A stretch of 64,000 nucleotides of DNA from Salinibaculum litoreum (GTDB lineage Archaea > Halobacteriota > Halobacteria > Halobacteriales > Haloarculaceae), in the NCBI GenBank assembly GCA_009789175.1, contig CP046866.1, positions 2,604,001 through 2,668,000 of the forward strand, given 5' to 3'. Below the pieces are notes generated by a model. That model searched no databases and was not told the origin of the DNA. It was given only the letters and a program-made list of their open reading frames with translations. The translations under genes and the position numbers were made by a program. Shown piece by piece: positions 1-64,000 of the stretch. How positions within the stretch are numbered: the first letter of the stretch is position 1; each line of letters begins with the position of its first letter.

Positions 1-598
1 CAGTGCTGTCCGAAAGGGCTGGGAAGGCCTCACCGAGTGCCAGCCCGGAGACAGTACCGTCCTCGACGCCCAGTCTGTCCTCCAGTCGGGGGTCCCAGTC
101 GACGACTCGCCACTGCGCGTCGGTCGTTATCGTCGGCTCCATCCCGCCCGGCAGACCCGTGGTTCCGGTCTCGGCCTCGGTGTCCTCGCCGTCACCGAAC
201 TGTCCCTTATCCTCGGCGTCCCCTGGACCGCGGTCAGGGTCGTCGGGTCCCGCAACTTCAAGAATCTCGTCGGCTACCCGCGTCGCGTCCGTCGCGGGGT
301 AGAGGTGGTGGACATCCACTGTCGACGGGACCGCTGCCACCTCATTGGAGAGGTCAAACAGCGGTACGTCGGCCTGCTGATCTTCCGTAGCGTCTACAAC
401 CTGCTGGAGTTGGTCGCTGTCGAGACTCCCGCCACAGATGACTCCATCGAGGCGGTCATCGGAGAACAGCGACTCCACTGCCGACGGGGAGACAGTCAGC
501 AGATGCAGGCTGTCCTGTGCGCGCCGCTGGAGGACACGTGAGACATCCAGCGAGTGTCCCGCATCACCGACATAGGCCAGGACGGTGGGTGACAACAC
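1..598 (-). CDS. receiver-like / PAS sensor protein, N-terminal part (runs off the left edge)
   Basis: An open frame reads leftward from a GTG at 598 (TTG at 595 is an alternative) to the window edge, about 199 codons. The first ~110 residues (starting LSPTVLAYVGDAGHSLDV) resemble the degenerate response-regulator domain that precedes PAS domains in haloarchaeal sensor kinases and Bat-type regulators. An acidic linker follows, then WRVVDWDPRLEDRLGV, which looks like the start of a PAS domain. Whether the missing part is a histidine kinase or a DNA-binding output domain cannot be seen. A TATA-like box 26 bp upstream supports a leaderless GTG start. The reading is based on composition and motif style, not on a search. 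Confidence 0.6.
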   Translation of the reverse strand, partial: MLSPTVLAYVGDAGHSLDVSRVLQRRAQDSLHLLTVSPSAVESLFSDDRLDGVICGGSLDSDQLQQVVDATEDQQADVPLFDLSNEVAAVPSTVDVHHLYPATDATRVADEILEVAGPDDPDRGPGDAEDKGQFGDGEDTEAETGTTGLPGGMEPTITTDAQWRVVDWDPRLEDRLGVEDGTVSGLALGEAFPALSDST

Positions 599-618
599 AC
601 AATCAGATATAGTCGGTC

Positions 619-628
619 AAACTATAAT
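619..628 (-). promoter_or_regulatory. TATA-like box for the partial sensor gene
   Basis: On the minus strand the sequence reads ATTATAGTTT, centred about 26 bp before the GTG at 598, which is the spacing expected for leaderless haloarchaeal transcription. The same AAACTATAAT string recurs upstream of the chemotaxis transducer near 25,526. Confidence 0.45.
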
Positions 629-706
629 GATTCTGGAAGAGTAGCGTCATCGACACCTGCGAATGAGGGGGACACAAGTAACATCGAACCGAATGCATAC
701 CCATCC

Positions 707-1345
707 GTGTCAGCTACGACCGTCGTCCTCGTTCGCCACGGCGAAACCGACTGGAACCGACAGAGTCGCATTCAGGGCTGGGCCCCCTCGCGGCTCACCG
801 ACCGCGGCCGTGAACAGGCCCGCAGGCTCGGCCGCCATCTCGCCGACGCCTACGACATCGACCGCCTCGTGGCGTCGGACCTCCAGCGCACCCGGGAGAC
901 TGCCGCGCTCATCCGCGAGGCCGGTGCCGACGCCGACGTGACCTTCGACCGGGTCTGGCGCGAGCGTGACTTCGGCGTCCTCCAGGGGTTTACCAAGGAG
1001 ACCATCTTCGAGCGGTTCCCCGAGTACGAAGCCGACAGCGGCGTCATCGCCGCCCGCGAGCGCCCCGAGCGCGGTGAGAGTCTGCTCGATGCCCGCGAGC
1101 GTGTCCTTGATGGATTCGAGCAGGTGACCGAGGTCGACGACGACACCGTCGCCGTGGTCACCCACGGCGGCCCCATCTACTTCTTACTCGGACACGTCCG
1201 CGACCAGGACGTACTGACAGCGGTGACCGACCACTCCCAACACAACTGCTCGATAAACGAACTCCGAATCAGCGACGATATCGAGATTCGCCGGCACAAC
1301 GAGACGGTCGGTGAGTCCGTCCCGGTGCCGGCCGCCGACGACTAG
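707..1345 (+). CDS. histidine phosphatase family protein (phosphoglycerate mutase-like)
   Basis: A 212-residue cytosolic protein of the histidine phosphatase superfamily. The RHGETDWN signature lies at residues 10-17, where His11 would be the phosphorylated nucleophile, and the second catalytic histidine is in VVTHGG near residue 152. An acidic RERDFG stretch lies between them. Members are phosphatases or mutases acting on phosphorylated metabolites; the substrate cannot be told from sequence. The start is a GTG, chosen because the family's N-terminal beta strand (TTVVLVRHG) follows directly. It is divergent from the sensor gene and convergent with larE, whose stop is 5 bp away. Confidence 0.85.
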   Translation: MSATTVVLVRHGETDWNRQSRIQGWAPSRLTDRGREQARRLGRHLADAYDIDRLVASDLQRTRETAALIREAGADADVTFDRVWRERDFGVLQGFTKETIFERFPEYEADSGVIAARERPERGESLLDARERVLDGFEQVTEVDDDTVAVVTHGGPIYFLLGHVRDQDVLTAVTDHSQHNCSINELRISDDIEIRRHNETVGESVPVPAADD

Positions 1346-1350
1346 ACGAC

Positions 1351-2274
1351 TCAATCCGTCGGGTACTCGGCGTCGAGGGGGTCCGGCGAGGGCGTCGGGT
1401 CGGCGGCGTCGACGGAATCGGCCTCGTCTGCACGTTCCGTGGTTGCTGCCTTCGTTTCGTCTGTACTTTCGGCGTCGGCAGGGCTCACGCTCCCGGTTCG
1501 GTAGCCGTGCAGGTCAAGGGTCACGTGCTTAAACCCAAGGTCGGTGATGTGGTCCCGCGCAGCACGCACGAAGTCGGGGTCGAGCGCCACGTCGAGTTCG
1601 TCCTCGCTGACCTCGATGCGTGCGAGGCCGTCGTGGTCCCGAACTCGGAACTGGTCGAACCCCCACGTCCGGAGGAGTCGCTCTGCTTTCTCGATGCGGG
1701 TAAGCCGGTCCTCGGTGACCGCCAGCCCCGTCGGGATGCGCGAGGAGAGACAGGCCATCGAGGGCTTGTCGGCGACCGAGAGGTCATACTCCCGAGCAAT
1801 CGCCCGGACCTCCTCTTTGGTGATGTCGTGTTCCAGAAGCGGGGAATAGGCATCCAGTTCCTCGACGGCCCGCAGGCCGGGCCGATGCCCCTCACCGGGG
1901 TCCGAGGCGTTGGTGCCGTCACAGACCACGTCGATGTCCAGTTCGCGTGCGCGGTCGAACATCGCCGACAGCCGCATCGACCGGCAGTGATAGCAGCGCT
2001 CGTCGTCGTTTTCCACGAAGGCATCGCTGTCGAGTTCGGAGAAGGTGACCTCCTCGTGACGGATGCCGATTTCGTCGGCGACCCGGCGGGCATCGTCGAG
2101 TTCCGCCGCGGGGAGGGTTTCGCTTCTGGCCGTACAGGCCACCGCGTCCGCGCCGAGTGCGTCGTGGGCGAGCGCCGCGACGACGCTGGAATCGACGCCC
2201 CCGGAGAAGGCAATCAGCACGCCCTCGCGGTCGGCGAGGTCCGCACGGGCGGCGGCCATCTTGTCTGCGACCAT
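1351..2274 (-). CDS. larE: LarE-like ATP-dependent sulfur transferase
   Basis: A 307-residue PP-loop ATPase. SGGVDSS at residues 24-30 is the pyrophosphate-binding loop. LarE adds sulfur to a pyridinium-dicarboxylate precursor when the nickel-pincer cofactor of lactate racemase is made. Three cysteines stand out: C94 and C97 in CYHC and C175 in ACLSSR, the position of the sacrificial cysteine in Lactobacillus LarE. A three-cysteine set is the pattern of LarE versions that use a [4Fe-4S] cluster and do not destroy themselves; that assignment here is inference. The last ~50 residues are low-complexity and acidic. No larA, larB or larC is nearby, so another sulfur-transfer role is possible. Confidence 0.8.
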   Translation of the reverse strand: MVADKMAAARADLADREGVLIAFSGGVDSSVVAALAHDALGADAVACTARSETLPAAELDDARRVADEIGIRHEEVTFSELDSDAFVENDDERCYHCRSMRLSAMFDRARELDIDVVCDGTNASDPGEGHRPGLRAVEELDAYSPLLEHDITKEEVRAIAREYDLSVADKPSMACLSSRIPTGLAVTEDRLTRIEKAERLLRTWGFDQFRVRDHDGLARIEVSEDELDVALDPDFVRAARDHITDLGFKHVTLDLHGYRTGSVSPADAESTDETKAATTERADEADSVDAADPTPSPDPLDAEYPTD

Positions 2275-2399
2275 GTCACTCCTTTCGCGCCCGCGAGCAA
2301 AAGACCGTTGACCGAGGGTGTCGCCCCCCGGGCGGCGGGGAGTGTCACCACCACGCGGTATCCGTGCTGCGGGGAGAGCGACCAGCAGGAGGGTGGCGG

Positions 2400-2999
2400 T
2401 TACTCGTTGACGATGGCGGTCTCGAAGCCGTCGTCGGTACGGCTGACGCCGGCCGCACAGACGTGGTGTTCGAACTCGTGGTCGTAGAGTTCGCGGGCAG
2501 CGCCGGCGGCATCGGTCGCCTCCAGCGGGAACGGTTCGGGGCTGTCCCGCTCGTAGGTCGCCACCAGCGTCGGCCCCTCGACTTCCTCGACCAGCAGCGC
2601 GTCCCGGCGGACAGTTCCGATAACGGCACCGGGGTCACCGTCGGTCGTCGGGTCATCGGAGAGGCCGACGATGCCAGCGATGCGTGGCGTATCGTAGTCG
2701 TCTTTCTCGAAGTCAAGTGAGAGAAGCGGTTCCGCAAGCGCGTCGCGGGCGGGATAGCCCAGCGCGAGTTTCTCGGCGATGGGGTCGACGTGGGAGCCGT
2801 TGCCAAGAACCGCACCGCGGTCGGTCACCTGCACGCAGTTGTAGGAGATGTAGGGGTTGTCCGTCTCCGGTGCGTCCGCGGTGGGACCGACGGTGACAGT
2901 ACCGTCGCGGTCAGTGGCCTTGCGGTTGGGGAACGAGCGCGAGGAGACGCGGTAGGCTCCTACCTCGGGACCGATGACGATGAAGCGTCCGACGTACAT
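2400..2999 (-). CDS. purO: archaeal IMP cyclohydrolase
   Basis: A 199-residue protein matching the archaeal PurO family, which closes FAICAR to IMP in the last step of purine synthesis and replaces the cyclohydrolase half of bacterial PurH. Recognisable family segments are [20 protein letters not shown] at the N-terminus, FPNR, and [10 protein letters not shown] followed by GNGSHVDPI. The ATG at 2999 is preferred over the in-frame ATG at 3026 because MYVGRF is the usual family start. The 282 bp between it and the HNH gene hold the two divergent promoters and nothing else that I can identify. Confidence 0.88.
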
Positions 3000-3281
3000 A
3001 CCCGAGTCTGACCGGGCTGGACACATGGAGGTATCGGATTCGGTCCTCAGACGACACCGAGTCGCTGGACCATCCCAAGGGGGTCAGAGACGAGGTAGTC
3101 CTACTTCGGTGTCTCCCCCGTCCCCGGTTCGGCGTCTCACGAGTGGGGCGGCTGGTCGGGCCGCGAGAAGCAGGCACTCGACTATCCGATGGCATCGTCA
3201 CCAGGCGAGCGGCTTCGTATTTCAAATTTCAGTTCCGCCCCGTGGCCGGGACTGAAACGAGGGTGGCGTGTAAGTAAGGGC

Positions 3282-4088
3282 ATGGGGACCAGCGAGCAGG
3301 AGTGTCTGGCCGCGTTGCGGGAAGCTGCCAAGGAGTTAGGAAAATCGCCCACGAAGGCAGAGTACGAGGGGTTGGGGCTACAGCCGGCGTCGGCGACAAT
3401 TATCAGGACTGTCGGGAACTGGAACGGGGCAAAGGAGAAAGCAGGACTCGAAACAGCGCCGTCGACTGGGTCACGTACCCAACCGAAGCCAGAGGACATC
3501 GAGTTACCGGACGGGACAGAGTGGGAAGACCTCTCAGTCGACCAGCGATGGCACTACAGAAACGTCGAGTGGAATACGACGCGAACGCTCCAGCGGCGGG
3601 CACGTCTACGGTCGTGGGTCAGCGAGCAGAAGGCGGAGACCGGATGCGAACGATGCGGGGAAGCGAATCCAGCGTGTCTCGACTTTCACCACCGTAACCC
3701 CGACGACAAAGAGATGGCCGTCGGCGACATGGTTACGCACGGCCACGGAAGAGAACGGCTCAGCGAGGAGATAGCCAAGTGCGTGGTACTCTGTGCGAAC
3801 TGCCACAGGAAGGAACACCACACCCAGTCGGTATCGGATGGCCGCGATGACGTGAGGGCGTGGTTGCGAGAACACAAGATCGAATCGAGTGGCTGCCGGC
3901 GTTGTGAAGAGAACGACCACCGGTGTCTGGTGTTTCACCACCAGGATGAAAAGACGGCAACGGTGGCGGAACTGGTCGCTAACAGGCGGTCACTCGATGC
4001 GATACGAGCAGAGATCCAACAGTGTACACTACTCTGTTCGAACTGCCACAGACGGGAACACTACGTGGCACCGGAGCCCGATCAGTGA
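3282..4088 (+). CDS. homing-endonuclease-associated repeat protein with two HNH modules
   Basis: A 268-residue protein. Residues ~5-55 (ECLAALREAAKELGKSPT to NWNGAKEKAGL) match the homing-endonuclease-associated helical repeat found in haloarchaea. Two similar zinc-finger HNH modules follow: CERCGEANPACLDFHHRNPD with CVVLCANCHRKEHH at ~135-195, and CRRCEENDHRCLVFHHQDE with CTLLCSNCHRREH at ~205-265. Both keep paired CxxC zinc ligands and the HH and CHR..H residues of an active HNH fold, so nuclease activity is plausible. Nothing marks it as part of an intein, intron or restriction system. It sits 52 bp before tRNA-Gln. The ATG at 3282 was chosen over 3189 because the upstream extension is not protein-like. 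Confidence 0.75.
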   Translation: MGTSEQECLAALREAAKELGKSPTKAEYEGLGLQPASATIIRTVGNWNGAKEKAGLETAPSTGSRTQPKPEDIELPDGTEWEDLSVDQRWHYRNVEWNTTRTLQRRARLRSWVSEQKAETGCERCGEANPACLDFHHRNPDDKEMAVGDMVTHGHGRERLSEEIAKCVVLCANCHRKEHHTQSVSDGRDDVRAWLREHKIESSGCRRCEENDHRCLVFHHQDEKTATVAELVANRRSLDAIRAEIQQCTLLCSNCHRREHYVAPEPDQ

Positions 4089-4140
4089 CGAGTCGCTTAC
4101 GACACTCATAAGTACAATCGTCTTCTATCACCGACCGCGA

Positions 4141-4213
4141 AGTCCCGTGGTGTAGTGGCCAATCATGTAGCCTTCTGGGGGCTACGACGGAGGTTCGAAT
4201 CCTCCCGGGACTA
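4141..4213 (+). tRNA. tRNA-Gln (anticodon CUG)
   Basis: A 73-nt cloverleaf. The acceptor stem AGTCCCG pairs with CGGGACT, followed by discriminator A. The anticodon stem TAGCC/GGCTA encloses the loop TTCTGGG, giving anticodon CTG. The T arm contains GGTTCGAATCC. CCA is not encoded and I see no intron. It stands alone between the double-HNH gene and a hypothetical gene. The ~148 bp after it hold the promoter of the next gene. Confidence 0.95.
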
Positions 4214-4361
4214 CTCCTTCCGACGACGACTGGTCGAGAGGCTGCTCTCTGACGGTAGTTTTCGTCCCAACAGAAACGTTCCCTTCAAGAGAAACAATCA
4301 GTCAACGGCCCGCAAACAGCCGGCAACAGCCATTTATTGACGCGACGGCCCAACCGGGGAC

Positions 4362-4937
4362 ATGGTCGAAGTAGACGGGGCAGTCATCGAGGAGGCAGTC
4401 CATGAGGGGGAGTCGATGACGATGCGGGACCTAATCGAACTCATCGAGCGGTCCCACGACGAGCAGGCGGGCATCGACCGGGCTACCCTCGCGGCATACG
4501 CTGAGGAACTGGCCGCACAACGGGACTACGCCTTCGACGCCGAAGGGTTTCTCAGCGCCGTCGACGAGAAGCGGACCGACACGGAGACGTGGGTCGGGCT
4601 AGACCGGTTGTACGACCTCGGTGACGGGCAGGTGAGTCTCTATCCCGCCCGGTGGCACGAGGAACTCGGGGGGTCGACAGACGTCGCGGCCTACCTGCGG
4701 TACGTCACCGAGGAGGCACCGCAGTTCATCGAGGACGAGGGGCGGGGCGGGGCCAGTTTCGGGATTCCGGAGGATACACTCATGGGCATCATCGCGACCG
4801 TCGGGCGAGTCGACAGGCAGCAAGCGCAAGCCGCAATCGAGGCGGCACGCGAGGACGGAGAGGTGGTCGAGGACGTTGACCAACACCCACAGGCGGGAGT
4901 GTACCTGGCCGAGCAGGTCGACGAGGGCGGGGGCTAG
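4362..4937 (+). CDS. conserved haloarchaeal protein of unknown function
   Basis: A 191-residue acidic protein that I do not recognise. It is soluble and mostly helical, with no signal peptide or membrane segment. It reads like a real haloarchaeal gene (many D/E residues, strong third-position GC). A TATA-like CATTTATTG near 4,331 lies about 30 bp before the ATG and supports a leaderless start. Its stop overlaps the end of the convergent DUF123 gene by 4 bp. Confidence 0.65.
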   Translation: MVEVDGAVIEEAVHEGESMTMRDLIELIERSHDEQAGIDRATLAAYAEELAAQRDYAFDAEGFLSAVDEKRTDTETWVGLDRLYDLGDGQVSLYPARWHEELGGSTDVAAYLRYVTEEAPQFIEDEGRGGASFGIPEDTLMGIIATVGRVDRQQAQAAIEAAREDGEVVEDVDQHPQAGVYLAEQVDEGGG

Positions 4938-5380
4938 CAGTCGCCACTGTCACCGCCGAGGTGCTGGTGGGTCGTCCGGACGGCGTCCAGCAGGGGGGCA
5001 CGCTGTGGGTGGTAGTGGAGATGGGAGTCACACGCACAGTCCGAGCAGCCAAAGTCGGGGATTGCACCAGCGGTGAGTTCGCCCGCGACCCCACACTCGA
5101 TGTCGACGCCGGCGGACGTGACGACGGTGTCGATGCTGGCGGTATCGAGGCCGAGCAGGTAGTCGATGTGCCAGTGGCGAGTGTCGCGGTCGCCGGCGGC
5201 GAGTTCGCGGTGGCGGTCGACGCGGGCAAAGCCACCTGACCCGAGCGCACTCCCGGTGTAGGCATACCAGCCAGGGTCGAAGGTGTGTGCGCCCAGTGCG
5301 CCGACACCAACCGTCTCCTCGTCGGGCACCTCCACGAGGAGGGTGTACGTGCCACCGTCGTCAGTAGTCGTCCCGGTCAC
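4934..5380 (-). CDS. DUF123 / Uri-type GIY-YIG-related protein
   Basis: A 148-residue protein of the DUF123 family, a compact GIY-YIG-like fold sometimes annotated as a Uri-superfamily endonuclease. Visible family segments are GTYTLLVEV at the N-terminus, GWYAYTGSALG (the equivalent of GIY...YIG), RHWHIDYLL, and a cysteine-rich end with GAIPDFGCSDCACDSHLHYH. The GTG at 5380 is chosen because it directly precedes the first strand; the longer frame upstream is not conserved-looking. The substrate is unknown. The 91 bp between it and the divergent stress protein carry both promoters. Confidence 0.75.
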   Translation of the reverse strand: MTGTTTDDGGTYTLLVEVPDEETVGVGALGAHTFDPGWYAYTGSALGSGGFARVDRHRELAAGDRDTRHWHIDYLLGLDTASIDTVVTSAGVDIECGVAGELTAGAIPDFGCSDCACDSHLHYHPQRAPLLDAVRTTHQHLGGDSGDC

Positions 5381-5471
5381 GTCAGACGCCAGTCGCGGGT
5401 GGCAGATAGCTGTTGTGACCGACGCGGACGTGCAACAAAAGAGACGACTGGGAGGACGCCGAACGTGCAGT

Positions 5472-5855
5472 ATGACCCGGTATCTCGTCGGGACGGCGTC
5501 GGTCCACACGACTGCAGCGGCCTGTGATTATCTGCACCCCCGCGTCGGTGCGGACGATGAGGTGGTCGTGGTAGCGGTTCGCGAACCGGACCTGGACGGA
5601 CGGGACCCCGGTGATGCGACCAACGTTGCCCGAACGCGCCTGCCGGCAGCGACTGTCGAAACGATGACCCGGGAGGGCGAGCCGGCGGCGGTTCTCCAGT
5701 CAGTCGCCGAGGAGCGAAGCGTCGACGTGGTCGTCGTGGGTGCCCACCGCGGCGACCCACAGCGAAGCGGCCCCGCACCGGGGAGTACAGTGCAGGCGTT
5801 GCTCGGGGATGTCGACCAGCCCGTCGTCGTCGTCCCGGTGCCGGACCTGGGGTGA
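5472..5855 (+). CDS. universal stress protein family (UspA-like)
   Basis: A 127-residue single Usp domain: TRYLVGTASVHTTAAACDYL at the N-terminus, RSVDVVVVGAHRGD in the middle and GSTVQALLGDVDQPVVVVP at the end. The middle and end correspond to the G-x2-G-x9-GS nucleotide loop and final strand of ATP-binding UspA proteins, but the loop is altered (GAHRGD), so ATP binding is uncertain. The stop is 65 bp before the GCS-like gene, so they may be co-transcribed. Confidence 0.75.
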   Translation: MTRYLVGTASVHTTAAACDYLHPRVGADDEVVVVAVREPDLDGRDPGDATNVARTRLPAATVETMTREGEPAAVLQSVAEERSVDVVVVGAHRGDPQRSGPAPGSTVQALLGDVDQPVVVVPVPDLG

Positions 5856-5920
5856 GAGGGCAGACAGGACCGGCAGGGGACGCCACCGCATTGAAACCAC
5901 TGGCAATCGAAGGGGGCGCT

Positions 5921-7438
5921 ATGTCCGGTTCGGAACTGGTCACACGGGTGCAGGAACTACTCGCAGTCGACCCCGAGGAGTTTCGCGCCCGGGCCATGGA
6001 GGAGGCGGAGGACCTCAAGACGGAGGTCCGGGACGGAACCTTCGACAACACACAGGCGCTGGTCGGCCTCGAGATGGAACTGTACGGCGTCGACGCTCGT
6101 ACCGACGGGTTACGCCGAATGCCACGGCGGCTACTGGGACTCATCGGCTTCGAGAAGGAACTGGGGTTACATAACGCCGAGATGCAGACCAGCCCGGAGC
6201 CACTGACCCGCTATGGCCTGGTCGCACAGGAAAAGGAACTGCAGGCGCACTTCGCCCCCGCACAGGAGAAGACGAATGCACAGGACATGCAACTGGTCAC
6301 CGATGGACTGTGGACCGTCCCACCGACCGGCGAGACGGCCACCGAATACCTCACCGACTACGTCGAGCAAGAGGGGGTCAAAATCGGGACCAACATGACC
6401 GACTCCATCCGGTATCACGCGATGGCCAACACCGACTACCCCTCGCGGTTCGAACTCGATGCCCCTCACGTCTCGCTGTCGGCCGAGACTGTGATGCCCG
6501 AAAGTCTCATCACCTCCATCCAGCCCCACTACCAGGTCCCCCACGCGCCCGACCTCCCCGAGTACTTCCGGTATGCGCTGCGGGTTGCCGGCCCGTTGCT
6601 CGCGTTGGGTGTCAACGCCCCCTTTTTCCCGCCGGATCTCTACGACGATGCCCCCGACACCGAGATTGTCGCCGAGGCACACATGGAGAACCGCATCGGC
6701 ATCTTCGAGTCGGTCCTGAATCCGCCGGCGGACCACGCGGAACCGCCGAAGGTCTGTTTCCCGCCCGACTTCGAGACGGTGGAAGAAGCCATCGACGCCA
6801 TCGCCAGCGACCGCTGTATCGTCCCGGCGGAGGTCACGGACGGCACCCGCTTCGACGATGCCTTCGCGCATTTCCGACACAAACACGGGAGTTACTGGCG
6901 GTGGGTCCGGCCGGTCTTCGACGGCGCGACACGCTCGCAGGCAAACGCCCGCATCGAGTTCCGCCCGCTGCCCGCACAGCCGACCATCCGGGACACCGTC
7001 GCCTTCGAGGCCGTGTTCGCTGGGCTGATGGAGAGCCTCCACCAGCACGAACACCCGGTCCGCAGCCTCGACTGGGAACAGGCGGAGGCGAATTTCTATG
7101 CCGCTGCCCGCGACGGATTGCAGGCCGACGTGCGGTGGATAACCGGGGACGGTGCCGAGACACGGGAGATGGACGCAATCTGTAACGAACTGTTCGAATT
7201 CGCCCGCGACGGCCTGGAGACACGCGGCCTCTCGACCGAGCAGGCCCGCAAGTACATCCGCCCGCTTCGGGAGCGACTGGACCGCCGGATGACACCCGCA
7301 CGCTGGAAACACGACCGGGTCCGCGAGGCCGTCGAGGCGGGCGTCCCACTGCCCGAGGCCATCTGGGGGATGCAGGCGGAGTATGTCGACTACCAGTCCG
7401 AGACGCTCATCGAAGGCACGTTCGCCGACTGGCTCTAA
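5921..7438 (+). CDS. glutamate-cysteine ligase-like protein (haloarchaeal, long form)
   Basis: A 505-residue protein that fits the carboxylate-amine ligase (glutamate-cysteine ligase) group found in haloarchaea. LVGLEMELYG at ~45 resembles the GxExE metal- and ATP-binding strand of that fold, and ANARIEFRPLPAQPTIRDT near 350 resembles the C-terminal arginine/glutamate catalytic strand. Halophilic archaea use gamma-glutamylcysteine as their main thiol, but their known GshA is shorter, so this could be a ligase with a different partner. ATG 5921 is preferred because the 23 residues upstream are not protein-like. Confidence 0.55.
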   Translation: MSGSELVTRVQELLAVDPEEFRARAMEEAEDLKTEVRDGTFDNTQALVGLEMELYGVDARTDGLRRMPRRLLGLIGFEKELGLHNAEMQTSPEPLTRYGLVAQEKELQAHFAPAQEKTNAQDMQLVTDGLWTVPPTGETATEYLTDYVEQEGVKIGTNMTDSIRYHAMANTDYPSRFELDAPHVSLSAETVMPESLITSIQPHYQVPHAPDLPEYFRYALRVAGPLLALGVNAPFFPPDLYDDAPDTEIVAEAHMENRIGIFESVLNPPADHAEPPKVCFPPDFETVEEAIDAIASDRCIVPAEVTDGTRFDDAFAHFRHKHGSYWRWVRPVFDGATRSQANARIEFRPLPAQPTIRDTVAFEAVFAGLMESLHQHEHPVRSLDWEQAEANFYAAARDGLQADVRWITGDGAETREMDAICNELFEFARDGLETRGLSTEQARKYIRPLRERLDRRMTPARWKHDRVREAVEAGVPLPEAIWGMQAEYVDYQSETLIEGTFADWL

Positions 7439-7453
7439 TACCTTCGAGGGATA

Positions 7454-7906
7454 CTATTCGCGGGCACGCTCGACGTACTCGATGGCGTCGGCGGGCGTCT
7501 CGACGTGTTCGATGCCGGCGACACCATCGATGGTGTGCGTGCCGAGGCCGGCGACCGGTCGCCCGAAATCAAGTGCGTGGCCGAGTTCGGAGAGCGTGCC
7601 CGTGCCGCCGTCGACGGCGATGACCGCGTCGCCGTTGCGGACGACGAGGGGGTTTCGAGCGTTGCCCAGCCCGGTAGCGATGGCAGTATCGACGTACCGA
7701 TTGGCACTGTGGCGGTCGGTACCGGGGAGGATGCCGATAGTGTGTCCCCCGGTCTCGCTGGCACCGCGACAGGCCGCCTCCATGACGCCGGTGCGACCGC
7801 CACAGACGACTTCGTGACCGGCGTCGCCGAGCAGTCTGCCGACCTCGTAGGCACGGTCGTACTCCTGGTCGGTAACGGTACTGCCGCCGATGACGCTGAC
7901 GCGCAT
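7454..7906 (-). CDS. TIGR00725 / LOG-like Rossmann protein
   Basis: A 150-residue protein with the DprA/LOG-type Rossmann signature: MRVSVIGGS at the start, VVCGGRTGVMEAACRGA at ~40-57, and AVDGGTGTLSELGHALD at ~105-121. Relatives bind nucleotides or nucleotide-like ligands and some act as nucleotide phosphoribohydrolases, but this short family has no proven function. The ATG at 7906 matches the family start. It ends 15 bp from the convergent GCS-like gene and lies 51 bp downstream of phaC, so it could be read from the pha transcript. Confidence 0.75.
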   Translation of the reverse strand: MRVSVIGGSTVTDQEYDRAYEVGRLLGDAGHEVVCGGRTGVMEAACRGASETGGHTIGILPGTDRHSANRYVDTAIATGLGNARNPLVVRNGDAVIAVDGGTGTLSELGHALDFGRPVAGLGTHTIDGVAGIEHVETPADAIEYVERARE

Positions 7907-7957
7907 GCTGGTGGAAAGCGCCGCGGCACGCAAAAAGTGTCCGACGAGAAAAGGAGC

Positions 7958-9349
7958 TTAGACCTGGTCGAGCCAGTCCTGGGCGCGGGCCTCGCTGGCG
8001 TTGGTAATCTCGGCCAGGTCCGCGGCGTCGTAGTCGGCGAGGTCAGCCGTGGTCTCGATACCTGCCTCCCGGAGCCGGTCGGCGTAGGTCGGACCGATGC
8101 CATCGACGCTGTCGACGCCTTCCTCGGCGTCGGTCGCGTCGGCGTCGGTCTCGGCAGCCTCCTCGTCGACATCCGCATCAGCGTCCGTGTCCTCTTCCAG
8201 CTGTTCGGTGGCCGCTTCCTGAATCTGGGCCACGTCGCTTTCGGCGTCCTCGTCGGCCTGGGCCTCGGATTTGTCCCAGAACCAGTCACAGACCTCGGGC
8301 CAGACATCCTCGTGGGTGGACGAGGAGACGGACATCCCGATGTGGCCGGTCGGATACTCGATAGTCGTCACGTCGTCGCTGCCGACGACTTCGTTGAACG
8401 GCTTCGAGGCCTCCGGCGGGATGAGATGGTCGTACTCGCCGATAATCTGCAACACCGGCATGTCGATGTTGCCGATGTCGACCTGCTGGCCGTCGATTTC
8501 CAGCACGTTGCGGTAGAGTTCGTTGTTCTGGTAAATCTTCGTGAGGAACTCCACGTAGGCCTGCCCGGCGAGGTCGATGCCCTCGTCGAGCCACCGCTCC
8601 ATCCGGGAGAAGTTCTCGACGAAGCCGTCGGATTCGAGGTTCTCGTAGAGCGTGATGTACTTGCTGAGGTAGTTGTCGATGGGGTCCATCAGCGCGAAGC
8701 CATCGTCGAGCATCTCCGCAGGGACGTTGCCGTAGGTGTCGACAACGTCCTGGGGGTCGTAGTACTCCTCACTGCCCCAGTCTTCGAGGACGCCACCCGT
8801 CCGGTCGAAGCAGAGCCCGGCGGCCATCAGGCCGAGGGCGTTGACCTTCTCGGGGTTGAGCGCGGCGTAGATGGTCGACATGGTGCCGCCCATACAGTAG
8901 CCCAGGAGGTTGATGCTGTCCTGGTCCGAACGCTGGGCAACCTCGTCGACGCAGTTGTCGATGTAGCGGTTGATGTAGTCGTGTAGACCCAGGTGCTGGT
9001 CGAGCCGGGATGGCTCGTTCCAGTCGATCATGTACACGTCGTGACCTGCATCGAGCAGGCGGCGGATGACGCTGCGGTCGGGCTGCAGGTCGAGGATGTA
9101 CGGCTTGTTGATGAGCGCGTACACGATGAGGATGGGGACCTCGTTTTGCTCGTCGGTTCGGGATTCGTAGTGGAGTAGCTCCAGCTTGTTCTCCTCGTAG
9201 GCGACCTCGGCGGGCGTTTGGCCGACCTCGATGGTCTCCATCTCGGCGTAGCGCTCGGGCGCAATTGAAGCCTTGCGGGTGGCGTCGGCAACGGACTCCA
9301 TCGTTTCGGTCTGTGCATCCAGTGCTGCTGCCAGGGGGTTGAATGGCAT
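7958..9349 (-). CDS. phaC: class III PHA synthase catalytic subunit, with C-terminal HhH extension
   Basis: A 463-residue alpha/beta hydrolase that polymerises (R)-3-hydroxyacyl-CoA into polyhydroxyalkanoate on the granule surface with PhaE. The lipase-like box GYCMGG places the catalytic cysteine at 152; D307 in GEYDHLIPP and H336 in TGHIGM complete the triad. After the core (~1-360) comes an acidic Ala/Asp/Glu linker (~362-412) and a helix-hairpin-helix module (~413-463, [15 protein letters not shown] then [14 protein letters not shown]). The extension is absent from bacterial class III PhaC; a nucleic-acid-binding role is inference. It follows phaE by 3 bp. Confidence 0.95.
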
Positions 9350-9352
9350 AAT

Positions 9353-9892
9353 TTACTCCTCTAGGGCGTCGAGCACACGGTCGAGTTTCTGTTCGACATC
9401 GTGCTGTCGCCGTTCTAGTTCGACGATGCGCTCGCCGACTTCCTCGACGTCGTCGCGAGTGGGCATGCCCATCTGAGCGATGGTGTCCTGTGTGACCTCG
9501 TCGACCTCCTGTTGCATCTCCATCATCGTCTCGACGAGCTGGCCGTTCGCGGACGCGAAGGCGCTCGTGGACATGACTTCCTTGAAGGCCTCGTTGGCCG
9601 ACTGCAGCCAGATGTCGCGGAACTCCGTGGGCTCGACATCCTCGCCTTCGGCAGCGTCAGTCGTCTTCTCGAACATCTGTTCTGCGGCGTCCATCCACAC
9701 CTCGTAGGCGCGGTTGTAGCCCTCGATGCCGTCTTCGACGACATCTTCCTCGGGGACGGAGTTGTCGAAGGCGTCACTCCACGCCTCGACAAGTGCGGCC
9801 TGGGCCTGCATGTTCTGCTCCATGGAGTCCGCAACTGCGTCGTTCATCTGCTCGACCATCTCGTTCCAATCGTTCTGGATATTCTCGCTCAT
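9353..9892 (-). CDS. phaE: PHA synthase subunit PhaE
   Basis: A 179-residue, highly acidic, helical protein matching haloarchaeal PhaE, the short non-catalytic partner of PhaC: an Asn/Gln/Glu-rich N-terminus (SENIQNDWNEMVEQMNDAV), FRDIWLQSANEAFKEVM in the middle, and a C-terminal coiled coil (VEEVGERIVELERRQHDVEQKLDRVL). ATG 9892 is preferred over the TTG at 9904 because a strong TATA box lies 24-25 bp upstream, giving a leaderless mRNA. It forms an operon with phaC. Confidence 0.92.
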   Translation of the reverse strand: MSENIQNDWNEMVEQMNDAVADSMEQNMQAQAALVEAWSDAFDNSVPEEDVVEDGIEGYNRAYEVWMDAAEQMFEKTTDAAEGEDVEPTEFRDIWLQSANEAFKEVMSTSAFASANGQLVETMMEMQQEVDEVTQDTIAQMGMPTRDDVEEVGERIVELERRQHDVEQKLDRVLDALEE

Positions 9893-9908
9893 GGTGGTAC
9901 TCAATCCG

Positions 9909-9924
9909 TTATATTAATAAAAAG
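9909..9924 (-). promoter_or_regulatory. TATA-box region of the phaEC operon
   Basis: The minus strand reads TTTTTATTAATATAA, the most AT-rich short stretch in the pha cluster. Its centre is ~24 bp before the phaE ATG at 9892. The 41 bp between phaP and phaE therefore contain a dedicated promoter, so phaEC need not depend on the phaRP transcript. Confidence 0.6.
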
Positions 9925-9933
9925 ACCGACGGT

Positions 9934-10485
9934 TTACGCCTCGACGGCCTCGACAGCCTGCTCGGAGACTTCCTGCATCTGTGCCTGCATCTCTTCGGCC
10001 TGGTCCTGCAGGTCCTCGACCTGGTCGCCGAGTTCCTCGACGGCCTCGACGGACTGGGCTTCGAGGTCCTCGTGGGCCTCAAGCAGGAGGTCGACCTGCT
10101 CTTCGAGCGCGTCGAGGTAGTCACCGGTCATCTCGTCGTAGGTGGCGATGCCCTCCTCGAACTCTGCGGCGAGCGTCTCGAAGGCTTCAGCGTGGTTCTC
10201 CAGCAGCATCTCGTACTGCTCGTCGACGGTCTCGCGGAGCTCGTCGAGCTGGCCCTCGGTGCCGGGGACGTTGGCCTCGACTGCGTCGAGGGTGTCGTGT
10301 AGGGCCTGCTGCTGGAGCTCGACGGTACGGCGCTGTGCCGTCTCGGAGCTCTCGATGCCGTCGACCAGCGCGTCGTTGAAACGCTGCTGGAACTCGACGC
10401 CCTTCTGGAGGGCGTCCTGGCTCTGTTCGATCGATTTCCGCTGCAGTTCAAAGGTGGTCGTCACGGGTGTGGTGTAATCTACCAT
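9934..10485 (-). CDS. phaP: haloarchaeal phasin, PHA granule protein
   Basis: A 183-residue protein made almost entirely of amphipathic helices rich in Glu and Gln: MVDYTTPVTTTFELQRKSIEQSQDAL at the start and LGDQVEDLQDQAEEMQAQMQEV near the end. Length, composition and position between phaR and phaE match the PhaP phasin described in Haloferax and Haloarcula, which coats PHA granules and limits their fusion. It starts 2 bp after the phaR stop, so the two are surely co-transcribed. Confidence 0.88.
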   Translation of the reverse strand: MVDYTTPVTTTFELQRKSIEQSQDALQKGVEFQQRFNDALVDGIESSETAQRRTVELQQQALHDTLDAVEANVPGTEGQLDELRETVDEQYEMLLENHAEAFETLAAEFEEGIATYDEMTGDYLDALEEQVDLLLEAHEDLEAQSVEAVEELGDQVEDLQDQAEEMQAQMQEVSEQAVEAVEA

Positions 10486-10487
10486 TG

Positions 10488-10787
10488 TTAGTCACTCCTG
10501 TTGCGTTTGACCGGAATCACGACGGTCTGTACGATGTCGCCTTCCTCGATGTCGAGCGCCTCACGCTCAGCATCGGGAATGCTGATTCGGCCCCCGCTCT
10601 GGACGCGTGTCTTGAACGTGGCCGTCTGACTCATCGCGCCGATCTGGTTCATGTCCATCCCGGACATTCCCCCACCCATCATCTGGCGGAGCAGCTCCTG
10701 TTGCTGCTCGACAGCCTGCTCACCCGTCTCCTGGAACACCTTGAACATCGAAGGGGGCCACGCTGGCCCGTCGCTCTCGTCGGACAT
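10488..10787 (-). CDS. phaR: PHA regulator with AbrB-like domain
   Basis: A 99-residue protein. The N-terminal half contains a helical, granule-binding-like part (MFKVFQETGEQAVEQQQELLRQMMGGGMSGMDMNQI). The C-terminal half, FKTRVQSGGRISIPDAEREALDIEEGDIVQTVVIPV, is a SpoVT/AbrB swapped-hairpin DNA-binding domain. This matches PhaR of Haloferax mediterranei, which represses phaRP and senses granules. Three TACCAT repeats with 10-bp spacing just upstream are candidate binding sites. Confidence 0.9.
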   Translation of the reverse strand: MSDESDGPAWPPSMFKVFQETGEQAVEQQQELLRQMMGGGMSGMDMNQIGAMSQTATFKTRVQSGGRISIPDAEREALDIEEGDIVQTVVIPVKRNRSD

Positions 10788-10813
10788 CGGTCACATGTAG
10801 ATACATCTCCGCT

Positions 10814-10822
10814 AAGCATAAA
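10814..10822 (-). promoter_or_regulatory. TATA box of the phaRP operon
   Basis: The minus strand reads GCTTTATGCTTAGC across 10,811-10,824, centred ~32 bp before the phaR ATG, implying a leader of only a few nucleotides. Confidence 0.55.
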
Positions 10823-10830
10823 GCTTGCGC

Positions 10831-10860
10831 TCTATACCATCTGATACCATACGTTACCAT
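10831..10860. promoter_or_regulatory. three tandem 10-bp repeats ending in TACCAT, upstream of phaR
   Basis: TACCAT occurs at 10,835, 10,845 and 10,855, exactly one helical turn apart, and the segment just after contains an inverted near-copy (GTGGTA). The repeats abut the upstream side of the phaR TATA box and lie in the 237-bp region shared with the divergent phaJ-like gene. Their position fits an activator or PhaR site; which protein binds is unknown. Confidence 0.5.
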
Positions 10861-11024
10861 TAAGTGGTACTGGGTTCTATCTATGGGTATGACACAACAG
10901 CGACACAGATGGGTGTCTGCGCTGGGGCGTTCGGTGGGTCTGTCCAACGAGATGGACAGAAATACTGGCATTTGGGAAACAATGTTAGTCAATCATCCTC
11001 ACATTTTAATAGGGGGTAAAGCCA

Positions 11025-11672
11025 ATGGTGGAGTCGATGAGTTCTGAATCGGAACGCAGCGCGCTGCTGGATACGTGGACAGAAACGTCGTCACACGTTT
11101 TCGACAGTGTCGTAGCCGCCAACCGCGCCGCATTCGCCGCCTTTGGCGTCGACCCCGCAGAGGGCGACGGGTCCGTCGCGACACCGACGGACCGAATCGA
11201 GCCCGCCGAGGACCTCCCGGAATGGCACACGGAACTGACCGCCGAGGAGGCCGGCGAACTGGCCGTCGGAGACCGCTTCGAGTTCACCAAGACCATCACC
11301 GACGGCGATGTCAAGCGCTTTGCCGCCTCCAGTGGGGACACCAATCCGCTGCACCTCTCTGAGGACTTTGCCGAGGAGACCCGCTTTAGCGGCCGCATCG
11401 CACACGGAACGCTCGTAGGTGGGCTTATCTCGGCCGCACTCGCGCGGGTCCCCGGAATGGTTATTTATCTCTCCCAGGACCTGGAGTTTCACAACCCCGT
11501 CCGCATCGACGACCGCGTCACAGCCGAGTGTGAAATCGTCGAAGACCTGGGCAACAACCAGTACCGCCTGAACACGCGCGTGTTCAACGGCGAGGACGTC
11601 GCCATCGACGGCGAGGCCGTCATCATGGTCGACGAACTCCCCGAAGAAGCCAAAAACGAACTCTCGGCGTAA
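11025..11672 (+). CDS. phaJ: MaoC family (R)-specific enoyl-CoA hydratase, PhaJ-like
   Basis: A 215-residue protein. Residues ~70-205 form a hot-dog fold; FAASSGDTNPLHLSEDFAEE followed by GRIAHGTLVGGL is the hydratase-2 motif that carries the catalytic Asp and His. PhaJ converts enoyl-CoA from beta-oxidation to (R)-3-hydroxyacyl-CoA, the PhaC substrate, which agrees with its place beside the pha genes. The first ~65 residues are an acidic extension. ATG 11,025 and 11,037 are both possible; a TATA-like ATTTTAATA ends near 11,010. Confidence 0.85.
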   Translation: MVESMSSESERSALLDTWTETSSHVFDSVVAANRAAFAAFGVDPAEGDGSVATPTDRIEPAEDLPEWHTELTAEEAGELAVGDRFEFTKTITDGDVKRFAASSGDTNPLHLSEDFAEETRFSGRIAHGTLVGGLISAALARVPGMVIYLSQDLEFHNPVRIDDRVTAECEIVEDLGNNQYRLNTRVFNGEDVAIDGEAVIMVDELPEEAKNELSA

Positions 11673-11758
11673 CGACCCAGCCGGCTCGCGCCCTGCGTCT
11701 CTTCTACCGTTCTCGATAAACACCCAGTAGATTCGTCACCGTTTCGCCAGCGTGGCAG

Positions 11759-13066
11759 TTACTCTTTGTTTCTCTCGTAGGCATCGTCGGCTTCGAGCCG
11801 TCCGCGCTGTCTGACGACACTCGGTGTCCGGCAGCGTCCGGGTTCGCCCGCGGCCTGTGGGACGGTGCAGTTGTTACAGCTTGCACACAGCGCGTCACCG
11901 CCGGCAAGCAGACGGGCCGGAAGCTTGGGTTCGGCGTAGAACGGCCGACCCATCCCGACGAGGTCCGCAGCCGGTCGGTTTTCGGCCTCGCCAAGCAGTC
12001 GCTCACAGTGTGTCCGCTCACGGATACCCCCCTCACACAGCACCGGCACGTCGACGGCGGCCCGCACAGCCCGGCAGAGAGAGTCGTTCCAGCAGGGCTC
12101 GCGGGGGTGTAGCTGGGTATCGAGCCACGTCAGTGCGCGCACGGCCTGTGCGCGTGCCCGGCCGCCGAAGGCAGCGTCGTAGTCGGCCTGTAGCTCCGAG
12201 GCCGCCCACGCGCGGTCGGGGTAGGCTCCGCGGACGATGCTGGCGTCCCAGTAGACCGACACTGCGACAGGAACGACGGCATCGTATTCGCCGGCCGCGA
12301 GACGCTGTGCGGCATCGATTGCGTCACCGCGGGTCAGGCGCCGGCGGACAAAGGGCGGGGCCGCGGTCTCTGCGGGGACCTTGGTGACCAGCGGCACGTC
12401 GCCAGCGTGGGCACGGATTTCGTCGGCCACGACTTCCAGAAAGCGCACGCCATCGGCGAACTCGTCGTCCCGGCGGTTGTAGTACGGCGAGAGGAACTGC
12501 TGGACGATGCTCATGTTCGCACCCGAGAGGTGGATACCGTCGTAGCCGGCGTCGACGGCGTGTCCCGCCGCGCGGCCAAACGCCTCGGCGAGGTCGTACA
12601 CCTCTGCTGTCGAAAGGACGTCGGGCTCGACGGAGAGCAGCCCCAGTCGGTCCGCGACACGCAAGTGCCAGGGTGGTCGCGAGACGGCCGTCTGTGGTGT
12701 CGTTCCGTGGCGCTTCCGGTGGCCGGCATGCCACAGCGACAGGCTGCGGAGGCCGCCATGACCCAGTTGGATGAAGATGCGGCTGCCGTGGTCGTGAATC
12801 GTATCGGTCAGCCGCGAGAGTCGCGCCACGAATTTGGGGTCGTGAACACGGGTCATGTTGGGAGCAGCACAGCCACCGTCGGCGGTCACGATGCTCGCCC
12901 CCTGGAAGATGAGACCTGCCCCGGACGCTGCGGCGGGTTCGAGTTCCCGAATCAACGTCTCGACAGCCTCGGGGCCGTTGCCAGCACACTCCAGTAAGGG
13001 TGCCCTGTACAGGCGGTTCGGTAGCTCGAGGCCGCCGATAGTAACTGGGTCAGTCAGTCGGGTCAT
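11759..13066 (-). CDS. old yellow enzyme family NAD(P)H:flavin oxidoreductase with Fe-S cysteines
   Basis: A 435-residue FMN-dependent TIM barrel: VTIGGLELPNRLYRAPLLE at the N-terminus, FIQLGHGG near 95, and a phosphate-binding end LVGMGRPFYAEPKLP. The cluster CASCNNC plus a following C (~392-410) is the [4Fe-4S] ligand set of the 2,4-dienoyl-CoA reductase/trimethylamine dehydrogenase branch, but the second flavin and NAD domains of those enzymes are absent. The substrate is unknown. Its stop side is 86 bp from phaJ; its start overlaps the end of cgi121 by 4 bp, so it is probably the last gene of the hel308 transcript. Confidence 0.82.
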   Translation of the reverse strand: MTRLTDPVTIGGLELPNRLYRAPLLECAGNGPEAVETLIRELEPAAASGAGLIFQGASIVTADGGCAAPNMTRVHDPKFVARLSRLTDTIHDHGSRIFIQLGHGGLRSLSLWHAGHRKRHGTTPQTAVSRPPWHLRVADRLGLLSVEPDVLSTAEVYDLAEAFGRAAGHAVDAGYDGIHLSGANMSIVQQFLSPYYNRRDDEFADGVRFLEVVADEIRAHAGDVPLVTKVPAETAAPPFVRRRLTRGDAIDAAQRLAAGEYDAVVPVAVSVYWDASIVRGAYPDRAWAASELQADYDAAFGGRARAQAVRALTWLDTQLHPREPCWNDSLCRAVRAAVDVPVLCEGGIRERTHCERLLGEAENRPAADLVGMGRPFYAEPKLPARLLAGGDALCASCNNCTVPQAAGEPGRCRTPSVVRQRGRLEADDAYERNKE

Positions 13067-13563
13067 CGGTCGACGACAAGCAGCGCGACCCGCTCTCGGA
13101 CGGCGTCGGCGAGCGTGCCCTCGGTCGCCGCCAGTTCGCGGTCGGTCACCTCGAAGAACTCCCGGACGCGCTCGGGGTCGTACTCGCCGAGCGTTTCGGC
13201 CGGGTCGAGCAGGTCACGGACCGCCGTCACAGCGCCGGCCTCGTCACCGCCCTCGGGCCCACCGTCGACGACCACGACCGCGGGTGTGGTTCCCTCGGTG
13301 ACGCCCATCTCCAGCGCCCGGTTTATCTGGCGACGGCCGGCGGCGTACAGCAGTATCTCGACGGCGCGGTCCCGCGCGATGGCGGTCTCGCGCTCGACGG
13401 CCCGGTTTGCGAGTTCGACCGCCCGCTGGAGGTGAGCGCGGTCGACGACGTAGCGGGCATCGAACGCCTGGACGGCCACATCGTACTCCTCGCCGACGGC
13501 ACTCAGTCGCTCGACGAAGGCGTCCACGTCGTCGACGACTGCCTCACCTTCGAGGACCTGCAT
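13063..13563 (-). CDS. cgi121: KEOPS complex subunit Cgi121
   Basis: A 166-residue protein matching archaeal Cgi121, which recruits tRNA to the KEOPS complex (Kae1-Bud32-Cgi121-Pcc1) for the t6A37 modification. The conserved helix EILLYAAGRRQINRALEMGV sits at ~90-110, preceded by RAHLQRAVELANRAVERETAIARD. No other KEOPS gene is in the window. The start overlaps the hel308 stop by one base, and pairing of cgi121 with hel308 is a common haloarchaeal arrangement as far as I recall. Confidence 0.9.
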   Translation of the reverse strand: MQVLEGEAVVDDVDAFVERLSAVGEEYDVAVQAFDARYVVDRAHLQRAVELANRAVERETAIARDRAVEILLYAAGRRQINRALEMGVTEGTTPAVVVVDGGPEGGDEAGAVTAVRDLLDPAETLGEYDPERVREFFEVTDRELAATEGTLADAVRERVALLVVDR

Positions 13564-15944
13564 CAGAAATCACCCAGGTTCGCCTGGTCTTCCGGCGCGT
13601 CGTTTCCACCATCAGCCGCGTCATTCTTGCTCTCGTAGGAAACGTCGTCAGAAGGCTCCACGTTATCCATCGAGGGGTCGCGGTGGCCGGCGTTTTCGAG
13701 GACGTTCTCGGCGGTCTTCTCCCGGCCGCGAAGCGCGGCGAGGACGACGGCTTTGTCGGCCTCGCGCAGGTCCGCACGGGTTTCGATGCCGGCGTCAAAG
13801 AGTCGGCGTGCGCGCTTGCGGCCGACGCCGCGAACGCCAGCGAGGTCGACCAGTTCGGGCTGGACGCCGTGTTCGACACGGGTGCGCGCCTCCCGAATCG
13901 ATGGGGCCGCCTCGACATCGAGTTCGCTCACCAGCGACTCGGCAGCGCCCAGCAGCCACGACGCCGTCTCCACCTTGCCGCGGATATCGCCCGGGCCGAT
14001 ACCGTAGCGGTCCGTTATCTCGTCTTCCTCGGCCTCGCTGGCCCAGTCCTCCAGCAAGCGGGCGGTCTTCAGCGCCGAGAGCCAGTCCTCGAAGCGGTCC
14101 TCGTACTCCGAGGGTGCCCGGCCGAGCAGTTCGTCCTCGCGCTCGTAGGCAATCTCCGTGTAGGTCTCGTCCTCGCCCGAGCGGAGATAGAGTTCGTACA
14201 TGTCGGGTGTGCGCGCGACGAGGTGATAGAGGCCAAGCGCTGTGAGTTCGACCTCGCCGTCGGCAGCAGTGTCGGTCTCCCGGAGTTCGCTTGCAGTCTG
14301 GAAGCCATCGTCGGCGGCCTCGGCCGCATCGCTGCCGCCGGTCGAGGCCCGCAGGCCGTCGATGATTTCGGCGGCGCTCATCGGGTCCAGATAGAGCCGT
14401 GAGACGGTGTGGCCGAGGCTGGTCGGCGCGAGGTCGTCACCTGCGCGTGGCTCCGCCGCTTGCTCGTCCGAGGCGCTCTGGGCCTCGCGGGTGAGAAACC
14501 CGTTCCGAATCAGGTACTCGATGACGCTGTCGGTGACTGCCTCCAGCCGGTCGCGGTCGGCGGTCTGGGTCGCATACAGCGTCCCTTCGAGGAAGTCGAG
14601 AACGCCCTCCCGGGAGCGGGCGAAATTCGAGGCGACGGTGGCGAGGATATGGGTCCGCAACGCGGGTTCGGCGGCGAGTTTCGACTCGACGGGTTCGGGG
14701 TCGGCCCAGACGTAGCGCTCGAACAGTTCGTCGAGTTCGTCGTGACTGGACCCGACGAGGACGGCCTCACCGTAGGGGTCCAGCCCCGGCCGGCCGGCCC
14801 GCCCCATCATCTGGTGGACCTCAAGCACCGAGAGGGGTTTCATCCCGCCGATAGTGCCGTCGTAGCGACGCCAGTCACGGACGACGACGCGCCTGCTCGG
14901 AGTGTTGACCCCCGCCGCAAGCGTCGGCGTCGCGGCGACGACTTTCAGCAAGCGGTCCCGAAAGGCATCCTCGACCAGCGAGCGGTGCTCGCGTGCCAGC
15001 CCCGCGTGGTGGAAGGCCGCACCCTGTGCGACGGCGTCGGCGAGGTCGTCGCTGGTCTCGGTGTCGCTGACATCGCGAATCTCCGCCGCAATCTCCCGCA
15101 ACTGCTCGCGCTCCTCGCCGGAGAGGAAGTCGTCGGTCGTGCCGGTCAGGCGGCGGGCAGCGGCCTCGGCGTTCCTGCGGGAGTTGACGAACACCAGCGA
15201 GGAGCCGTCGTCTTCCAGCGTGTCGCGGACGACCGCGGCGGTCTGGTCCTCGTGGTTTTTGACGGCGACGCGTGACTGGCTCCCGTCTTCGAGATGCAGG
15301 GCGTCGCCGTAGTGGACCCCCTTCTGTAACTCGATGGGCCGCCAGTCGGAGTCGACCAGTTCGGCGTCCAGCCAGTCGGCCAGTACGTCCGCATTCCCGA
15401 TGGTCGCCGACAGCGCGACGGTCTGCAGGGAGGGGTTCAGCGAGCGCAGTTTGGCCAGCGTGACTTCGAGCGTGGGACCGCGCTCGCTGTCGTCGACCAG
15501 ATGGACCTCGTCGGCGACGACACAGGAGAGGTCGTCCAGCCACGGCGCGTCGTTTCGCACGAGGGAATCTACCTTCTCGCTGGTGGCGACGACGACGTCC
15601 TTGTCAGCGAGCCAGCCCCCGTCGGACTCGTAGTTGCCGGTGGAGACCCCGACATCCAGCCCGTACTGCTCGTACTCGGCGAAGTCCTCTTGTTTCTCGC
15701 TGGCGAGGGCACGCAGGGGAACGATATAGAGCGCTTTCCCCTCCCGTTCGATAGAGGCGAGCATCGCAAGCGCGGCGATGAGGGTCTTGCCGCTGGCGGT
15801 GGGAATAGAGGCAACGAGGCTCTCGCCCTCGGTGACACCGGCCTCGACGGCCTCGGCCTGTGGCGGGTACAGGTCCTCGATGCCCTGCTCGCGCAGGTGG
15901 TCGGGCAGCCAATCGGGTACGCCCGGGATGTCCGCAACGTCCAT
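13563..15944 (-). CDS. hel308: ATP-dependent DNA helicase Hel308
   Basis: A 793-residue Ski2-like superfamily 2 helicase that unwinds lagging strands at stalled forks. Q-motif region [13 protein letters not shown] at ~24, Walker A PTASGKT at ~48, DEVH box ([11 protein letters not shown]) at ~145, SATIGN at ~190, and motif [12 protein letters not shown] at ~380. The winged-helix and ratchet domains follow, and the C-terminus has the helix-hairpin-helix [20 protein letters not shown] (~690-715). A palindromic CGTTTAAACG centred 27-30 bp before the ATG provides the TATA box for a leaderless message. Confidence 0.95.
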
Positions 15945-15967
15945 TACCCCGTGGTTGGGGCGTGTCC

Positions 15968-15977
15968 CCGTTTAAAC
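15968..15977 (-). promoter_or_regulatory. palindromic TATA box of hel308
   Basis: CGTTTAAACG is a perfect 10-bp palindrome centred ~28 bp upstream of the hel308 start at 15,944. Its symmetry means it could also drive rightward transcription, but no rightward gene starts until 16,363. Confidence 0.5.
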
Positions 15978-16028
15978 GTTCGTTCGACCACTCCACCGAC
16001 CAGCCACTACCACAGTACGGCGGCGCGC

Positions 16029-16055
16029 GCTGGCGCGCTCGTTTGGCGCGCCAGC
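16029..16055. repeat. perfect 10-bp stem hairpin in the hel308-ferredoxin intergenic region
   Basis: GCTGGCGCGC at 16,029-16,038 pairs perfectly with GCGCGCCAGC at 16,046-16,055 around a 7-nt loop. It sits in a 418-bp gene-free stretch (15,945-16,362) that also holds two copies of the GAACGAAGTGAG-type motif (near 16,079 and 16,195) common in haloarchaeal spacers. No reading frame here looks coding. Confidence 0.55.
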
Positions 16056-16362
16056 TAACGCGCGAGGGATGACTGAGCGAACGAAGTGAGCGATGGAATC
16101 GGTTGGGGAGGTATGTGGTGCCGGGCGGGAACGAAAGGGGGCACTCGCTGGATGACGGCGCGTGAAGTAAGCACCCACAGGAACGAACGAAGTGAGTGAC
16201 GAGGAGCGCATCGAGCGCACCGAGTCCAGCGAGTGGGGGCTTTCTCGATGGTCACCGACGCGACGACGGCCGCGAGGAGTGAGACGACGATAGACTCGAC
16301 ACCGAGGCAGGCACACCGGACAGGTCCACACGCTTTTCTAGACCCGCGTCCAAAACCGTAGT

Positions 16363-16608
16363 ATGCGCGTCGAATTCGACCGCGACACCTGTATCGGGAT
16401 GTTCCAGTGTACTGCGGAGTGGGACGCCTTCGAGGAGGACACCGACGCCGGCAAGGCAAATCTCGCAGACAGCGAAGAAGAGGGCGAGGACCTCTTCGTC
16501 CGGGAGGTGCCCGACGGCGAGGAACTGGACGCCAAATTCGCCGCCCGCTCCTGTCCGGTCGACGCCATCGCCGTCTACGACGACGACGGTGAGCAGTTGA
16601 TTCCCTGA
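16363..16608 (+). CDS. ferredoxin, probably [3Fe-4S]
   Basis: An 81-residue acidic ferredoxin. VEFDRDTCIGMFQC carries cysteines 11 and 17 and SCPVDAIAVYDDDG carries the distal cysteine near 62. With three rather than four cluster cysteines, a [3Fe-4S] centre is expected, as in ferredoxins that serve cytochrome P450s. It lies 74 bp before the MATE gene on the same strand; no redox partner is adjacent. Confidence 0.8.
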   Translation: MRVEFDRDTCIGMFQCTAEWDAFEEDTDAGKANLADSEEEGEDLFVREVPDGEELDAKFAARSCPVDAIAVYDDDGEQLIP

Positions 16609-16682
16609 CGGCGTTTGGGTGCCGGGAGAAACGCCCGGCGCAGTCGAAAAGCAGGTGCCGCTGGCGACCGACTAGCCGGTAG

Positions 16683-18143
16683 ATGGGACTGCGTGGGATG
16701 GTTCGTCGGATACTCGACCGGTTTCCCTCGGTACTCGCCCGTCTCGGGCTGGTCGAGCGCGCGAAAGCGACGGAGGCGTTCGACCTCGCAGTGCCGGTGA
16801 TGGTCACCGGCGGGCTGCGGGTCCTGTTGCGGATGGCCGACTTCCTCTTTGTCGGCATCGCACTCGGCGACGCCGCAATCGCGGGACTCGAACTGGGCTT
16901 TCAGTACTACTTCATCGGCTTCGGGCTGTCACTGGCGCTGACCTCGGGGACGATTAGCGTCGTCTCCCGGTTGCAAGGTGCCGGCAAGCGCGGACGGGCC
17001 GACCTCGCGGTCAAACAATCGCTGTGGCTCTCGCTTGCAGTTGCGGTCCCCCTGACCGTCGTCTCGTGGGTGTACGCGGAGCCGCTGGTGGCGGTACTGA
17101 CCAGCGACCCGGCGGTGGTCGACTACGGCGCGGCCTACCTGCAGGTGGTGATGCTCTCGCTCGTCTTTCGGTTCTGGAGCATGGTCGCCGCGCGGGCGCT
17201 GGCGGGGAGTGCCGATACGAAGACACCGATGTACGTCCGGCTGTTGACTCTGCCGACAAACGTCGTCCTGAACGCGGTACTCGTCCTCGGGCTCGGCCCC
17301 GCACCGGCTCTTGGGGTCGTCGGTGCGGCACTGGGGACGGCCGTCGCCAACACGCTCGCGGCGGGAGTCTTCTTCGCGTTGCTGGCCTCCGGGCGCTACG
17401 CCATCTCGCTGCCCCTGAGGGGCAGGCAACTCGATGTCGGCCTCCTGCAGGAAATCGTCAGGGTAGCGACGCCGCTTGGCGGGATGCGGCTACTGCAGTC
17501 GACCGCGCGGTTCCCGTTTCTGTTCATCCTCGGCGTGCTCGGGACGCCGACGCTTGCGGCGTATGCCATCGGTCGGCGGGTGATGTTGCTGGCGCTGATG
17601 CCGGCGTGGGGCTACGCGACAGCAGCGAGTACGCTCGTCGGGCAGTCACTTGGCGCGGGCGAGGACGACGACGCCAGCGACTACGGCTGGCAGACGCTGC
17701 GCATCGGGCTGGTGACCCAGTTGCTGGTAGCGGCCGCCCTCGTGGTGGCAGCCCGGCCTATCGCGACCGCCTTCGGAACCGAGTACGTCGGGCTTACCGT
17801 CGACTTTATCCGCGTGTTCGGGCTGGCGACGGCCGGGTTCTCCGTCTCGCGGACGATGCGGGGCAGCCTGCGCGGGGCCGGCGACACCCGCTGGCCGCTG
17901 TATGGCACCTTCCTCGGTTCCTACGTCGTCCGCATCCCGCTTGCGGCACTGGCGCTTCCGACGGCGTTCACCGTCAGCGTCGCCGGCGTCGCGGTCTCGC
18001 CCGGCCTCGGTCTGGGGACGCTGGCGATCTTCCTGGCCATCGTCGGGGACTTCTATACGAAGGCTGCAGTCAACACTGGGCGGTTCTACACGGGCCGGTG
18101 GAAAGTGGTGGCACAGCGGGCAGCCGTCGGCGCGGACGACTGA
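16683..18143 (+). CDS. MATE family efflux transporter
   Basis: A 486-residue polytopic membrane protein with about 12 hydrophobic segments in two similar halves, the MatE layout. MVTGGLRVLLRMADFLFVGIALG in the first half and TPLGGMRLLQSTARFPFLFILGVLG in the second are the paired TM1/TM7-type segments. MATE carriers export cationic drugs or metabolites using Na+ or H+ gradients. Substrate unknown. ATG 16,683 gives a short cytoplasmic amphipathic leader. It ends 81 bp before the convergent CBS gene. Confidence 0.88.
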   Translation: MGLRGMVRRILDRFPSVLARLGLVERAKATEAFDLAVPVMVTGGLRVLLRMADFLFVGIALGDAAIAGLELGFQYYFIGFGLSLALTSGTISVVSRLQGAGKRGRADLAVKQSLWLSLAVAVPLTVVSWVYAEPLVAVLTSDPAVVDYGAAYLQVVMLSLVFRFWSMVAARALAGSADTKTPMYVRLLTLPTNVVLNAVLVLGLGPAPALGVVGAALGTAVANTLAAGVFFALLASGRYAISLPLRGRQLDVGLLQEIVRVATPLGGMRLLQSTARFPFLFILGVLGTPTLAAYAIGRRVMLLALMPAWGYATAASTLVGQSLGAGEDDDASDYGWQTLRIGLVTQLLVAAALVVAARPIATAFGTEYVGLTVDFIRVFGLATAGFSVSRTMRGSLRGAGDTRWPLYGTFLGSYVVRIPLAALALPTAFTVSVAGVAVSPGLGLGTLAIFLAIVGDFYTKAAVNTGRFYTGRWKVVAQRAAVGADD

Positions 18144-18224
18144 TACTGTTGGTTATACCTTCGTGAAGATATTCGGCACACCGGAGTGTCGGAATCCTTC
18201 AGGGGACGATAGCCGACAGTCTGA

Positions 18225-18659
18225 CTACTCGAACTCGCCTTCCCGCACGTCGCGCTCGGTCTGGGTGGCCATCTTGATGCGGTTACGCGGGAAGAAGTGT
18301 GCGAGGTCGGTCGTCGTGACGATGCCGACGGGTTCGCCGTCCTCGGTGACGGGCAGTTTCTTGACGCCGTTGTGTCCCATGCGTTCACCGGCGACCCGAA
18401 CCGCCTCGTGGGGTCGGATGGTGACGACCGGTTCGGACATGACATCACTGACGACGGTCGATTCAAGATCGAGCCCCTCGCCGACTGCACGCACGATATC
18501 AGTTTCTGTGAGAATTCCCTCGACGATGTCGTCGCCGACAATCAGTGAGCCGATGTGCTCGTCTGCGAGCGTGCCGGCCGCTTCCGCAATCGTGGTGTCC
18601 TGTGTGACGCTGACGATTGGGCTGCTCATAATGTCGCTGACTGGCGTTTCCTTTGACAT
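18225..18659 (-). CDS. two-CBS-domain protein
   Basis: A 144-residue protein consisting only of a CBS pair (Bateman module): VSDIMSSPIVSVTQDTTIAEAAGTLADEHIGSL (~7-40) and VSDVMSEPVVTIRPHEAVRVAGERMGHNGVKKLPV (~70-105), each with the GIVT/D end. Such stand-alone modules bind adenosine nucleotides and act as regulatory sensors. The target is unknown. Confidence 0.88.
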   Translation of the reverse strand: MSKETPVSDIMSSPIVSVTQDTTIAEAAGTLADEHIGSLIVGDDIVEGILTETDIVRAVGEGLDLESTVVSDVMSEPVVTIRPHEAVRVAGERMGHNGVKKLPVTEDGEPVGIVTTTDLAHFFPRNRIKMATQTERDVREGEFE

Positions 18660-18752
18660 GCTCGTAAGGGTACAAGGGACAGGTCTTAACTTTAGTCCCT
18701 AAGACTGCAGGAAATCTGTGCCTTTTTATCCGTGCTAGTGGAATGGGTACAC

Positions 18753-18842
18753 ATGAACACTCCAACGAAAGTCGTCATCGGCACCATCGTCGTCTCGGCG
18801 CTGCTGGTGTTCCTGCTGGTCGGTAACCTCTGGCTGGCCTGA
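18753..18842 (+). CDS. 29-residue single-pass membrane peptide
   Basis: An ATG-started frame of 29 codons: MNTPTKVVIGTIVVSALLVF, then LLVGNLWLA. One hydrophobic helix fills residues 7-29. A TATA-like CTTTTTATC at ~18,722-18,730 lies 25-27 bp before the ATG, giving a leaderless message. Its TGA overlaps the ATG of the next gene by one base (TGATG), the arrangement of translationally coupled haloarchaeal genes. I see no known function. Confidence 0.6.
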   Translation: MNTPTKVVIGTIVVSALLVFLLVGNLWLA

Positions 18843-19627
18843 TGTTCAGCGAGCGCGCGCTCTCGGAGCAACTCCTGGCGGTCAGAGACGACCACGCTCC
18901 TGGCGCGCTCGTCTTCGACTGCGAGCGCGACTTCGAGTCGCTCCCGCCAGCACAGGCTGAGGAACTCGGCCTCGCTGTCGACGCCATCGACCCGGTGAGC
19001 GCACCGGCCAGTTGGGTCCCGTCGACTGCCCCTGAGTTGCTCACTCGATTTGCCAGCGAGGAGTTCACCATCGGGATGCCCGGCGACGGTGGCGTCGTCT
19101 GGACCCGTCAGACTGACCCGCCGGTCATTCTCGTGAAACCACGGCTGGAGGGGTCACCCGAGGCGTTCGTCGACTTTCTCATCGCCGAGGCGCTCGTCGA
19201 GGCGGGGCTCGGCGAGCCCGAACACTTCCTTCCCTTTTTCGCTGAGCAATATTCCGACTTCCACGAGGCCGCAAGCGACACCCTCGACCCGGCAGGCATC
19301 TACCAGGTCGCCTCGGCGTGTTACGACGCCTACCTCGGCTTGCAGACACGCGACAGTTTCGCTGACTGGGAGGAGAGTCACCCCGACCTCTTCGCGGCGT
19401 GGCTGGATGCCGGCGAGCGACTGGAGCCCCGCCTGTCGGGGCTGAGCGACGCCGTCGCTCGCGGGGAGACCGACTTCGGCGACGCCGCCGAACTGGCCTG
19501 CAGCGCCATCAAGCACGCTGCCGACATCCCCACGCCCTTCGACGCGCTCGACGCCGACGCGTACCGTGACCACGGCTCGGACTACGCCGTCGAGTGGGCC
19601 GAACGCACCTTCGACGCGCTGGCCTGA
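18842..19627 (+). CDS. conserved haloarchaeal protein of unknown function
   Basis: A 261-residue acidic soluble protein with no recognised domain. It begins MFSERALSEQLLAVRDDHAPGA and includes PPVILVKPRLEGSPEAFVDF and a helical second half. Start codon overlap with the 29-residue membrane peptide implies coupled translation and perhaps joint function. It ends 132 bp before the convergent orc gene; that spacer contains an AT-rich patch (TGTATTAATTCGC) but no ORB element. Confidence 0.65.
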   Translation: MFSERALSEQLLAVRDDHAPGALVFDCERDFESLPPAQAEELGLAVDAIDPVSAPASWVPSTAPELLTRFASEEFTIGMPGDGGVVWTRQTDPPVILVKPRLEGSPEAFVDFLIAEALVEAGLGEPEHFLPFFAEQYSDFHEAASDTLDPAGIYQVASACYDAYLGLQTRDSFADWEESHPDLFAAWLDAGERLEPRLSGLSDAVARGETDFGDAAELACSAIKHAADIPTPFDALDADAYRDHGSDYAVEWAERTFDALA

Positions 19628-19759
19628 GCCGTCTACTGCGCCACGGAGCGTCGCCGGTTCCGGGGCTGGTGTTTCCACTGTATTAATTCGCAAACGGAGC
19701 AATGACAGCCGAGATAGTCCGCAGTCGAAGAGTGACAGAGACCAGCCCCGTCAGCCGGG

Positions 19760-20887
19760 TTACAGCCGGTCGAGGACGGCGTCGGCATCGTAGTTGAGTG
19801 TGAGTTCCCGCGAGCGGCCACGGCCGTCCACGTCGGTGTAGGTGGCCTCGATGATGCCGAGCTGGTCGAGTTTGTTGATTATCTCGGAGTAGCGGGTGTA
19901 CCCGAGGTCGGTGTGGTCGTTGAAGGCGTCGTAGATATCGCCGGCGCGTTCACCGTCATGTTCGGCGATGACCTCCACGAGTGCGGTCTCGGAGTCGGAG
20001 AGTTCCTGCAAGCGCCGCGAGAGATGGACGTATTTGGATTTGTCGTAGGCGTCCTCGACATCCTCGAACTCGACGGTTCGAGAGGCCCGCATCTCGGCGT
20101 TGAGCCCTGCTCGCCGGAGCAGGTCGATACCGACTCGTAAGTCGCCACCCTGCTCGGCGGTCAACGCCGCAACGCGGTCCAGCACCGGCGGGTCGATGAC
20201 ATCGTCGTGAAAGCCGCGGTCGGCCCGTTCGCCGAGGATTTCGGCAATCTGGGCCTCGTCGTAGTTGGGGAAATACACCTCCTCGGGGCGGAACACCGAC
20301 TGGACGCGCCCGTCCAGTTCCTCGATCATATCCAGATCGAGGTCCGAAGAGATGACGATGACGCCGATTTTCGCTCCGCCTTGCTCCTCGTGAGCGCGCA
20401 ACAGCGAGTACAGCGTATCCGACGCCTCGGACTCGTAGAACAGGTAGTTCACGTCGTCAAGTGCCACGACAAGCACCTCGTCGTCCTCGACGAGGCGGTC
20501 GGTCACCTGCGAGAACAGCTTCTTGAAGGAGATACCCGACGAGGGGGGTTCGTAATCGAAGACGCCCTGAAACAGCCGCGAGAACACCGAGTACCGGGTG
20601 GAGTTGACCTGGCAGTTGACCCGGACCGCCTGTACGTCGGTCTGGGCGTGGAGTTCGTCGAACAGAATCTGGACGGCCGTGGTCTTCCCGGTCCCGGGCG
20701 GCCCCTGTGCCATCACGTTCAGCGGCCGCGACCCCCGCACCGCGGGCCGGAGAGCGTATTTCAGGCTCTCCATCTGCGTCTCGCGGTGAAGAAACGCCTC
20801 GGGAACGTAGTCAATCTCGAAGACGTGTTCGTCCCTGAACACGGACTCGTCCCACGACAGCATCCCCTCGTCGGGGTCGTCCGTCAT
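19760..20887 (-). CDS. Orc1/Cdc6 family protein (paralogue, not origin-linked here)
   Basis: A 375-residue AAA+ protein of the archaeal Orc1/Cdc6 family. Walker A GPPGTGKTT is at ~62-70, Walker B VVALDDVNYLF at ~145, sensor-1 IGVIVISSDLD at ~178, and a C-terminal winged helix occupies ~295-375. Haloarchaea carry many paralogues, of which only some sit at active origins. I find no ORB-like element on either side, so a regulatory or auxiliary role is as likely as origin licensing. ATG 20,887 is preferred; GTG 20,896 adds three residues. Confidence 0.9.
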   Translation of the reverse strand: MTDDPDEGMLSWDESVFRDEHVFEIDYVPEAFLHRETQMESLKYALRPAVRGSRPLNVMAQGPPGTGKTTAVQILFDELHAQTDVQAVRVNCQVNSTRYSVFSRLFQGVFDYEPPSSGISFKKLFSQVTDRLVEDDEVLVVALDDVNYLFYESEASDTLYSLLRAHEEQGGAKIGVIVISSDLDLDMIEELDGRVQSVFRPEEVYFPNYDEAQIAEILGERADRGFHDDVIDPPVLDRVAALTAEQGGDLRVGIDLLRRAGLNAEMRASRTVEFEDVEDAYDKSKYVHLSRRLQELSDSETALVEVIAEHDGERAGDIYDAFNDHTDLGYTRYSEIINKLDQLGIIEATYTDVDGRGRSRELTLNYDADAVLDRL

Positions 20888-21046
20888 TACTTTCACCGAG
20901 CCGTCGCCGCCACTTAATGGTGTTGGGGCCGCCAGTTCCTGCCCGAGAGCGGCCAGACCCGCGTTTCAACTCGGCGGCAAACGAGCATGGTATCGCCAAG
21001 AGGCACCACCGAGAGGGGGACAGCAGCGTCCTGTGGACACGGAAAC

Positions 21047-23086
21047 TCAGTCGAATTTCTCCAGCAGGTCGGCGTAAAACGTACTCTCCTCGTCGTCAGC
21101 CAGTTTCTCGACGATAAGCTCCGGCGTCGAGCGGGCCAGCCGTCCTTTGACCGGTGTCCGGTCGACGACCAGCTCGCCGTCTTCCAGCCCCTCGGCTTCG
21201 ATGCCGTCGACGGTAATCGTCGTCTCGGCGGCCTCGCGTATCTCGCGGGCGAGGTGTGAGACGAACACGGCGGTCGCGTTGCGCTCGGCGAGGGCTTCGA
21301 GAATCCCGGCCATGATGTTCGCACTCGCACCCGGTTCGGTGATGCTTTCGAGTTCGTCGACCAGCACCAGCACGGGACGGCCCTCGGTGTCGTCGCTCGC
21401 GGTGTCACCGTTGGTATCTGCGGTCGACCCGCGTTCGACCTCGGTCACGAGGTCGCCAAACTCCCGCAGCGTCGACTCGAAGGCACCGGCATCCAGCGTC
21501 CCCTGGGTCTTGGCGTGGTAGTGTAACTCGCCGATGCGTGCGAGACGAGCGTGATCGGCCGGGACCGGCAGCCCCATGTGTGCAAGCGTCACCACGAGCG
21601 CCACCAGGTCGAGCGTCGACGTCTTCCCACCGCTGTTGACCCCCGACAGCAGCGCCACGCCCTCAACGCCGTAGTCGATGGGCTCGACAGCCTCGAAGGG
21701 CACGTCCAGCAGTGGCGACTTCCCACCCTCGATGACGAAGCCAGTACCATCCCCGGAGTCGGAGAACTCGGGCATCGTACAGTCGAAATCGTCGGCGAAG
21801 CGGGCAATCGCCAGTTCGAGGTCGTACGCCAGTGCGGCGTCGACCAGGTCGGTCGCCGGGCCGCGCAAATCCGCGAGGTCACGCGCCAGCGAGCGCTTCC
21901 GGCGGGCGGCCCGGCGGTCCCGGGCGGTCGTGAGTTCCTCCCGCAGTCGGCTGACGACGCCCTCGTCGTGTTCGACGGGGTATGTCGGGTCGTCGCCGAA
22001 GGCACGCCGGGCGATGGACTCGGTATCGTGGAGCGCCAGGGCGTCGACGAGGTGGTCACGCGCCGCCTCGACGGCCGCGGCGTACTCGTCGGCCAGTTCG
22101 CGGTCGAGCAGGGAATCGACACCAGCACCACGCTCGACGAGCGAGAGCAGGTCAGTCCCCTCGATTGTCACGTCCTGCTGTTCGATTGCCTCCCGGAGGT
22201 GGTCGTTGGCGACCGATTCCGCCGTCGAAACAGCAGCATCGAGGTCGTCGACGGCGGTGTGCAGCCGCCGTAGTTCCTCGTCGCCCCGAACCGAGCCGTC
22301 CTCGTCCAGCTCCGAGAGTGCATCCTCCAGAGCGTCGAGGTCACACGGCGCGTCCAGTCCGGCCTCGCGGTGGACCGCAACGGCGGCCTTGATGGTGTCA
22401 CGGTTCGCCGCGAAAAACGCCAATACGCGCTCGGGGACCACCTCGGCGGGGTCGGAGAGAGCGTCGGGTTCGACACGAACGTCGCCCTCCACGTCCACGC
22501 CGGCGAAGGCCTCGTCCAGCGCGACGACGGTGGCGTACCCGCGGGCGAGTTCCGCGAGTTGCTTGGTGTCGTCGATGACCTCGACGCTGACCTCGGGGAT
22601 AGCCTCGCGGGCCTCGGCGTAGGTCTCGGCGTCCTGTGTGGCAAGACAGCGGTCCCGGACCCGCACGTCGCTCGGTTCGGAGAGGGGTTCGACGCCGGAT
22701 AAGGCTTCGACGACGGCCTCGTCCGGGTCGTGGTCGAGTGCGGCCGCGGTTAGCTCGCGGACCTCCTCGATACGGGAGGCGACGCCGCTTGGATACAGCG
22801 TCTCCAGGCGCTTGGCGGCGTAATCGGTGACGGTGCGGTCCTGGACCAGCCCGAGGGCCTGTTCGTGAATCTCGCGAGCGCGTGGGGTCGCTGCGAACCC
22901 TCCGGGGTCGTCGTGGGCGGCCCGAATCGCCCCGCGTGCGATGCGGGCGGCCCGTCCCTCGCTGATGCCCGGTGCGCGCGCGAGCGTCGCCACGTCACCC
23001 GCTTCCAGCGCACGCTCGGGGTCTTCGAGTTCCCGCAACGCGTCGGCCGTCTTCGCGCCGACGCCGGGTATCGACTCCAGTTCCAT
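21047..23086 (-). CDS. MutS-related ATPase with N-terminal helix-hairpin-helix
   Basis: A 679-residue protein. Residues 1-60 hold two HhH motifs (MELESIPGVGAKTADALREL and LARAPGISEGRAARIARGAI), a long helical clamp-like region fills ~80-460, and the MutS-type ABC ATPase follows: Walker A LLSGVNSGGKTSTLDL at ~500 and Walker B VLVLVDELESITEPG at ~575. There is no mismatch-recognition domain, so it belongs with the archaeal MutS5/MutS2-like group rather than MutS1. A branched-DNA role is plausible but unproven. It starts 84 bp from the divergent phosphoesterase. Confidence 0.85.
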   Translation of the reverse strand: MELESIPGVGAKTADALRELEDPERALEAGDVATLARAPGISEGRAARIARGAIRAAHDDPGGFAATPRAREIHEQALGLVQDRTVTDYAAKRLETLYPSGVASRIEEVRELTAAALDHDPDEAVVEALSGVEPLSEPSDVRVRDRCLATQDAETYAEAREAIPEVSVEVIDDTKQLAELARGYATVVALDEAFAGVDVEGDVRVEPDALSDPAEVVPERVLAFFAANRDTIKAAVAVHREAGLDAPCDLDALEDALSELDEDGSVRGDEELRRLHTAVDDLDAAVSTAESVANDHLREAIEQQDVTIEGTDLLSLVERGAGVDSLLDRELADEYAAAVEAARDHLVDALALHDTESIARRAFGDDPTYPVEHDEGVVSRLREELTTARDRRAARRKRSLARDLADLRGPATDLVDAALAYDLELAIARFADDFDCTMPEFSDSGDGTGFVIEGGKSPLLDVPFEAVEPIDYGVEGVALLSGVNSGGKTSTLDLVALVVTLAHMGLPVPADHARLARIGELHYHAKTQGTLDAGAFESTLREFGDLVTEVERGSTADTNGDTASDDTEGRPVLVLVDELESITEPGASANIMAGILEALAERNATAVFVSHLAREIREAAETTITVDGIEAEGLEDGELVVDRTPVKGRLARSTPELIVEKLADDEESTFYADLLEKFD

Positions 23087-23170
23087 CTAGGCCTACGTTC
23101 GGGGGGGAGAGCAAAAACCCAGCGAGGTGTCGACAGGATGACTAAGGGCCCCGCGAGCGTAGCCTCGCCC

Positions 23171-23830
23171 ATGCGCGTTGGCCTCCTTTCTGACATCCAC
23201 GGCAACAAGGTCGCACTGGACGCCGTCCGCGAGGACATGCCCGCCGTCGATGCCCTCGTGTGTGCCGGTGATATCGTCGGCTACAACCCCTGGCCCGCAG
23301 ACTGCGTCGGCTGGGTCAGGGAGAACGCGGTACCGACAGTGATGGGCAACCACGACCGGGCCGTCGCCGGCGGCGACAGTTTCCGGTTCAACAGCCAGGC
23401 TGGCGCTGGCGTCCGCTATGCACGCGAACAGCTTTCCGAGGCTGACATCGAGTGGCTGGCCGGCCTCCCAGACCAGCGCCGGCTACTGGACGGCCGTCTC
23501 AAAGTCGTCCACGGCCACCCCGACGACCCGGACCGGTACACCTTCCCCGAGGATTTCACAGCCGACCTGCTCGGCGAGGTGGACGTACTCGTGCTCGGCC
23601 ACACCCACCTCCAGCACCACGAGAGATTCGAGGAGGGTATCGTCGTCAACCCCGGCAGCGTCGGGCAGCCACGCGACGGCGACCCACGAGCGGCCTACGC
23701 GGTACTCGACGTGGACGAGTCGACTGTCGAACAACGCCGCGTCGAGTACGACATCGAGGCAGTTATCGAAGCCATCGAAGAGACCGACCTGCCGGGCGAA
23801 ATCGGGCGGCGATTGCAGCAGGGTCGTTAA
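23171..23830 (+). CDS. metallophosphoesterase (YfcE/MJ0936-like)
   Basis: A 219-residue calcineurin-like phosphoesterase. Metal ligands are visible in order: SDIHGN (7-12), GDIVGY (~40), GNHDRA (~60), GHPDD (~110) and GHTHLQ (~142). Family members hydrolyse phosphodiesters; the substrate is unknown. ATG 23,171 is the first methionine before the metal motif. It ends 13 bp from the convergent aspartate kinase. Confidence 0.88.
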   Translation: MRVGLLSDIHGNKVALDAVREDMPAVDALVCAGDIVGYNPWPADCVGWVRENAVPTVMGNHDRAVAGGDSFRFNSQAGAGVRYAREQLSEADIEWLAGLPDQRRLLDGRLKVVHGHPDDPDRYTFPEDFTADLLGEVDVLVLGHTHLQHHERFEEGIVVNPGSVGQPRDGDPRAAYAVLDVDESTVEQRRVEYDIEAVIEAIEETDLPGEIGRRLQQGR

Positions 23831-23843
23831 CGCGCTGTGGCAG

Positions 23844-25025
23844 TTAGATAGCCTCTCGAATCAGCTCTAGGGCCTGCTCGCGGTCGTCCCAGGAGACGAA
23901 AAGCGAGACGGAAGTCGCACTGGTGACGACATCGTGGAGGTAGATGTGTTCCTCGGCGAGGGGGTCGATGATGCGTTTGACCGCAGCCTGCTGACTCTCT
24001 AGTTCGCCCCCGGCAATCCGGATGACCGCGATGTCCTCTTCCTCGGTCACGCTCGAGAGGGTGTCGTTGTCGACAACCTCGTCGTGCAAGACGAGTTCGG
24101 CCTGCTCGGCGTACTCTTTTTCGACATAGAAGGAGATAGAGTCCATCCCGCTCGAAACCGTCTGGACGTTGATGCCTTCGTCGGCAAGAGACTGTGAGAG
24201 CGTCGCGAGAACGCCCGGTTCGTTCCGGATGGCACGGCCGGCGGCGGTCAGACAGACCACTTCCCGGTCGTGAAGGGAGATGAGGTTCTCGAACTCGCCT
24301 TCGATGGACGTACCGCCGGTGAGCAGGTCGCCGTGCTGGTAGTGGACGACCCGGACCGAGAGGTCATCAGTTTTGTACCGCAGTGCGGACGGTGCGACCA
24401 CTTCAGCGCCGCGGAACGAGAGGTTCCGGAGTTCGTCGACGGTAATCTTCCCGACGTTGCGCGCACCCTCGACGACGTTCGGATCGCCGGTCATGACGCC
24501 CTCGACGTCGGTGACGATGACGACCTCGTCGGCGTCCATGTAGTTGCCCAGCATGACAGCGGTCGTGTCGCTGCCACCCCGGCCAAGCGTCGTGATGGTT
24601 CCGTCGTGGTCCTGCGCGAGAAAGCCCGTGAGGACCGGCACTTTCCCCTTGGACATCTCCTCGGCACACTGCTGTGCGCGGGTAGTGGTCTCGTCGACAT
24701 CGACCTCGCCGTACTCATCAGTGATAATTGGCCACTCCGGCCGGCCGGGTTCGAGGAACTCCGCGTCGATACCCTCGGCTTCGAGGGCACCTTTGAGCAT
24801 GCGGACGGACGTACGCTCGCCCATCGAGACGATTTCGGCGCGGTCTTCCTCGCTGGCGTCGAATTTCATCTCGTCGAGGAGGTAGTCCGTGGTCGGGCCC
24901 ATCGCCGAGACGACGACGGCGACCTCGTGGCCGGCCTCGACGGCTGCGGTGATAGACTCCGCTGCCCGTGCGACCCGTTCACCGCTGCCGACGCTGGTCC
25001 CGCCGAATTTGGCTACGATGCGCAT
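23844..25025 (-). CDS. lysC: aspartate kinase
   Basis: A 393-residue enzyme that phosphorylates aspartate, the first step toward threonine, methionine and lysine. The signature VAKFGGTSVGSGER is at residues 4-17, GFLAQDHDGTITTLGRGGSDTTA near 170, and two ACT domains occupy the C-terminal third (VLATLSQSLADEGINVQTV and VKRIIDPLAEEHIYLHDV). Those ACT domains normally bind end-product amino acids. ATG 25,025 begins at the family's N-terminal strand; the longer upstream frame is not coding. Threonine synthase lies at 47.1 kb. Confidence 0.93.
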   Translation of the reverse strand: MRIVAKFGGTSVGSGERVARAAESITAAVEAGHEVAVVVSAMGPTTDYLLDEMKFDASEEDRAEIVSMGERTSVRMLKGALEAEGIDAEFLEPGRPEWPIITDEYGEVDVDETTTRAQQCAEEMSKGKVPVLTGFLAQDHDGTITTLGRGGSDTTAVMLGNYMDADEVVIVTDVEGVMTGDPNVVEGARNVGKITVDELRNLSFRGAEVVAPSALRYKTDDLSVRVVHYQHGDLLTGGTSIEGEFENLISLHDREVVCLTAAGRAIRNEPGVLATLSQSLADEGINVQTVSSGMDSISFYVEKEYAEQAELVLHDEVVDNDTLSSVTEEEDIAVIRIAGGELESQQAAVKRIIDPLAEEHIYLHDVVTSATSVSLFVSWDDREQALELIREAI

Positions 25026-25139
25026 AGCATCACCCGTCGTGTGCGGTCGTGACTCATTAGGCCCGGGTTTGTCGTCACTGTGGATAACTGTGTTCATCTC
25101 TGCCCCGAGTTTAACTGCCGGCACGCCCAACGGCTGTCT

Positions 25140-25520
25140 ATGGACATACGCGAGGCTGTCGAGGCCGACGCCGGCCGACTCGCAGCCCTGACCGACGCCC
25201 CACGTGACGTAATGCGGAACCTCGTCCACGACCGGACGGTCCGCGTCGCAGAGACCGACGACGAAATCGTCGGCTTCGTCAGCTACGACGCCCGCGAGCA
25301 GACCGTTCACGTAACCCAACTGGAAGGCGATACCGACACCTTCCAGCGCCTGCTGGCCGAACCGGTCGGGTTCGCCGAGGCGGAGGGCATGGCCGTCGAA
25401 CTACTCGCGCCCGACGACGAGGAACACGTACAGGCAGCGGCCCGCGAGGCCGGCTTCGAGAACGTCGGTTCTGGCCCTCGATTCGAGGGGAAATCGACCA
25501 CTCGATACCGGCAGGAGTGA
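25140..25520 (+). CDS. GNAT-like acetyltransferase domain protein
   Basis: A 126-residue protein with the layout of a small GNAT fold: MDIREAVEADAGRLAAL (beta1-alpha1), ETDDEIVGFVSYDAREQTVHVTQLEG (beta2-beta4) and VELLAPDDEEHVQAAAREAGFENVG (beta5-alpha4). The usual acetyl-CoA loop (R/QxxGxG/A) is not clear, so activity is uncertain. It is divergent from aspartate kinase; 69 bp follow before the transducer. Confidence 0.65.
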   Translation: MDIREAVEADAGRLAALTDAPRDVMRNLVHDRTVRVAETDDEIVGFVSYDAREQTVHVTQLEGDTDTFQRLLAEPVGFAEAEGMAVELLAPDDEEHVQAAAREAGFENVGSGPRFEGKSTTRYRQE

Positions 25521-25525
25521 TTTTT

Positions 25526-25537
25526 CAAACTATAATA
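25526..25537 (+). promoter_or_regulatory. TATA-like box before the transducer
   Basis: AAACTATAATAA follows a short T run just after the GNAT stop and lies ~58 bp before the ATG at 25,590, so the message would have a leader of about 30 nt. The AAACTATAAT core is identical to the sensor promoter near 620. Confidence 0.45.
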
Positions 25538-25589
25538 ACGGGTGCTGGCGTTTAAGAAGGGGGACAGTAGACTGACAAACAGACTAACC

Positions 25590-27059
25590 ATGAGTGCCCA
25601 GGAAGCCGCCAGTACCTCGAACAGTCTCGATCTCCAACTCGTCTTGGACACCATCGACCTCCCCGCATTCACACTCGACGGTGACGGCCGCGTCACCGCC
25701 TGGGACGAACAGATAGAGGAGTTGCTCGGCATCGCCCGCGAGGACGTCATCGACCAGGCGGGGCTGGGCGATTTCGCCTACGACGAACCGGACAAGCAAA
25801 CGCTGGCCGAGAAGGTACTGGAGGCACCGGAGTCTGCCCACCGCCGGTTCGACGACGTCGGCCTCGCCGACGAGGAGTACGCGCTGCTCAACGGCGGCGA
25901 GAGCAACGTCTACGAGGCCACGAGTACACTCCGGGGACGGGACATCTGGTTCGTCGCTACCCCCGTTCACCGGGGCGGCGAACTCGTCGGCGTCCTCGAA
26001 ATCGTCCAGGACATCGCCGACTCCGCACGCTATCAGCAGGAACTCCAGACGCTGTTCGACGCCGTCATCCGGACGCTCGAGGCCTTCGAGGACGGCAACT
26101 TCGAGGCGACGGTCGACTTCGGCCAGACGGACACGATTCTGGACGACGACGTGTTACGCATCGCCGACAGCGTCGAGCAGATGGGGACTGAAATCGCGTC
26201 GATGCTCGCGGAAATCGATGCCGACGTCGAGGACCTCGACAACGCCGCCGACGACGTGGCCCGCCGTGCACAGCAGATCAACGACGTGGCGACCGAGCAG
26301 GCGTCGGACATGGAGACCATCTCCGCCGAAGTCGGCAACCTGAGTGCCACCGTCGAGGAAATCGCCTCCACCGCCGACGAAGTCGAGGCCACCAGCGACC
26401 ACGCCGAAGCACTTGCCGACGAAGGCAGTGACTCCGCCGAACAGGCGCTCGGTGCGATGGAAGACGTCGCCGACTCCGCCGACACCGTCGCCGCCGATGT
26501 CGACCGCCTCCAGAATCGCGTCGAGGAAATCGACGAGGTGGTCGATGTCATCAACGACATCGCCGAGCAGACCAACATGCTCGCCTTGAACGCCTCCATC
26601 GAGGCCGCACGTGCCGGCGAGGCCGGCGAGGGCTTTGCCGTCGTCGCCGACGAAGTCAAAAGCCTCGCCGAGGAGTCACAGGACCACGCCGCCGACATCG
26701 AGCGGATGGTGGGCGAGATACGGACCGAGACCGACGAGACAGTCGAGAGCCTCCAGCAGACGACCCGGCAGGTCGACGACGGTATCGAGCAGGTCGAAGA
26801 AGCGATGATGAAATTCGAGGACATCGTCGGCGCCATCAAAGAGACCGCACAGGGCATCGAACAGGTCGCCGATGCCACCGACGACCAGGCCGCAAGCGCC
26901 GAGGAAATCGCCAGCATGGTCGACGAAGCAGTCGAGAAAGCCGAGACCGTCTCCGAGGAAGTCGAAGGGATCGTCGCCGATACCGAAGAGCAGGCTGCGA
27001 TGATTCACGAAATCGGCGAATCCGTCAGTCGACTCGCGGGCGACGCTCGCCAGCGGTAA
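25590..27059 (+). CDS. soluble methyl-accepting transducer with PAS domain
   Basis: A 489-residue cytoplasmic chemoreceptor. Residues ~15-145 form a PAS domain (LDTIDLPAFTLDGDGRVTAWDEQIEELLG). A HAMP-like helical region follows, then the antiparallel signalling coiled coil, with the conserved hairpin tip EIDEVVDVINDIAEQTNMLA and LNASIEAARAGEAGEGFAVV at ~327-367 that contacts CheA/CheW. No membrane segment is present, so it senses an internal signal, for example redox or energy state. Methylation sites would be in the flanking Glu/Gln-rich helices. It ends just before the polC tail repeats. Confidence 0.9.
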   Translation: MSAQEAASTSNSLDLQLVLDTIDLPAFTLDGDGRVTAWDEQIEELLGIAREDVIDQAGLGDFAYDEPDKQTLAEKVLEAPESAHRRFDDVGLADEEYALLNGGESNVYEATSTLRGRDIWFVATPVHRGGELVGVLEIVQDIADSARYQQELQTLFDAVIRTLEAFEDGNFEATVDFGQTDTILDDDVLRIADSVEQMGTEIASMLAEIDADVEDLDNAADDVARRAQQINDVATEQASDMETISAEVGNLSATVEEIASTADEVEATSDHAEALADEGSDSAEQALGAMEDVADSADTVAADVDRLQNRVEEIDEVVDVINDIAEQTNMLALNASIEAARAGEAGEGFAVVADEVKSLAEESQDHAADIERMVGEIRTETDETVESLQQTTRQVDDGIEQVEEAMMKFEDIVGAIKETAQGIEQVADATDDQAASAEEIASMVDEAVEKAETVSEEVEGIVADTEEQAAMIHEIGESVSRLAGDARQR

Positions 27060-27078
27060 CGACAGGGTGTGTCCGTCT

Positions 27079-27168
27079 GTGGGCGAAAAAGGCCGCTCAC
27101 TCGCTCCGCTCGTGACCGGAACCACCCCCTGACCGCTTACATGAAGTCCGCAATCCCGCTCTGTTTGT
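27079..27168 (-). repeat. second copy of the polC 3' end (tail duplication)
   Basis: These 90 bp match 27,230-27,319 at 89 of 90 positions. Read on the minus strand the unit contains the last codons of polC (KQSGIADFM), the TAA, and ~58 bp of downstream sequence ending in TTTTTCGCCCAC. This copy is outside the polC frame's own stop and so is a detached gene tail. The 61 bp between the copies carry most of the element core shared with the argF locus (27,172-27,241). Confidence 0.92.
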
Positions 27169-27171
27169 ACT

Positions 27172-27241
27172 CCACCTTTTTCCCGCTCGGGTGCGCTCGC
27201 TTTGCTCGCCCACCACTCGCAGCAAAAACGTGGGCGAAAAA
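27172..27241 (-). mobile_element. short repeated element core, copy A beside polC
   Basis: Read on the minus strand: TTTTTCGCCCACGTTTTT at 27,241-27,224, GCGAGTGGTG, a 17-bp centre (27,194-27,210), then a right arm CACCCGAG...GAAAAAGGTGG (27,193-27,172). Arms differ from the argF copies only by one or two inserted or changed bases. It lies between the two copies of the polC tail, as B1 and B2 lie between argF tails. Confidence 0.5.
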
Positions 27242-27319
27242 GGCCGCTCACTCGCTCCGCTCGTGACCGGAACCACTCCCTGACCGCTTACATGAAGTCC
27301 GCAATCCCGCTCTGTTTGT
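27230..27319 (-). repeat. first copy of the polC 3' end, containing the functional stop
   Basis: This copy is the true gene end: polC stops at 27,288-27,290. Its downstream half has a GC-rich inverted repeat made of the CGAGCGGAGCGAGTG type, followed by TTTTT, which may serve as terminator. It is the direct-repeat partner of 27,079-27,168. Confidence 0.92.
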
Positions 27320-30300
27320 TCTGGTCGTTTTCGAAGATACGCTCGATACGCTTTTCCAGAATCTTGAGTCGCTGTGTCGTGTAGTCGCGGGTGCCAAACT
27401 CCTCGGCGACACGGAGGGCAGTGTCGATGTACTTGTTGACCGACCCCTCGTGGACTGTCAGATTGACATCGCCGCCACACTCCCGGCAGTCGCCTGTCAG
27501 CGGGACCCGGCGGAACTTCTCGCCACAGTCCAGACATCGGAACTCCTGGCTGGCGAAGGCGTTGAGATTGCCCAGCAAATCCGGCAGGAAGTGGTACTCG
27601 ATGATGCGCTCGGCCACGTCCGTCTCGTCGACCGCCCGGAGTTTCCGTGAGATCAGGAGCTGAGCGTCCATCTTCTCCTGCATCGACCCCAGCGTCTTGT
27701 ACGCGGAGAGATCCGGCCCTGCCGCGATGTTGGTCGTGTCGTGGGTGTGCTCAAAGTCGGTGTACTCCCGGTCGGTCCCCAGATTCTCCTCGGCGATAGT
27801 CATCACATCCTCGACTTCACCCGGTTCGGCTAGCTCCCGTGTGGCCTCGTAGAACTCCAGGGGGTACTCCCGCATGATGTCGACGTTGTGTGCCTCGTCG
27901 TCGATCTCGCTCGGGTCGATGCGCGAAGACATGACCAGCGGGGCGTCCATTCTTCCCCCTCGTTGATTTGGCAAAAATTTTATACTAAAGTTCAAAAGGC
28001 CGTCCAAAAGCAGCATCACACAATCTTCATCACCGTCGCAATTTCGGCGTTTCGAGGCGTGAAAGTACGGATGCGCGTATCCGACTGCCGCACTCGTGAA
28101 ACCAATCACTCTCCCGACAACAGCCGCACTCGTGTGGGGAGCCATCCCGAAGACGAGTTCGCCGACGAGGTCCTCACGGTCCTCGAGTTCGTAGTACGGG
28201 TCCAGCCCGTAGTACTGAGTCAGCAGGTCATCGACGAAGTCCGCAGTCTGGAGCATGTGCTCTGCCGCGCCGTCGGAGAGGACGATGTCCTGGACTTTCA
28301 ACTCGACGAGCTGGTCGTCGAAGCGAAGCGGGTCACCGTTGATGTCCTCCTCATACCCCAGTTCGCGGAAGTCCTCGACGGTGACATCCAGTTCCTCGGG
28401 GCGGACAGCAGTAACGGGGAGGTCTGTCATGTCGTAGCGGACGGTGCCGTCTTTGAACGCCGACACGTCGTGTTTCGCCCGGAGGATACCCTTCTCGACG
28501 GGTTCGGGTATCTTCTCCTCGGAGGAGAGTCCCTTGACGCCTTTCAGCACGTCGAAGGCGGAGGGGCGCTCGCCGACGGCATCGAGTGCATCCTGGAACT
28601 CACTCCCGATGTCGATTGTCGCATCCCGGGTCGGACGGCCGAGCGTCTCGCAGCGGTCACACTCCGCACGGCCGGACTCGTCGGGTTCGACCTCGGACCC
28701 ACAGTCGGGACAGACGTACACGGCCCGCGTCGTGCCACCACACTCCGGGCAGCGGGCCCGGTAGGTTCGAGTCCCGCAGTCGGTGCAGTCGCGGCGGCCC
28801 ACCTCGACTTCGACTTCGCCTTTTGTGCCTTCGACGGCATCACCGGCCTGTGCGGCCTTGGAAACGTCGCGCTGGCTGCCGCCGGCCTCGCCGATGGGAA
28901 AGAGCGTGTGGACCGCCGGCGAGAGTTCGCGTTCCTCCGACTTCTCCGGTCGGCCCATCCGGTTGCCGATACGAGTCGGTGCGCGCTCCCGGAGGGTGAA
29001 GGGTGCGAGTTCGTTGACGACCTCGATAGCGTTGTTGCCATCGTCGTATGTGCGGGCACGCTCGGAGAGGTCCGTGGCGGTCCGCAGACGCTCCAGGTCC
29101 GTCGAGAAGCCAAGCGTCCGAACCAGCGGTCGCCACTCGGGGACAACGAGCGCTTCCTCGGTCTGGGTGTGAGAGACCAGCAGGTGTTCCAGTGTCTTTC
29201 GGACCTGCTCGGTCCGTGGGAGGTGGAGGTCACCGGTCGCGTCCGACTCTTTGCGGTCGGCGAGCGCGCCGTCGCCAGCAGTGACCTCGGCTGCATCGAT
29301 GGCGTCAGCGAGTGTGAGTGCGTCGTCGACGGTCACGTCGTGCCAGAGGTAGGTATAATCCGGGTGCAACGGGGCGTCGTACTCCTCGGCCCATTCGAGC
29401 GCTTCGGCAGGCGAGGGGTTGGCGGGGTCGACATCGACGGCATCGTGCATCGCCTGGACGGGCGCACCCGCGTCCTCGAATTCCTGTATCCACCACTCGA
29501 CGGTGTAGGACGCGGGAGCAAGCGGATGGTTGTTCTCGACGAACTCGCCGTAGTTGACGAGGTACTCGCCCAAATCGAGAATCTTCTCGACGCCGTTGCG
29601 GAGTTCCAGCGCTTTTTCGGGGTCGTCGATGCGGCGCACGTCGCCGTTTGCCAGTCGGACGGTCGGCCCCTCGATGGTGTCGACGGGGATGACGCCGGCG
29701 GCCTTGCCCGGGCGCTCGGTCTTGATTTGTGTGCCGGTCGCGAGGAAGTCATCGACGAGATGCATCGTCGCAGGGTGGACGCCAGCAGTGGCGAAGCCGT
29801 GGTTGCGCGCCCGGCCATAACGGAGGCGAAAGCCCCCGGCTTCGCTCGGATGAGAGAAGACCGGGCGGCCGGCGATGAGGTCCCGCAGGAACTTCTTCGA
29901 GGGGTCCACCCTGGGCGGCCCCGCTAGTCCGTCGGCTTCGTCATCGCCCTCGGTGCTGTCGCCGTCGCCGCCGCCATCCTCATCGGCCTCGGCTTCCTCC
30001 GCGTCCTCGTCCTCGCTGTCCTCGTCACCGTCGGCGTCGTAGTTGCCGTCGATGAGGTCCTGGAGCCAGGGCCACTCTACCTCCTCCAGCGAGCGGGTGT
30101 AGCGCTGAATCTTGGGGGCTTTCAACGCGATACCCTCCGCGAAGACCAGACACATGCCGCCCCGAGAGGCGTTGGTGTCGACGCGTTCGAGGTCGCGGTA
30201 GCCCGAAACCTCCTCGTCGCCCGTCGCTTCACCATCGAGCATGATGGGCATGTGTTTCGCGATGAACTCGCTTTCTTTCTCCTTGGGGGAGTACTGCAGG

Positions 30301-30875
30301 CCCGTCTCGGAGTCATAGAGGTCGATTTCCTCGGCGTAGCGCCCCACCTCGTCGTCGCGGGGCTTGAACTCATCAACGTCCAGAAGCGTCCGGGCGTAGT
30401 CGGCCACGAGGACAGAAAGTGCCTGTGCGGTCCCGCCGGCGGAACGGATGGGGCCGGCGTAGTAGATGTTGATGAACTCCGAGCCGTCGTCGTTGTCCAG
30501 GATTTCCACGCGGTCGATGCCCTCGATGGGGGCAGCGACGACCCCCTCGGTGAGCAGGGCGACGGCAGTCCGGACCGCGCCCTCGATTTTGCCCGCGCGG
30601 GTGTCGTAGTCGCCGACAGAGCCCTCGACGAAGTCCGTGACGAGTTCCAGGGCCGCCTCCTCGCGGCTCATCTCGCCTTCGAGTTCGCGGACGCGCTCGG
30701 CGACCCCCTCGATTCCGAGGATGTTCTCGACGCGGTCGGCCATGTCCTGGGCGACCGGAATCTCGACCTCGGTCGTTGGGTCGCCACCCACCTCACGGGC
30801 GCGGTTGGCCACGTCGAAGGCCTCGTCGAGTTCGGACTCCAGGCGCTCGAAGTAGCGCTCGTCTGCCTGTCTCAT
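27288..30875 (-). CDS. polC: DNA polymerase D large subunit (DP2)
   Basis: A 1195-residue catalytic subunit of archaeal PolD, which partners with the DP1 small subunit for genome replication. Conserved blocks include NIYYAGPIRSAGGTAQALSV near 150, the zinc ribbon CTDCGTRTYRARCPECGG (~690), YAHPYFHASKRRNCDGDED with catalytic-site acidic residues (~945-965), and a C-terminal zinc finger CLDCGEKFRR...CRECGG. No intein is present, which is notable because that last conserved block is an insertion site in other archaea; around it (27,955-28,135) codons turn AT-rich. An acidic insertion (~275-320) is a halophilic feature. It starts 19 bp after the PPC-domain gene. Confidence 0.95.
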   Translation of the reverse strand: MRQADERYFERLESELDEAFDVANRAREVGGDPTTEVEIPVAQDMADRVENILGIEGVAERVRELEGEMSREEAALELVTDFVEGSVGDYDTRAGKIEGAVRTAVALLTEGVVAAPIEGIDRVEILDNDDGSEFINIYYAGPIRSAGGTAQALSVLVADYARTLLDVDEFKPRDDEVGRYAEEIDLYDSETGLQYSPKEKESEFIAKHMPIMLDGEATGDEEVSGYRDLERVDTNASRGGMCLVFAEGIALKAPKIQRYTRSLEEVEWPWLQDLIDGNYDADGDEDSEDEDAEEAEADEDGGGDGDSTEGDDEADGLAGPPRVDPSKKFLRDLIAGRPVFSHPSEAGGFRLRYGRARNHGFATAGVHPATMHLVDDFLATGTQIKTERPGKAAGVIPVDTIEGPTVRLANGDVRRIDDPEKALELRNGVEKILDLGEYLVNYGEFVENNHPLAPASYTVEWWIQEFEDAGAPVQAMHDAVDVDPANPSPAEALEWAEEYDAPLHPDYTYLWHDVTVDDALTLADAIDAAEVTAGDGALADRKESDATGDLHLPRTEQVRKTLEHLLVSHTQTEEALVVPEWRPLVRTLGFSTDLERLRTATDLSERARTYDDGNNAIEVVNELAPFTLRERAPTRIGNRMGRPEKSEERELSPAVHTLFPIGEAGGSQRDVSKAAQAGDAVEGTKGEVEVEVGRRDCTDCGTRTYRARCPECGGTTRAVYVCPDCGSEVEPDESGRAECDRCETLGRPTRDATIDIGSEFQDALDAVGERPSAFDVLKGVKGLSSEEKIPEPVEKGILRAKHDVSAFKDGTVRYDMTDLPVTAVRPEELDVTVEDFRELGYEEDINGDPLRFDDQLVELKVQDIVLSDGAAEHMLQTADFVDDLLTQYYGLDPYYELEDREDLVGELVFGMAPHTSAAVVGRVIGFTSAAVGYAHPYFHASKRRNCDGDEDCVMLLLDGLLNFSIKFLPNQRGGRMDAPLVMSSRIDPSEIDDEAHNVDIMREYPLEFYEATRELAEPGEVEDVMTIAEENLGTDREYTDFEHTHDTTNIAAGPDLSAYKTLGSMQEKMDAQLLISRKLRAVDETDVAERIIEYHFLPDLLGNLNAFASQEFRCLDCGEKFRRVPLTGDCRECGGDVNLTVHEGSVNKYIDTALRVAEEFGTRDYTTQRLKILEKRIERIFENDQNKQSGIADFM

Positions 30876-30894
30876 CGTCGCCCCCGAAGTCCCG

Positions 30895-31317
30895 TCACAG
30901 TGGCCAGAGGTCGAGGTCGGTCACGTCGTCGTGTGCCCGCTCCAGCGTCGTGTCGAACTCCCGGACGTACAGTTCGCCCGCGAAGGTGGTCGCCGAATCG
31001 AGGTGGCCGGCGACGGTCGACCCATCCTCCCGGGAGAGCGTCATATGCGTGTGCGCAAATCGTTCGTCATAGAGCCAGGAGATATTCCCGACGGCAGGCG
31101 TCACCTCGAATGGTTCGTCGAACTCGATGTCGTAGTACTCCTGTTCGTTCTGGTCGTAGAAGTTGAGGACGGCGTCCTCGACGGCCCCCAGCCCGATGAA
31201 GAAGGCGGCGTCGATCTCTTCCTCGTCGGCGAAGTCCTCTATCTGGCCGCGCCAGTCCCGGCCGTTCTCCAGGCGTGCCACGTACTCGCGGGCACCCTCG
31301 ACTTCCTGGTAATCCAT
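30895..31317 (-). CDS. PPC/DUF296 domain protein
   Basis: A 140-residue protein forming one PPC (plants-and-prokaryotes-conserved) domain: EYVARLENGRDWRGQIEDFADEEEIDAAFFIGLGAVEDAVLNFYD and then TPAVGNISWLYDERFAHTHMTLSREDGSTVAGHL. The HTHMTLSREDGSTVAGHL segment supplies the metal-binding histidines seen in archaeal PPC structures. In plants the domain accompanies AT-hook proteins; the prokaryotic role is not settled. It lies 19 bp upstream of polC and is probably co-transcribed with it. Confidence 0.85.
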   Translation of the reverse strand: MDYQEVEGAREYVARLENGRDWRGQIEDFADEEEIDAAFFIGLGAVEDAVLNFYDQNEQEYYDIEFDEPFEVTPAVGNISWLYDERFAHTHMTLSREDGSTVAGHLDSATTFAGELYVREFDTTLERAHDDVTDLDLWPL

Positions 31318-31486
31318 ACTGGATGGGGACGGACGGTAGCTTCAAAAGCGTGTCTGTCGGCACCGGTATCGGGCTACCTCAAAGAGCGGCGACGGCCGGC
31401 GGGTCTACGGACGACAGAAAGCGCGTATGCATCACCGAGGTCACGAACAGCCACCATTATCTCACGTGCGCCCATACAGAGCAAGG

Positions 31487-31777
31487 ATGACAGACACAGG
31501 AAAGGGACGGGAAAAGCAAACAGACGACGAGAACCGACGCGAAGACGGCGGCCGCGACAATCCCGAGTGCCACCGTCGCGGCTGTACCGAGCGGGCGACG
31601 TTTGTCGCCCTCGAACGCTATCAGGAAGAGACCGGACACGGGGCCGTCGAGGCAGAGGCCGTTCTCTGTCGGGAGCATGCCGCCGAAGAGAGCCCTGCGA
31701 ACCTCGACAGCAGTTACGCGGAATACGTGTTTCGTGTCGAACCCATCCAAGAGATGCAGGACGGGGACACAGCATGA
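31487..31777 (+). CDS. small conserved haloarchaeal protein, possible zinc binding
   Basis: A 96-residue protein that starts with a charged, disordered stretch (TDTGKGREKQTDDENRRED), followed by CHRRGCTERATFVALERYQ and LCREHAAEESPANLDSSYAEYVFRVEP. The spacing CxxxxC...CxxH resembles a small zinc-binding knuckle. I cannot assign a function. The frame has a clear start at 31,487; the next 204 bp contain no credible gene. Confidence 0.6.
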   Translation: MTDTGKGREKQTDDENRREDGGRDNPECHRRGCTERATFVALERYQEETGHGAVEAEAVLCREHAAEESPANLDSSYAEYVFRVEPIQEMQDGDTA

Positions 31778-31981
31778 GCGAACAACCGTCGTCCGATTCT
31801 GTCCACGGTGGAGCCGACAGGTACTGAGCAGCGTTCCCCGAAGAGATAATCGAGGGCCGCCGGTCGTTCAGAAGGCATCCACATATTTCGTTCCGTCTCC
31901 ATCGTCTTCACGTACGTACAGCTGACAGTCTGAGTACGCTCTGCGTATCGTCTCGCGTGCCTTCGCCACGGCCGGCGGCAC

Positions 31982-32497
31982 TCACGCAGGCAGTGAGAGC
32001 TCGCCCGCTGACACCCCACGCTCGGCGTCCCAGAAAGCAAGCTCCGAGACTGTCCAGGTGACGGGCTCGATAGCACGGTCGGCCAGCCGCCGGGCGGCCT
32101 CTTCGCTGCCCCCGCGGGCGACGGTAACGTGAGGGACGTACGCCTCGCCCTCGATGTCCTCGATGGGGTCAGTTACGTCACAGAGCCGGTCGTGCAGTCG
32201 CCGGAGTTGTGGACTCTCGACGGGCAGGTAGACCACCGGGGACGGGCCGTCGGCCGCCTCGGCGAAATAGTCCACCTCGGCGACACGGGCCTCGAAGGCG
32301 GGCGAACCGGCGAGTGCCTCGCGGACAGCCGGACGGACTCGCTGGAGGGTTCCCCGGTCGCCGGTTCCCAGCCGTTTCACCACCAGTGTATGTTCGTCCC
32401 GCGTGCGAGCGCGAGCGGCGGGCAGGTCACGGGCCAGTTGGCTGGCGAGTCGGCCAACTTCGCCGGGGACGGGGACGTTCAGGCTGTACACGGTCAA
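31982..32497 (-). CDS. 2'-5' RNA ligase family protein (2H phosphoesterase)
   Basis: A 171-residue 2H-superfamily protein with the two HxT/S signatures: HTLVVKRL at ~35 and HVTVARGG at ~123, which line the active site. Archaeal members join or open 2',5'-phosphodiester linkages or act as cyclic phosphodiesterases on RNA. It begins MTVYSLNVPVPGEVGRLASQL. It is followed downstream, on the other side, by a short gene-free stretch. Confidence 0.85.
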   Translation of the reverse strand: MTVYSLNVPVPGEVGRLASQLARDLPAARARTRDEHTLVVKRLGTGDRGTLQRVRPAVREALAGSPAFEARVAEVDYFAEAADGPSPVVYLPVESPQLRRLHDRLCDVTDPIEDIEGEAYVPHVTVARGGSEEAARRLADRAIEPVTWTVSELAFWDAERGVSAGELSLPA

Positions 32498-32547
32498 GGT
32501 GAGCAGCGAGGGGGAGAAAAAGTCGTCGGGCTGTTCGCCTGGCCACC

Positions 32548-32733
32548 TCAGATGCGGTCCAGCAGGTACAGGACGATGAGGACGATGACCACCAGCCCCA
32601 GCAGGTTCGACAGCGGGCCGAGGACGAAGGCGAGAATACCCAGAATCTCACCGACAATCTCTAAGACGAGCCAGACCACCACGAGTGCGAGGACGACTTT
32701 CAGGAGTGTATCGACGTCGAGTTTACCGCGCAT
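32548..32733 (-). CDS. 61-residue membrane protein
   Basis: A small protein with two closely spaced hydrophobic helices (LLKVVLALVVVWLVLEIVGEILGILAFVL and LLGLVVIVLIVLYLLDRI) after a charged start MRGKLDVDT. The type is widespread in haloarchaea and has no known function. ATG 32,733 is taken because everything upstream in frame is not protein-like. It sits 50 bp upstream of the RNA ligase gene on the same strand. Confidence 0.7.
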   Translation of the reverse strand: MRGKLDVDTLLKVVLALVVVWLVLEIVGEILGILAFVLGPLSNLLGLVVIVLIVLYLLDRI

Positions 32734-32822
32734 ACCCTCCCAATTCGCCGGGCGATACGAAAGGTCTTCTGGCGGCACAACGGCAACAAAGGGTTTGAGT
32801 GAGCGCGCCGAACCGACGGCAC

Positions 32823-33923
32823 ATGTCGATGCGAGGCGTGCGTGGTGGGGCAGTGACGGCCGCGCTGGTGATGGTGCTGGTCGGGAGCGTCGTGGGGCCA
32901 GCGGTGGCGTTCGACCGGCCACAGCAGGTCGAGGTCGACCCCGACTCGACGAGTCTCACCGCCGATCTGCAGGAGAGCGGCGACGCCGAGTGGGAGATCG
33001 TCTATCGCATCCGTTTCGATAGCGACGAAAAGCGGGCGGCCTTCGAGAACCTCTCGGCAGACATCGAAGCGGACCCGACACCCTACACTGACCGGATGGA
33101 CTCCCGGATGCAAGCGGTCGCGGACGACGCCGGAAACGTCACCGGTCGCGAGATGGCCATCCGGAACGTCACCGTCGAGACGCGCAATCAGGTCGACTAC
33201 GGACTGGTCGTCTACCGCTTCGAGTGGACCAACTTCGCGGCAGTCGAGGGTGACACCATCACCGCCGGCGACGCCATCGACCAGTTCTACCTCGACGACA
33301 ATCGCTCGCTACGGCTGCGCTGGCCCGAGGGCTACGAACGTGAGTCTGTCGACCCGTCACCGTCGCGGACCGAGGGTCGAGCCGTCGTCTGGGAGGGCGA
33401 GCAATCCTTCGACGCCGGCCAGCCCCGCGTCGCGGTCGTCCCCGAGGGAGTAGCCACCAACGGCGTCGGCGCGAACGGCACCACCGAGGCCCCCGACGAC
33501 GACAGCGCCGGTAGCCCGGTCCCGCTACTCCTGGGTATCGTGCTCGGCGCGCTGGTCGTCACCGCGGGTGCGTGGCTGTACGTGCGCCGGGAGGGGAGTG
33601 TTGGGCCGCTCGGGGCTGCCGATGACGACAAGGAACGCGCGAGCGACACGGGAGAGACTGGGGCGACGGCCGAGGCCACCGACGACGGCCCGCCGCCGGA
33701 GTTGCTGAGCAACGAGGAGCGCGTGCTCAAACTGCTCGAAGACAACGGCGGCCGGGTGAAACAGAAGGTGGTCGCTGACGAACTCGACTGGACCGCGGCC
33801 AAGACCAGCCAGGTCATTGGTGACCTGCGCGACGAGGACAGACTCGACTCCTTCCGGCTGGGTCGGGAGAACGTCCTGACGCTGCCGGACGTGGAACTCG
33901 AACCCGGCGAGGACGAAGAGTAG
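32823..33923 (+). CDS. membrane-anchored winged-helix regulator
   Basis: A 366-residue protein with an N-terminal signal peptide (GGAVTAALVMVLVGSVVGPAVAF), an external domain (~30-230) with several N-glycosylation sequons such as NVT and NLS, a transmembrane helix (VPLLLGIVLGALVVTAGAWLYV, ~232-253), and a cytosolic winged helix (LLSNEERVLKLLEDNGGRVKQKVVADELDWTAAKTSQVIGDLRD, ~295-340). The layout is that of haloarchaeal one-component, surface-sensing transcription regulators. The signal and targets are unknown. The stop is directly followed by the convergent BofA-like gene. Confidence 0.78.
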   Translation: MSMRGVRGGAVTAALVMVLVGSVVGPAVAFDRPQQVEVDPDSTSLTADLQESGDAEWEIVYRIRFDSDEKRAAFENLSADIEADPTPYTDRMDSRMQAVADDAGNVTGREMAIRNVTVETRNQVDYGLVVYRFEWTNFAAVEGDTITAGDAIDQFYLDDNRSLRLRWPEGYERESVDPSPSRTEGRAVVWEGEQSFDAGQPRVAVVPEGVATNGVGANGTTEAPDDDSAGSPVPLLLGIVLGALVVTAGAWLYVRREGSVGPLGAADDDKERASDTGETGATAEATDDGPPPELLSNEERVLKLLEDNGGRVKQKVVADELDWTAAKTSQVIGDLRDEDRLDSFRLGRENVLTLPDVELEPGEDEE

Positions 33924-33924
33924 G

Positions 33925-34131
33925 CTACACCACCAGTGGGACCACCGTGGCGGTGAAAGCAATGTCCACAACCGACAGCAGTATCACGAGCAACGCGCCC
34001 GGTACACCGAGGACCGCACAGATAAGCAGTGTCAAAATCGACACCTGGACGGCGAGGCCGATGGCATTCACAACGAGCAAAATAACGAGACCGACCACGG
34101 CGTTGACGACGAGCGCCCAGACTGAGACCAT
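33925..34131 (-). CDS. BofA family (pro-sigmaK processing inhibitor-like) membrane protein
   Basis: A 68-residue, almost wholly hydrophobic protein with two membrane helices. The sequence LVVNAVVGLVILLVVNAIGL and then VLGVPGALLVILLSVVDIAF resembles the BofA family, common in archaea where no SpoIV pathway exists; its role there is unknown. Its end is 1 bp from the convergent regulator gene. Confidence 0.72.
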   Translation of the reverse strand: MVSVWALVVNAVVGLVILLVVNAIGLAVQVSILTLLICAVLGVPGALLVILLSVVDIAFTATVVPLVV

Positions 34132-34299
34132 AGTGGAGACAGGGGTGACCCACCGTTAGTTACGGGGAGCCTTCCATCCCGAGTGGCGCGTAGGACGACC
34201 CTATTCACGAGTCCCGAGAGACAACTCCCGACAGTCGTTCGTCACCCAGCCACCGCACACGAGCGGAAACCACAGGACAACAGCCGTTTTGAATCCGAT

Positions 34300-34350
34300 T
34301 TAATCGTGGTTAATCGTGGCCGAGCCGGGTGTAGCGACTAGTGTTTATAA
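34300..34350 (+). promoter_or_regulatory. promoter of the secreted protein gene, with a tandem 10-bp repeat
   Basis: TTAATCGTGG occurs twice back to back at 34,300-34,319, one helical turn apart. TTTATAA at 34,344-34,350 follows, about 30 bp before the ATG at 34,379. The repeat lies just where an activator or repressor would contact the promoter. The 247-bp region between BofA and this gene has no other feature I can see. Confidence 0.5.
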
Positions 34351-34378
34351 CCCAATCTAGGTACAACTGGTAAATACG

Positions 34379-35059
34379 ATGAGACAGCACAGCGCCGTCG
34401 TACTGGCCGTGTTGCTGGTCACGTCGATGGTCGCAGTTCCGGTCGCGGGGCTGGCCGCCACTGACGAGACCGGTCCGGCACAGACCGACGACGGGACCGA
34501 CGAGAACAAGACAACTGACGAGACGGCAAACGCAAGCGTCGCCCCCGGTGAACGCTTCGCGGGTGTCGTCGGCGTTCAGGAAGCCGAAATAGAGGGGGAA
34601 GTCGACGAGCGGGCCTTCGGCATCGAAGTGGCGAAGGCAGGGACCAACGACAGTCAGAAAGCCAACGCCGTGACCGCCCAGCTCGGCGATATCGAGCAGC
34701 GCCTCGATAGGCTCGAACAGCGCAAACAGGAGCTAAACGAAAACCGTGAGAACATGAGCGAAGGCCGGTATCGCGCCGAGATGAGTCAGGTCGCGGCCCG
34801 ACTGGAGACGACCAAGCGCCTCGCCAACCAAAGCGAGACTGTCTCACGGAGTCTTCCCCTCGACGTACTCGAATCGAAGGAGATCAATGTGACCGCGATT
34901 CGGACGCTTCAGGAGCGTGCCAGCGGGCTCAGCGGACCGGATATCGCCGAGATAGCGCGGGAGATTGCCGGCCCGAGCGTCGGCGGTCCCCCCGACGACC
35001 GGGGCCCGGACGAGCGCCCCGGACGAGGTCCGGACCGTGGCCCAGACCAGCAACCCTGA
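34379..35059 (+). CDS. secreted haloarchaeal protein with helical repeats
   Basis: A 226-residue protein with a signal peptide (AVVLAVLLVTSMVAVPVAGLAA), a low-complexity acidic Thr-rich stretch, a helical region (LGDIEQRLDRLEQRKQELNENRENMSEGRYRAEMSQVAARLETTKRL, ~110-160) likely to form a coiled coil, and a Pro/Gly/Arg/Asp-rich C-terminus (PDDRGPDERPGRGPDRGPDQ). It lacks a C-terminal anchor. The function is unknown. Confidence 0.68.
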   Translation: MRQHSAVVLAVLLVTSMVAVPVAGLAATDETGPAQTDDGTDENKTTDETANASVAPGERFAGVVGVQEAEIEGEVDERAFGIEVAKAGTNDSQKANAVTAQLGDIEQRLDRLEQRKQELNENRENMSEGRYRAEMSQVAARLETTKRLANQSETVSRSLPLDVLESKEINVTAIRTLQERASGLSGPDIAEIAREIAGPSVGGPPDDRGPDERPGRGPDRGPDQQP

Positions 35060-35125
35060 GCGAGCCAACCCTCTCGGACAGAATTCGTCCCCCGTCATTT
35101 AGTCTCACACCGGCGGATTCTCGGA

Positions 35126-35135
35126 AGATATTTGT
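35126..35135 (+). promoter_or_regulatory. TATA-like box of the arginine cluster leader
   Basis: AGATATTTGT is centred ~31 bp before the ATG of the leader frame at 35,162 and is the best TATA candidate between the secreted-protein gene and argG. If it is used, the argG message has a leader of about 190 nt. Confidence 0.45.
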
Positions 35136-35161
35136 ACGTCACTGCAAGAACCTGTAGGTAC

Positions 35162-35248
35162 ATGACCGGGACCTGCGCTGCTGTCGGTGAGCGGACACCC
35201 ACCCGTGGGTCCCAGCGACTTTTCCGAAACCGACGACCGGGCCGTTAG
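35162..35248 (+). CDS. possible Arg-rich leader peptide upstream of argG
   Basis: A 28-codon ATG frame with seven Arg codons (positions 11, 15, 19, 22, 24, 25, 28), six of them in the last 14. It begins a few bases after the predicted transcription start. Its TAG lies inside a hairpin whose arms CGGGCC (35,238-35,243) and GGCCCG (35,248-35,253) enclose GTTA, and argG starts 96 nt later. The context would suit arginine-responsive attenuation, but Arg codons are common by chance in GC-rich DNA. Confidence 0.35.
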   Translation: MTGTCAAVGERTPTRGSQRLFRNRRPGR

Positions 35249-35344
35249 GCCCGCTATTACCCACTTCCCACGTTCTGACCGGTTTTCAATCACCGCCCAC
35301 CGTCGGGTCTCGGGGCGGGCATGCAGCACCCGACATCACTACCA

Positions 35345-36574
35345 ATGCCAGAGACACCACACACAGCGGACGGCGGTCGCGTCGCACTCGCCTTCTCGGG
35401 CGGGCTCGACACGACGGTCTGTGTCCCACTGCTCGAAGAGGAGTACGGCTACGACGAAGTAATCGGCGTCACCGTCGACGTCGGGCAACCCGAAAAGGAG
35501 TTCGAGGAAGCCGAGGAGACCGCAGCGGCACTCGGCGTCGAAAACTACGTCGTCGACGCCAAGGAGGACTTTGCGGACCTCTGCCTTCGCTCGGTGAAGG
35601 CAAACGCGACCTACCAGGGCTATCCCCTGGGGACGGCGCTGGCCCGGCCGGTCATCGCCAAGGCCATCCTCGAAGTCGCCCTCGAACAGGACTGTGATGC
35701 CGTTGCCCACGGCTGTACCGGCAAAGGCAACGACCAGCTCCGGTTCGAAGCCGTCTGGCGTGACTCCGACCTGGAGGTCATCGCACCCGTGCGCGAACTC
35801 GGCCTGACCCGCGACTGGGAGCAGGAGTACGCCGAGGAGCGCGACCTGCCCGTCGAGGGCGGGGACGAGGGTCGCTACAGCATCGACACCAACCTCTGGA
35901 GTCGTTCCATCGAGGGCTCCGAACTGGAAGACCCCGCGACGATTCCCGAGGACGACATCTACGACTGGACCGACAACCCAAGCGGGAAAGACAGCGAACT
36001 CGTCGATATCGAATTCGTCGAGGGCGAGCCGGTCGCACTCGACGGCGAGGCAATCGACGCTGTGGAACTCATCGAAGCGCTCAACGAGCAGGCGGGTGCC
36101 CACGGCGTCGGGCGCACGGACATGATGGAAGACCGCATGCTCGGCCTGAAAGTGCGCGAGAACTACGAACACCCGGCCGCGACAGTGCTGTTGACGGCAC
36201 ACGAGGCGCTGGAACAGCTCGTGCTCACCCAGGAAGAGCGCTCGTTCAAACAGCAGGTCGACCACCAGTGGGCCCAGAAGGGCTACGAGGGACTTGTCGA
36301 TGCGCCACTTGTCGACGCGCTGGAAGGGTTCATCGACAGCACCAACGAGCGTGTCACCGGCACCGTGACCGTGAAACTGGAGGGGGGCCACTGCCGTCCG
36401 GTCGCCCGCGAAAGCGAGTACGCCGTCTACAGCCAGTCGGCAGCGTCCTTCGACGAGGAAGATGTCGAGGGCGGCATCACCCAGCAGGACGCCACGGGCG
36501 TCGCCAAGTACCACGGCTTCCAGTCCCGCCTGGCAAACACCGCCATCGACGCGGCCAGCGACGACAGCGAATAA
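35345..36574 (+). CDS. argG: argininosuccinate synthase
   Basis: A 409-residue enzyme that joins citrulline and aspartate with ATP. The PP-loop ALAFSGGLDTTV is at ~13-24; AVAHGCTGKGNDQLRFE (~115-130) binds citrulline and ATP, and SIDTNLWSRSIEG (~175) is the family motif. ATG 35,345 directly precedes the conserved region. It is the first gene of the arginine cluster and is followed by argH after 3 bp. Confidence 0.97.
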   Translation: MPETPHTADGGRVALAFSGGLDTTVCVPLLEEEYGYDEVIGVTVDVGQPEKEFEEAEETAAALGVENYVVDAKEDFADLCLRSVKANATYQGYPLGTALARPVIAKAILEVALEQDCDAVAHGCTGKGNDQLRFEAVWRDSDLEVIAPVRELGLTRDWEQEYAEERDLPVEGGDEGRYSIDTNLWSRSIEGSELEDPATIPEDDIYDWTDNPSGKDSELVDIEFVEGEPVALDGEAIDAVELIEALNEQAGAHGVGRTDMMEDRMLGLKVRENYEHPAATVLLTAHEALEQLVLTQEERSFKQQVDHQWAQKGYEGLVDAPLVDALEGFIDSTNERVTGTVTVKLEGGHCRPVARESEYAVYSQSAASFDEEDVEGGITQQDATGVAKYHGFQSRLANTAIDAASDDSE

Positions 36575-36577
36575 GCC

Positions 36578-38095
36578 ATGACCGAGGAGAGTTCCGACGA
36601 CGGGTCCGCGGCCGACGGGAGCGGCACACGCTCGACGGACGGGAGTCAGACCGACGAGGGCGTCGTCCGCCGCGACCGCTTCAGCGGCGGCCCCGCGCGG
36701 GAGTTTCTCTCCTCGCTGGAGGACGACGAGCGCATCTTCGGTGCGGACCTCGCCGTCGACCGTGCCCACGTCGTGATGCTCGCCGAACAGGGCATCGTCA
36801 GCGAGGACAACGCCGGTGCGATTCTCGACGCACTCGCCGAGGTGGAGGACGCCGGCCACGGCAACCTCCCCGATGGCGAGGACGTCCACGAGGCAATCGA
36901 GACCGCAGTCATCGAGCGGGTCGGCCCCGAGGGCGGGCGGATGCACACCGCACGCTCGCGCAACGACGAGGTGGCCGCCTGTATCCGCTATCGCCTGCGC
37001 GAGGACGTGCTGGCCCTGCTTGAGACGGTCATCGAGGCTCGCAAGCAGTTGCTGGCGACGGCCACAGAACACACCGAGACGATAATGCCCGGCTACACGC
37101 ACCTCCAGCCCGCACAGCCGACGACGGTCGCTCACTGGCTGTGTTCCTACGAGGCGGCGCTGGCGCGTGACACCGAGCGGCTGTTCGATGCCTACGAGCG
37201 CATCAATCGGTCGCCACTCGGCGCGGCGGCGTTCGCAGGCACGCCGTTCGACGTGAACCGCACGCGCACGGCGGAGTTACTCGGGTTCGAGAGTCTGGTG
37301 GAGAACTCGATGGACGCCTCGGCGGCGCGGGATTTCCTCGTCGAGACGACGGCCGCAGCGGCGACGCTTGCGACGACGCTGTCGGGACTGGCCGAAGACG
37401 TTGTCGTCTTCGCGAACCGCGGGTTCGTCGAACTCGATGACGACTACGCCTCGACCTCCTCGATTATGCCCCAGAAGAAGAACCCGGACACGCTGGAACT
37501 CGTCCGCGGTCGGACCGGCGACGCCACCGCGGGGCTGGAAGGCCTGCTGACGACGCTGAAGGGACTCCCGCGGGCGTACAACCGCGACCTCCAGCGGGCA
37601 GGCAGCCACGCCTACGAGGCTATCGACGCCGTTGCCGAGAGCGTCGAGGTGGCCGTCGGCGCAGTCACGACCGCCGAGTGGCCAGCGGACGTGCTGGCAG
37701 AAGCCGCAAGCGAGGGCTTTGCGACGGCGACGGGCGTCGCGGACCTGCTCGCGCAGGCAGGTGTTCCGTTCCGGACGGCCCACGAGGTCGTCGCACACGC
37801 TGCCGAGCAAAGCGAAGACCCCGGCTTCGCGGAGTTGGACGCCGCAAGCGAGGCAGTCCTCGGGGAGTCACTGACCGCGTACGTCGACCGCGAAGCTGTC
37901 GAGGAGGCGCTCGACCCTGCCGAAAGCGTCGCGATGCGTGACTCACGTGGTGGACCTGCCCCGGAGACAGTCACCGACCACCTCGAGAGGGCAACGGCGA
38001 CAGTCGACACGGACCGCGAGGCCGCAGAGGCGAAACGCGAGGCACTCACCGAGGCCGGCGAACAACTGCACGCGGAGGTTGAGACCTATGTCTGA
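36578..38095 (+). CDS. argH: argininosuccinate lyase
   Basis: A 505-residue fumarase-superfamily enzyme that releases fumarate to give arginine. The catalytic loop SSIMPQKKNPDTLELVRGR is at ~298-316, HTARSRNDEVA at ~126, and TIMPGYTHLQPAQPTTVAHW at ~167. The first 30 residues are a halophilic acidic Ser/Gly-rich extension. It ends with TGA inside the start of a short downstream frame. Confidence 0.97.
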   Translation: MTEESSDDGSAADGSGTRSTDGSQTDEGVVRRDRFSGGPAREFLSSLEDDERIFGADLAVDRAHVVMLAEQGIVSEDNAGAILDALAEVEDAGHGNLPDGEDVHEAIETAVIERVGPEGGRMHTARSRNDEVAACIRYRLREDVLALLETVIEARKQLLATATEHTETIMPGYTHLQPAQPTTVAHWLCSYEAALARDTERLFDAYERINRSPLGAAAFAGTPFDVNRTRTAELLGFESLVENSMDASAARDFLVETTAAAATLATTLSGLAEDVVVFANRGFVELDDDYASTSSIMPQKKNPDTLELVRGRTGDATAGLEGLLTTLKGLPRAYNRDLQRAGSHAYEAIDAVAESVEVAVGAVTTAEWPADVLAEAASEGFATATGVADLLAQAGVPFRTAHEVVAHAAEQSEDPGFAELDAASEAVLGESLTAYVDREAVEEALDPAESVAMRDSRGGPAPETVTDHLERATATVDTDREAAEAKREALTEAGEQLHAEVETYV

Positions 38096-38186
38096 GCGAC
38101 TGTGTATCGACCACGAGCCCACGCCAGAAACCACCGGCTTGCAGGAGCGGCGGACGGCGGCCCCACGACGACCCCGCGAGGGGTAA
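38088..38186 (+). CDS. 32-codon frame overlapping the argH end
   Basis: ATG 38,088 overlaps the argH stop by 8 bp (ATGTCTGA) and opens a 32-residue frame (MSERLCIDHEPTPETTGLQE followed by an Arg-rich end). The overlap imitates translational coupling, and the first 20 residues look protein-like, but the tail is low-complexity and I know no relative. It may be a decayed gene end. Confidence 0.25.
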   Translation: MSERLCIDHEPTPETTGLQERRTAAPRRPREG

Positions 38187-38191
38187 TATAC

Positions 38192-38211
38192 CAGATATCT
38201 GAGTATCAGAT
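38192..38211. promoter_or_regulatory. overlapping palindromes upstream of argW
   Basis: CAGATATCTG (38,192-38,201) is a perfect palindrome, and ATCTGA-GTA-TCAGAT (38,197-38,211) is a second one that overlaps it. They lie ~115 bp before argW and ~80 bp before its TATA-like CCTTTAAG (38,290). A related half site, TTCTGATA, recurs at 38,274. They are good operator candidates for the argW-F transcript. Confidence 0.45.
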
Positions 38212-38324
38212 TCGGAGTGCGCCGAAATCAGACAATTCACACGCTTAGAGTCCTTTCTGCGTTACCATTCCCTTCTGATACGTTCGATACCTTTAAGTCC
38301 GTAGACTGTTCAGACGTAGGTACA

Positions 38325-38489
38325 ATGGCAGAATGCATCGAGTGTGGGGCCGACGTGACCCTGCACGACGACCTCGAAGTTGGAGAGATTGTCGACTGTT
38401 CGACCTGCGGTGCCGAACTCGAAGTGGTCGACGACGACCCCGTCGAGCTGGACTCGGCACCCGAACTCGAAGAAGACTGGGGTGAATAG
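38325..38489 (+). CDS. argW: LysW-type amino-group carrier protein
   Basis: A 54-residue acidic carrier on which intermediates of ornithine synthesis are held. CIEC (5-8) and CSTC (~25-28) form the zinc knuckle. The C-terminus ends in EDWGE, the conserved LysW tail whose final glutamate gamma-carboxylate is linked to the substrate. TATA-like CCTTTAAG lies ~30 bp upstream, so argW has its own promoter. A 63-nt spacer to argX includes a GC-rich inverted repeat. Confidence 0.95.
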   Translation: MAECIECGADVTLHDDLEVGEIVDCSTCGAELEVVDDDPVELDSAPELEEDWGE

Positions 38490-38552
38490 CATGGTCACGC
38501 CCCGGACGCGGGTGTCCGGCCCGACCGGGGCGGACCCCCAGAGGAGCCAGCT

Positions 38553-39446
38553 ATGAAGGTAGGAATCCTCTACTCGCGCATCCGCAAAGACGAGAAACTG
38601 TTGCTCTCGGAGTTGCGCGAGCGCGACCACGACGTGGCGAAGATAGATGTCCGCAAACAGCGCCTGCGCCTCGATGAGCCCCCGGAAGCGTTCGAGGGTG
38701 TCGACGTGCTCGTCGACCGATGCCTGGCGACCTCGCGGTCGCTGTACACGACGGAGTTCGCTGACGCCTACGGCGTGCCAGTGGTCAACGGTGCCGACGT
38801 GGCCGACGTGTGCGCGGACAAGGTCAAAAACAGCCTCGCGCTGGAGGCAGCGGGCGTCCCGACGCCGACGACCGAGGTGGCCTACACCAAGGACACGGCG
38901 CTTGACATCGTCGAGGACTTCGGCTATCCCTGTGTCGTCAAGCCGGTCATCGGCTCGTGGGGCCGGCTCATGGCGAAACTCGACTCCCGGTCGGCCGCCG
39001 AGGCCGTCTTCGAGCACAAGGAGGTACTCGGCCACTACGAGCACAAGGTGTTCTACGTCCAGGAGTTCGTGGAGAAACCCGGGCGCGACATCCGCGTGCT
39101 CGCCACCGACGGCGAACCCGTCGCCGCGATGGTCCGCTCCTCGGACCACTGGCTGACCAACGCCGCCAAGGGCGCCGACACCGCCGAGTTCGAACTCGAC
39201 GACGAGGCCCGCCGCCTCGTGAAAGAAGCAAGCGACGCCGTCGGCGGCGGTCTCCTGGGTGTAGACCTGATGGAAGTCGGTGAAGACGAAGACGGGAATC
39301 CCACCGGCTACACGGTCCACGAGGTCAATCACAACGTCGAGTTCAAAGCCTTGAACGACGTGACTGACGTGGACGTTCCCGCCCGCGTGGTCGACTGGCT
39401 GGAAGCGAAAGTCGAATCCGAGACCGATACGGAGGTGACGGCATGA
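38553..39446 (+). CDS. argX: glutamate-LysW ligase (ArgX/LysX family)
   Basis: A 297-residue ATP-grasp ligase that attaches glutamate (or aminoadipate, in LysX) to the LysW tail. Features: MKVGILYSRIRKDEKLLL start, CVVKPVIGSWGRLMAKL (~128-145) of the ATP-grasp core, FYVQEFVEKPGRDIRV (~168) and VHEVNHNVEFKAL (~260). Together with the argG/H/F neighbours the arginine role is likely, but use for lysine as well cannot be excluded. A GGAG lies 8 nt before the ATG. It overlaps argC by 4 bp. Confidence 0.92.
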   Translation: MKVGILYSRIRKDEKLLLSELRERDHDVAKIDVRKQRLRLDEPPEAFEGVDVLVDRCLATSRSLYTTEFADAYGVPVVNGADVADVCADKVKNSLALEAAGVPTPTTEVAYTKDTALDIVEDFGYPCVVKPVIGSWGRLMAKLDSRSAAEAVFEHKEVLGHYEHKVFYVQEFVEKPGRDIRVLATDGEPVAAMVRSSDHWLTNAAKGADTAEFELDDEARRLVKEASDAVGGGLLGVDLMEVGEDEDGNPTGYTVHEVNHNVEFKALNDVTDVDVPARVVDWLEAKVESETDTEVTA

Positions 39447-40480
39447 CCTATTCCGCCTCCGTCGTCGGTGCGAGCGGCTTTACCGGCGGCGAGTTGCTTC
39501 GCCTGCTGGATGGCCACCCCGAGTTCCGCATCACGCAGGCCACCAGCCGGTCGAAGGAGAACAAGACAATCGGCCACGCCCACCCGAACCTCCGCCATCG
39601 GGACCTTCGCTTTTCTCACCCCGAGGAGCTGGAGTCGGTGGACGTGCTCTTCGCGGCGACCCCCCACGGCGTCTCGATGGAGCGCATCGACGCATTCCAG
39701 GACGCAGCCGAGACGGTCGTCGACCTCTCCGCTGACTTCCGGCTGGACACCGAATCACAGTACGACGAGTGGTACGACGGCCACGAGCGGCCCGAACTGC
39801 TGGAGGATGCCGTCTACGCGCTCCCCGAGCTGACCCGGGACGAACTCGAAGGGGCGGACCTCATCGCCTCCGGCGGCTGTAACGCCACGGCGACCATCAT
39901 GGGTCTGAAGCCTCTCGTCGACGACGGCATTTTGACCGGTGACGAGCAGGTCGTCGTCGACGTGAAGGTCGGCTCCAGCGAGGGCGGCGCCGGCGGCGGC
40001 GAGGCCTCCTCGCATCCCGAGCGGTCCGGTGTGGTTCGCCCGTACGCGCCGACCGGCCACCGCCACGAGGCCGAAATCGAGCAGTTCCTCGGCCTGGATG
40101 TCTCCTTTACCGTTCACGCCGTGGAGATGACTCGCGGGGCGTCCGCGACCTGTCACGTCTTCCCTGGCGAACCCGTCTCCAAAGGCGACCTCTGGGGTGC
40201 CTACCGCGGTGCCTACGAGGAGGAGCCCTTCGTGGAACTGGTCGCGGGCGGCGGTGGCGTCTACCGCTACCCCGAACCCAAGGCCGTCGCCGGGACGAAC
40301 CGTGCGGAGGTCGGGTTCGAACTCGACCCCTCGAACAAGCGGCTGGTCGTCTTCTCGGCCATCGACAACATGATGAAAGGGTCGGCCGGGCAGGCGGTCC
40401 ACGCGGCCAACGTCGCACTGGGCATCGAGGAGACGGCCGGACTCGACTTCCAGGGTCTGCACCCCGTCGGTGCGCCCTGA
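39443..40480 (+). CDS. argC: LysW-glutamyl-phosphate reductase (ArgC family)
   Basis: A 345-residue NADPH-dependent reductase. SVVGASGFTGGELLRLLDGHPEF (~4-26) is the nucleotide-binding loop, ASGGCNATATIMGLKPL (~145-160) carries the catalytic cysteine, and HAVEMTRGASATCHV (~220) is the second conserved block. The enzyme forms the LysW-glutamate semialdehyde. It overlaps argX (ATGA) and is followed by argB after 18 bp. Confidence 0.95.
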   Translation: MTYSASVVGASGFTGGELLRLLDGHPEFRITQATSRSKENKTIGHAHPNLRHRDLRFSHPEELESVDVLFAATPHGVSMERIDAFQDAAETVVDLSADFRLDTESQYDEWYDGHERPELLEDAVYALPELTRDELEGADLIASGGCNATATIMGLKPLVDDGILTGDEQVVVDVKVGSSEGGAGGGEASSHPERSGVVRPYAPTGHRHEAEIEQFLGLDVSFTVHAVEMTRGASATCHVFPGEPVSKGDLWGAYRGAYEEEPFVELVAGGGGVYRYPEPKAVAGTNRAEVGFELDPSNKRLVVFSAIDNMMKGSAGQAVHAANVALGIEETAGLDFQGLHPVGAP

Positions 40481-40498
40481 CTCCGAGGTGAGTATTTT

Positions 40499-41401
40499 AT
40501 GACAGTAGTTATCAAGATTGGCGGTGCGCGCGCGGTCGACCCCGCGGGCGCTATCGCAGACATCGCATCGCTCGCGAAGGGTTCGGACGACGACACAGCC
40601 GACCCGGAGGGTGGTGCCGGCCCACGAGACGTGGTCGTCACCCACGGTGGCTCGACCGCCGTCGACGACACGCTGGAACGGCTGGGAATCGAGCCGGAGT
40701 ACGTCGAGACGCCAAGCGGCGTCGTCGGCCGTTTCACCGACGAACAGACCATGGAGGTCTTCGAGATGGTGATGCCCGGACTGCTCAACACGGAGATGGT
40801 TGCCAGCCTCCAGAGCGAGGGGGTCGACGCCGTTGGTCTCTCGGGCGTGGACGGGAAACTGCTCCACGGCCCACGGAAGTCCGCAGTCCGCGTCGTCGAG
40901 GACGGCAAACGGAAGATTCGTCGCGGCGACCACTCCGGTAGCCTCAAGGAGGTCAACGGCGACCTGCTGGAATCGCTCCTTACCGAGGGCTACACGCCGG
41001 TCGTCAGCCCGCCGATGGCCGGCGCCGACAGCGACGACGACGGCGAGGACATCATCACGCCCGTCAACACCGACGCCGACCGCTCGGCCGCCGCAATTGC
41101 GGGCGAACTCGACGGGACGCTCGTCTTGCTGACGGACGTACCCGGCATCCTCGAAAATCCCGACGACCGCGACACGCTGATTCGAGAGGTCGAGACCACC
41201 GAGGACTGGGAGCGGATGGCATCGGCCGCAGAAGGATTCATGGAGCGCAAGGTCATGGCCATCCGCGAGGCACTCGAAAACGGCGCGAGCGAAGTCGTCG
41301 TCGCAGACGCCAACCTCGACAGGCCCGTCGCCACCGCGCTGGAGGGCGACGGGACACACATCTATCCCTCGGCACTGCCCGAGGAGGGAGGTGAGAACTG
41401 A
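40499..41401 (+). CDS. argB: LysW-glutamate kinase (ArgB family)
   Basis: A 300-residue amino-acid kinase. VVIKIGGARAVDP is the N-terminal phosphate loop, VVVTHGGSTAVDDTLERLG (~45) and VVSPPMAGADSDDDGEDIITPVNTDADRSAAAIAGEL (~165-200) are the substrate and ATP regions, and LLTDVPGILENPDDRDTLI follows. It phosphorylates the glutamyl side chain carried by LysW. Its stop overlaps the argD start by 1 bp. Confidence 0.94.
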   Translation: MTVVIKIGGARAVDPAGAIADIASLAKGSDDDTADPEGGAGPRDVVVTHGGSTAVDDTLERLGIEPEYVETPSGVVGRFTDEQTMEVFEMVMPGLLNTEMVASLQSEGVDAVGLSGVDGKLLHGPRKSAVRVVEDGKRKIRRGDHSGSLKEVNGDLLESLLTEGYTPVVSPPMAGADSDDDGEDIITPVNTDADRSAAAIAGELDGTLVLLTDVPGILENPDDRDTLIREVETTEDWERMASAAEGFMERKVMAIREALENGASEVVVADANLDRPVATALEGDGTHIYPSALPEEGGEN

Positions 41402-42528
41402 TGAGTGGCTTCGTCTTCTCCGAGAAACCCATTCAGATAGCGGAAGGGGACGGTCCCTACGTCTACGACGACAGCGGCACGGAGTATCTGGACATGGGCG
41501 CGAGCTACGCCTGTGTCCCGCTGGGTCACGACCACGACGCCGTCAAATCGGCCGTACAGGACCAGCTCTCGAAGCTGACCTACGTGCAGGCGTCTTACCC
41601 CGTCGAGGTCAGGACCGCCCTGTACGAGACGCTGGCCGATACCGCACCGGACCCCATCGGAAAGGTGTGGCTCTGTAACTCCGGGACCGAAGCCAACGAA
41701 GCGGCCCTGAAGTTCGCCCGCTCGGCGACCGGTCGCTCGAAGCTCGTCGCAACGATGCAGGGCTTTCACGGCCGGACCATGGGGTCGCTCGCGACCACGT
41801 GGAAAAGCAAGTACAAAAAGCCCTACGAGCCGCTCATCGGCGATGTCGAGTTCGTCCCCTACGACGACTCGGAGGCGATGGCCGAAGCCGTCGACGAGGA
41901 GACCGCCGGTGTCATCATCGAACCCGTCCAGGGCGAGGGCGGTATCAACCCCGCCTCAGCGGAGTTTCTCCAGCACACCCGCGAGGTGACCGAACAAGCG
42001 GGTGCGGCACTCATCTTCGACGAGGTCCAGACCGGCATGGGCCGGACCGGGTCGCTGTGGGCTGCTGCGGAATCCGGCGTCTCGCCGGATATGATTACCG
42101 CAGCGAAGGGACTCGGCAACGGCCTGCCCGTCGGCGCGACGCTGTGTCGGGACTGGATTGCCGAGAACTACGGCTCACACGCCTCGACCTTCTCGGGTGG
42201 TCCCGTCATCTCGGCGGCGGCAAACGCCACTGTCGAGACCATCGTCGAGGAGGAGATTCCGTCCCACGCCGCCGATGTCGGTGAGTACCTTCGTGGGCAG
42301 CTACGTGATGCGCTCGGCGACGACGTGCGCGAGGTGCGCGGCGAAGGGCTCATGATTGGCGTGGAGGTCGGCCGCGGTGCGAATCGCGTGCTGAAGGAAC
42401 TGGCGATGACCCACCAGGTGCTGGCACTACCCGCCGGCCGGACTGTCGTGCGTCTGCTCCCGCCGCTGACTATCGGGGAGCAGGAGGCCGACCAGGTGGT
42501 CGAAGCCATGGAGGCAGTTATCACATGA
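41401..42528 (+). CDS. argD: LysW-glutamate-semialdehyde aminotransferase (ArgD family)
   Basis: A 375-residue class III PLP aminotransferase giving LysW-ornithine. LCNSGTEANEAALKFAR (~96-112), EPVQGEGGINPAS (~180), LIFDEVQTGMGRTG (~205) and the lysine of MITAAKGLGNGLPVGA (~230) are all in place. It overlaps argE by 4 bp. Confidence 0.95.
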   Translation: MSGFVFSEKPIQIAEGDGPYVYDDSGTEYLDMGASYACVPLGHDHDAVKSAVQDQLSKLTYVQASYPVEVRTALYETLADTAPDPIGKVWLCNSGTEANEAALKFARSATGRSKLVATMQGFHGRTMGSLATTWKSKYKKPYEPLIGDVEFVPYDDSEAMAEAVDEETAGVIIEPVQGEGGINPASAEFLQHTREVTEQAGAALIFDEVQTGMGRTGSLWAAAESGVSPDMITAAKGLGNGLPVGATLCRDWIAENYGSHASTFSGGPVISAAANATVETIVEEEIPSHAADVGEYLRGQLRDALGDDVREVRGEGLMIGVEVGRGANRVLKELAMTHQVLALPAGRTVVRLLPPLTIGEQEADQVVEAMEAVIT

Positions 42529-43625
42529 GCGGCACCACCCAGACCACGGAGGCCCGCGAGTTGTTGGAGAAACTCGTCGGCATCCCCTCGGTGACCGGCG
42601 AGGAGCGAGCCTGTGCCGAGCAGCTACAGACGTTCTTCGAGCGCCACGACCGCGAGGTGTGGATAGACGAGGTCGGCAACGTCCGGGCTCCGGCAGACGA
42701 CGGTGTCTTGCTGACCTCACACATCGACACCGTCCCGGGCGATATCCCTGTCCGGGTCGAGCAGTTACCCGCAGCGGATGTCCGCTGGGGCGGTGGTGGC
42801 GACCCGCCAAGCGAGCGGACGGACGTGCTCTGGGGCCGGGGCAGCGTCGACGCGAAGGGACCGCTGGCGTCGATGGCTGTCGCCGCGGTCCGGACCGGCG
42901 CGAGTTTCCTGGCCGTCGTCGGCGAGGAGGTCGACTCCCGAGGGAGTCGCTTCGTCGTCGAGGACCGCGACTCGGGTCCCGATGCGGTCATCAACGGCGA
43001 GCCATCCGGCTGGGACGGCATCACGCTCGGCTACCGTGGACTGGTCGCGGGGACGTACGTGGCCACCAGCGAGTCCGGTCACAGCTCCCGACCGGAGAAC
43101 AACGCCATCCAGGACGCCATCCAGTGGTGGGCCAACGTCGAAGAGGAGTTCGACACCGACGAGTGGGAACCCGTCTTCGAGCGGGTGACCGCGAAACCAA
43201 TCGACATCGACGGCGGGCTCTCGGAGGACGGCCTCGCCGTGGAGACGACGATGGATGTCCAACTGCGCGTGCCGCCGTCGATGAGTACCGAGGAGGTCAT
43301 CGAGATTACGGACGGCTATCTCGACGTGGCCGACCGGGTGAACTGGGACGACCGGGTCGAGCCAGTAATGGAGAACCCACGGACCAAAGTCGCACGCGCG
43401 TTCCGGGCGGCCATCCGCCAGCAGGGCGGTGACCCGCGCCTGCTGCGCAAGACCGGCACTAGCGACATGAACGTCTTCGCACAGCACTGGGATTGCCCGA
43501 TGGTCACCTACGGGCCCGGGGATTCTGACCTGGACCACGCACCCAACGAACACCTCGTGTTGGACGAATATGATAAGTCGGTGGCGGTCCTCGAATCAGT
43601 CACCGAGCGGCTCCTGGAGGACTAG
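42525..43625 (+). CDS. argE: LysW-ornithine hydrolase (ArgE/LysK family)
   Basis: A 366-residue M20-type metallohydrolase that releases ornithine from LysW. Metal ligands are visible in LLTSHIDTVPGD (~66-77), WGRGSVDAKGPLA (~106), and VVGEEVDSRGS (~131-141). An insertion with many acidic residues is halophilic. It is followed by argF after 1 bp. Confidence 0.93.
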   Translation: MSGTTQTTEARELLEKLVGIPSVTGEERACAEQLQTFFERHDREVWIDEVGNVRAPADDGVLLTSHIDTVPGDIPVRVEQLPAADVRWGGGGDPPSERTDVLWGRGSVDAKGPLASMAVAAVRTGASFLAVVGEEVDSRGSRFVVEDRDSGPDAVINGEPSGWDGITLGYRGLVAGTYVATSESGHSSRPENNAIQDAIQWWANVEEEFDTDEWEPVFERVTAKPIDIDGGLSEDGLAVETTMDVQLRVPPSMSTEEVIEITDGYLDVADRVNWDDRVEPVMENPRTKVARAFRAAIRQQGGDPRLLRKTGTSDMNVFAQHWDCPMVTYGPGDSDLDHAPNEHLVLDEYDKSVAVLESVTERLLED

Positions 43626-43626
43626 T

Positions 43627-44520
43627 ATGGACCTCGTTGATGTGGACGACCTCACGACCGACGAACTGCACGCCGTGCTTGACCGGGCGGCCGAACTGAA
43701 AGCCGCCCAGAGAGACGGCACGAGTCCCGACCACAGCCCGCTTGCCGACCAGACGCTGGGGATGATTTTCGAGAAACCCTCGACGCGGACCCGCGTCTCC
43801 TTCGAGACGGGGATGACCCAGCTCGGGGGCCATGCCATCTTCCTCGGGCCTGACGACATCCATCTGGGCCACGGCGAGCCTGTCAAGGATACCGCGCGTG
43901 CGGTCTCTCGCTATGTCGATTTCATCATGGCGCGGGTGTTCGACCACGCCGACGTGGTGGAGCTGGCCGAGTACGCGACGGTTCCGGTCATCAACGGGCT
44001 GACCGACGACGCCCATCCGTGCCAGACGCTGGCGGATTTGCTGACCATCCGGGAGCGCTTTGGCTTCGATACCTCGGTCGCGTGGGTCGGCGACGGCAAC
44101 AACGTCTGTCAATCGTTCGTCCTCGGAGCGGCGATGACAGGTCTCGACCTCACTGTCGCCACGCCGGAGGGCTACGGCGTCGACGAGGGAGTGCTGAAAC
44201 GCGCCCGCGGTCTGGGTGGCGACCCGACGCTCACGAACGACCCGGAAGCCGCCATCGCCGACGCCGACGTGGTCTACACGGACGTGTGGGTCAGTATGGG
44301 TCAGGAGGACGAACGCCAGCAGAAGCTCAACGACTTCGAGGGCTTCCAGCTCACCGCCGACCGTATCGGCGACCGACCGCTCATGCACTGTCTGCCCGCC
44401 CACCGCGGCGAGGAAGTGACCGACGACGCGCTCGAAAGCGAGAACGCAATCGTCTGGGACCAGGCGGAGAATCGGATGCACGCCCAGAAAGGCTTGCTCG
44501 TCTGGCTGTCCGAACAGTAG
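43627..44520 (+). CDS. argF: ornithine carbamoyltransferase
   Basis: A 297-residue enzyme that makes citrulline from ornithine and carbamoyl phosphate, completing the route before argG/H. KPSTRTRVSFE (~49-59) binds carbamoyl phosphate, HPCQTLADLL (~132) and HCLPAHRGEEV (~255) line the active site, and DVWVSMGQEDE binds ornithine. The last 14 codons (HAQKGLLVWLSEQ plus stop) are repeated twice downstream of the gene. Confidence 0.96.
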   Translation: MDLVDVDDLTTDELHAVLDRAAELKAAQRDGTSPDHSPLADQTLGMIFEKPSTRTRVSFETGMTQLGGHAIFLGPDDIHLGHGEPVKDTARAVSRYVDFIMARVFDHADVVELAEYATVPVINGLTDDAHPCQTLADLLTIRERFGFDTSVAWVGDGNNVCQSFVLGAAMTGLDLTVATPEGYGVDEGVLKRARGLGGDPTLTNDPEAAIADADVVYTDVWVSMGQEDERQQKLNDFEGFQLTADRIGDRPLMHCLPAHRGEEVTDDALESENAIVWDQAENRMHAQKGLLVWLSEQ

Positions 44521-44523
44521 CAC

Positions 44524-44555
44524 CCGGAGTCGAACGAAGTGAGACTCCGGTTTTT
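44524..44555 (+). terminator. hairpin plus T-run after argF
   Basis: CCGGAGTC (44,524-44,531) pairs perfectly with GACTCCGG (44,543-44,550), and TTTTT follows immediately. This looks like a bacterial-type intrinsic terminator and would end the arginine transcript 3 nt after the stop. Confidence 0.65.
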
Positions 44556-44616
44556 CGCCCACGTTTTTCGACGAGTGGTGACGACCGCAGGGAGTCACCC
44601 GAGGAGAAAAAGGTGG
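44551..44616 (+). mobile_element. short repeated element core, copy B1 (possible MITE-like element)
   Basis: The core begins TTTTTCGCCCACGTTTTT, continues to CGAGTGGTG, has a 15-bp variable centre, and ends CACCCGAGGAGAAAAAGGTGG. A second copy follows at 44,694-44,770 (26-bp centre), and a third lies on the minus strand at 27,172-27,241 beside polC (17-bp centre). The arms are imperfect inverted repeats (TTTTTC/GAAAAA, GGTG/CACC). It encodes no protein. Whether it moves is inference from its presence at two unrelated loci. Confidence 0.5.
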
Positions 44617-44666
44617 TGAGGCACGCCCAGAAAGGCTTGCTCGTCTGGCTGTCCGAACAGTAGCAC

Positions 44667-44698
44667 CCGGAGTCGAACGACGTGAGACTCCGGTTTTT
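44667..44698 (+). terminator. duplicated hairpin plus T-run after the second argF tail
   Basis: The same 8-bp stem and TTTTT as at 44,524-44,555, with one changed loop base. It exists because the gene tail and its terminator were duplicated as a block. Confidence 0.6.
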
Positions 44699-44770
44699 CG
44701 CCCACGTTTTTCGACGAGTGGTGCCCGTAGCGAACACAGTGAGCGAGGACACCCGAGGAGAAAAAGGTGG
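44694..44770 (+). mobile_element. short repeated element core, copy B2
   Basis: Arms identical to B1; only the central 26 bp (44,724-44,749) differ from B1's 15 bp. The centre contains the CGAACACAGTGAGCGAG motif typical of haloarchaeal spacers. Confidence 0.5.
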
Positions 44771-44850
44771 TGAGGCACGCCCAGAAGGGCTTGCTCGTCT
44801 GGCTGTCCGAACAGTAGCGCCGGCGACTGAGCGAAGACACTTTTCGGCGG

Positions 44851-45084
44851 TCACTCCAGCCAGCGGGCAAGGCGGTCGAGTACGTATGCGCCACAGAGCA
44901 TCGCGAGGCCGATGGCACGGACACAGCGGGGAGCGTTCTCGCGGGGCTGAAAGCGAACGGCCAGTACCCGGTCGTAGCTCCAGCGAGCGAGACCCAACAG
45001 CCCGTCAGGGACGAGCAGGTGGACGACGCCGGTCAATGCACTCACGAGAGCGGTCACGCGAAGCAGGGACGGCAGCGATGACAT
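44851..45084 (-). CDS. 77-residue membrane protein
   Basis: A small protein with hydrophobic segments LLRVTALVSALTGVVHLLVPDGLLGLARWSYDRVLAV and AIGLAMLCGAYVLDRLARWLE. The type is common in haloarchaea and unassigned. ATG 45,084 was chosen because the frame upstream overlaps another likely gene and is not protein-like. Confidence 0.6.
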   Translation of the reverse strand: MSSLPSLLRVTALVSALTGVVHLLVPDGLLGLARWSYDRVLAVRFQPRENAPRCVRAIGLAMLCGAYVLDRLARWLE

Positions 45085-45283
45085 CGCCCTGTTGTTCGTC
45101 CACAGACAGTTGTGTCTGTCTCCGGTCACAGCGCGTATCGAGCCAGTCGGCGAGCGAATCGAGCGGCGCCGGGTCCACGAGCAGACCCCACTCACGCCCG
45201 GTGTCGTCCCCTGCGCCCAGCAGTACCTCTTCACTCCGGTGAAATCTCCACCCGAAACAGAGGGGTTTGGTAACGAGAGACAA
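45005..45283 (-). CDS. possible small acidic protein
   Basis: A 92-codon frame whose first ~75 residues look protein-like (FHRSEEVLLGAGDDTGREWG and PAPLDSLADWLDTRC) with good third-position GC, but whose C-terminal end is an Arg/Pro-rich stretch overlapping the 77-residue membrane protein by 80 bp. It could be a real overlapping gene, a gene with a wrong end, or chance. The 418 bp between the membrane protein and the next plus-strand gene hold nothing else I can identify beyond that gene's promoter. Confidence 0.35.
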   Translation of the reverse strand: MSLVTKPLCFGWRFHRSEEVLLGAGDDTGREWGLLVDPAPLDSLADWLDTRCDRRQTQLSVDEQQGDVIAAVPASRDRSRECIDRRRPPARP

Positions 45284-45502
45284 AGGAGCGCTGGACTGTG
45301 TCTATCGAAGCGGAACCGGGATGCTGTCCGCTAGTCCGGGGAACCGGCAGGCACGAGCCGTAATCGTTGTGAAGTCACGTAAGTGAGGGAGGTTTATATC
45401 ATCCTGAGAGCGTCGGTACACGCCAGTCTCGGGACGGCGTCTGTGCGTCGGACGCGAGCGAGGGGTGCAACACTCAAGAGCGTGACGTGACTACGAGACA
45501 TC

Positions 45503-45736
45503 ATGAGCGACACACTCGTCGTCAAAGCGGGCGAGTTGGACACCGAGGAGCTACTGGAGGAACTCGACTCCGGCCGTCGCATCGTCGTCCAGACGGAGTT
45601 CCTGGGCTCGGACCACGAGGTGACCCTGCGCCACGACGGGGAGACCTACTACTGTGACACGCCGACCCGATTACACAAACACGACTCGACCGAAGGGATG
45701 CGGAAATGCATCGAAAACCAGGGATACGGAGGGTGA
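45503..45736 (+). CDS. small conserved haloarchaeal protein
   Basis: A 77-residue acidic protein, MSDTLVVKAGELDTEELLEE followed by GRRIVVQTEFLGSDHEVTLRHDGETYYCDTPTRLHKHDSTEGMRKCIEN. The beta-rich middle with a Cys and two His near the end is conserved-looking, but I do not know the family. It is 62 bp before the TrmB-like regulator on the same strand. Confidence 0.65.
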   Translation: MSDTLVVKAGELDTEELLEELDSGRRIVVQTEFLGSDHEVTLRHDGETYYCDTPTRLHKHDSTEGMRKCIENQGYGG

Positions 45737-45798
45737 AAGGAGATGGTGAGGGACAGGTAACAACGGGGTTTATTCTCACAGCGACAGAAGGTGTGTGT

Positions 45799-46197
45799 AT
45801 GTCCCGGACGGACCCCTCCCCGGACCGCTTTCGCGAGTTGATGCTCGATGACGAGCCCGGCTTCGGGGACGTGCTGGCCTGCGTATTCGGCATCCAGCGT
45901 CACGAAGCCCGAACCTACGAGGTATTGCTGACACACCCCGGCAGTACCGTCGAGGAACTCGCGAGCGAACTCGACCGCGACCGGAGTAACGTCAACCGCT
46001 CGCTGTCGACGCTTCGGGAGAAGGGACTGGCCGAGCGTCAGCGCCGCCTGCTCGACGGCGGCGGGCACGTCTATCAGTACGCCGCGACGCCACTGGAGGA
46101 GACCCGGGAGCTGATGCACGAGACGCTTGACGAGTGGACCGCATACGTCCACGAGCGTATCGACGAGTTCGGGGAAAGCGAGGTCGAGGGAGCGTAG
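45799..46197 (+). CDS. TrmB-like winged-helix regulator
   Basis: A 132-residue protein consisting of a TrmB-type helix-turn-helix: FGIQRHEARTYEVLLTHPGSTVEELASELDRDRSNVNRSLSTLREKGLAERQRRLLDGGGHVYQY (~30-95), then a helical dimerisation tail. There is no sugar-binding domain, so the effector is not evident. A 21-bp repeat spans its stop codon and recurs 66 bp downstream. Confidence 0.82.
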   Translation: MSRTDPSPDRFRELMLDDEPGFGDVLACVFGIQRHEARTYEVLLTHPGSTVEELASELDRDRSNVNRSLSTLREKGLAERQRRLLDGGGHVYQYAATPLEETRELMHETLDEWTAYVHERIDEFGESEVEGA

Positions 46198-46277
46198 CGA
46201 CCGAGACCTCGAAAACGCGAACGGCGACCAGCGGGAGCCGTGAGCTGGGCGCCGCAAGCGTAGCGACCGAGACCTCG
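46191..46277 (+). repeat. 21-bp direct repeat at the end of the TrmB-like gene
   Basis: AGCGTAGCGACCGAGACCTC plus G is identical at 46,191-46,211 and 46,257-46,277. The first copy contains the gene's TAG. An inverted partner CGAGGTC (46,179-46,185) can pair with GACCTCG (46,205-46,211), so the first copy may act as terminator. Confidence 0.7.
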
Positions 46278-46330
46278 CATCCCTCGCAAGGGAAAAGACA
46301 TACTGGCCCGGCGTGTGACGAACAGAGCGG

Positions 46331-47041
46331 ATGGCAGTCAACCGTCGCCGGATAGTCATTCTCACTCTGCTCGGGCTGGCACTCGCAACGAACAGCCTGT
46401 GGCTGGTCCCCAACGAGGGACGGACACAGTACACCTACGAGCGGGCGGCAGTGACCGTCGAAAACGAGACGATAACCTACGAGGGCCGGGAAGCGTTCGG
46501 CCGGTTCAACGACCTCGCGGCAGTGGGGTGTGAGGCTGCGGACCCGGGGGGACGAGCCTGTGCCTTCGAGTCGTATCTGGCCGAGGAGGGGCCAGTGAAC
46601 GTCTCGAAAGACGGGTTCGAACACCTGGAAGACGAAAGCGAGGAGTTCGTCGCGCTGGAAGGCGGCTATTACCACCGGAGTCGGGAGAGTGTCGACGACG
46701 ACACACTCGCGTACGACGTAGAACGGGTCGATGCGGAGACGGTTCTATCAGAACTCAGTCAGACGCCGCGAACGAGCGGGGACCGCTTCCTGGGCGGCCG
46801 AGTCGCCAGCGGCGAGACGGACACGACGCTCGCCGGCCCCGATGAGGTCCGTGGCGTCGGCGACGTGTACGAGGTCGGGGGGAGCTACTACGTGGTCGTC
46901 GTGGCCGACAGAGGACCGGTCGACCGGGTGCCGGTGCCGCTGCCGCGGCCGCTCATCGGTGTAATCGGCGGGCTCGTCCTCGCCGGGGCGGTCTATCTAC
47001 TCGCGCGCGAGCGGTTGTGGCAGCGTCTCGGAGCAGGCTGA
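46331..47041 (+). CDS. membrane protein with an external domain, unknown function
   Basis: A 236-residue protein with an N-terminal membrane helix (RIVILTLLGLALATNSLWLVP), an external acidic domain (~35-195) with an NVS-type sequon and two nearby cysteines (VGCEAADPGGRACAF), and a C-terminal helix (LIGVIGGLVLAGAVYLLA) followed by a short basic tail. It is typical haloarchaeal envelope material; I do not recognise the family. Confidence 0.62.
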   Translation: MAVNRRRIVILTLLGLALATNSLWLVPNEGRTQYTYERAAVTVENETITYEGREAFGRFNDLAAVGCEAADPGGRACAFESYLAEEGPVNVSKDGFEHLEDESEEFVALEGGYYHRSRESVDDDTLAYDVERVDAETVLSELSQTPRTSGDRFLGGRVASGETDTTLAGPDEVRGVGDVYEVGGSYYVVVVADRGPVDRVPVPLPRPLIGVIGGLVLAGAVYLLARERLWQRLGAG

Positions 47042-47104
47042 ACGACGGGGTCACGAGCGCGTCTAACCGGCCCACTTTTGCCTGCCCGGACCAACTCACC
47101 GGTA

Positions 47105-48364
47105 ATGAGCAACCTCGAACTCACCAGTGACGCGCCGGCCGACGCCAACGACGGCGCGTGGCTTGCCTGCATCGAGTGTGGGGAGACGTTCGCACCCTTC
47201 GACGCGGTCCGGTACACCTGCGACCACTGTGACGGACTGCTGGAAGTCCGGTACAGCGACCTGCCGACCTGGGACGACTTCCGCGAGGACGAACGCGGCG
47301 TCTGGCGGTATGCCGCCGCCCTCCCCTTCGAGGAAGGGGTCTCCCTGCCGGAGGGCGACACCCCGCTACACGAAGTACCCGGCCTCGAAGAGGAACTCGG
47401 TCTGGCCCGCCTGCGGGTCAAACACGAGGGAATGAACCCGACGGGGAGTTTCAAGGACCGCGGGATGACCGTCGGCGTCCGCGTGGCACAGGAGGTCGGC
47501 GTCGACCGACTGGCGTGTGCCTCGACGGGCAACACCTCGGCGGCGCTTGCAGCCTACGGCGCTCGCGGCGGGATGGAAACGCTGGTCTTGCTTCCCGCAG
47601 GCAAAGTCGCCGCAGGCAAGGTCGCACAGGCGAGCTTACACGGCGCGCGCATCCTCGAAGTCGACGGTAACTTCGATACGTGTCTGGACATCGTCCAGGA
47701 ACTGGCGGGGATGGGCGAGGCGTACCTGCTGAACTCGCTGAACCCCTTCCGGCTCGAGGGACAGAAGACCATCGGCCTCGAAATTCTGGAGCAGTTCCGC
47801 GACGAGGAAGGCAGCTATCCCGACCGCATCGCCCTGCCCGTCGGGAACGCGGGCAACACTGCGGCGCTGTACAAGTGCTTCCGCGAACTCGTCGAGAGCG
47901 GTGCGATGGAGGAATCGGAGATGCCGAAACTGACCGGCGTGCAAGCCGAGCACTCGGCACCGATGGTCGAAGCCATCGAGCACGGCTGGGACGAAATCGA
48001 GCGCTGGGACGAAGTCGAGACCCGCGCGACGGCCATCCGCATCGGCAACCCCGTCAACGCACCCAAAGCCTTGCCGGGCATCCGCGAGACCGACGGCACC
48101 GCGGTGGCAGTGACCGACGAGGAGATTACCGATGCACAGCGAGCACTGGCCGGCGAGGGTGTCGGCGTCGAGCCCGCTTCCGCGGCCTCCATCGCCGGCG
48201 TCCGAAAGCTCCGCGAGGAAGGCGAGATTGCAGCCGACGAGCAGGTCGTCTGTCTCACCACGGGACACCTGCTCAAGGACCCCGACGCCGCCGCCGAGGC
48301 TGGCGTCGACCCCGAGCCGGTCCCCGGCGATACCGAGGGCGTTCTCGAAACCCTGAACGACTGA
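47105..48364 (+). CDS. thrC: threonine synthase
   Basis: A 419-residue PLP enzyme converting O-phosphohomoserine to threonine. An N-terminal zinc ribbon-like part (CIECGETFAPFDAVRYTCDHC, ~20-40) precedes the fold; the PLP lysine is in NPTGSFKDRGMTVG (~113-126), and CASTGNTSAALAAYGARGG (~140) binds the phosphate. The end (CLTTGHLLKDP) is the usual family terminus. It is 63 bp after the membrane protein and has no obvious leader. Confidence 0.95.
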   Translation: MSNLELTSDAPADANDGAWLACIECGETFAPFDAVRYTCDHCDGLLEVRYSDLPTWDDFREDERGVWRYAAALPFEEGVSLPEGDTPLHEVPGLEEELGLARLRVKHEGMNPTGSFKDRGMTVGVRVAQEVGVDRLACASTGNTSAALAAYGARGGMETLVLLPAGKVAAGKVAQASLHGARILEVDGNFDTCLDIVQELAGMGEAYLLNSLNPFRLEGQKTIGLEILEQFRDEEGSYPDRIALPVGNAGNTAALYKCFRELVESGAMEESEMPKLTGVQAEHSAPMVEAIEHGWDEIERWDEVETRATAIRIGNPVNAPKALPGIRETDGTAVAVTDEEITDAQRALAGEGVGVEPASAASIAGVRKLREEGEIAADEQVVCLTTGHLLKDPDAAAEAGVDPEPVPGDTEGVLETLND

Positions 48365-48496
48365 GAACAACGAGAGCGGCGGTCGGGTCGGGAGCCAACG
48401 TCGAACAGCAGATGGCAGGGCGGTCGTCGGTCGACGGCTGACGCCTGTCTGACGGGAGGTTTTGTGGTCACAACCCCAACAGGAGTGTCGTCGCCG

Positions 48497-48802
48497 ATGT
48501 CAGACCGACCACGGACAGTCGACGACGACCAGCCACTCACCGTACAGGGGCTCGGCTGTCGACCCCGGCATCGCGCGGGCCGACGGGTGCTGGCGACGCG
48601 CAGTCTGATGACGTACTACCGGTTGCGGGGTGCCGTCCTCGCGGCCCGCGTCGCTGCGCTCGAAGCCGAGCTCGAACAGCGAGAACGACAGCTCCAGCGG
48701 ACCATCGACCGCTACGAACAACTGCTGGACCAGCCCGACGAGGACTGGGTCGTGACACCGGTCCGCGGACCCGACGTGGACCACCCCACGACCGAGGACT
48801 GA
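48497..48802 (+). CDS. small coiled-coil protein, unknown
   Basis: A 101-residue protein with a basic middle (RPRHRAGRRVLATRSLMTYYRLRG) and a heptad-like helix (VLAARVAALEAELEQRERQLQRTIDRYEQLLDQ, ~52-85) likely to form a coiled coil. It ends exactly at the convergent 68-residue gene's stop. I cannot assign a function. Confidence 0.5.
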   Translation: MSDRPRTVDDDQPLTVQGLGCRPRHRAGRRVLATRSLMTYYRLRGAVLAARVAALEAELEQRERQLQRTIDRYEQLLDQPDEDWVVTPVRGPDVDHPTTED

Positions 48803-49009
48803 CTACGCTCCCTCGTCGCTTTCTGCCGTCGCACCATCCTCGCCAGCGTCATCCGTCGGAGCGGAGCCTGCGCCCTCGTCTGTCTCTGTCTCCGCGAAAT
48901 CGTAGTCGCCATCCTCGTCGTCACCGGTCATCCCACCGCCGGCAGGGTGGTCCATCGACGGTGAGAACCACTTTGCCACCGTATCGAGGATGGTGTCTTT
49001 CAGTCCCAT
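48803..49009 (-). CDS. 68-residue acidic protein, unknown
   Basis: It begins MGLKDTILDTVAKWFSPSMD, an amphipathic helix, and continues as a disordered stretch very rich in Asp, Glu, Gly and Ala. The composition suits a haloarchaeal cytosolic protein of unknown role. Frame choice is supported by the good start helix; confidence is limited by low complexity. Confidence 0.5.
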   Translation of the reverse strand: MGLKDTILDTVAKWFSPSMDHPAGGGMTGDDEDGDYDFAETETDEGAGSAPTDDAGEDGATAESDEGA

Positions 49010-49147
49010 GTGTGGGTGGAGAACGGCCAGTCACTAAGCGTTCACGTCAGGTGACTGAATCGGACACGGCCGAAATCAAAGTTGACGGGAGTCAGTTACG
49101 ATAGGCGAGTCAAAGCGCGGGGTTCTCGTCGACGACGACCCGGCGCG

Positions 49148-50737
49148 TTACTCCCCGTTGTCTAGGGAGATGTACTTCGTCTCGATGATGCGTTCGTCGC
49201 TGTGGAGTTCCTTGCGCACCGCTTCGGGAACCGGGTCGTCGAGGTTGTACACCGACAGGGCCTCGCCGCCGATGGTCTCGCGGCCGTTGAACATGCCCGC
49301 GATGTTCAGGCCGTGGTCGCCGAGGACGGAGCCGATGAAGCCGATGACGCCGGGGCTGTCCTCGTTGCGCGCGACCATCATGTGACCGTGGGGGACGGCA
49401 TCGACACGGTAGCCGTCGATGCGGACGATACGGGGGTCATCACCCGCAAACTGGGTGCCGTCGACCGAGATAGAGTTGTTACCGTTGGAGACGGTGACGG
49501 TCACGAGCGACTGGAAGTCCTCGGACTGGTGGGATTTGGTCTCGGAGACGTCGATGCCCCGCTCCTCGGCAATCTGTGGGGCATTGACGGCGTTGACCTG
49601 CCACTCCAGGGGCTCGAAGACGCCTTTGAGTGCACTTGCCGTGACGAGGTCGACATCCTCCTCGGCGATGTCGCCGGCGTACTCGACCTCGACGTTCTCG
49701 ACGCGGTCATCGAAGAGCTGGACAGCAATCTTGCCCGCCGTGTCGGCGAGGTCGATGTAGGGCTGAATCTTCGGGAACGCGCTCTCGTCGACCGAGGGGG
49801 CGTTCAAAGCGTTGATGACGGGTTCGCCCTCGAAGGCGGCGACAATCTGGTCGGCCGTGGAGGTGGCGACGTTCTCCTGTGCGGCCTCCGTCGAGGCACC
49901 GAGGTGGGGCGTGACGATGACATCGTCGACATCGAGCAGGGGGTTGTCCGGGTCGACCGGCTCGTCGGCGAACACGTCGACGGCTGCGCCCTTGAGGACA
50001 CCATCCTCGACGGCCTCGGCGAGTGCGGGCTCGTCGACGATGCCGCCGCGGGCACAGTTGATGACGTAGCCGCCCTCCAGCTGGGCGAGTTTCTCCTCGT
50101 CTATCATGTTCTCGGTCTCGTCGGTCAGCGGCGTGTGGATGGTGAGGAAGTCGGCGGCCTCGATACAGGCATCGATGTCGTCGACGAGTTCCGCACCGAG
50201 CTGGGCCGCGCGGTCCTCGCTGATGTATGGGTCGAAGGCGACGAGGTCCATCCCGACGTTGCCCAGCCGTTTGGCGACCTCCTGGCCGACGCGGCCAAAG
50301 CCGACCACGCCGAGTGTCTTGTTGTTGACCTCGGTGCCCAGGAAATCGCCCTTGGCCCACTCGCCGCCGGTCAGCCGGTTGTGGGCCTGAGGAATCGAGC
50401 GGGCCGTGGCGAAGGTCATCGCCACGGTGTGTTCGGCGGCCGCGCGGACGTTCCCTTCGGGGGCGTTGGCGACGATGACGCCGTATTCGGTGGCGGCGTC
50501 GATGTCGATGTTGTCGACGCCGATACCGGCGCGGCCGACGATGATCAGGTCGGACGCGGCCTCGAAAACCTCCTCGGTCACTTCCGTTCCCGAGCGAACG
50601 ATGAGTGCGTTGGCATCGGAAACGGCATCGAGCAGTGCATCGCCCTCGACATCGTAGGCAGTCTCCACGTCGTGGCCGGCGTCACGGAGTCGCTGGATGC
50701 CGGCATCTGCGATGGGGTCGGTAACGAGTACCTTCAT
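49148..50737 (-). CDS. serA: D-3-phosphoglycerate dehydrogenase
   Basis: A 529-residue NAD-dependent enzyme, first step of serine synthesis. MKVLVTDPIADAGIQRLRDAGH starts the substrate-binding domain; the Rossmann loop LGVVGFGRVGQEVAKRLGNVG is at ~142-162; catalytic Arg, Glu and His lie in NCARGGIVDE, ADEPVDPDNPLL and VIVTPHLGAST. The C-terminal third has the allosteric substrate-binding insert and an ACT domain (MVARNEDSPGVIGFIGSVLGDHGLNIAGM), the type subject to serine feedback. Confidence 0.95.
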   Translation of the reverse strand: MKVLVTDPIADAGIQRLRDAGHDVETAYDVEGDALLDAVSDANALIVRSGTEVTEEVFEAASDLIIVGRAGIGVDNIDIDAATEYGVIVANAPEGNVRAAAEHTVAMTFATARSIPQAHNRLTGGEWAKGDFLGTEVNNKTLGVVGFGRVGQEVAKRLGNVGMDLVAFDPYISEDRAAQLGAELVDDIDACIEAADFLTIHTPLTDETENMIDEEKLAQLEGGYVINCARGGIVDEPALAEAVEDGVLKGAAVDVFADEPVDPDNPLLDVDDVIVTPHLGASTEAAQENVATSTADQIVAAFEGEPVINALNAPSVDESAFPKIQPYIDLADTAGKIAVQLFDDRVENVEVEYAGDIAEEDVDLVTASALKGVFEPLEWQVNAVNAPQIAEERGIDVSETKSHQSEDFQSLVTVTVSNGNNSISVDGTQFAGDDPRIVRIDGYRVDAVPHGHMMVARNEDSPGVIGFIGSVLGDHGLNIAGMFNGRETIGGEALSVYNLDDPVPEAVRKELHSDERIIETKYISLDNGE

Positions 50738-50824
50738 GCCCGTGGAAAGTCAGGGCGCGGTCAAAACCTTTGTTTTCTCGATGCGGCCGCTACTCGGTCG
50801 AAAACTGGATAACTGCCGGACTCA

Positions 50825-50992
50825 CTATCGCCAGGCGGGCAGCGAAGCGGTGTCCGCGAGTGGTGCTGTTACGAACGCGTCGTCCTGACTAATGTCGGCG
50901 AGGATAAAGGTATCCGTCGGACCCTCCTCGACCGATGCCATCACTTCCGCGTCCGCTGCCACCTTCGACGGGACAACCGTGTCCGGCTCCAT
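50825..50992 (-). CDS. 55-residue haloarchaeal protein, unknown
   Basis: It reads MEPDTVVPSKVAADAEVMAS then VEEGPTDTFILADISQDDAFVTAP and ends PAWR, the style of a short family I have seen in haloarchaeal genomes without known function. ATG 50,992 is preferred over 51,019 because a TTTATG box ~29 bp upstream predicts leaderless transcription from that base. Confidence 0.55.
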   Translation of the reverse strand: MEPDTVVPSKVAADAEVMASVEEGPTDTFILADISQDDAFVTAPLADTASLPAWR

Positions 50993-51184
50993 GTGTGAGA
51001 ACATGTACCAACCACACATAAACCCACCGAAATGAGTCGGCGAGAATCGCCGGAAAGAGACGGTGCACCGGATGACGCCCGTCAGACAAGTGTTAGACAA
51101 GAACAAAGACAGGTAGAGAACGGGGGAGAGAGGTGGTGGTGAAGTGTAAGGACTTAGTGGGTGGGGCGTGGAGTAGGTCCCAGT

Positions 51185-52033
51185 ATGAACGTCGCAGACG
51201 TCATGACGCCGCGTGAGGATATCGTCACCGTCGAGATTCCGGGGACGCGTGACGATGTCCTCGAATACCTGCAGGACCGGGCCTTCTCTTCGGTGCCGGT
51301 CATCAAGCGGACCGACGACGGCGAGGTCTTCCGTGGTATCGTCTCCCGGGACGCACTCATCGAACGTCCCGACGAGGACCAGCTGGCTATCCTGGCAGAG
51401 GAAGTCACGACCACCACCGGCGATACCTCACTCACCGAGGTTGCCGAGCTAATGGTCACCGAACACGAGCGCCGCGTCCCCGTGGTCGACGGGGACACCC
51501 TCGAAGGTATCATCACTATCACGGACATCGTCCACGCCATCGCGAGCGGCGACCTCGACGGCGACACGGAGGTCGGCGAACTGGCCCGCCGCGACGTGAA
51601 CACCACCTACGAGGGAACCCCGCTGCCGGTCGCCGAGCAGGAACTGTCCTACGCACAGGTGCCCTACGCGGTCGTGCTGGACGACGACGGCGATATGTCC
51701 GGTATGATTACCGAAGTGGATGTACTGGAGGAGGCCCGCGTCGTCGAGGGCGAAGCGGACACCGGGGAGTCCATCGCCGACGATGACGACGACTGGAAGT
51801 GGGAGTCGGTCAAGGCCGTCGGCAACAGCTACATGCCCACCCGGAACGTCGAGATTCCGGCCGAACCCTCCTCGAAGTTCATGACCGCGGACCTCATCAC
51901 GCTCAGCACCCGGCGGAGCGCACAGGACGCCGCCCAGCTGATGATAGAGAACGACATCGAGCAGATTCCGATGGTCAGCGGCGACGAACTGGCCGGCATC
52001 GTCCGGGATATGGACTTGCTGGAGGCAGTATGA
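51185..52033 (+). CDS. protein with two CBS pairs
   Basis: A 282-residue protein with four CBS motifs: VADVMTPREDIVTVEIPGTRDDVLEYL (~4-30), EEVTTTTGDTSLTEVAELMVTEHERRVPVVDG (~73-105), ELARRDVNTTYEGTPLPVAEQEL (~133-155) and FMTADLITLSTRRSAQDAAQLMIENDIEQIPMV (~233-265). The whole is probably a nucleotide-sensing regulatory disc. It overlaps glyS by 4 bp, a hint of a link with translation or amino-acid status. Confidence 0.85.
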   Translation: MNVADVMTPREDIVTVEIPGTRDDVLEYLQDRAFSSVPVIKRTDDGEVFRGIVSRDALIERPDEDQLAILAEEVTTTTGDTSLTEVAELMVTEHERRVPVVDGDTLEGIITITDIVHAIASGDLDGDTEVGELARRDVNTTYEGTPLPVAEQELSYAQVPYAVVLDDDGDMSGMITEVDVLEEARVVEGEADTGESIADDDDDWKWESVKAVGNSYMPTRNVEIPAEPSSKFMTADLITLSTRRSAQDAAQLMIENDIEQIPMVSGDELAGIVRDMDLLEAV

Positions 52034-53805
52034 GCGAGGAGGGCGCACGGCTGACGGAACTGGCCAAGCGCCGCGGCTTTTTCCTGCAGAGTTCCGGCGC
52101 CTACGGCGGCGTCGCCGGCTTTTACACCTACGGCCCACAGGGGGCGACACTGAAAGACAACCTCGAAAACGCCTGGCGGGACCGCTATGTCACCCGCGAG
52201 GGCCACATGGAAATCTCCGCGCCCGACGTGATGCCCGAGGCCGTCTTCGAGGCGTCGGGCCACCTCGATGGCTTCGACGACATGATAGTCGAGTGCCCGG
52301 AATGCGGTGCCAGCCACCGCGCCGACCACGTCGTCGAGGACAACACGTCCATCGAGGAGGCCGAATCCTTCTCGACTGACCGCATCGCCGAGATTATCGA
52401 GGAAAACGACCTCGTCTGTCCGGACTGTGGGACCGAACTCGCCGACCAGCCCGTCGAGGACTTCAACCTCATGTTCGAGACGAACATCGGTCCCGGCTCC
52501 TCCTCGCCCGGCTACCTGCGCCCGGAGACCGCACAGGGCATCTTCGTGGAGTTCCCACAGCTATCGGAGTACGCTCGTAATCAGCTTCCCTTCGGCGTCG
52601 CCCAGATAGGGAAGGCCTACCGCAACGAGATTTCCCCCCGGAAAGGCCTGATTCGGGTTCGCGAGTTCACGCAGGCCGAACTCGAACACTTCATCGACCC
52701 CGAGGAAGACGAGCCACCCATCGCGCGCGTCGAAGACGTGACCCTGCCGCTGTACTCGGTCGAGCAACAGCAGGCCGACGATGGCGACATTCAGGAGGTG
52801 ACTGTCCGTGAGGCGCTTGAGGAAGGTATCCTCGCCGACGAGTGGGTCGCCTTCTATCTGGGCCTCTCAAAGGGCTGGTACGAGCGAATCGGCGTGGATA
52901 TGGACCGCTTCCGGTTCCGCCAGCACCTGCCGGGCGAACTCGCCCACTACGCCGCGGACTGCTGGGATGCCGAATCCGAACTGGCCGGCGACTGGGTCGA
53001 GATTACCGGCTTCGCCTACCGCGGCGACTACGATTTGAAGAAACACGCCGCACACTCCGAGGAGGAGTTCACCGTTTTCAAGCAGTACGACGAACCCGTC
53101 ACCGTCGAGCGGCCGACCGTCGACCCCGACATGAGCGTGCTGGGTCCGGAGTTCGGCGGCGATGCCGGGGCCGTCGCGGAGGCACTGGAGGAACTGGTCG
53201 AGCGCGAACCAGACGCATTCGAGGATACGGAGGTCACCGTCGAGGTCGACGGCGACACCTACACCGTCGACACCGAGACGGCAGGCTACAGCGTCGAGGA
53301 GGTCACCGAGTCCGGCGAGCACATCCGGCCACACGTGGTCGAACCCTCCTTCGGCGTGGGTCGACTCGTCTATACAGTCCTCGCACACGCGTACGAGGAA
53401 GACGAGGTCGACGACGAGCAACGCACCTATCTCTCCTTGCCACCGGAAATCGCACCGACGACGGTGGGTGTGTTCCCGCTGATGGACAAGGACGGCCTGG
53501 GCGAGCGCGCCCGGGAACTCGCCGAGGAGTTGCGCGGGGCGGGGCTGGAAGTGACCTACGACGACTCCGGGGCTATCGGCCGGCGCTATCGCCGACAGGA
53601 CGAGGTCGGGACGCCCTTCTGTGTGACCGTCGACTACGAGACACAGGAAGGAAACGAGACACAAGACGCTGCAGACGCGGACGGTACCGAGACCGTCACG
53701 GTACGGGAACGTGATACGACTACCCAGAAGCGGGTTGCCGTCGACGACCTCGCGGAGACGCTGGTCGCGCTCCGTGACGGCGACCTATCGTTCGACGACC
53801 TGTAA
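52030..53805 (+). CDS. glyS: glycyl-tRNA synthetase
   Basis: A 591-residue class II synthetase of the archaeal/eukaryotic alpha2 type. LAKRRGFFLQSSGAYGGVAGFYTYGPQGATLKDNL is the family N-terminus, paired zinc cysteines lie in CPECGA and CPDCGT (~85-140), motif 2 is in VAQIGKAYRNEISPRKGLIRVREFTQAELEHF (~193-224), and motif 3 is EPSFGVGRLVYTVL (~438). The anticodon-binding domain ends the protein. A long acidic insertion before it is halophilic. Confidence 0.95.
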   Translation: MSEEGARLTELAKRRGFFLQSSGAYGGVAGFYTYGPQGATLKDNLENAWRDRYVTREGHMEISAPDVMPEAVFEASGHLDGFDDMIVECPECGASHRADHVVEDNTSIEEAESFSTDRIAEIIEENDLVCPDCGTELADQPVEDFNLMFETNIGPGSSSPGYLRPETAQGIFVEFPQLSEYARNQLPFGVAQIGKAYRNEISPRKGLIRVREFTQAELEHFIDPEEDEPPIARVEDVTLPLYSVEQQQADDGDIQEVTVREALEEGILADEWVAFYLGLSKGWYERIGVDMDRFRFRQHLPGELAHYAADCWDAESELAGDWVEITGFAYRGDYDLKKHAAHSEEEFTVFKQYDEPVTVERPTVDPDMSVLGPEFGGDAGAVAEALEELVEREPDAFEDTEVTVEVDGDTYTVDTETAGYSVEEVTESGEHIRPHVVEPSFGVGRLVYTVLAHAYEEDEVDDEQRTYLSLPPEIAPTTVGVFPLMDKDGLGERARELAEELRGAGLEVTYDDSGAIGRRYRRQDEVGTPFCVTVDYETQEGNETQDAADADGTETVTVRERDTTTQKRVAVDDLAETLVALRDGDLSFDDL

Positions 53806-54455
53806 TGGTAGATGGAACCTCCAACACCGGCCTGGTCGCCAGCGCCCGACAGCTGATGCTACGCGACGAGGTTGCACGGCGACTGGTGCATGCAAGCGGG
53901 ACGACCCTGCCGCTTCTGTACGTGCTCGGGCTGGCGACGTGGGTCCAGGTAGCGCTGCTCTTTGCACTGGGTGCCGTCGCCGCCATCGCTCTGGAGGTTA
54001 TCCGCCTGTACGTCGGGCTGGAGTGGACCATCTACGACCACCTCACCCGCGAGTACGAACAGGACAACCTCGCGGGCTATGCCCTCTATTTCATCTCCAG
54101 TGCCGGCGTCGCGCTGGCCTTTGCCTTCGAATCAGCCCTGGGTGTGCGCCCTGAGATTGCGGTGCCGGCCATCCTGATGCTCACCATCGGCGACCCCATC
54201 AGCGGGCTGCTGGGGTCGGGCGAACTCAAACGTGCCAAGGACCCGCTCGTGCTGGGCGTGATGTTCGGCGTCTGTACGGCGCTTGCACTCCCGTTCGTCC
54301 CGCCGGTCGTCGCCATCTTCGGTGGCGTCGCCGCGACGGTCGCCGACGGCGTCAAGCCGGTCGTGTTCACCTACGTCATCGACGACAACCTCACCATCCC
54401 GCCCGCCGCGGCCGCCGCGATGGCCGTCGCCGTCGAGCTCGTGCCGCTGTTCTGA
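53805..54455 (+). CDS. dolichol kinase family (CTP-dependent) membrane protein
   Basis: A 216-residue polytopic membrane protein with about six helices. DEVARRLVHASGTTLPLLYV and then PAILMLTIGDPISGLLGSGELKRAKDP contain the conserved acidic and basic residues of the SEC59/dolichol-kinase-like group, which phosphorylates polyprenols with CTP. In haloarchaea the enzyme could supply the lipid carrier for N-glycosylation. It overlaps glyS by 1 bp. Confidence 0.78.
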   Translation: MVDGTSNTGLVASARQLMLRDEVARRLVHASGTTLPLLYVLGLATWVQVALLFALGAVAAIALEVIRLYVGLEWTIYDHLTREYEQDNLAGYALYFISSAGVALAFAFESALGVRPEIAVPAILMLTIGDPISGLLGSGELKRAKDPLVLGVMFGVCTALALPFVPPVVAIFGGVAATVADGVKPVVFTYVIDDNLTIPPAAAAAMAVAVELVPLF

Positions 54456-54512
54456 TCACTTTCACCCCGGTACGCGAACCCTTAACCACAGCCGCCGACA
54501 AGAACGGCCAAC

Positions 54513-57056
54513 ATGGCGACCCCCGAGTCCGACGTGGAGTGGCCCTTTCTGCAGACGGGGCTGCTGGAACGCCGCGAGTACCAGTTCCAGCTGGCCGAGG
54601 CAGCCCTCTCGGAAGACACACTGGTCTGTCTCCCCACCGGCCTGGGGAAGACGGCCGTCAGCCTGCTCGTGACCGCAAAACGGCTCCACGACGTCGGGGG
54701 TACGTCGCTGTTGCTCGCCCCGACGAAGCCGCTCGTCTCCCAGCACGCCGACTTCTACCGGGAGGCGCTGGCGGAAGTCCCGGACGACGAGATAGTGGTG
54801 TTCACCGGGGAGGTGCGGCCTGCAAAACGGGGCGACCTCTGGGAGGAGGCTCGGGTGGTCATCGCCACCCCACAGGTCGTCGAGAACGACCTCGTGGGCA
54901 ACCGCATCGACCTCTCGCGAGTCACGCACTGCACCTTCGACGAGTGTCACCGCGCGACCGGCGACTACGCCTACAACTACATCGCCGAGCGCTACCACGA
55001 GGACGCAGAAGAGCCACTCGTAACGGGGATGAGCGCCTCCCCCGGTGACGACGAGGAGGCCATCCTGCAGGTGTGTGAGAATCTGGGTATCCGCAACGTC
55101 GAGGTGATGACCGAGGACGACGCCGACGTGGCCGAACACACCCACGAGACGACCGTGGAGTGGGAACGCGTGGAGTTGCCCGACACCGTCGAGGACATCC
55201 GGGACGGCATCAACGAGGTCATCCGCGAGCGCCTGGCGAAGCTGAAGAAACTCGGCGTCACGAACAAGACCAGCCCGGACGTTTCCGAACGCGAGATACA
55301 GAAGATACAGGGCCGACTGCGGGAGCTGATGGACAACGACCAGTCCGAGGGCTACGAGGGGATGAGCCTGCTGGCGGAAGTGCGAAAGCTGCGGACCGCG
55401 ACCACCTACGTCGAGACCCAAAGCGTCGAGTCCTTCCGGCGGTACATGGAACGCCAGAAGGAAGCGGCCCGCTCATCTGGTGCGTCGAAGGCCGACCAGC
55501 GGATGGTCTCCGAGCCGAAAGTCCGGGAGGCGGTCCGGAAAGCCGAGAGCTACGACGACCTGCATCCGAAGTTCCGGCGCACCCGGATGTTGCTCGCCCA
55601 GACGCTTGGCATCGAGGGCGGCGAGCGAGTCATCGTCTTCACCGAGTCCCGGGACACCGCGGAGACGCTCGTGGACTTTCTGGGCGGACACTTCCAGACC
55701 CAGAAGTTCGTCGGGCAAAGCGACACCGAGGGCAGCGAGGGGATGACCCAGACCGAACAACAGGAGACGCTTGACCGCTTTCGCGCCGGCGAGTTCGAGG
55801 TGCTGGTCTCGACATCGGTCGCCGAGGAGGGACTGGACGTGCCCGAGGTCGACCGGGTGCTCTTCTACGAGCCGGTGCCGACCGCGATTCGCTCCATCCA
55901 GCGCAAGGGCCGGACCGGCCGACAGACCGAGGGCGCGGTGACGGTGCTGCTGGCCGAGGACACCCGTGACGAGGCCTACTTCTGGAAGGCCCGCCGCGAC
56001 GAGAAGGAGATGGAACAGCAACTGCGCGGCCTGAAAGATGTCGCCGGCACCATCGAGGGCCGACTCCACGAGCAGGCCGGTGTCGAACAGTACGCGGGCG
56101 ACGAGGGCAGCGGAGACAACGGCAGCGACGACGGGGACGAAACCAGCGACGCTGCTGGCGACGATAGAGCGAGCAGCGACGGGAAGGGCGACACCGAGAC
56201 GGAAACAGGCGATGACGAACAAGCAGCCGCCAATGGTGACGCTGGGGACGGCCAGGCCGGGCTGGACGCCTTCGCCAGTGGCGAGGCCGAAGCCAGCGAG
56301 GGTGGCGAAGCCGAAGCCAGCGACGATGGCGAGGCAGAGGCCGCCGGCGGAGACGGAGCCGACGAAGACGGGGAGGGCGTCGTCGCCGAGGCCGGCAGCG
56401 AGGAGGGCGTCGAACTCGTCGTCGACCAGCGGGAACTGGACTCCTCCATCGCGCGGGACCTCTCGACGCGGGAGGGTATCGAGACCCGGCTGGAGACGCT
56501 CGAAGTGGGCGACTACGTGCTCTCGGACCGGGTCGTCGTCGAGCGCAAGACCGTCGCGGACTTCCTGGAGACGCTCACGGGCGGTGACCGCTCGCTGTTC
56601 GAGCAGGTCGGCGACGACGCCAGACACTACGCCCGCCCGGTGGTCGTCATCGAGGGCGAAGACCTCTACGGCCAGCGCAACGTCCACCCGAAAGCCATCC
56701 ACGGCGCGCTGGCCTCGCTGGCGGTCGATTTCGGCGTCAGTATCCTCCGGACGGACGACGAGGGAGAGACGGCTGACTTGCTTGAGACCATCGCCGAGCG
56801 CGAACAGGAGACGGCCGACCGGGAGGTCAGCGTCCACGGCGAGAAGCAATCGAAGACGCTGACCGAGCAACAGGAGTACGTCGTCGCCTCGATTGCCGAG
56901 GTCGGCCCGGTGACAGCGCGGTCACTACTGGCGGCGTTTGGCAGCGTCGAGGCCGTGATGACCGCCGACGAGGAGGCACTACAGGAGGCCGAGGGCGTGG
57001 GTGCGGTCACCGCCGAACGCATCCGCGAGGTGACCGGCAGTTCCTACGAGGGTTGA
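54513..57056 (+). CDS. hef: Hef helicase-nuclease (XPF/FANCM family)
   Basis: An 847-residue fork-remodelling protein. N-terminal SF2 helicase: CLPTGLGKTAVSLLV (Walker A, ~45), TFDECHRATGDYAYNY (DECH box, ~142), MSASPG (~175), and VEDRVLFYEPVPTAIRSIQRKGRTGR-like motif VI (~450-475). A long acidic disordered linker with near-repeats (GEAEASEGGEAEASDDGEAE) spans ~530-635. The XPF-type nuclease has VERKTVADFLETLTGGDR (~678), and the C-terminal HhH pair ends the protein. It closes the CBS-glyS-kinase-hef run. Confidence 0.94.
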   Translation: MATPESDVEWPFLQTGLLERREYQFQLAEAALSEDTLVCLPTGLGKTAVSLLVTAKRLHDVGGTSLLLAPTKPLVSQHADFYREALAEVPDDEIVVFTGEVRPAKRGDLWEEARVVIATPQVVENDLVGNRIDLSRVTHCTFDECHRATGDYAYNYIAERYHEDAEEPLVTGMSASPGDDEEAILQVCENLGIRNVEVMTEDDADVAEHTHETTVEWERVELPDTVEDIRDGINEVIRERLAKLKKLGVTNKTSPDVSEREIQKIQGRLRELMDNDQSEGYEGMSLLAEVRKLRTATTYVETQSVESFRRYMERQKEAARSSGASKADQRMVSEPKVREAVRKAESYDDLHPKFRRTRMLLAQTLGIEGGERVIVFTESRDTAETLVDFLGGHFQTQKFVGQSDTEGSEGMTQTEQQETLDRFRAGEFEVLVSTSVAEEGLDVPEVDRVLFYEPVPTAIRSIQRKGRTGRQTEGAVTVLLAEDTRDEAYFWKARRDEKEMEQQLRGLKDVAGTIEGRLHEQAGVEQYAGDEGSGDNGSDDGDETSDAAGDDRASSDGKGDTETETGDDEQAAANGDAGDGQAGLDAFASGEAEASEGGEAEASDDGEAEAAGGDGADEDGEGVVAEAGSEEGVELVVDQRELDSSIARDLSTREGIETRLETLEVGDYVLSDRVVVERKTVADFLETLTGGDRSLFEQVGDDARHYARPVVVIEGEDLYGQRNVHPKAIHGALASLAVDFGVSILRTDDEGETADLLETIAEREQETADREVSVHGEKQSKTLTEQQEYVVASIAEVGPVTARSLLAAFGSVEAVMTADEEALQEAEGVGAVTAERIREVTGSSYEG

Positions 57057-57097
57057 GTTCTGAAAAGATCCACAGTGGGGGTGGGTGAAGAGCGCTA

Positions 57098-57117
57098 CTG
57101 GCGGGTCGAACCGCCAG
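57098..57117 (+). terminator. hairpin after hef
   Basis: CTGGCGG pairs perfectly with CCGCCAG around a 6-nt loop, 42 nt after the hef stop. No T run follows, so its role as terminator is uncertain. Confidence 0.3.
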
Positions 57118-57236
57118 CTATGACAAGGAGAGAGCCGGGCGAAAGACTGTTGCGGGCGTGCGCGTGTCGCGGACATGCGACCGCTGTGCACATCGCGCGG
57201 GCGTTCTTGGCGATTGGTTCCCTCACCTCGGTTGTC

Positions 57237-57755
57237 ATGACCGCCCCACCAGACTTCGAGCTTCGGAATGCAGGCATCGGGCCAGACCCGCTCTCGCTGT
57301 CGACCATTGCCGATGTCGTCGACTTCGCAGTGCTTCTCCTGTTGCGTGATTATCACTGTCCCAAATGCCGGGCGCAGGTCCAGCGTGTCGCCGAGAAAGC
57401 CGAGCAACTCGAACGCAACGACACCGCTGTCGTCCCCATCCTGCCCGACAGCTACGAGAAGGCAACGGACTGGCAAGCCGAGTACGACCTCCCATTCCCG
57501 CTTCTGGCCGACCCCCACGGAGAAGTGGGCGAGGAGTACGACCAGCCCCGACGCTTTGGCGTGCTTGGCAGTCTGCACGACCTCATCGGGCGCATGCCCA
57601 AGGCGCTCCTGCTCGACCTCAGAGGGGTGGCTGAAATCGTCCACGTCCACGAGGGCGAGACGCCGGGAGACAGGCCGGACATCGAGGACCTGCTCGGCCG
57701 CGTCGACGAGATGCGCGACTCGTTCGTCTTCGACTGCACGCTCGTGGACTGTTGA
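57237..57755 (+). CDS. peroxiredoxin-like protein
   Basis: A 172-residue thioredoxin-fold protein of the AhpC/PRX-like group. The probable redox motif is YHCPKC (~40-45), giving a CxxC, followed by RAQVQRVAEKAEQLERNDTAVVPILPDSYEKA, FPLLADPHGEVGEEYDQ and a LLLDLRGVAEIVHVH strand. The motif differs from the PxxxTxxC of classical peroxiredoxins, so the protein may be a thiol-disulfide reductase. ATG 57,237 precedes the family start; the in-frame extension upstream is not protein-like. Confidence 0.72.
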   Translation: MTAPPDFELRNAGIGPDPLSLSTIADVVDFAVLLLLRDYHCPKCRAQVQRVAEKAEQLERNDTAVVPILPDSYEKATDWQAEYDLPFPLLADPHGEVGEEYDQPRRFGVLGSLHDLIGRMPKALLLDLRGVAEIVHVHEGETPGDRPDIEDLLGRVDEMRDSFVFDCTLVDC

Positions 57756-57890
57756 AGGGAGCGTCGGAGAACTCACAGCCACGTTTCAATACGATGAGAG
57801 AGCGAACTCAGCGCCCCCGGTAAACGACACTCAAAGTATCGGAAGGAAGACCCAGTCCGGCACAAAGACGGTGACCCGGGTAGGGAAAAT

Positions 57891-58607
57891 CTACTGGCGC
57901 AGCGCGGACAGTGCCTCTGCAGCCTCGCGTGCGGCCGCGAGGTACTCCTGTGCACGCTGTGGGTCGTCAGTGGCCTCGGCCTGCTGGCTGAAGCGAGTCA
58001 GCGTCCGGACCAGCGACTCTCGAGCCGCGGTCACGTCCCCCTGCCGGTCGGGGTCGATGCTCGGGACCTGTCGTGACTGACTCGCCTGCCGGGACTGCGG
58101 GGGCTGTTGCTGCTCCTCCGTAGACGGCTGTCGGGCTGGCTGGGACTGGGCCGTCGTCGATTGTCGTGACTGGGAGGACTCGGGCTGGGAGGACTGCTGT
58201 GTGGGCTGTGCCTGCCCGGAGTCAGCGGTCTCGGTCGTGGGACTGTCCGCAGAGTCCGCCGTGTCGGCGGCAGCCTCGTTGCCGCCGAACTGGACGCGGG
58301 TCTCGTCAGGGTCGGTGACCTCGATGTGTTCACCGTCCGCAGACTCCTCGTCGGCCTGGGCGTCCGTGTCTGCATCGTCCGCAGCGCCGTCGGCATCGCG
58401 GTTGATAGCGCGCTCACAGCTGGCACAGAACTCCTGGCCGTCGTACCGGAAGATGGGGTCGCCACACTCCGAGCAGTGGGCGTTTGTCATCGTCGCCCCC
58501 TGCAGGAGGAGTTCGCTCATCTTCTCGGTGGCCTCACGCTCTTGTTGCTCCTGTTCGTATTTCTTCCGGAGCTTCTCACGTTCGGCTTCCTTATCGAAAT
58601 CGCTCAT
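57891..58607 (-). CDS. Sjogren syndrome/scleroderma autoantigen 1-like zinc-ribbon protein
   Basis: A 238-residue protein. A charged helix (DKEAEREKLRKKYEQEQQEREATEKMSELLLQGATM) leads to a zinc ribbon CSECGDPIFRYDGQEFCASC (~45-64), as in the ZNRD2 family. A long Ser/Gln/Asp-rich disordered region (~70-190) follows, then a helical end (LVRTLTRFSQQAEATDDPQRAQEYLAAAREAAEALSAL). Function is not established in archaea. It is divergent from mdh, 134 bp away. Confidence 0.75.
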   Translation of the reverse strand: MSDFDKEAEREKLRKKYEQEQQEREATEKMSELLLQGATMTNAHCSECGDPIFRYDGQEFCASCERAINRDADGAADDADTDAQADEESADGEHIEVTDPDETRVQFGGNEAAADTADSADSPTTETADSGQAQPTQQSSQPESSQSRQSTTAQSQPARQPSTEEQQQPPQSRQASQSRQVPSIDPDRQGDVTAARESLVRTLTRFSQQAEATDDPQRAQEYLAAAREAAEALSALRQ

Positions 58608-58741
58608 ACACGGGGACAGACGGTCCGGGCGAATAGGAGTTGTGGGTCCACTACCGGTCTCACCACATGAGGGTCGCCTACGGTGTGGGTCGTCCCGGTT
58701 CCGACAATCTTAACGTACGTCCGTCGGGATTTCTATATGAT

Positions 58742-59656
58742 ATGGGAAAAGTAAGCATCGTCGGTGCGGCTGGCACCGTCGGCGCAGCAGCGGGCTACAG
58801 CATCGCGCTTCGAGATATTGCTGACGAACTCGTCTTCGTCGACATCCCCGACCAGGAGGACGTCACCGTCGGGCAGGCCGCAGACGCCAACCACGGTATC
58901 GCCTACGACTCCAACACACGCGTCCGACAGGGGACCTACGAGGACACCGCTGGCTCTGATGTCGTCGTCATCACCGCCGGGCTCCCGCGCTCGCCGGGTG
59001 ACACCCGCATCGACCTCGCGGGCGACAACGCACCCATCATGGAGGACATTCAGTCCTCGCTGGACGAACACAACGACGACTACATCTCGATTACGACCTC
59101 GAACCCGGTGGACCTGCTCAACCGCCACCTCTACGAGCAGGGCGACCGCTCGCGCGAGCAGGTCATCGGCTTCGGCGGCCGCCTGGACTCCGCGCGGTTC
59201 CGCTACGTCCTCTCCGAGCGCTTCGACGTGCCCGTCCAGAACGTCGACGCCACCATCCTCGGCGAACACGGCGACGCGCAGGTCCCCGTCTTCTCGAAGG
59301 TCCGCGTCGACGGCCAGGACCTCGACTTTTCCGAGGACGAGAAAGAGGAGATTCTCGAAGACCTCCAGAAGTCCGCGATGAACGTCATCGAGCGCAAAGG
59401 TGCCACCGAATGGGGCCCCGCCCAGGGAGTCGCTCACATGGTCGAGGCTGTCCTCAACGACACCGGCGAAGTGCTGCCCGCCTCCGTCACGCTCGACGGC
59501 GAGTTCGGTCACGACGATGTCGCCTTCGGCGTCCCGGTCAAGCTCGGCGCAAACGGCGTCGAGGAAATCGTCGAGTGGGACCTCGACGACCTCGAAGAGG
59601 ACCTCATGCAGGAAGCCGCCGACAAACTCTCCGAGCAGTACGACAAGATCAGCTAA
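58742..59656 (+). CDS. mdh: malate dehydrogenase (LDH-like, halophilic)
   Basis: A 304-residue NAD-dependent enzyme of the citric acid cycle. [20 protein letters not shown] is the Rossmann loop, [17 protein letters not shown] carries the substrate arginines, and [13 protein letters not shown] the catalytic histidine. It is very similar, as far as I recall, to the well-studied Haloarcula marismortui tetrameric enzyme and ends with the same QYDKIS. ATG 58,742 follows a TATGATATG stretch. Confidence 0.95.
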
Positions 59657-59684
59657 GCCCCGCGTTGTAGACTCCTCGTCTTTT

Positions 59685-59873
59685 CGGAACAGTCGCTGTA
59701 AGAGACCCCAGCCAGAGACATATCTGACGGAGCTACCTGTTCGTCCACTCGGGAGCTTCGGCATCCTCGGCATCCTCGGTGTCTGGGCGAACGAGCCAGC
59801 ACTGGTCGCGCTCTGTGCCCTGTTCGCGCTGTTTGCGAGCGACCGTACGCTTGACGTTCCCTCACCGGAGTAA
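59685..59873 (+). pseudogene. possible remnant of a small membrane protein
   Basis: A frame ending at a TAA at 59,871 encodes YLTELPVRPLGSFGILGILG and VWANEPALVALCALFALFAS, which looks like a short two-helix membrane protein with good haloarchaeal codon bias, yet no ATG, GTG or TTG start lies in frame between the mdh stop and this segment. It could start at a CTG near 59,724 or be a gene that lost its start. The rest of the 307-bp spacer shows nothing else I can identify. Confidence 0.3.
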
Positions 59874-59963
59874 CAGGCCGACAGCAGCGGCTCCTCGGCT
59901 GGTCAAAGAGGTGTTTGAGTCTTCACGAGAGCCTTTAGGGTGGGGTCCAACTGATTGAGTAGG

Positions 59964-60209
59964 ATGAACCGCCGAACGGTCCCCCTGCCAACCCCTCCCA
60001 GTGAATCACTGCGTCGTGTTCTCGACGGGCCGCTGGGGAGCGTCCTCGCCACGGTACGTGGCCTCGCATTCTGGGCCACCGTTGTCCTCCCGCTGGCGTA
60101 CCTCCCCGTGCTGTCGCTGGTAGATGACCAACAGCGACTCCTCGCGCTGGCCGGCCTCGTCGCCGTGAACGTCTGCTGTCTGCTCGTCGGTCACGACTAC
60201 TCACCCTAG
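59964..60209 (+). CDS. 81-residue membrane protein
   Basis: A small protein with a basic start (NRRTVPLPTPPSESLRRVL) and two hydrophobic segments (VRGLAFWATVVLPLAYLPVLSLV and RLLALAGLVAVNVCCLLVG). Family unknown. The start is 1 bp downstream of an in-frame AGG after an upstream TTG; ATG 59,964 is the simplest choice. It is directly followed by the next gene. Confidence 0.6.
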   Translation: MNRRTVPLPTPPSESLRRVLDGPLGSVLATVRGLAFWATVVLPLAYLPVLSLVDDQQRLLALAGLVAVNVCCLLVGHDYSP

Positions 60210-60210
60210 T

Positions 60211-60462
60211 ATGTGTGCGAAATCAGCCACTCCGACAGGCGAACTGCCCGCGAAAGCCCGCCCGCTCGTCGCCTACCTCCGCGAGCGCGTCCGCGAGGAG
60301 GGTGCCATCTACGTCAAGAGTCGCTTCATCGCGGAGGAGTTGTCGCTCTCCTCGAAAGAAATCGGCTCGTTCATGAAACGACTCTCCGAATCCGAGACCG
60401 GTCCGGCAGTCGAGGCCTGGAGTTACACCAACGGGACGACCTGGCGCGTCTCGGAGGAGTAA
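60211..60462 (+). CDS. small winged-helix-like protein
   Basis: An 83-residue protein: ARPLVAYLRERVREEGAIYVKSRFIAEELSLSSKEIGSFMKRLSE and AVEAWSYTNGTTWRVSEE. The helical middle with the SSKEIGSFMKRL recognition-helix-like segment and a beta end resemble a minimal winged helix conserved in haloarchaea. DNA binding is inference. It begins 1 bp after the membrane protein's stop. Confidence 0.65.
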   Translation: MCAKSATPTGELPAKARPLVAYLRERVREEGAIYVKSRFIAEELSLSSKEIGSFMKRLSESETGPAVEAWSYTNGTTWRVSEE

Positions 60463-60620
60463 CGGGAGACACCTGTCGAGGGAGACAGGCCACAACGGGA
60501 ACGTCGGTCGAGTCGACCAAGAGACGGGAAATTGGCTATCGACTCGCACGTATCTGAAAGAACCACCTCTATAAGCCAGTCTCCCGGCGGTTGAATCGCG
60601 TCGTAGACAGAGGTTCCCGA

Positions 60621-60998
60621 ATGATAGATACGACACAGATTCAGACCGCAGCCGTCGTGTTCCCGATAATCGTCCTCATCACGAACTTCGCCATCAACTC
60701 CGTCACCGACGCGGACGGACGGAAGTACCGAATTTTCGTCGGCGGAATGGGGATACTCGGCCTCATCACGGCGATGGTCGCTGCGATGTTGCTCTTTCTC
60801 GGCGGCTTTATGAACGTCCAGATTCTGCTCGCCTACCGGTTTCTCGTGGCCGCCGTCTCCATCATCTTCTTTCTCGCGTTGGGCATCATGGTCCACGAAA
60901 TCGGCCGGGGCCTGGAGGGACGGACAGACAAACTGTACGTCTTCGTGGGGACGGCAGTGTTCATCGCCTTCGGTATCGTCTTCATGCAGGCGTTGTGA
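60621..60998 (+). CDS. four-helix membrane protein, unknown
   Basis: A 125-residue protein with four hydrophobic helices (IQTAAVVFPIIVLITNFAIN, IFVGGMGILGLITAMVAAMLLFLGGF, LAYRFLVAAVSIIFFLALGIMV, LYVFVGTAVFIAFGIVFMQAL). No family is recognised. It ends 19 bp from the convergent oapC. Confidence 0.62.
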   Translation: MIDTTQIQTAAVVFPIIVLITNFAINSVTDADGRKYRIFVGGMGILGLITAMVAAMLLFLGGFMNVQILLAYRFLVAAVSIIFFLALGIMVHEIGRGLEGRTDKLYVFVGTAVFIAFGIVFMQAL

Positions 60999-61017
60999 GA
61001 GCAGGGAAATCCGAGAA

Positions 61018-61728
61018 TCAGCTGTCTTCCCAGCGCTCGGGGACCTGAATGGTGTACTTGCCGTCTTCCTGCAGGGCGATGATGTACTCCTCGCGGTCGT
61101 ACAGCTCCATCAGGTTGAGTTCGTACTTGCCGGGGTCGAGCACTTTGATGGACTCGAACTGGTCGTTGAGTTCATCCCGCAACTCCGAGAGGTCCGGCCG
61201 GTCACGCTCGTCGCTAGTATCGGCCGCGTCGGGCGCGGTACCGGCAGTGCTGTCAGTATCTTCTTCAACGACCGGCGCGGGCTGTGAGGCAGTCTTTGGC
61301 GTCTCAGGTGCGGGCGGGAGTTCGTCCTTGGAGACGACTTCCGTGCGCGCACTCGCCTGAGCGTTGTCCTCGGCCATGGCAGTCTGGGCATCGACCCCCT
61401 CGGTTCCAGTGGAAGCGGTGCCCGTCTCCGTCCCGGCAGGTGCCGGGGCCGGGTCGGAGCTGTCGTCTTCGACCGGCTCCGGGGGCGAGGGGCTGGAGCC
61501 GACGAGGTCACGGACGGCCGTGGCAGCGTTGCCGACGGTCCGGGCGACCGAACTGTCGACTGGTGGGTCCGGCGGGTCCGGAGGCTCCTCGCTGGGCGGG
61601 GCCGTCTCCTCGACAGCGCTTGTGGGCTGGTACTGGAACTTGTTGCCCCCGCAGTCGGGACACCCCGAGAGCATCTCCTGGGAGCCGTCGTCGAACGTGC
61701 GGCCACAGTCGGTACACTGGTGGGGCAT
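61018..61728 (-). CDS. oapC: origin-associated zinc-ribbon protein OapC
   Basis: A 236-residue protein. The zinc ribbon MPHQCTDCGRTFDDGSQEMLSGCPDCGGNKF starts the protein; a long acidic disordered middle (~45-170) follows, and the conserved C-terminal domain reads ELRDELNDQFESIKVLDPGKYELNLMELYDREEYIIALQEDGKYTIQVPERW. The combination matches the OapC family, named in Haloferax for genes lying beside the main origin. Its biochemical role is not known. It starts 2 bp after oapB. Confidence 0.85.
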   Translation of the reverse strand: MPHQCTDCGRTFDDGSQEMLSGCPDCGGNKFQYQPTSAVEETAPPSEEPPDPPDPPVDSSVARTVGNAATAVRDLVGSSPSPPEPVEDDSSDPAPAPAGTETGTASTGTEGVDAQTAMAEDNAQASARTEVVSKDELPPAPETPKTASQPAPVVEEDTDSTAGTAPDAADTSDERDRPDLSELRDELNDQFESIKVLDPGKYELNLMELYDREEYIIALQEDGKYTIQVPERWEDS

Positions 61729-61730
61729 CC

Positions 61731-62114
61731 TTACTTGCGTGAGACGAGCGTCTGGATGAGCGTTTCGTCCTTGTGGAGCGTCTCTATCTGGTTTGCGGGC
61801 CCGATGACGGTGAGTTTCTTCGTCGACTCCTTGCCCATCAGGCGGTCGAGAAAGCTCGAATCCGAGGTGTCGGAGCGGGGGTGTGTCTCGATTTCGATGC
61901 CGTTGAACTCGTCCGGGCTGATCTCGGTCATCGTCACTTCGATGAGGCGGGATTCCTCGTCGGGGGAAAGTCCCTCCTCGAGGATGACGATATTGCCCTC
62001 GCGGACGCCGTCCAGAATCAGTCGTATCTTCTCCATCGAGGTGAGTCCGTCCATGCGCTCGCCGCTGATGAGGTCGATCTGGACTCCCTCGCTTGGGTCT
62101 TTCACTTCTGCCAT
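61731..62114 (-). CDS. oapB: origin-associated protein OapB (DUF2073)
   Basis: A 127-residue protein of the DUF2073 family: VQIDLISGERMDGLTSMEKIRLILDGVREGNIVILEEGLSPDEESRLIEVTMTEIS (~10-65) and LTVIGPANQIETLHKDETLIQTLV at the end. It lies between oapC and oapA as in other haloarchaea. Function unknown. It starts 4 bp after the oapA stop. Confidence 0.87.
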   Translation of the reverse strand: MAEVKDPSEGVQIDLISGERMDGLTSMEKIRLILDGVREGNIVILEEGLSPDEESRLIEVTMTEISPDEFNGIEIETHPRSDTSDSSFLDRLMGKESTKKLTVIGPANQIETLHKDETLIQTLVSRK

Positions 62115-62118
62115 TGTA

Positions 62119-62766
62119 TCACCCGAAGTACTCCGCTATCTTGTCGTACACTTCGTCCATGTTGTCTCCTTCGAGCGCCGACAGCGGAATCGTCTCGTGC
62201 TGTGGGAAGGCATTACGAATGCGCTGAACGCTCGACTCCTCTTTGTCTATCTTGTTCGCCAGAATCAGGACGGGGAGGTCCTGACTCTCGATGATGCCGA
62301 TGAGCATCGTGTTCACCTGCGTGAAGGGGTCGGTCGTGGAGTCGAGTACGTAGATGACGCCATCGACATCCTCCCGGAGCCAGTGCATGGCCTCGGCGAC
62401 GCCTTCCGTGGCCTCGCGTGACCGACGGACAGCGTCGTCTTTCTCCATGTCGTGTTCCAGGAACTCGGTGTAGTCGACTTTCGTCGTCACGCCCGGCGTG
62501 TCGACGACATCGATGTTTACCGTCGACCCGTTGCGCTCGATTTCGATATCTTCCTTTCGGCGCGCGCGCCGTGTCTCGTGGGGGATGTGACTCTCCGGCC
62601 CGACCGCGTCGCCGTGTTCGGTCCAGTCGCGAACGATGCGGTTGGCGAGTGTCGTCTTCCCTGCGTTTGGCGGTCCGTAGATGCCGATGCGCTTCGACTC
62701 CTCTTCGGCAAACAACGTCGATGCAGCCCGTGCGATGGATGATTTGAGGTTCGTTAACAGTCCCAT
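62119..62766 (-). CDS. oapA: origin-associated Era-like GTPase OapA
   Basis: A 215-residue small GTPase: G1 IGIYGPPNAGKTTLANRIV (~26-44), G3 DVVDTPGVTTKVD (~83), G4 LILANKIDKEE (~168), and a SALEG-type G5 end. It is the gene closest to the origin in the oap cluster. Similar Era-like GTPases bind rRNA; a role linking translation and replication is only inference. ATG 62,766 fits the conserved MGLLTNLKSSIARA start. Confidence 0.9.
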   Translation of the reverse strand: MGLLTNLKSSIARAASTLFAEEESKRIGIYGPPNAGKTTLANRIVRDWTEHGDAVGPESHIPHETRRARRKEDIEIERNGSTVNIDVVDTPGVTTKVDYTEFLEHDMEKDDAVRRSREATEGVAEAMHWLREDVDGVIYVLDSTTDPFTQVNTMLIGIIESQDLPVLILANKIDKEESSVQRIRNAFPQHETIPLSALEGDNMDEVYDKIAEYFG

Positions 62767-63370
62767 CCTGTTCCTCCCGGCCCCATGGGTGGGGCTTGCA
62801 CGAACAAGCCGGGCGTATCCACTTAAGCGTACGTCAGACATACATAAACAATCCGATATCTGCAGTTGAAGCCGGGGACGGCCTACTGTACCGGGATTTC
62901 ACTCGTGTAGGGAATCAAGAAGGTAGGGGACGTGTCAATATCTGGGGTGGGGAGGCTACCAAAATCAGGGGATGGCTTCGGGTCGAACAAAGCTACTGTG
63001 AGAAACAACACAACGGGGGACAGGAAACTGCAGCGAGCGTGGAGGGGAAACGATGGTGTGCAAAACGGAGGTGTGGGGAACGTGGGCGAACATCAGGTGG
63101 CGCGACTGGAAGAGAAAGGACGGGATAACGTGAACACAGGATGGGCAACAGAGGTCACGAGACATGTGGAAAAACAACGTGGAACATGACGTGAGTTAGC
63201 ATATAGTGTGGACAGGAAACAGAGGGCGAAAGGAGAACAGGAGGTGGGGTCGAAGGGTCGAGTCGGTCCGTCTCGTTGCCGTTGTGAGAGTGTCTACCGT
63301 AGCTGATACCGGGAAGACAACTGCGGAGGGTGGGTTACAAGGGAGGGGGTTCGAGAGGAAAGGGTACCTG

Positions 63371-63400
63371 CCCCCCACCCCTTGGTTTCAACTGGAACGG
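63371..63400 (-). promoter_or_regulatory. origin recognition box (ORB), left
   Basis: On the minus strand it reads CCGTTCCAGTTGAAACCAAG followed by GGGTGGGGGG. It matches the right ORB at 27 of 30 positions, including the G string that is typical of haloarchaeal ORBs, and points away from the AT-rich core. It is the binding site class of Orc1/Cdc6. Confidence 0.9.
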
Positions 63401-63480
63401 AACACCCCCCGGGAAGGGGTCATTAGAGGGAGAGAAAATCTAGAGTGCACTAGAAGAGAGAACCCCCAGACGGCAATCGT

Positions 63481-63610
63481 TTCGAGTCGAACTAGTAACT
63501 ATCCACTAGTAAGACTAGTTAATTACTCCGTCTAGAGAATCTAGTTTATTCTTTCCCAGTACGGGTTTGGTTTTAGTGTACTCTATATAAATCTTTCCTA
63601 GACTAGCCAA
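63481..63610. other. AT-rich unwinding element with CTAG cluster
   Basis: The most AT-rich stretch of the window, with runs such as GTTAATTACT, GTTTATTCTT and CTCTATATAAATC. Together with the 60 bp to its left it holds nine CTAG sites. TTCGAGTCGAAC at its left end (63,481) recurs at 63,841. It lies midway between the ORBs, as expected for the duplex-unwinding element. Confidence 0.8.
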
Positions 63611-63647
63611 TCCCACAGTTGCTGCTCACCCCCTCCCCGTTGTATTA

Positions 63648-63677
63648 CCGTTCCACCTGAAACGAAGGGGTGGGGGG
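63648..63677 (+). promoter_or_regulatory. origin recognition box (ORB), right
   Basis: CCGTTCCACCTGAAACGAAG followed by GGGTGGGGGG, the inverted partner of the left ORB, 247 bp apart. It matches the archaeal ORB pattern of a TTCCA/GAAAC dyad plus an AAGGGG string. Confidence 0.9.
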
Positions 63678-64000
63678 GTCCACCTCGGGACACCTCCCTC
63701 CAGCACGGTCATGCCGATGAATTCGAATTCCTCTCGACTACCGGTCCGATTCCCTCCCGACCTGTATCTCGAAATCCGTCTCCCATCTGCCGGTTCTGAG
63801 CCGTTTCCAGTTCGGCAGCCCTCAGAACCACCCCCCACGCTTCGAGTCGAACGGAGCACCACTCGTCCCGTCCCAGCACTCCCGAACCCCCTAGCACTTC
63901 ACGTCCAGCCGAAATCCACCTCCTATTTCCCCCTCTCAAGCGCACCACGTACCGTTTGGCTCCTGATAGACTGCTTCTATCCCTGTGAGACGCTGCCGTC

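Follow-up and report, generated by a model that had tools for sequence, protein, structure and literature searches.

The stretch of DNA analysed here (the window, 64,000 nucleotides of the Salinibaculum litoreum genome, C1:2604001-2668000) contains two genes, argF and a gene that we take to be polC-like, followed by two and one small hairpin elements, respectively, and each by further copying of the gene's own 3' end, or tail. The genome, designated G000, is 3.73 Mb in size and 99.87% complete. The features at the two loci are as follows.

43627..44520, plus strand: argF (ornithine carbamoyltransferase), host gene; ORF 43570-44520, start judged from sequence
44478..44521, plus strand: argF tail copy 1, within the gene, ending just beyond the stop codon; direct repeat
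44522..44550, plus strand: argF hairpin 1, copy 1, a terminator-like stem 5' of a T-run, ACCCGGAGTCGAACGAAGTGAGACTCCGG
44551..44616, plus strand: argF hairpin element E1, TTTTTCGCCCACGTTTTT ... GAAAAAGGTGG
44617..44664, plus strand: argF junction TGAG and tail copy 2 (44621-44664)
44665..44693, plus strand: argF hairpin 1, copy 2
44694..44770, plus strand: argF hairpin element E2, with the arms of E1 and another centre
44771..44818, plus strand: argF junction TGAG and tail copy 3 (44775-44818), no element after it
27288..30875, minus strand: polC-like host gene; ORF, C-terminal protein sequence
27230..27319, minus strand: first polC tail together with hairpin 1 and TTTTTCGCCCAC; 90 bp repeat, distance 151
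27172..27241, minus strand: polC hairpin element, TTTTTCGCCCACGTTTTT ... GAAAAAGGTGG
27079..27168, minus strand: second polC tail together with hairpin 1 and TTTTTCGCCCAC; element absent downstream

The argF product carries HCLPAH and HAQKG motifs and has relatives in 141 of 142 genomes of the family; the other gene presumably encodes the large subunit of archaeal DNA polymerase D. At argF, the sequence 44478-44580 recurs at +143 (103 bp) and its first part, 44478-44521, once more at +297, and at polC 27079-27168 recurs at +151 (90 bp). The initial annotation of the window had described a core shared by both argF spacers and the polC spacer, a tiny palindromic element lying just 3' of the gene behind a hairpin and T-run. 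This description stands, since exact TTTTTCGCCCACGTTTTT...GAGTGGTG and CACCCGAG...GAAAAAGGTGG arms are present in all three elements. The accompanying statement that only the centre differs is correct as regards the arms, which are identical at the three loci, but the centres of argF E1 and E2 also differ from each other, as both do from that of polC.

Across the family the unit is an imperfect hairpin of 60-80 bp consisting of CTTTTTCGCCCACGTTTTT, a variable stem-loop and GAAAAAGGTGG, and measures 57-79 bp from TTCGCCC to GGTGG. The arms, noted at the outset as imperfect inverted repeats, indeed fold with the centre into one long hairpin, in which a G-G mismatch separates the CCAC/GTGG and TTTTT/AAAAA pairings. 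Among 158 distinct centres the median folding z-score was -2.5 relative to mononucleotide shuffles, and several pairs of inner columns proved complementary far more often than shuffled partners (for example 115/158 against 63, and 116/158 against 67), with C-G, G-C and T-A as alternative pairs; relatedness between centres is kept in the shuffle. The loci were collected by exact arm patterns, so that these sets give no measure of conservation or covariation in the arms themselves. A second hairpin, of unrelated sequence, is usual 5' of the T-run (mean stem score 6.9, compared to 2.2 after shuffling). In the interval from the stop codon to hairpin 1, many loci (for example L051, L069, L114, L142 and L188) have yet another hairpin, bounded by GCATCC and GGTTCAC. 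At one argF locus (L291, genome G095) the centre is inverted relative to the arms, as if the hairpin centre had been flipped, and the right arm there reads AAAAACGTGG.

The likeness of the three spacers is not a matter of chance: the two-arm pattern CCACGTTTTTN{25,55}AAAAAGGTGG matches 20 times in the 3.73 Mb of G000 and the reversed control pattern not at all. These 20 full copies include ten within one perfect array. Of the 20 occurrences of the right end GAAAAAGGTGG in the genome, 18 lie inside elements; TTTTTCGCCCACG has 25 exact occurrences, of which 20 are inside full elements. Several of the remaining TTTTTCGCCCACG sites are variants of the element accompanied by gene-tail copies, at genes that we take, from their protein sequences, to be gatA, purM and tiaS: in the first (L222) TTTT pairs with AAAA in place of TTTTT with AAAAA, the second (L245) has a larger centre and the third (L267) has the left arm GGGCCAGATTTTT. 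The ten-element array (L013-L022, C1:2703788-2705384) consists of perfect tandem copies with a 171 bp period, each unit comprising the tail of a radical-SAM-like gene, the hairpin and the element, and it ends in an element-free tail; its host gene, of 343 codons, appears by eye to encode a radical SAM protein. Most element loci of G000 fall within C1:2535594-3034776, a region of about 0.5 Mb in a main contig of 3.3 Mb.

Some loci carry additional features. At L242 (G000, C1:3034528) the left arm CGCCCACGTT runs into a chain of other hairpins (CGGAAGAGCAGTGCTCTTCC...), possibly a second type of element, and at L024 the second tail copy leads into a start similar to that at L242. A longer conserved stretch (GGGGAAGGGCAGG...GCACCCGCGAGCG or similar) lies around 170 bp 5' of the element at L006 and L012 in G000, and again at L005 and L007 in genome G001; it was seen at several loci lacking tail copies, and could be a non-coding RNA for which the element serves as terminator.

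Beyond this genome, a strict form of the arm pattern was found in 84 of 146 genomes and 17 of the 22 genera of the family, and a relaxed form, with two left-arm bases free, in 147 of 392 genomes and 46 of the 96 genera of the order; the control count was 0 for both. Some genomes are present in two collections, from which identical stretches were removed. When 84,980 species genomes were scanned, the matches listed were from halobacterial records only, their genera including Haloarcula, Halorientalis, Halomicrobium, Halosimplex, Halovenus, Halorubellus, Halohasta, Salinarchaeum and others. Other lineages have CCAGC, CCATC or CCAGG in place of CCACG in the left arm, with GGTGG unchanged, a constancy imposed in part by the search pattern, which requires GGTGG. 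At argF loci, which were found by protein search, GGTGG is independently present except in the variant AAAAAGTGG. The open-access full-text literature, interrogated also with the exact arm strings, yielded no paper describing the element, and in eight loci compared with the Rfam 15 covariance models nothing matched over it. The sole real Rfam hit, a strong match to L4-Archaeoglobi (RF03135) at L004:238-337 on the minus strand in a haloarchaeal genome, lies away from the element. As the initial annotation had supposed, no known family was found with these features, neither a REP or MITE family nor a published description having been matched, and the element, with hundreds of copies among the haloarchaea, is apparently a widespread and hitherto undescribed mobile repeat.

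The relationship between the element and the adjacent gene was assessed in 161 copies with enough flanking sequence by aligning 500 bp upstream to 250 bp downstream and accepting scores of at least 20. In 76 of the 161, upstream sequence was repeated directly downstream, a figure that may be compared to 0/161 when the downstream sequence was swapped for that of another locus. Bounding of the element by copies of the gene's last codons, as originally described in the window, is thereby extended to other loci, but about half of the copies have no tail copy after them. The copied gene differs from locus to locus, with 45 clusters (grouped by gene and start position) for one element, in agreement with the early view that there is no single attachment site of the integrase type. 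Gene names were read by eye, except in searched families, and on the basis of C-terminal sequences the duplicated tails include those of argF, pheT, polC, citrate synthase, spt5, ileS and gatB, as well as hisH, hisF, ilvD, etfA, nuoI, sufS and a thiolase. Placement relative to genes, proposed earlier as a check, is not random. The element was also said to be always oriented with its host gene, which is true within the window but not family-wide: the duplications at L056 and L065 cover the 5' end of an antisense gene, and that at L190 takes in no protein gene tail but the greater part of a tRNA gene encoded on the other strand.

In almost all cases the downstream tail copy starts 0-8 nt past GGTGG, and it commonly ends at the upstream gene's stop codon or within the hairpin that follows. 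The left boundary of the duplication is not fixed, and may coincide with the stop codon, fall within hairpin 1 or lie beyond the T-run; duplication lengths over the 45 clusters range from 24 to 131 bp, with a median of 59. The codon phase of the duplication start appears variable by eye. Microhomology, or a fixed motif, at this start was considered and rejected, as the gene sequence before it agrees with the element end at no more than 16-34% per position. The junctions fall into classes, assigned after inspection of the same loci: in 15 of the 45 clusters GGTGG is followed by three bases matching the gene, one extra base (mostly C or T) and the rest of the tail, in 14 there are one or two substitutions at the same place, and six are exact. 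As a speculation, a scar three nucleotides outside the hairpin base would suit a junction resolvase cutting an extruded cruciform. GGTGG is not convincing as a Shine-Dalgarno sequence, no consistent start codon following it, and no scaffold was seen that would support reading the tail copy as a CRISPR or TnpB guide.

Copies lacking a duplication have a characteristic setting of their own. In 30 of 81 such copies, a convergent long ORF has its stop codon 0-7 nt past GGTGG, compared to 2% of control windows, and no copy with a tail copy (0/69) has a convergent stop codon at that place. The element at these convergent-gene sites is exactly between the two genes, with T-tracts offered to both. In Haloferax, intergenic terminators consist of a T-stretch, with the transcript ending at a C (PMC7237163). 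The TTTTTC of the present element fits this pattern which, together with the siting between convergent genes, makes a terminator function likely. To judge from sequence, the element is probably a two-way terminator, with transcripts predicted to end at TTTTTC on one strand and, on the opposite one, in CCACCTTTTT. The resemblance to haloarchaeal T-stretch terminators (PMC7237163) lies in the T-tract followed by C behind genes; the difference is that the T-tracts here sit in a conserved, dispersed unit of 60-80 bp with flanking gene-tail copies.

It might be supposed that the element is nothing other than an old, fixed and non-mobile two-way terminator, at the base of which replication or repair stalls, re-priming upstream then duplicating the gene tail. 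The many convergent-gene copies without duplication are in keeping with this explanation, as is the clustering of junction errors 3-4 nt from the hairpin base (three matching nucleotides and one inserted in 15/45, one or two substitutions in 14/45). At L081, L099, L101 and L164, moreover, hairpin 1 combines a native 5' arm with a new 3' arm, much as in fold-back copying. Against it stand the pheT sites, the arrays and the spread of identical cores, and we regard it as unlikely, though not negligible. The pheT locus was compared in 30 genomes of Haloarcula. In many species the stop codon is directly joined to the downstream region, an empty site, and in other Haloarcula species hairpin, element and tail copy lie between the stop codon and that same downstream region. 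Every pheT site with recognisable arms also has a tail copy, and the empty sites inspected have no element. Similarly, nine of ten arrays lack an element after the last tail. Eight of these were recognised by alignment score; in the ninth, the hisH array L173, inspection by eye showed a 26 bp hisH tail after the final element; array L167, which terminates in an element, is the only exception. Simple tandem duplication, which would leave an element after the last tail, is disfavoured by the same nine arrays. Together, the empty and filled pheT sites and the terminal tails are in keeping with an insertion that duplicates its target, unequal exchange taking place thereafter.

Identical cores at unrelated loci would also require spreading. 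In Halorientalis marina the elements L142, L188 and L105 have identical or near-identical centres in unrelated flanks, the identity extending from CTTTTTCGCCCACG to AAAAAGGTGG only. More generally, centres from one genome resemble each other more (0.29) than do those from different genomes (0.18), and in 12% of cases, compared to 2.6% with shuffled labels, a centre has its nearest non-orthologous relative in its own genome. Ectopic gene conversion could be an alternative source of this within-genome likeness.

Our preferred interpretation, held with moderate confidence, is that a widespread, transposase-free mobile hairpin, which makes long target duplications and is amplified by recombination, is present in the window once at polC and twice at argF. 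By comparison of species rather than sister strains, the unit, some 60-80 bp long and very precise at one end (GAAAAAGGTGG), would insert immediately 3' of a gene, at the end of the transcript or close to it, leaving a long and variable direct target duplication (24-131 bp, median 59) formed by the gene tail. Since the duplication is of the gene's own tail, the gene stays intact. The flanking direct repeats would then feed homologous recombination, with unequal exchange producing arrays (tail-element-tail-element-tail), exchange between two tails removing the element cleanly, and gene conversion keeping the second tail like the gene; we infer both excision and conversion by this route. For as long as the element stays at its site, its hairpins and the T-tracts of both strands would probably act as a two-way transcription terminator. 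Counting against this interpretation are the copies without duplication, about half of the total, the variable left boundary, array L167 with its terminal element and the failure of the searches made to reveal a partner protein; nor are duplications so long and variable known for DNA transposases. At pheT, where most filled species have a common duplication start, the second tail is closest (or equally close) to the same species' gene in 11 of 12 comparisons, two genomes being counted twice, and these tails are under concerted evolution. At argF, many relatives have element and tail with several different duplication starts, suggesting that argF received the element, or had its copy renewed, on more than one occasion. 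At L302 and L303 (G075 and G073) a further argF tail copy lies some 950-1000 bp downstream, with element-like hairpins between, and may be an old array or contain a larger insert.

Where tail copies differ, they do so preferentially at third codon positions (91/152). This is expected from selection on the gene together with conversion, but would also be seen if the element brought its own tail. The latter would be the case if the element were the scar, or a miniature, of a tyrosine-integrase element, with gene tails as attL and attR and the gene restored on integration, and the blocks of gene-tail identity ending at the stop codon are of the kind such an element would give. This origin is nevertheless improbable: an integrase uses one site, compared to the 45 gene/position clusters here, the element is far too small, and its tail copies follow the local gene.

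Partnership with a Y1 transposase of the IS200/IS605 type, making the element a PATE-like or REP-like non-autonomous derivative, would be suggested by the hairpin ends, but described PATEs have neither target duplications nor terminal inverted repeats (PMC3119063). The transposase (Y1_Tnp, PF01797) is common in the family, being present in 92 of 142 genomes, yet no match at the search threshold was found in G000, despite its perfect ten-copy array, or in several other carriers, and this explanation is very improbable. Scarcely credible is a retroelement, acting by target-primed reverse transcription of a small RNA or as a diversity-generating retroelement: it would explain variable long duplications and siting at transcript 3' ends, and variable-length duplications, one precise end and sense insertion behind terminators do resemble target-primed insertion and group IIC introns, but the reverse transcriptase domain RVT_1 (PF00078), detected in three control genomes, occurs in one of 142 family genomes, G046, in which the element is absent. 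The autonomous relative that the initial annotation had proposed to seek did not emerge, the RVT_1 and Y1 searches and the fetched loci revealing no transposase, recombinase or other partner.

Comparison with known systems places the transposase-free mobile hairpin closest to the small mobile repeats (SMRs) of Haloquadratum walsbyi, which have terminal inverted repeats unrelated to known transposons and an enigmatic mobilisation (PMC3119063). Both are haloarchaeal repeats with inverted ends, here the inverted arms of units of 57-79 bp, and the present element too is apparently transposase-free. SMRs are reported to make no target duplications, and some families prefer insertion into other mobile elements (PMC3119063), whereas the present element has gene-tail duplications of 24-131 bp, housekeeping neighbours and a conserved GAAAAAGGTGG end; the long duplications at 76 of 161 copies (control 0/161) set it apart from SMRs in this respect. 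Its behaviour is all the same that of a small mobile repeat, and there is a serious chance that it inserts by a new mechanism. MITEs are likewise short, non-coding, multi-copy and bounded by inverted repeats, but have short target duplications of fixed length, and their ends match those of a parent transposon, none of which was met among the fetched loci. The PATEs and other IS200/IS605 derivatives share palindromic character, small size and haloarchaeal hosts, and differ in the absence of terminal inverted repeats and target duplication (PMC3119063); G000, moreover, gave no Y1 transposase match. The contrast extends to two further systems associated with gene ends. Group IIC introns insert in sense orientation behind terminator hairpins, but the element has neither ribozyme nor reverse transcriptase, and the introns give no target duplication of 24-131 bp. 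Integron attC sites are gene-end hairpins with conserved arms and variable terminal structure, but there are no cassette arrays of different genes here, the tails are those of the local gene and no attC box sequence was seen.

More tentatively, and with rather less confidence than we attach to mobility itself, we suggest that this protein-free hairpin may be a new kind of prokaryotic mobile DNA, whose DNA-based insertion at housekeeping transcript ends would proceed with neither reverse transcriptase nor IS200-type transposase, duplicate 24-131 bp of gene tail, leave a scar (GGTGG, three matching nucleotides and one extra) and then supply the gene's terminator. Tail copies of this sort yield false gene fragments and mimic attachment sites, which should be borne in mind in annotation. 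If the interpretation is correct, a class of mobile repeat not described before is spread through much of an archaeal order, where it marks the ends of core genes, among them argF, pheT, polC, citrate synthase, spt5, ileS, gatA and gatB. What moves the transposase-free haloarchaeal repeats, enigmatic since 2011 (PMC3119063), would become testable, as would the origin of variable long target duplications without reverse transcription and the role of mobile DNA as a supplier of terminators between genes.
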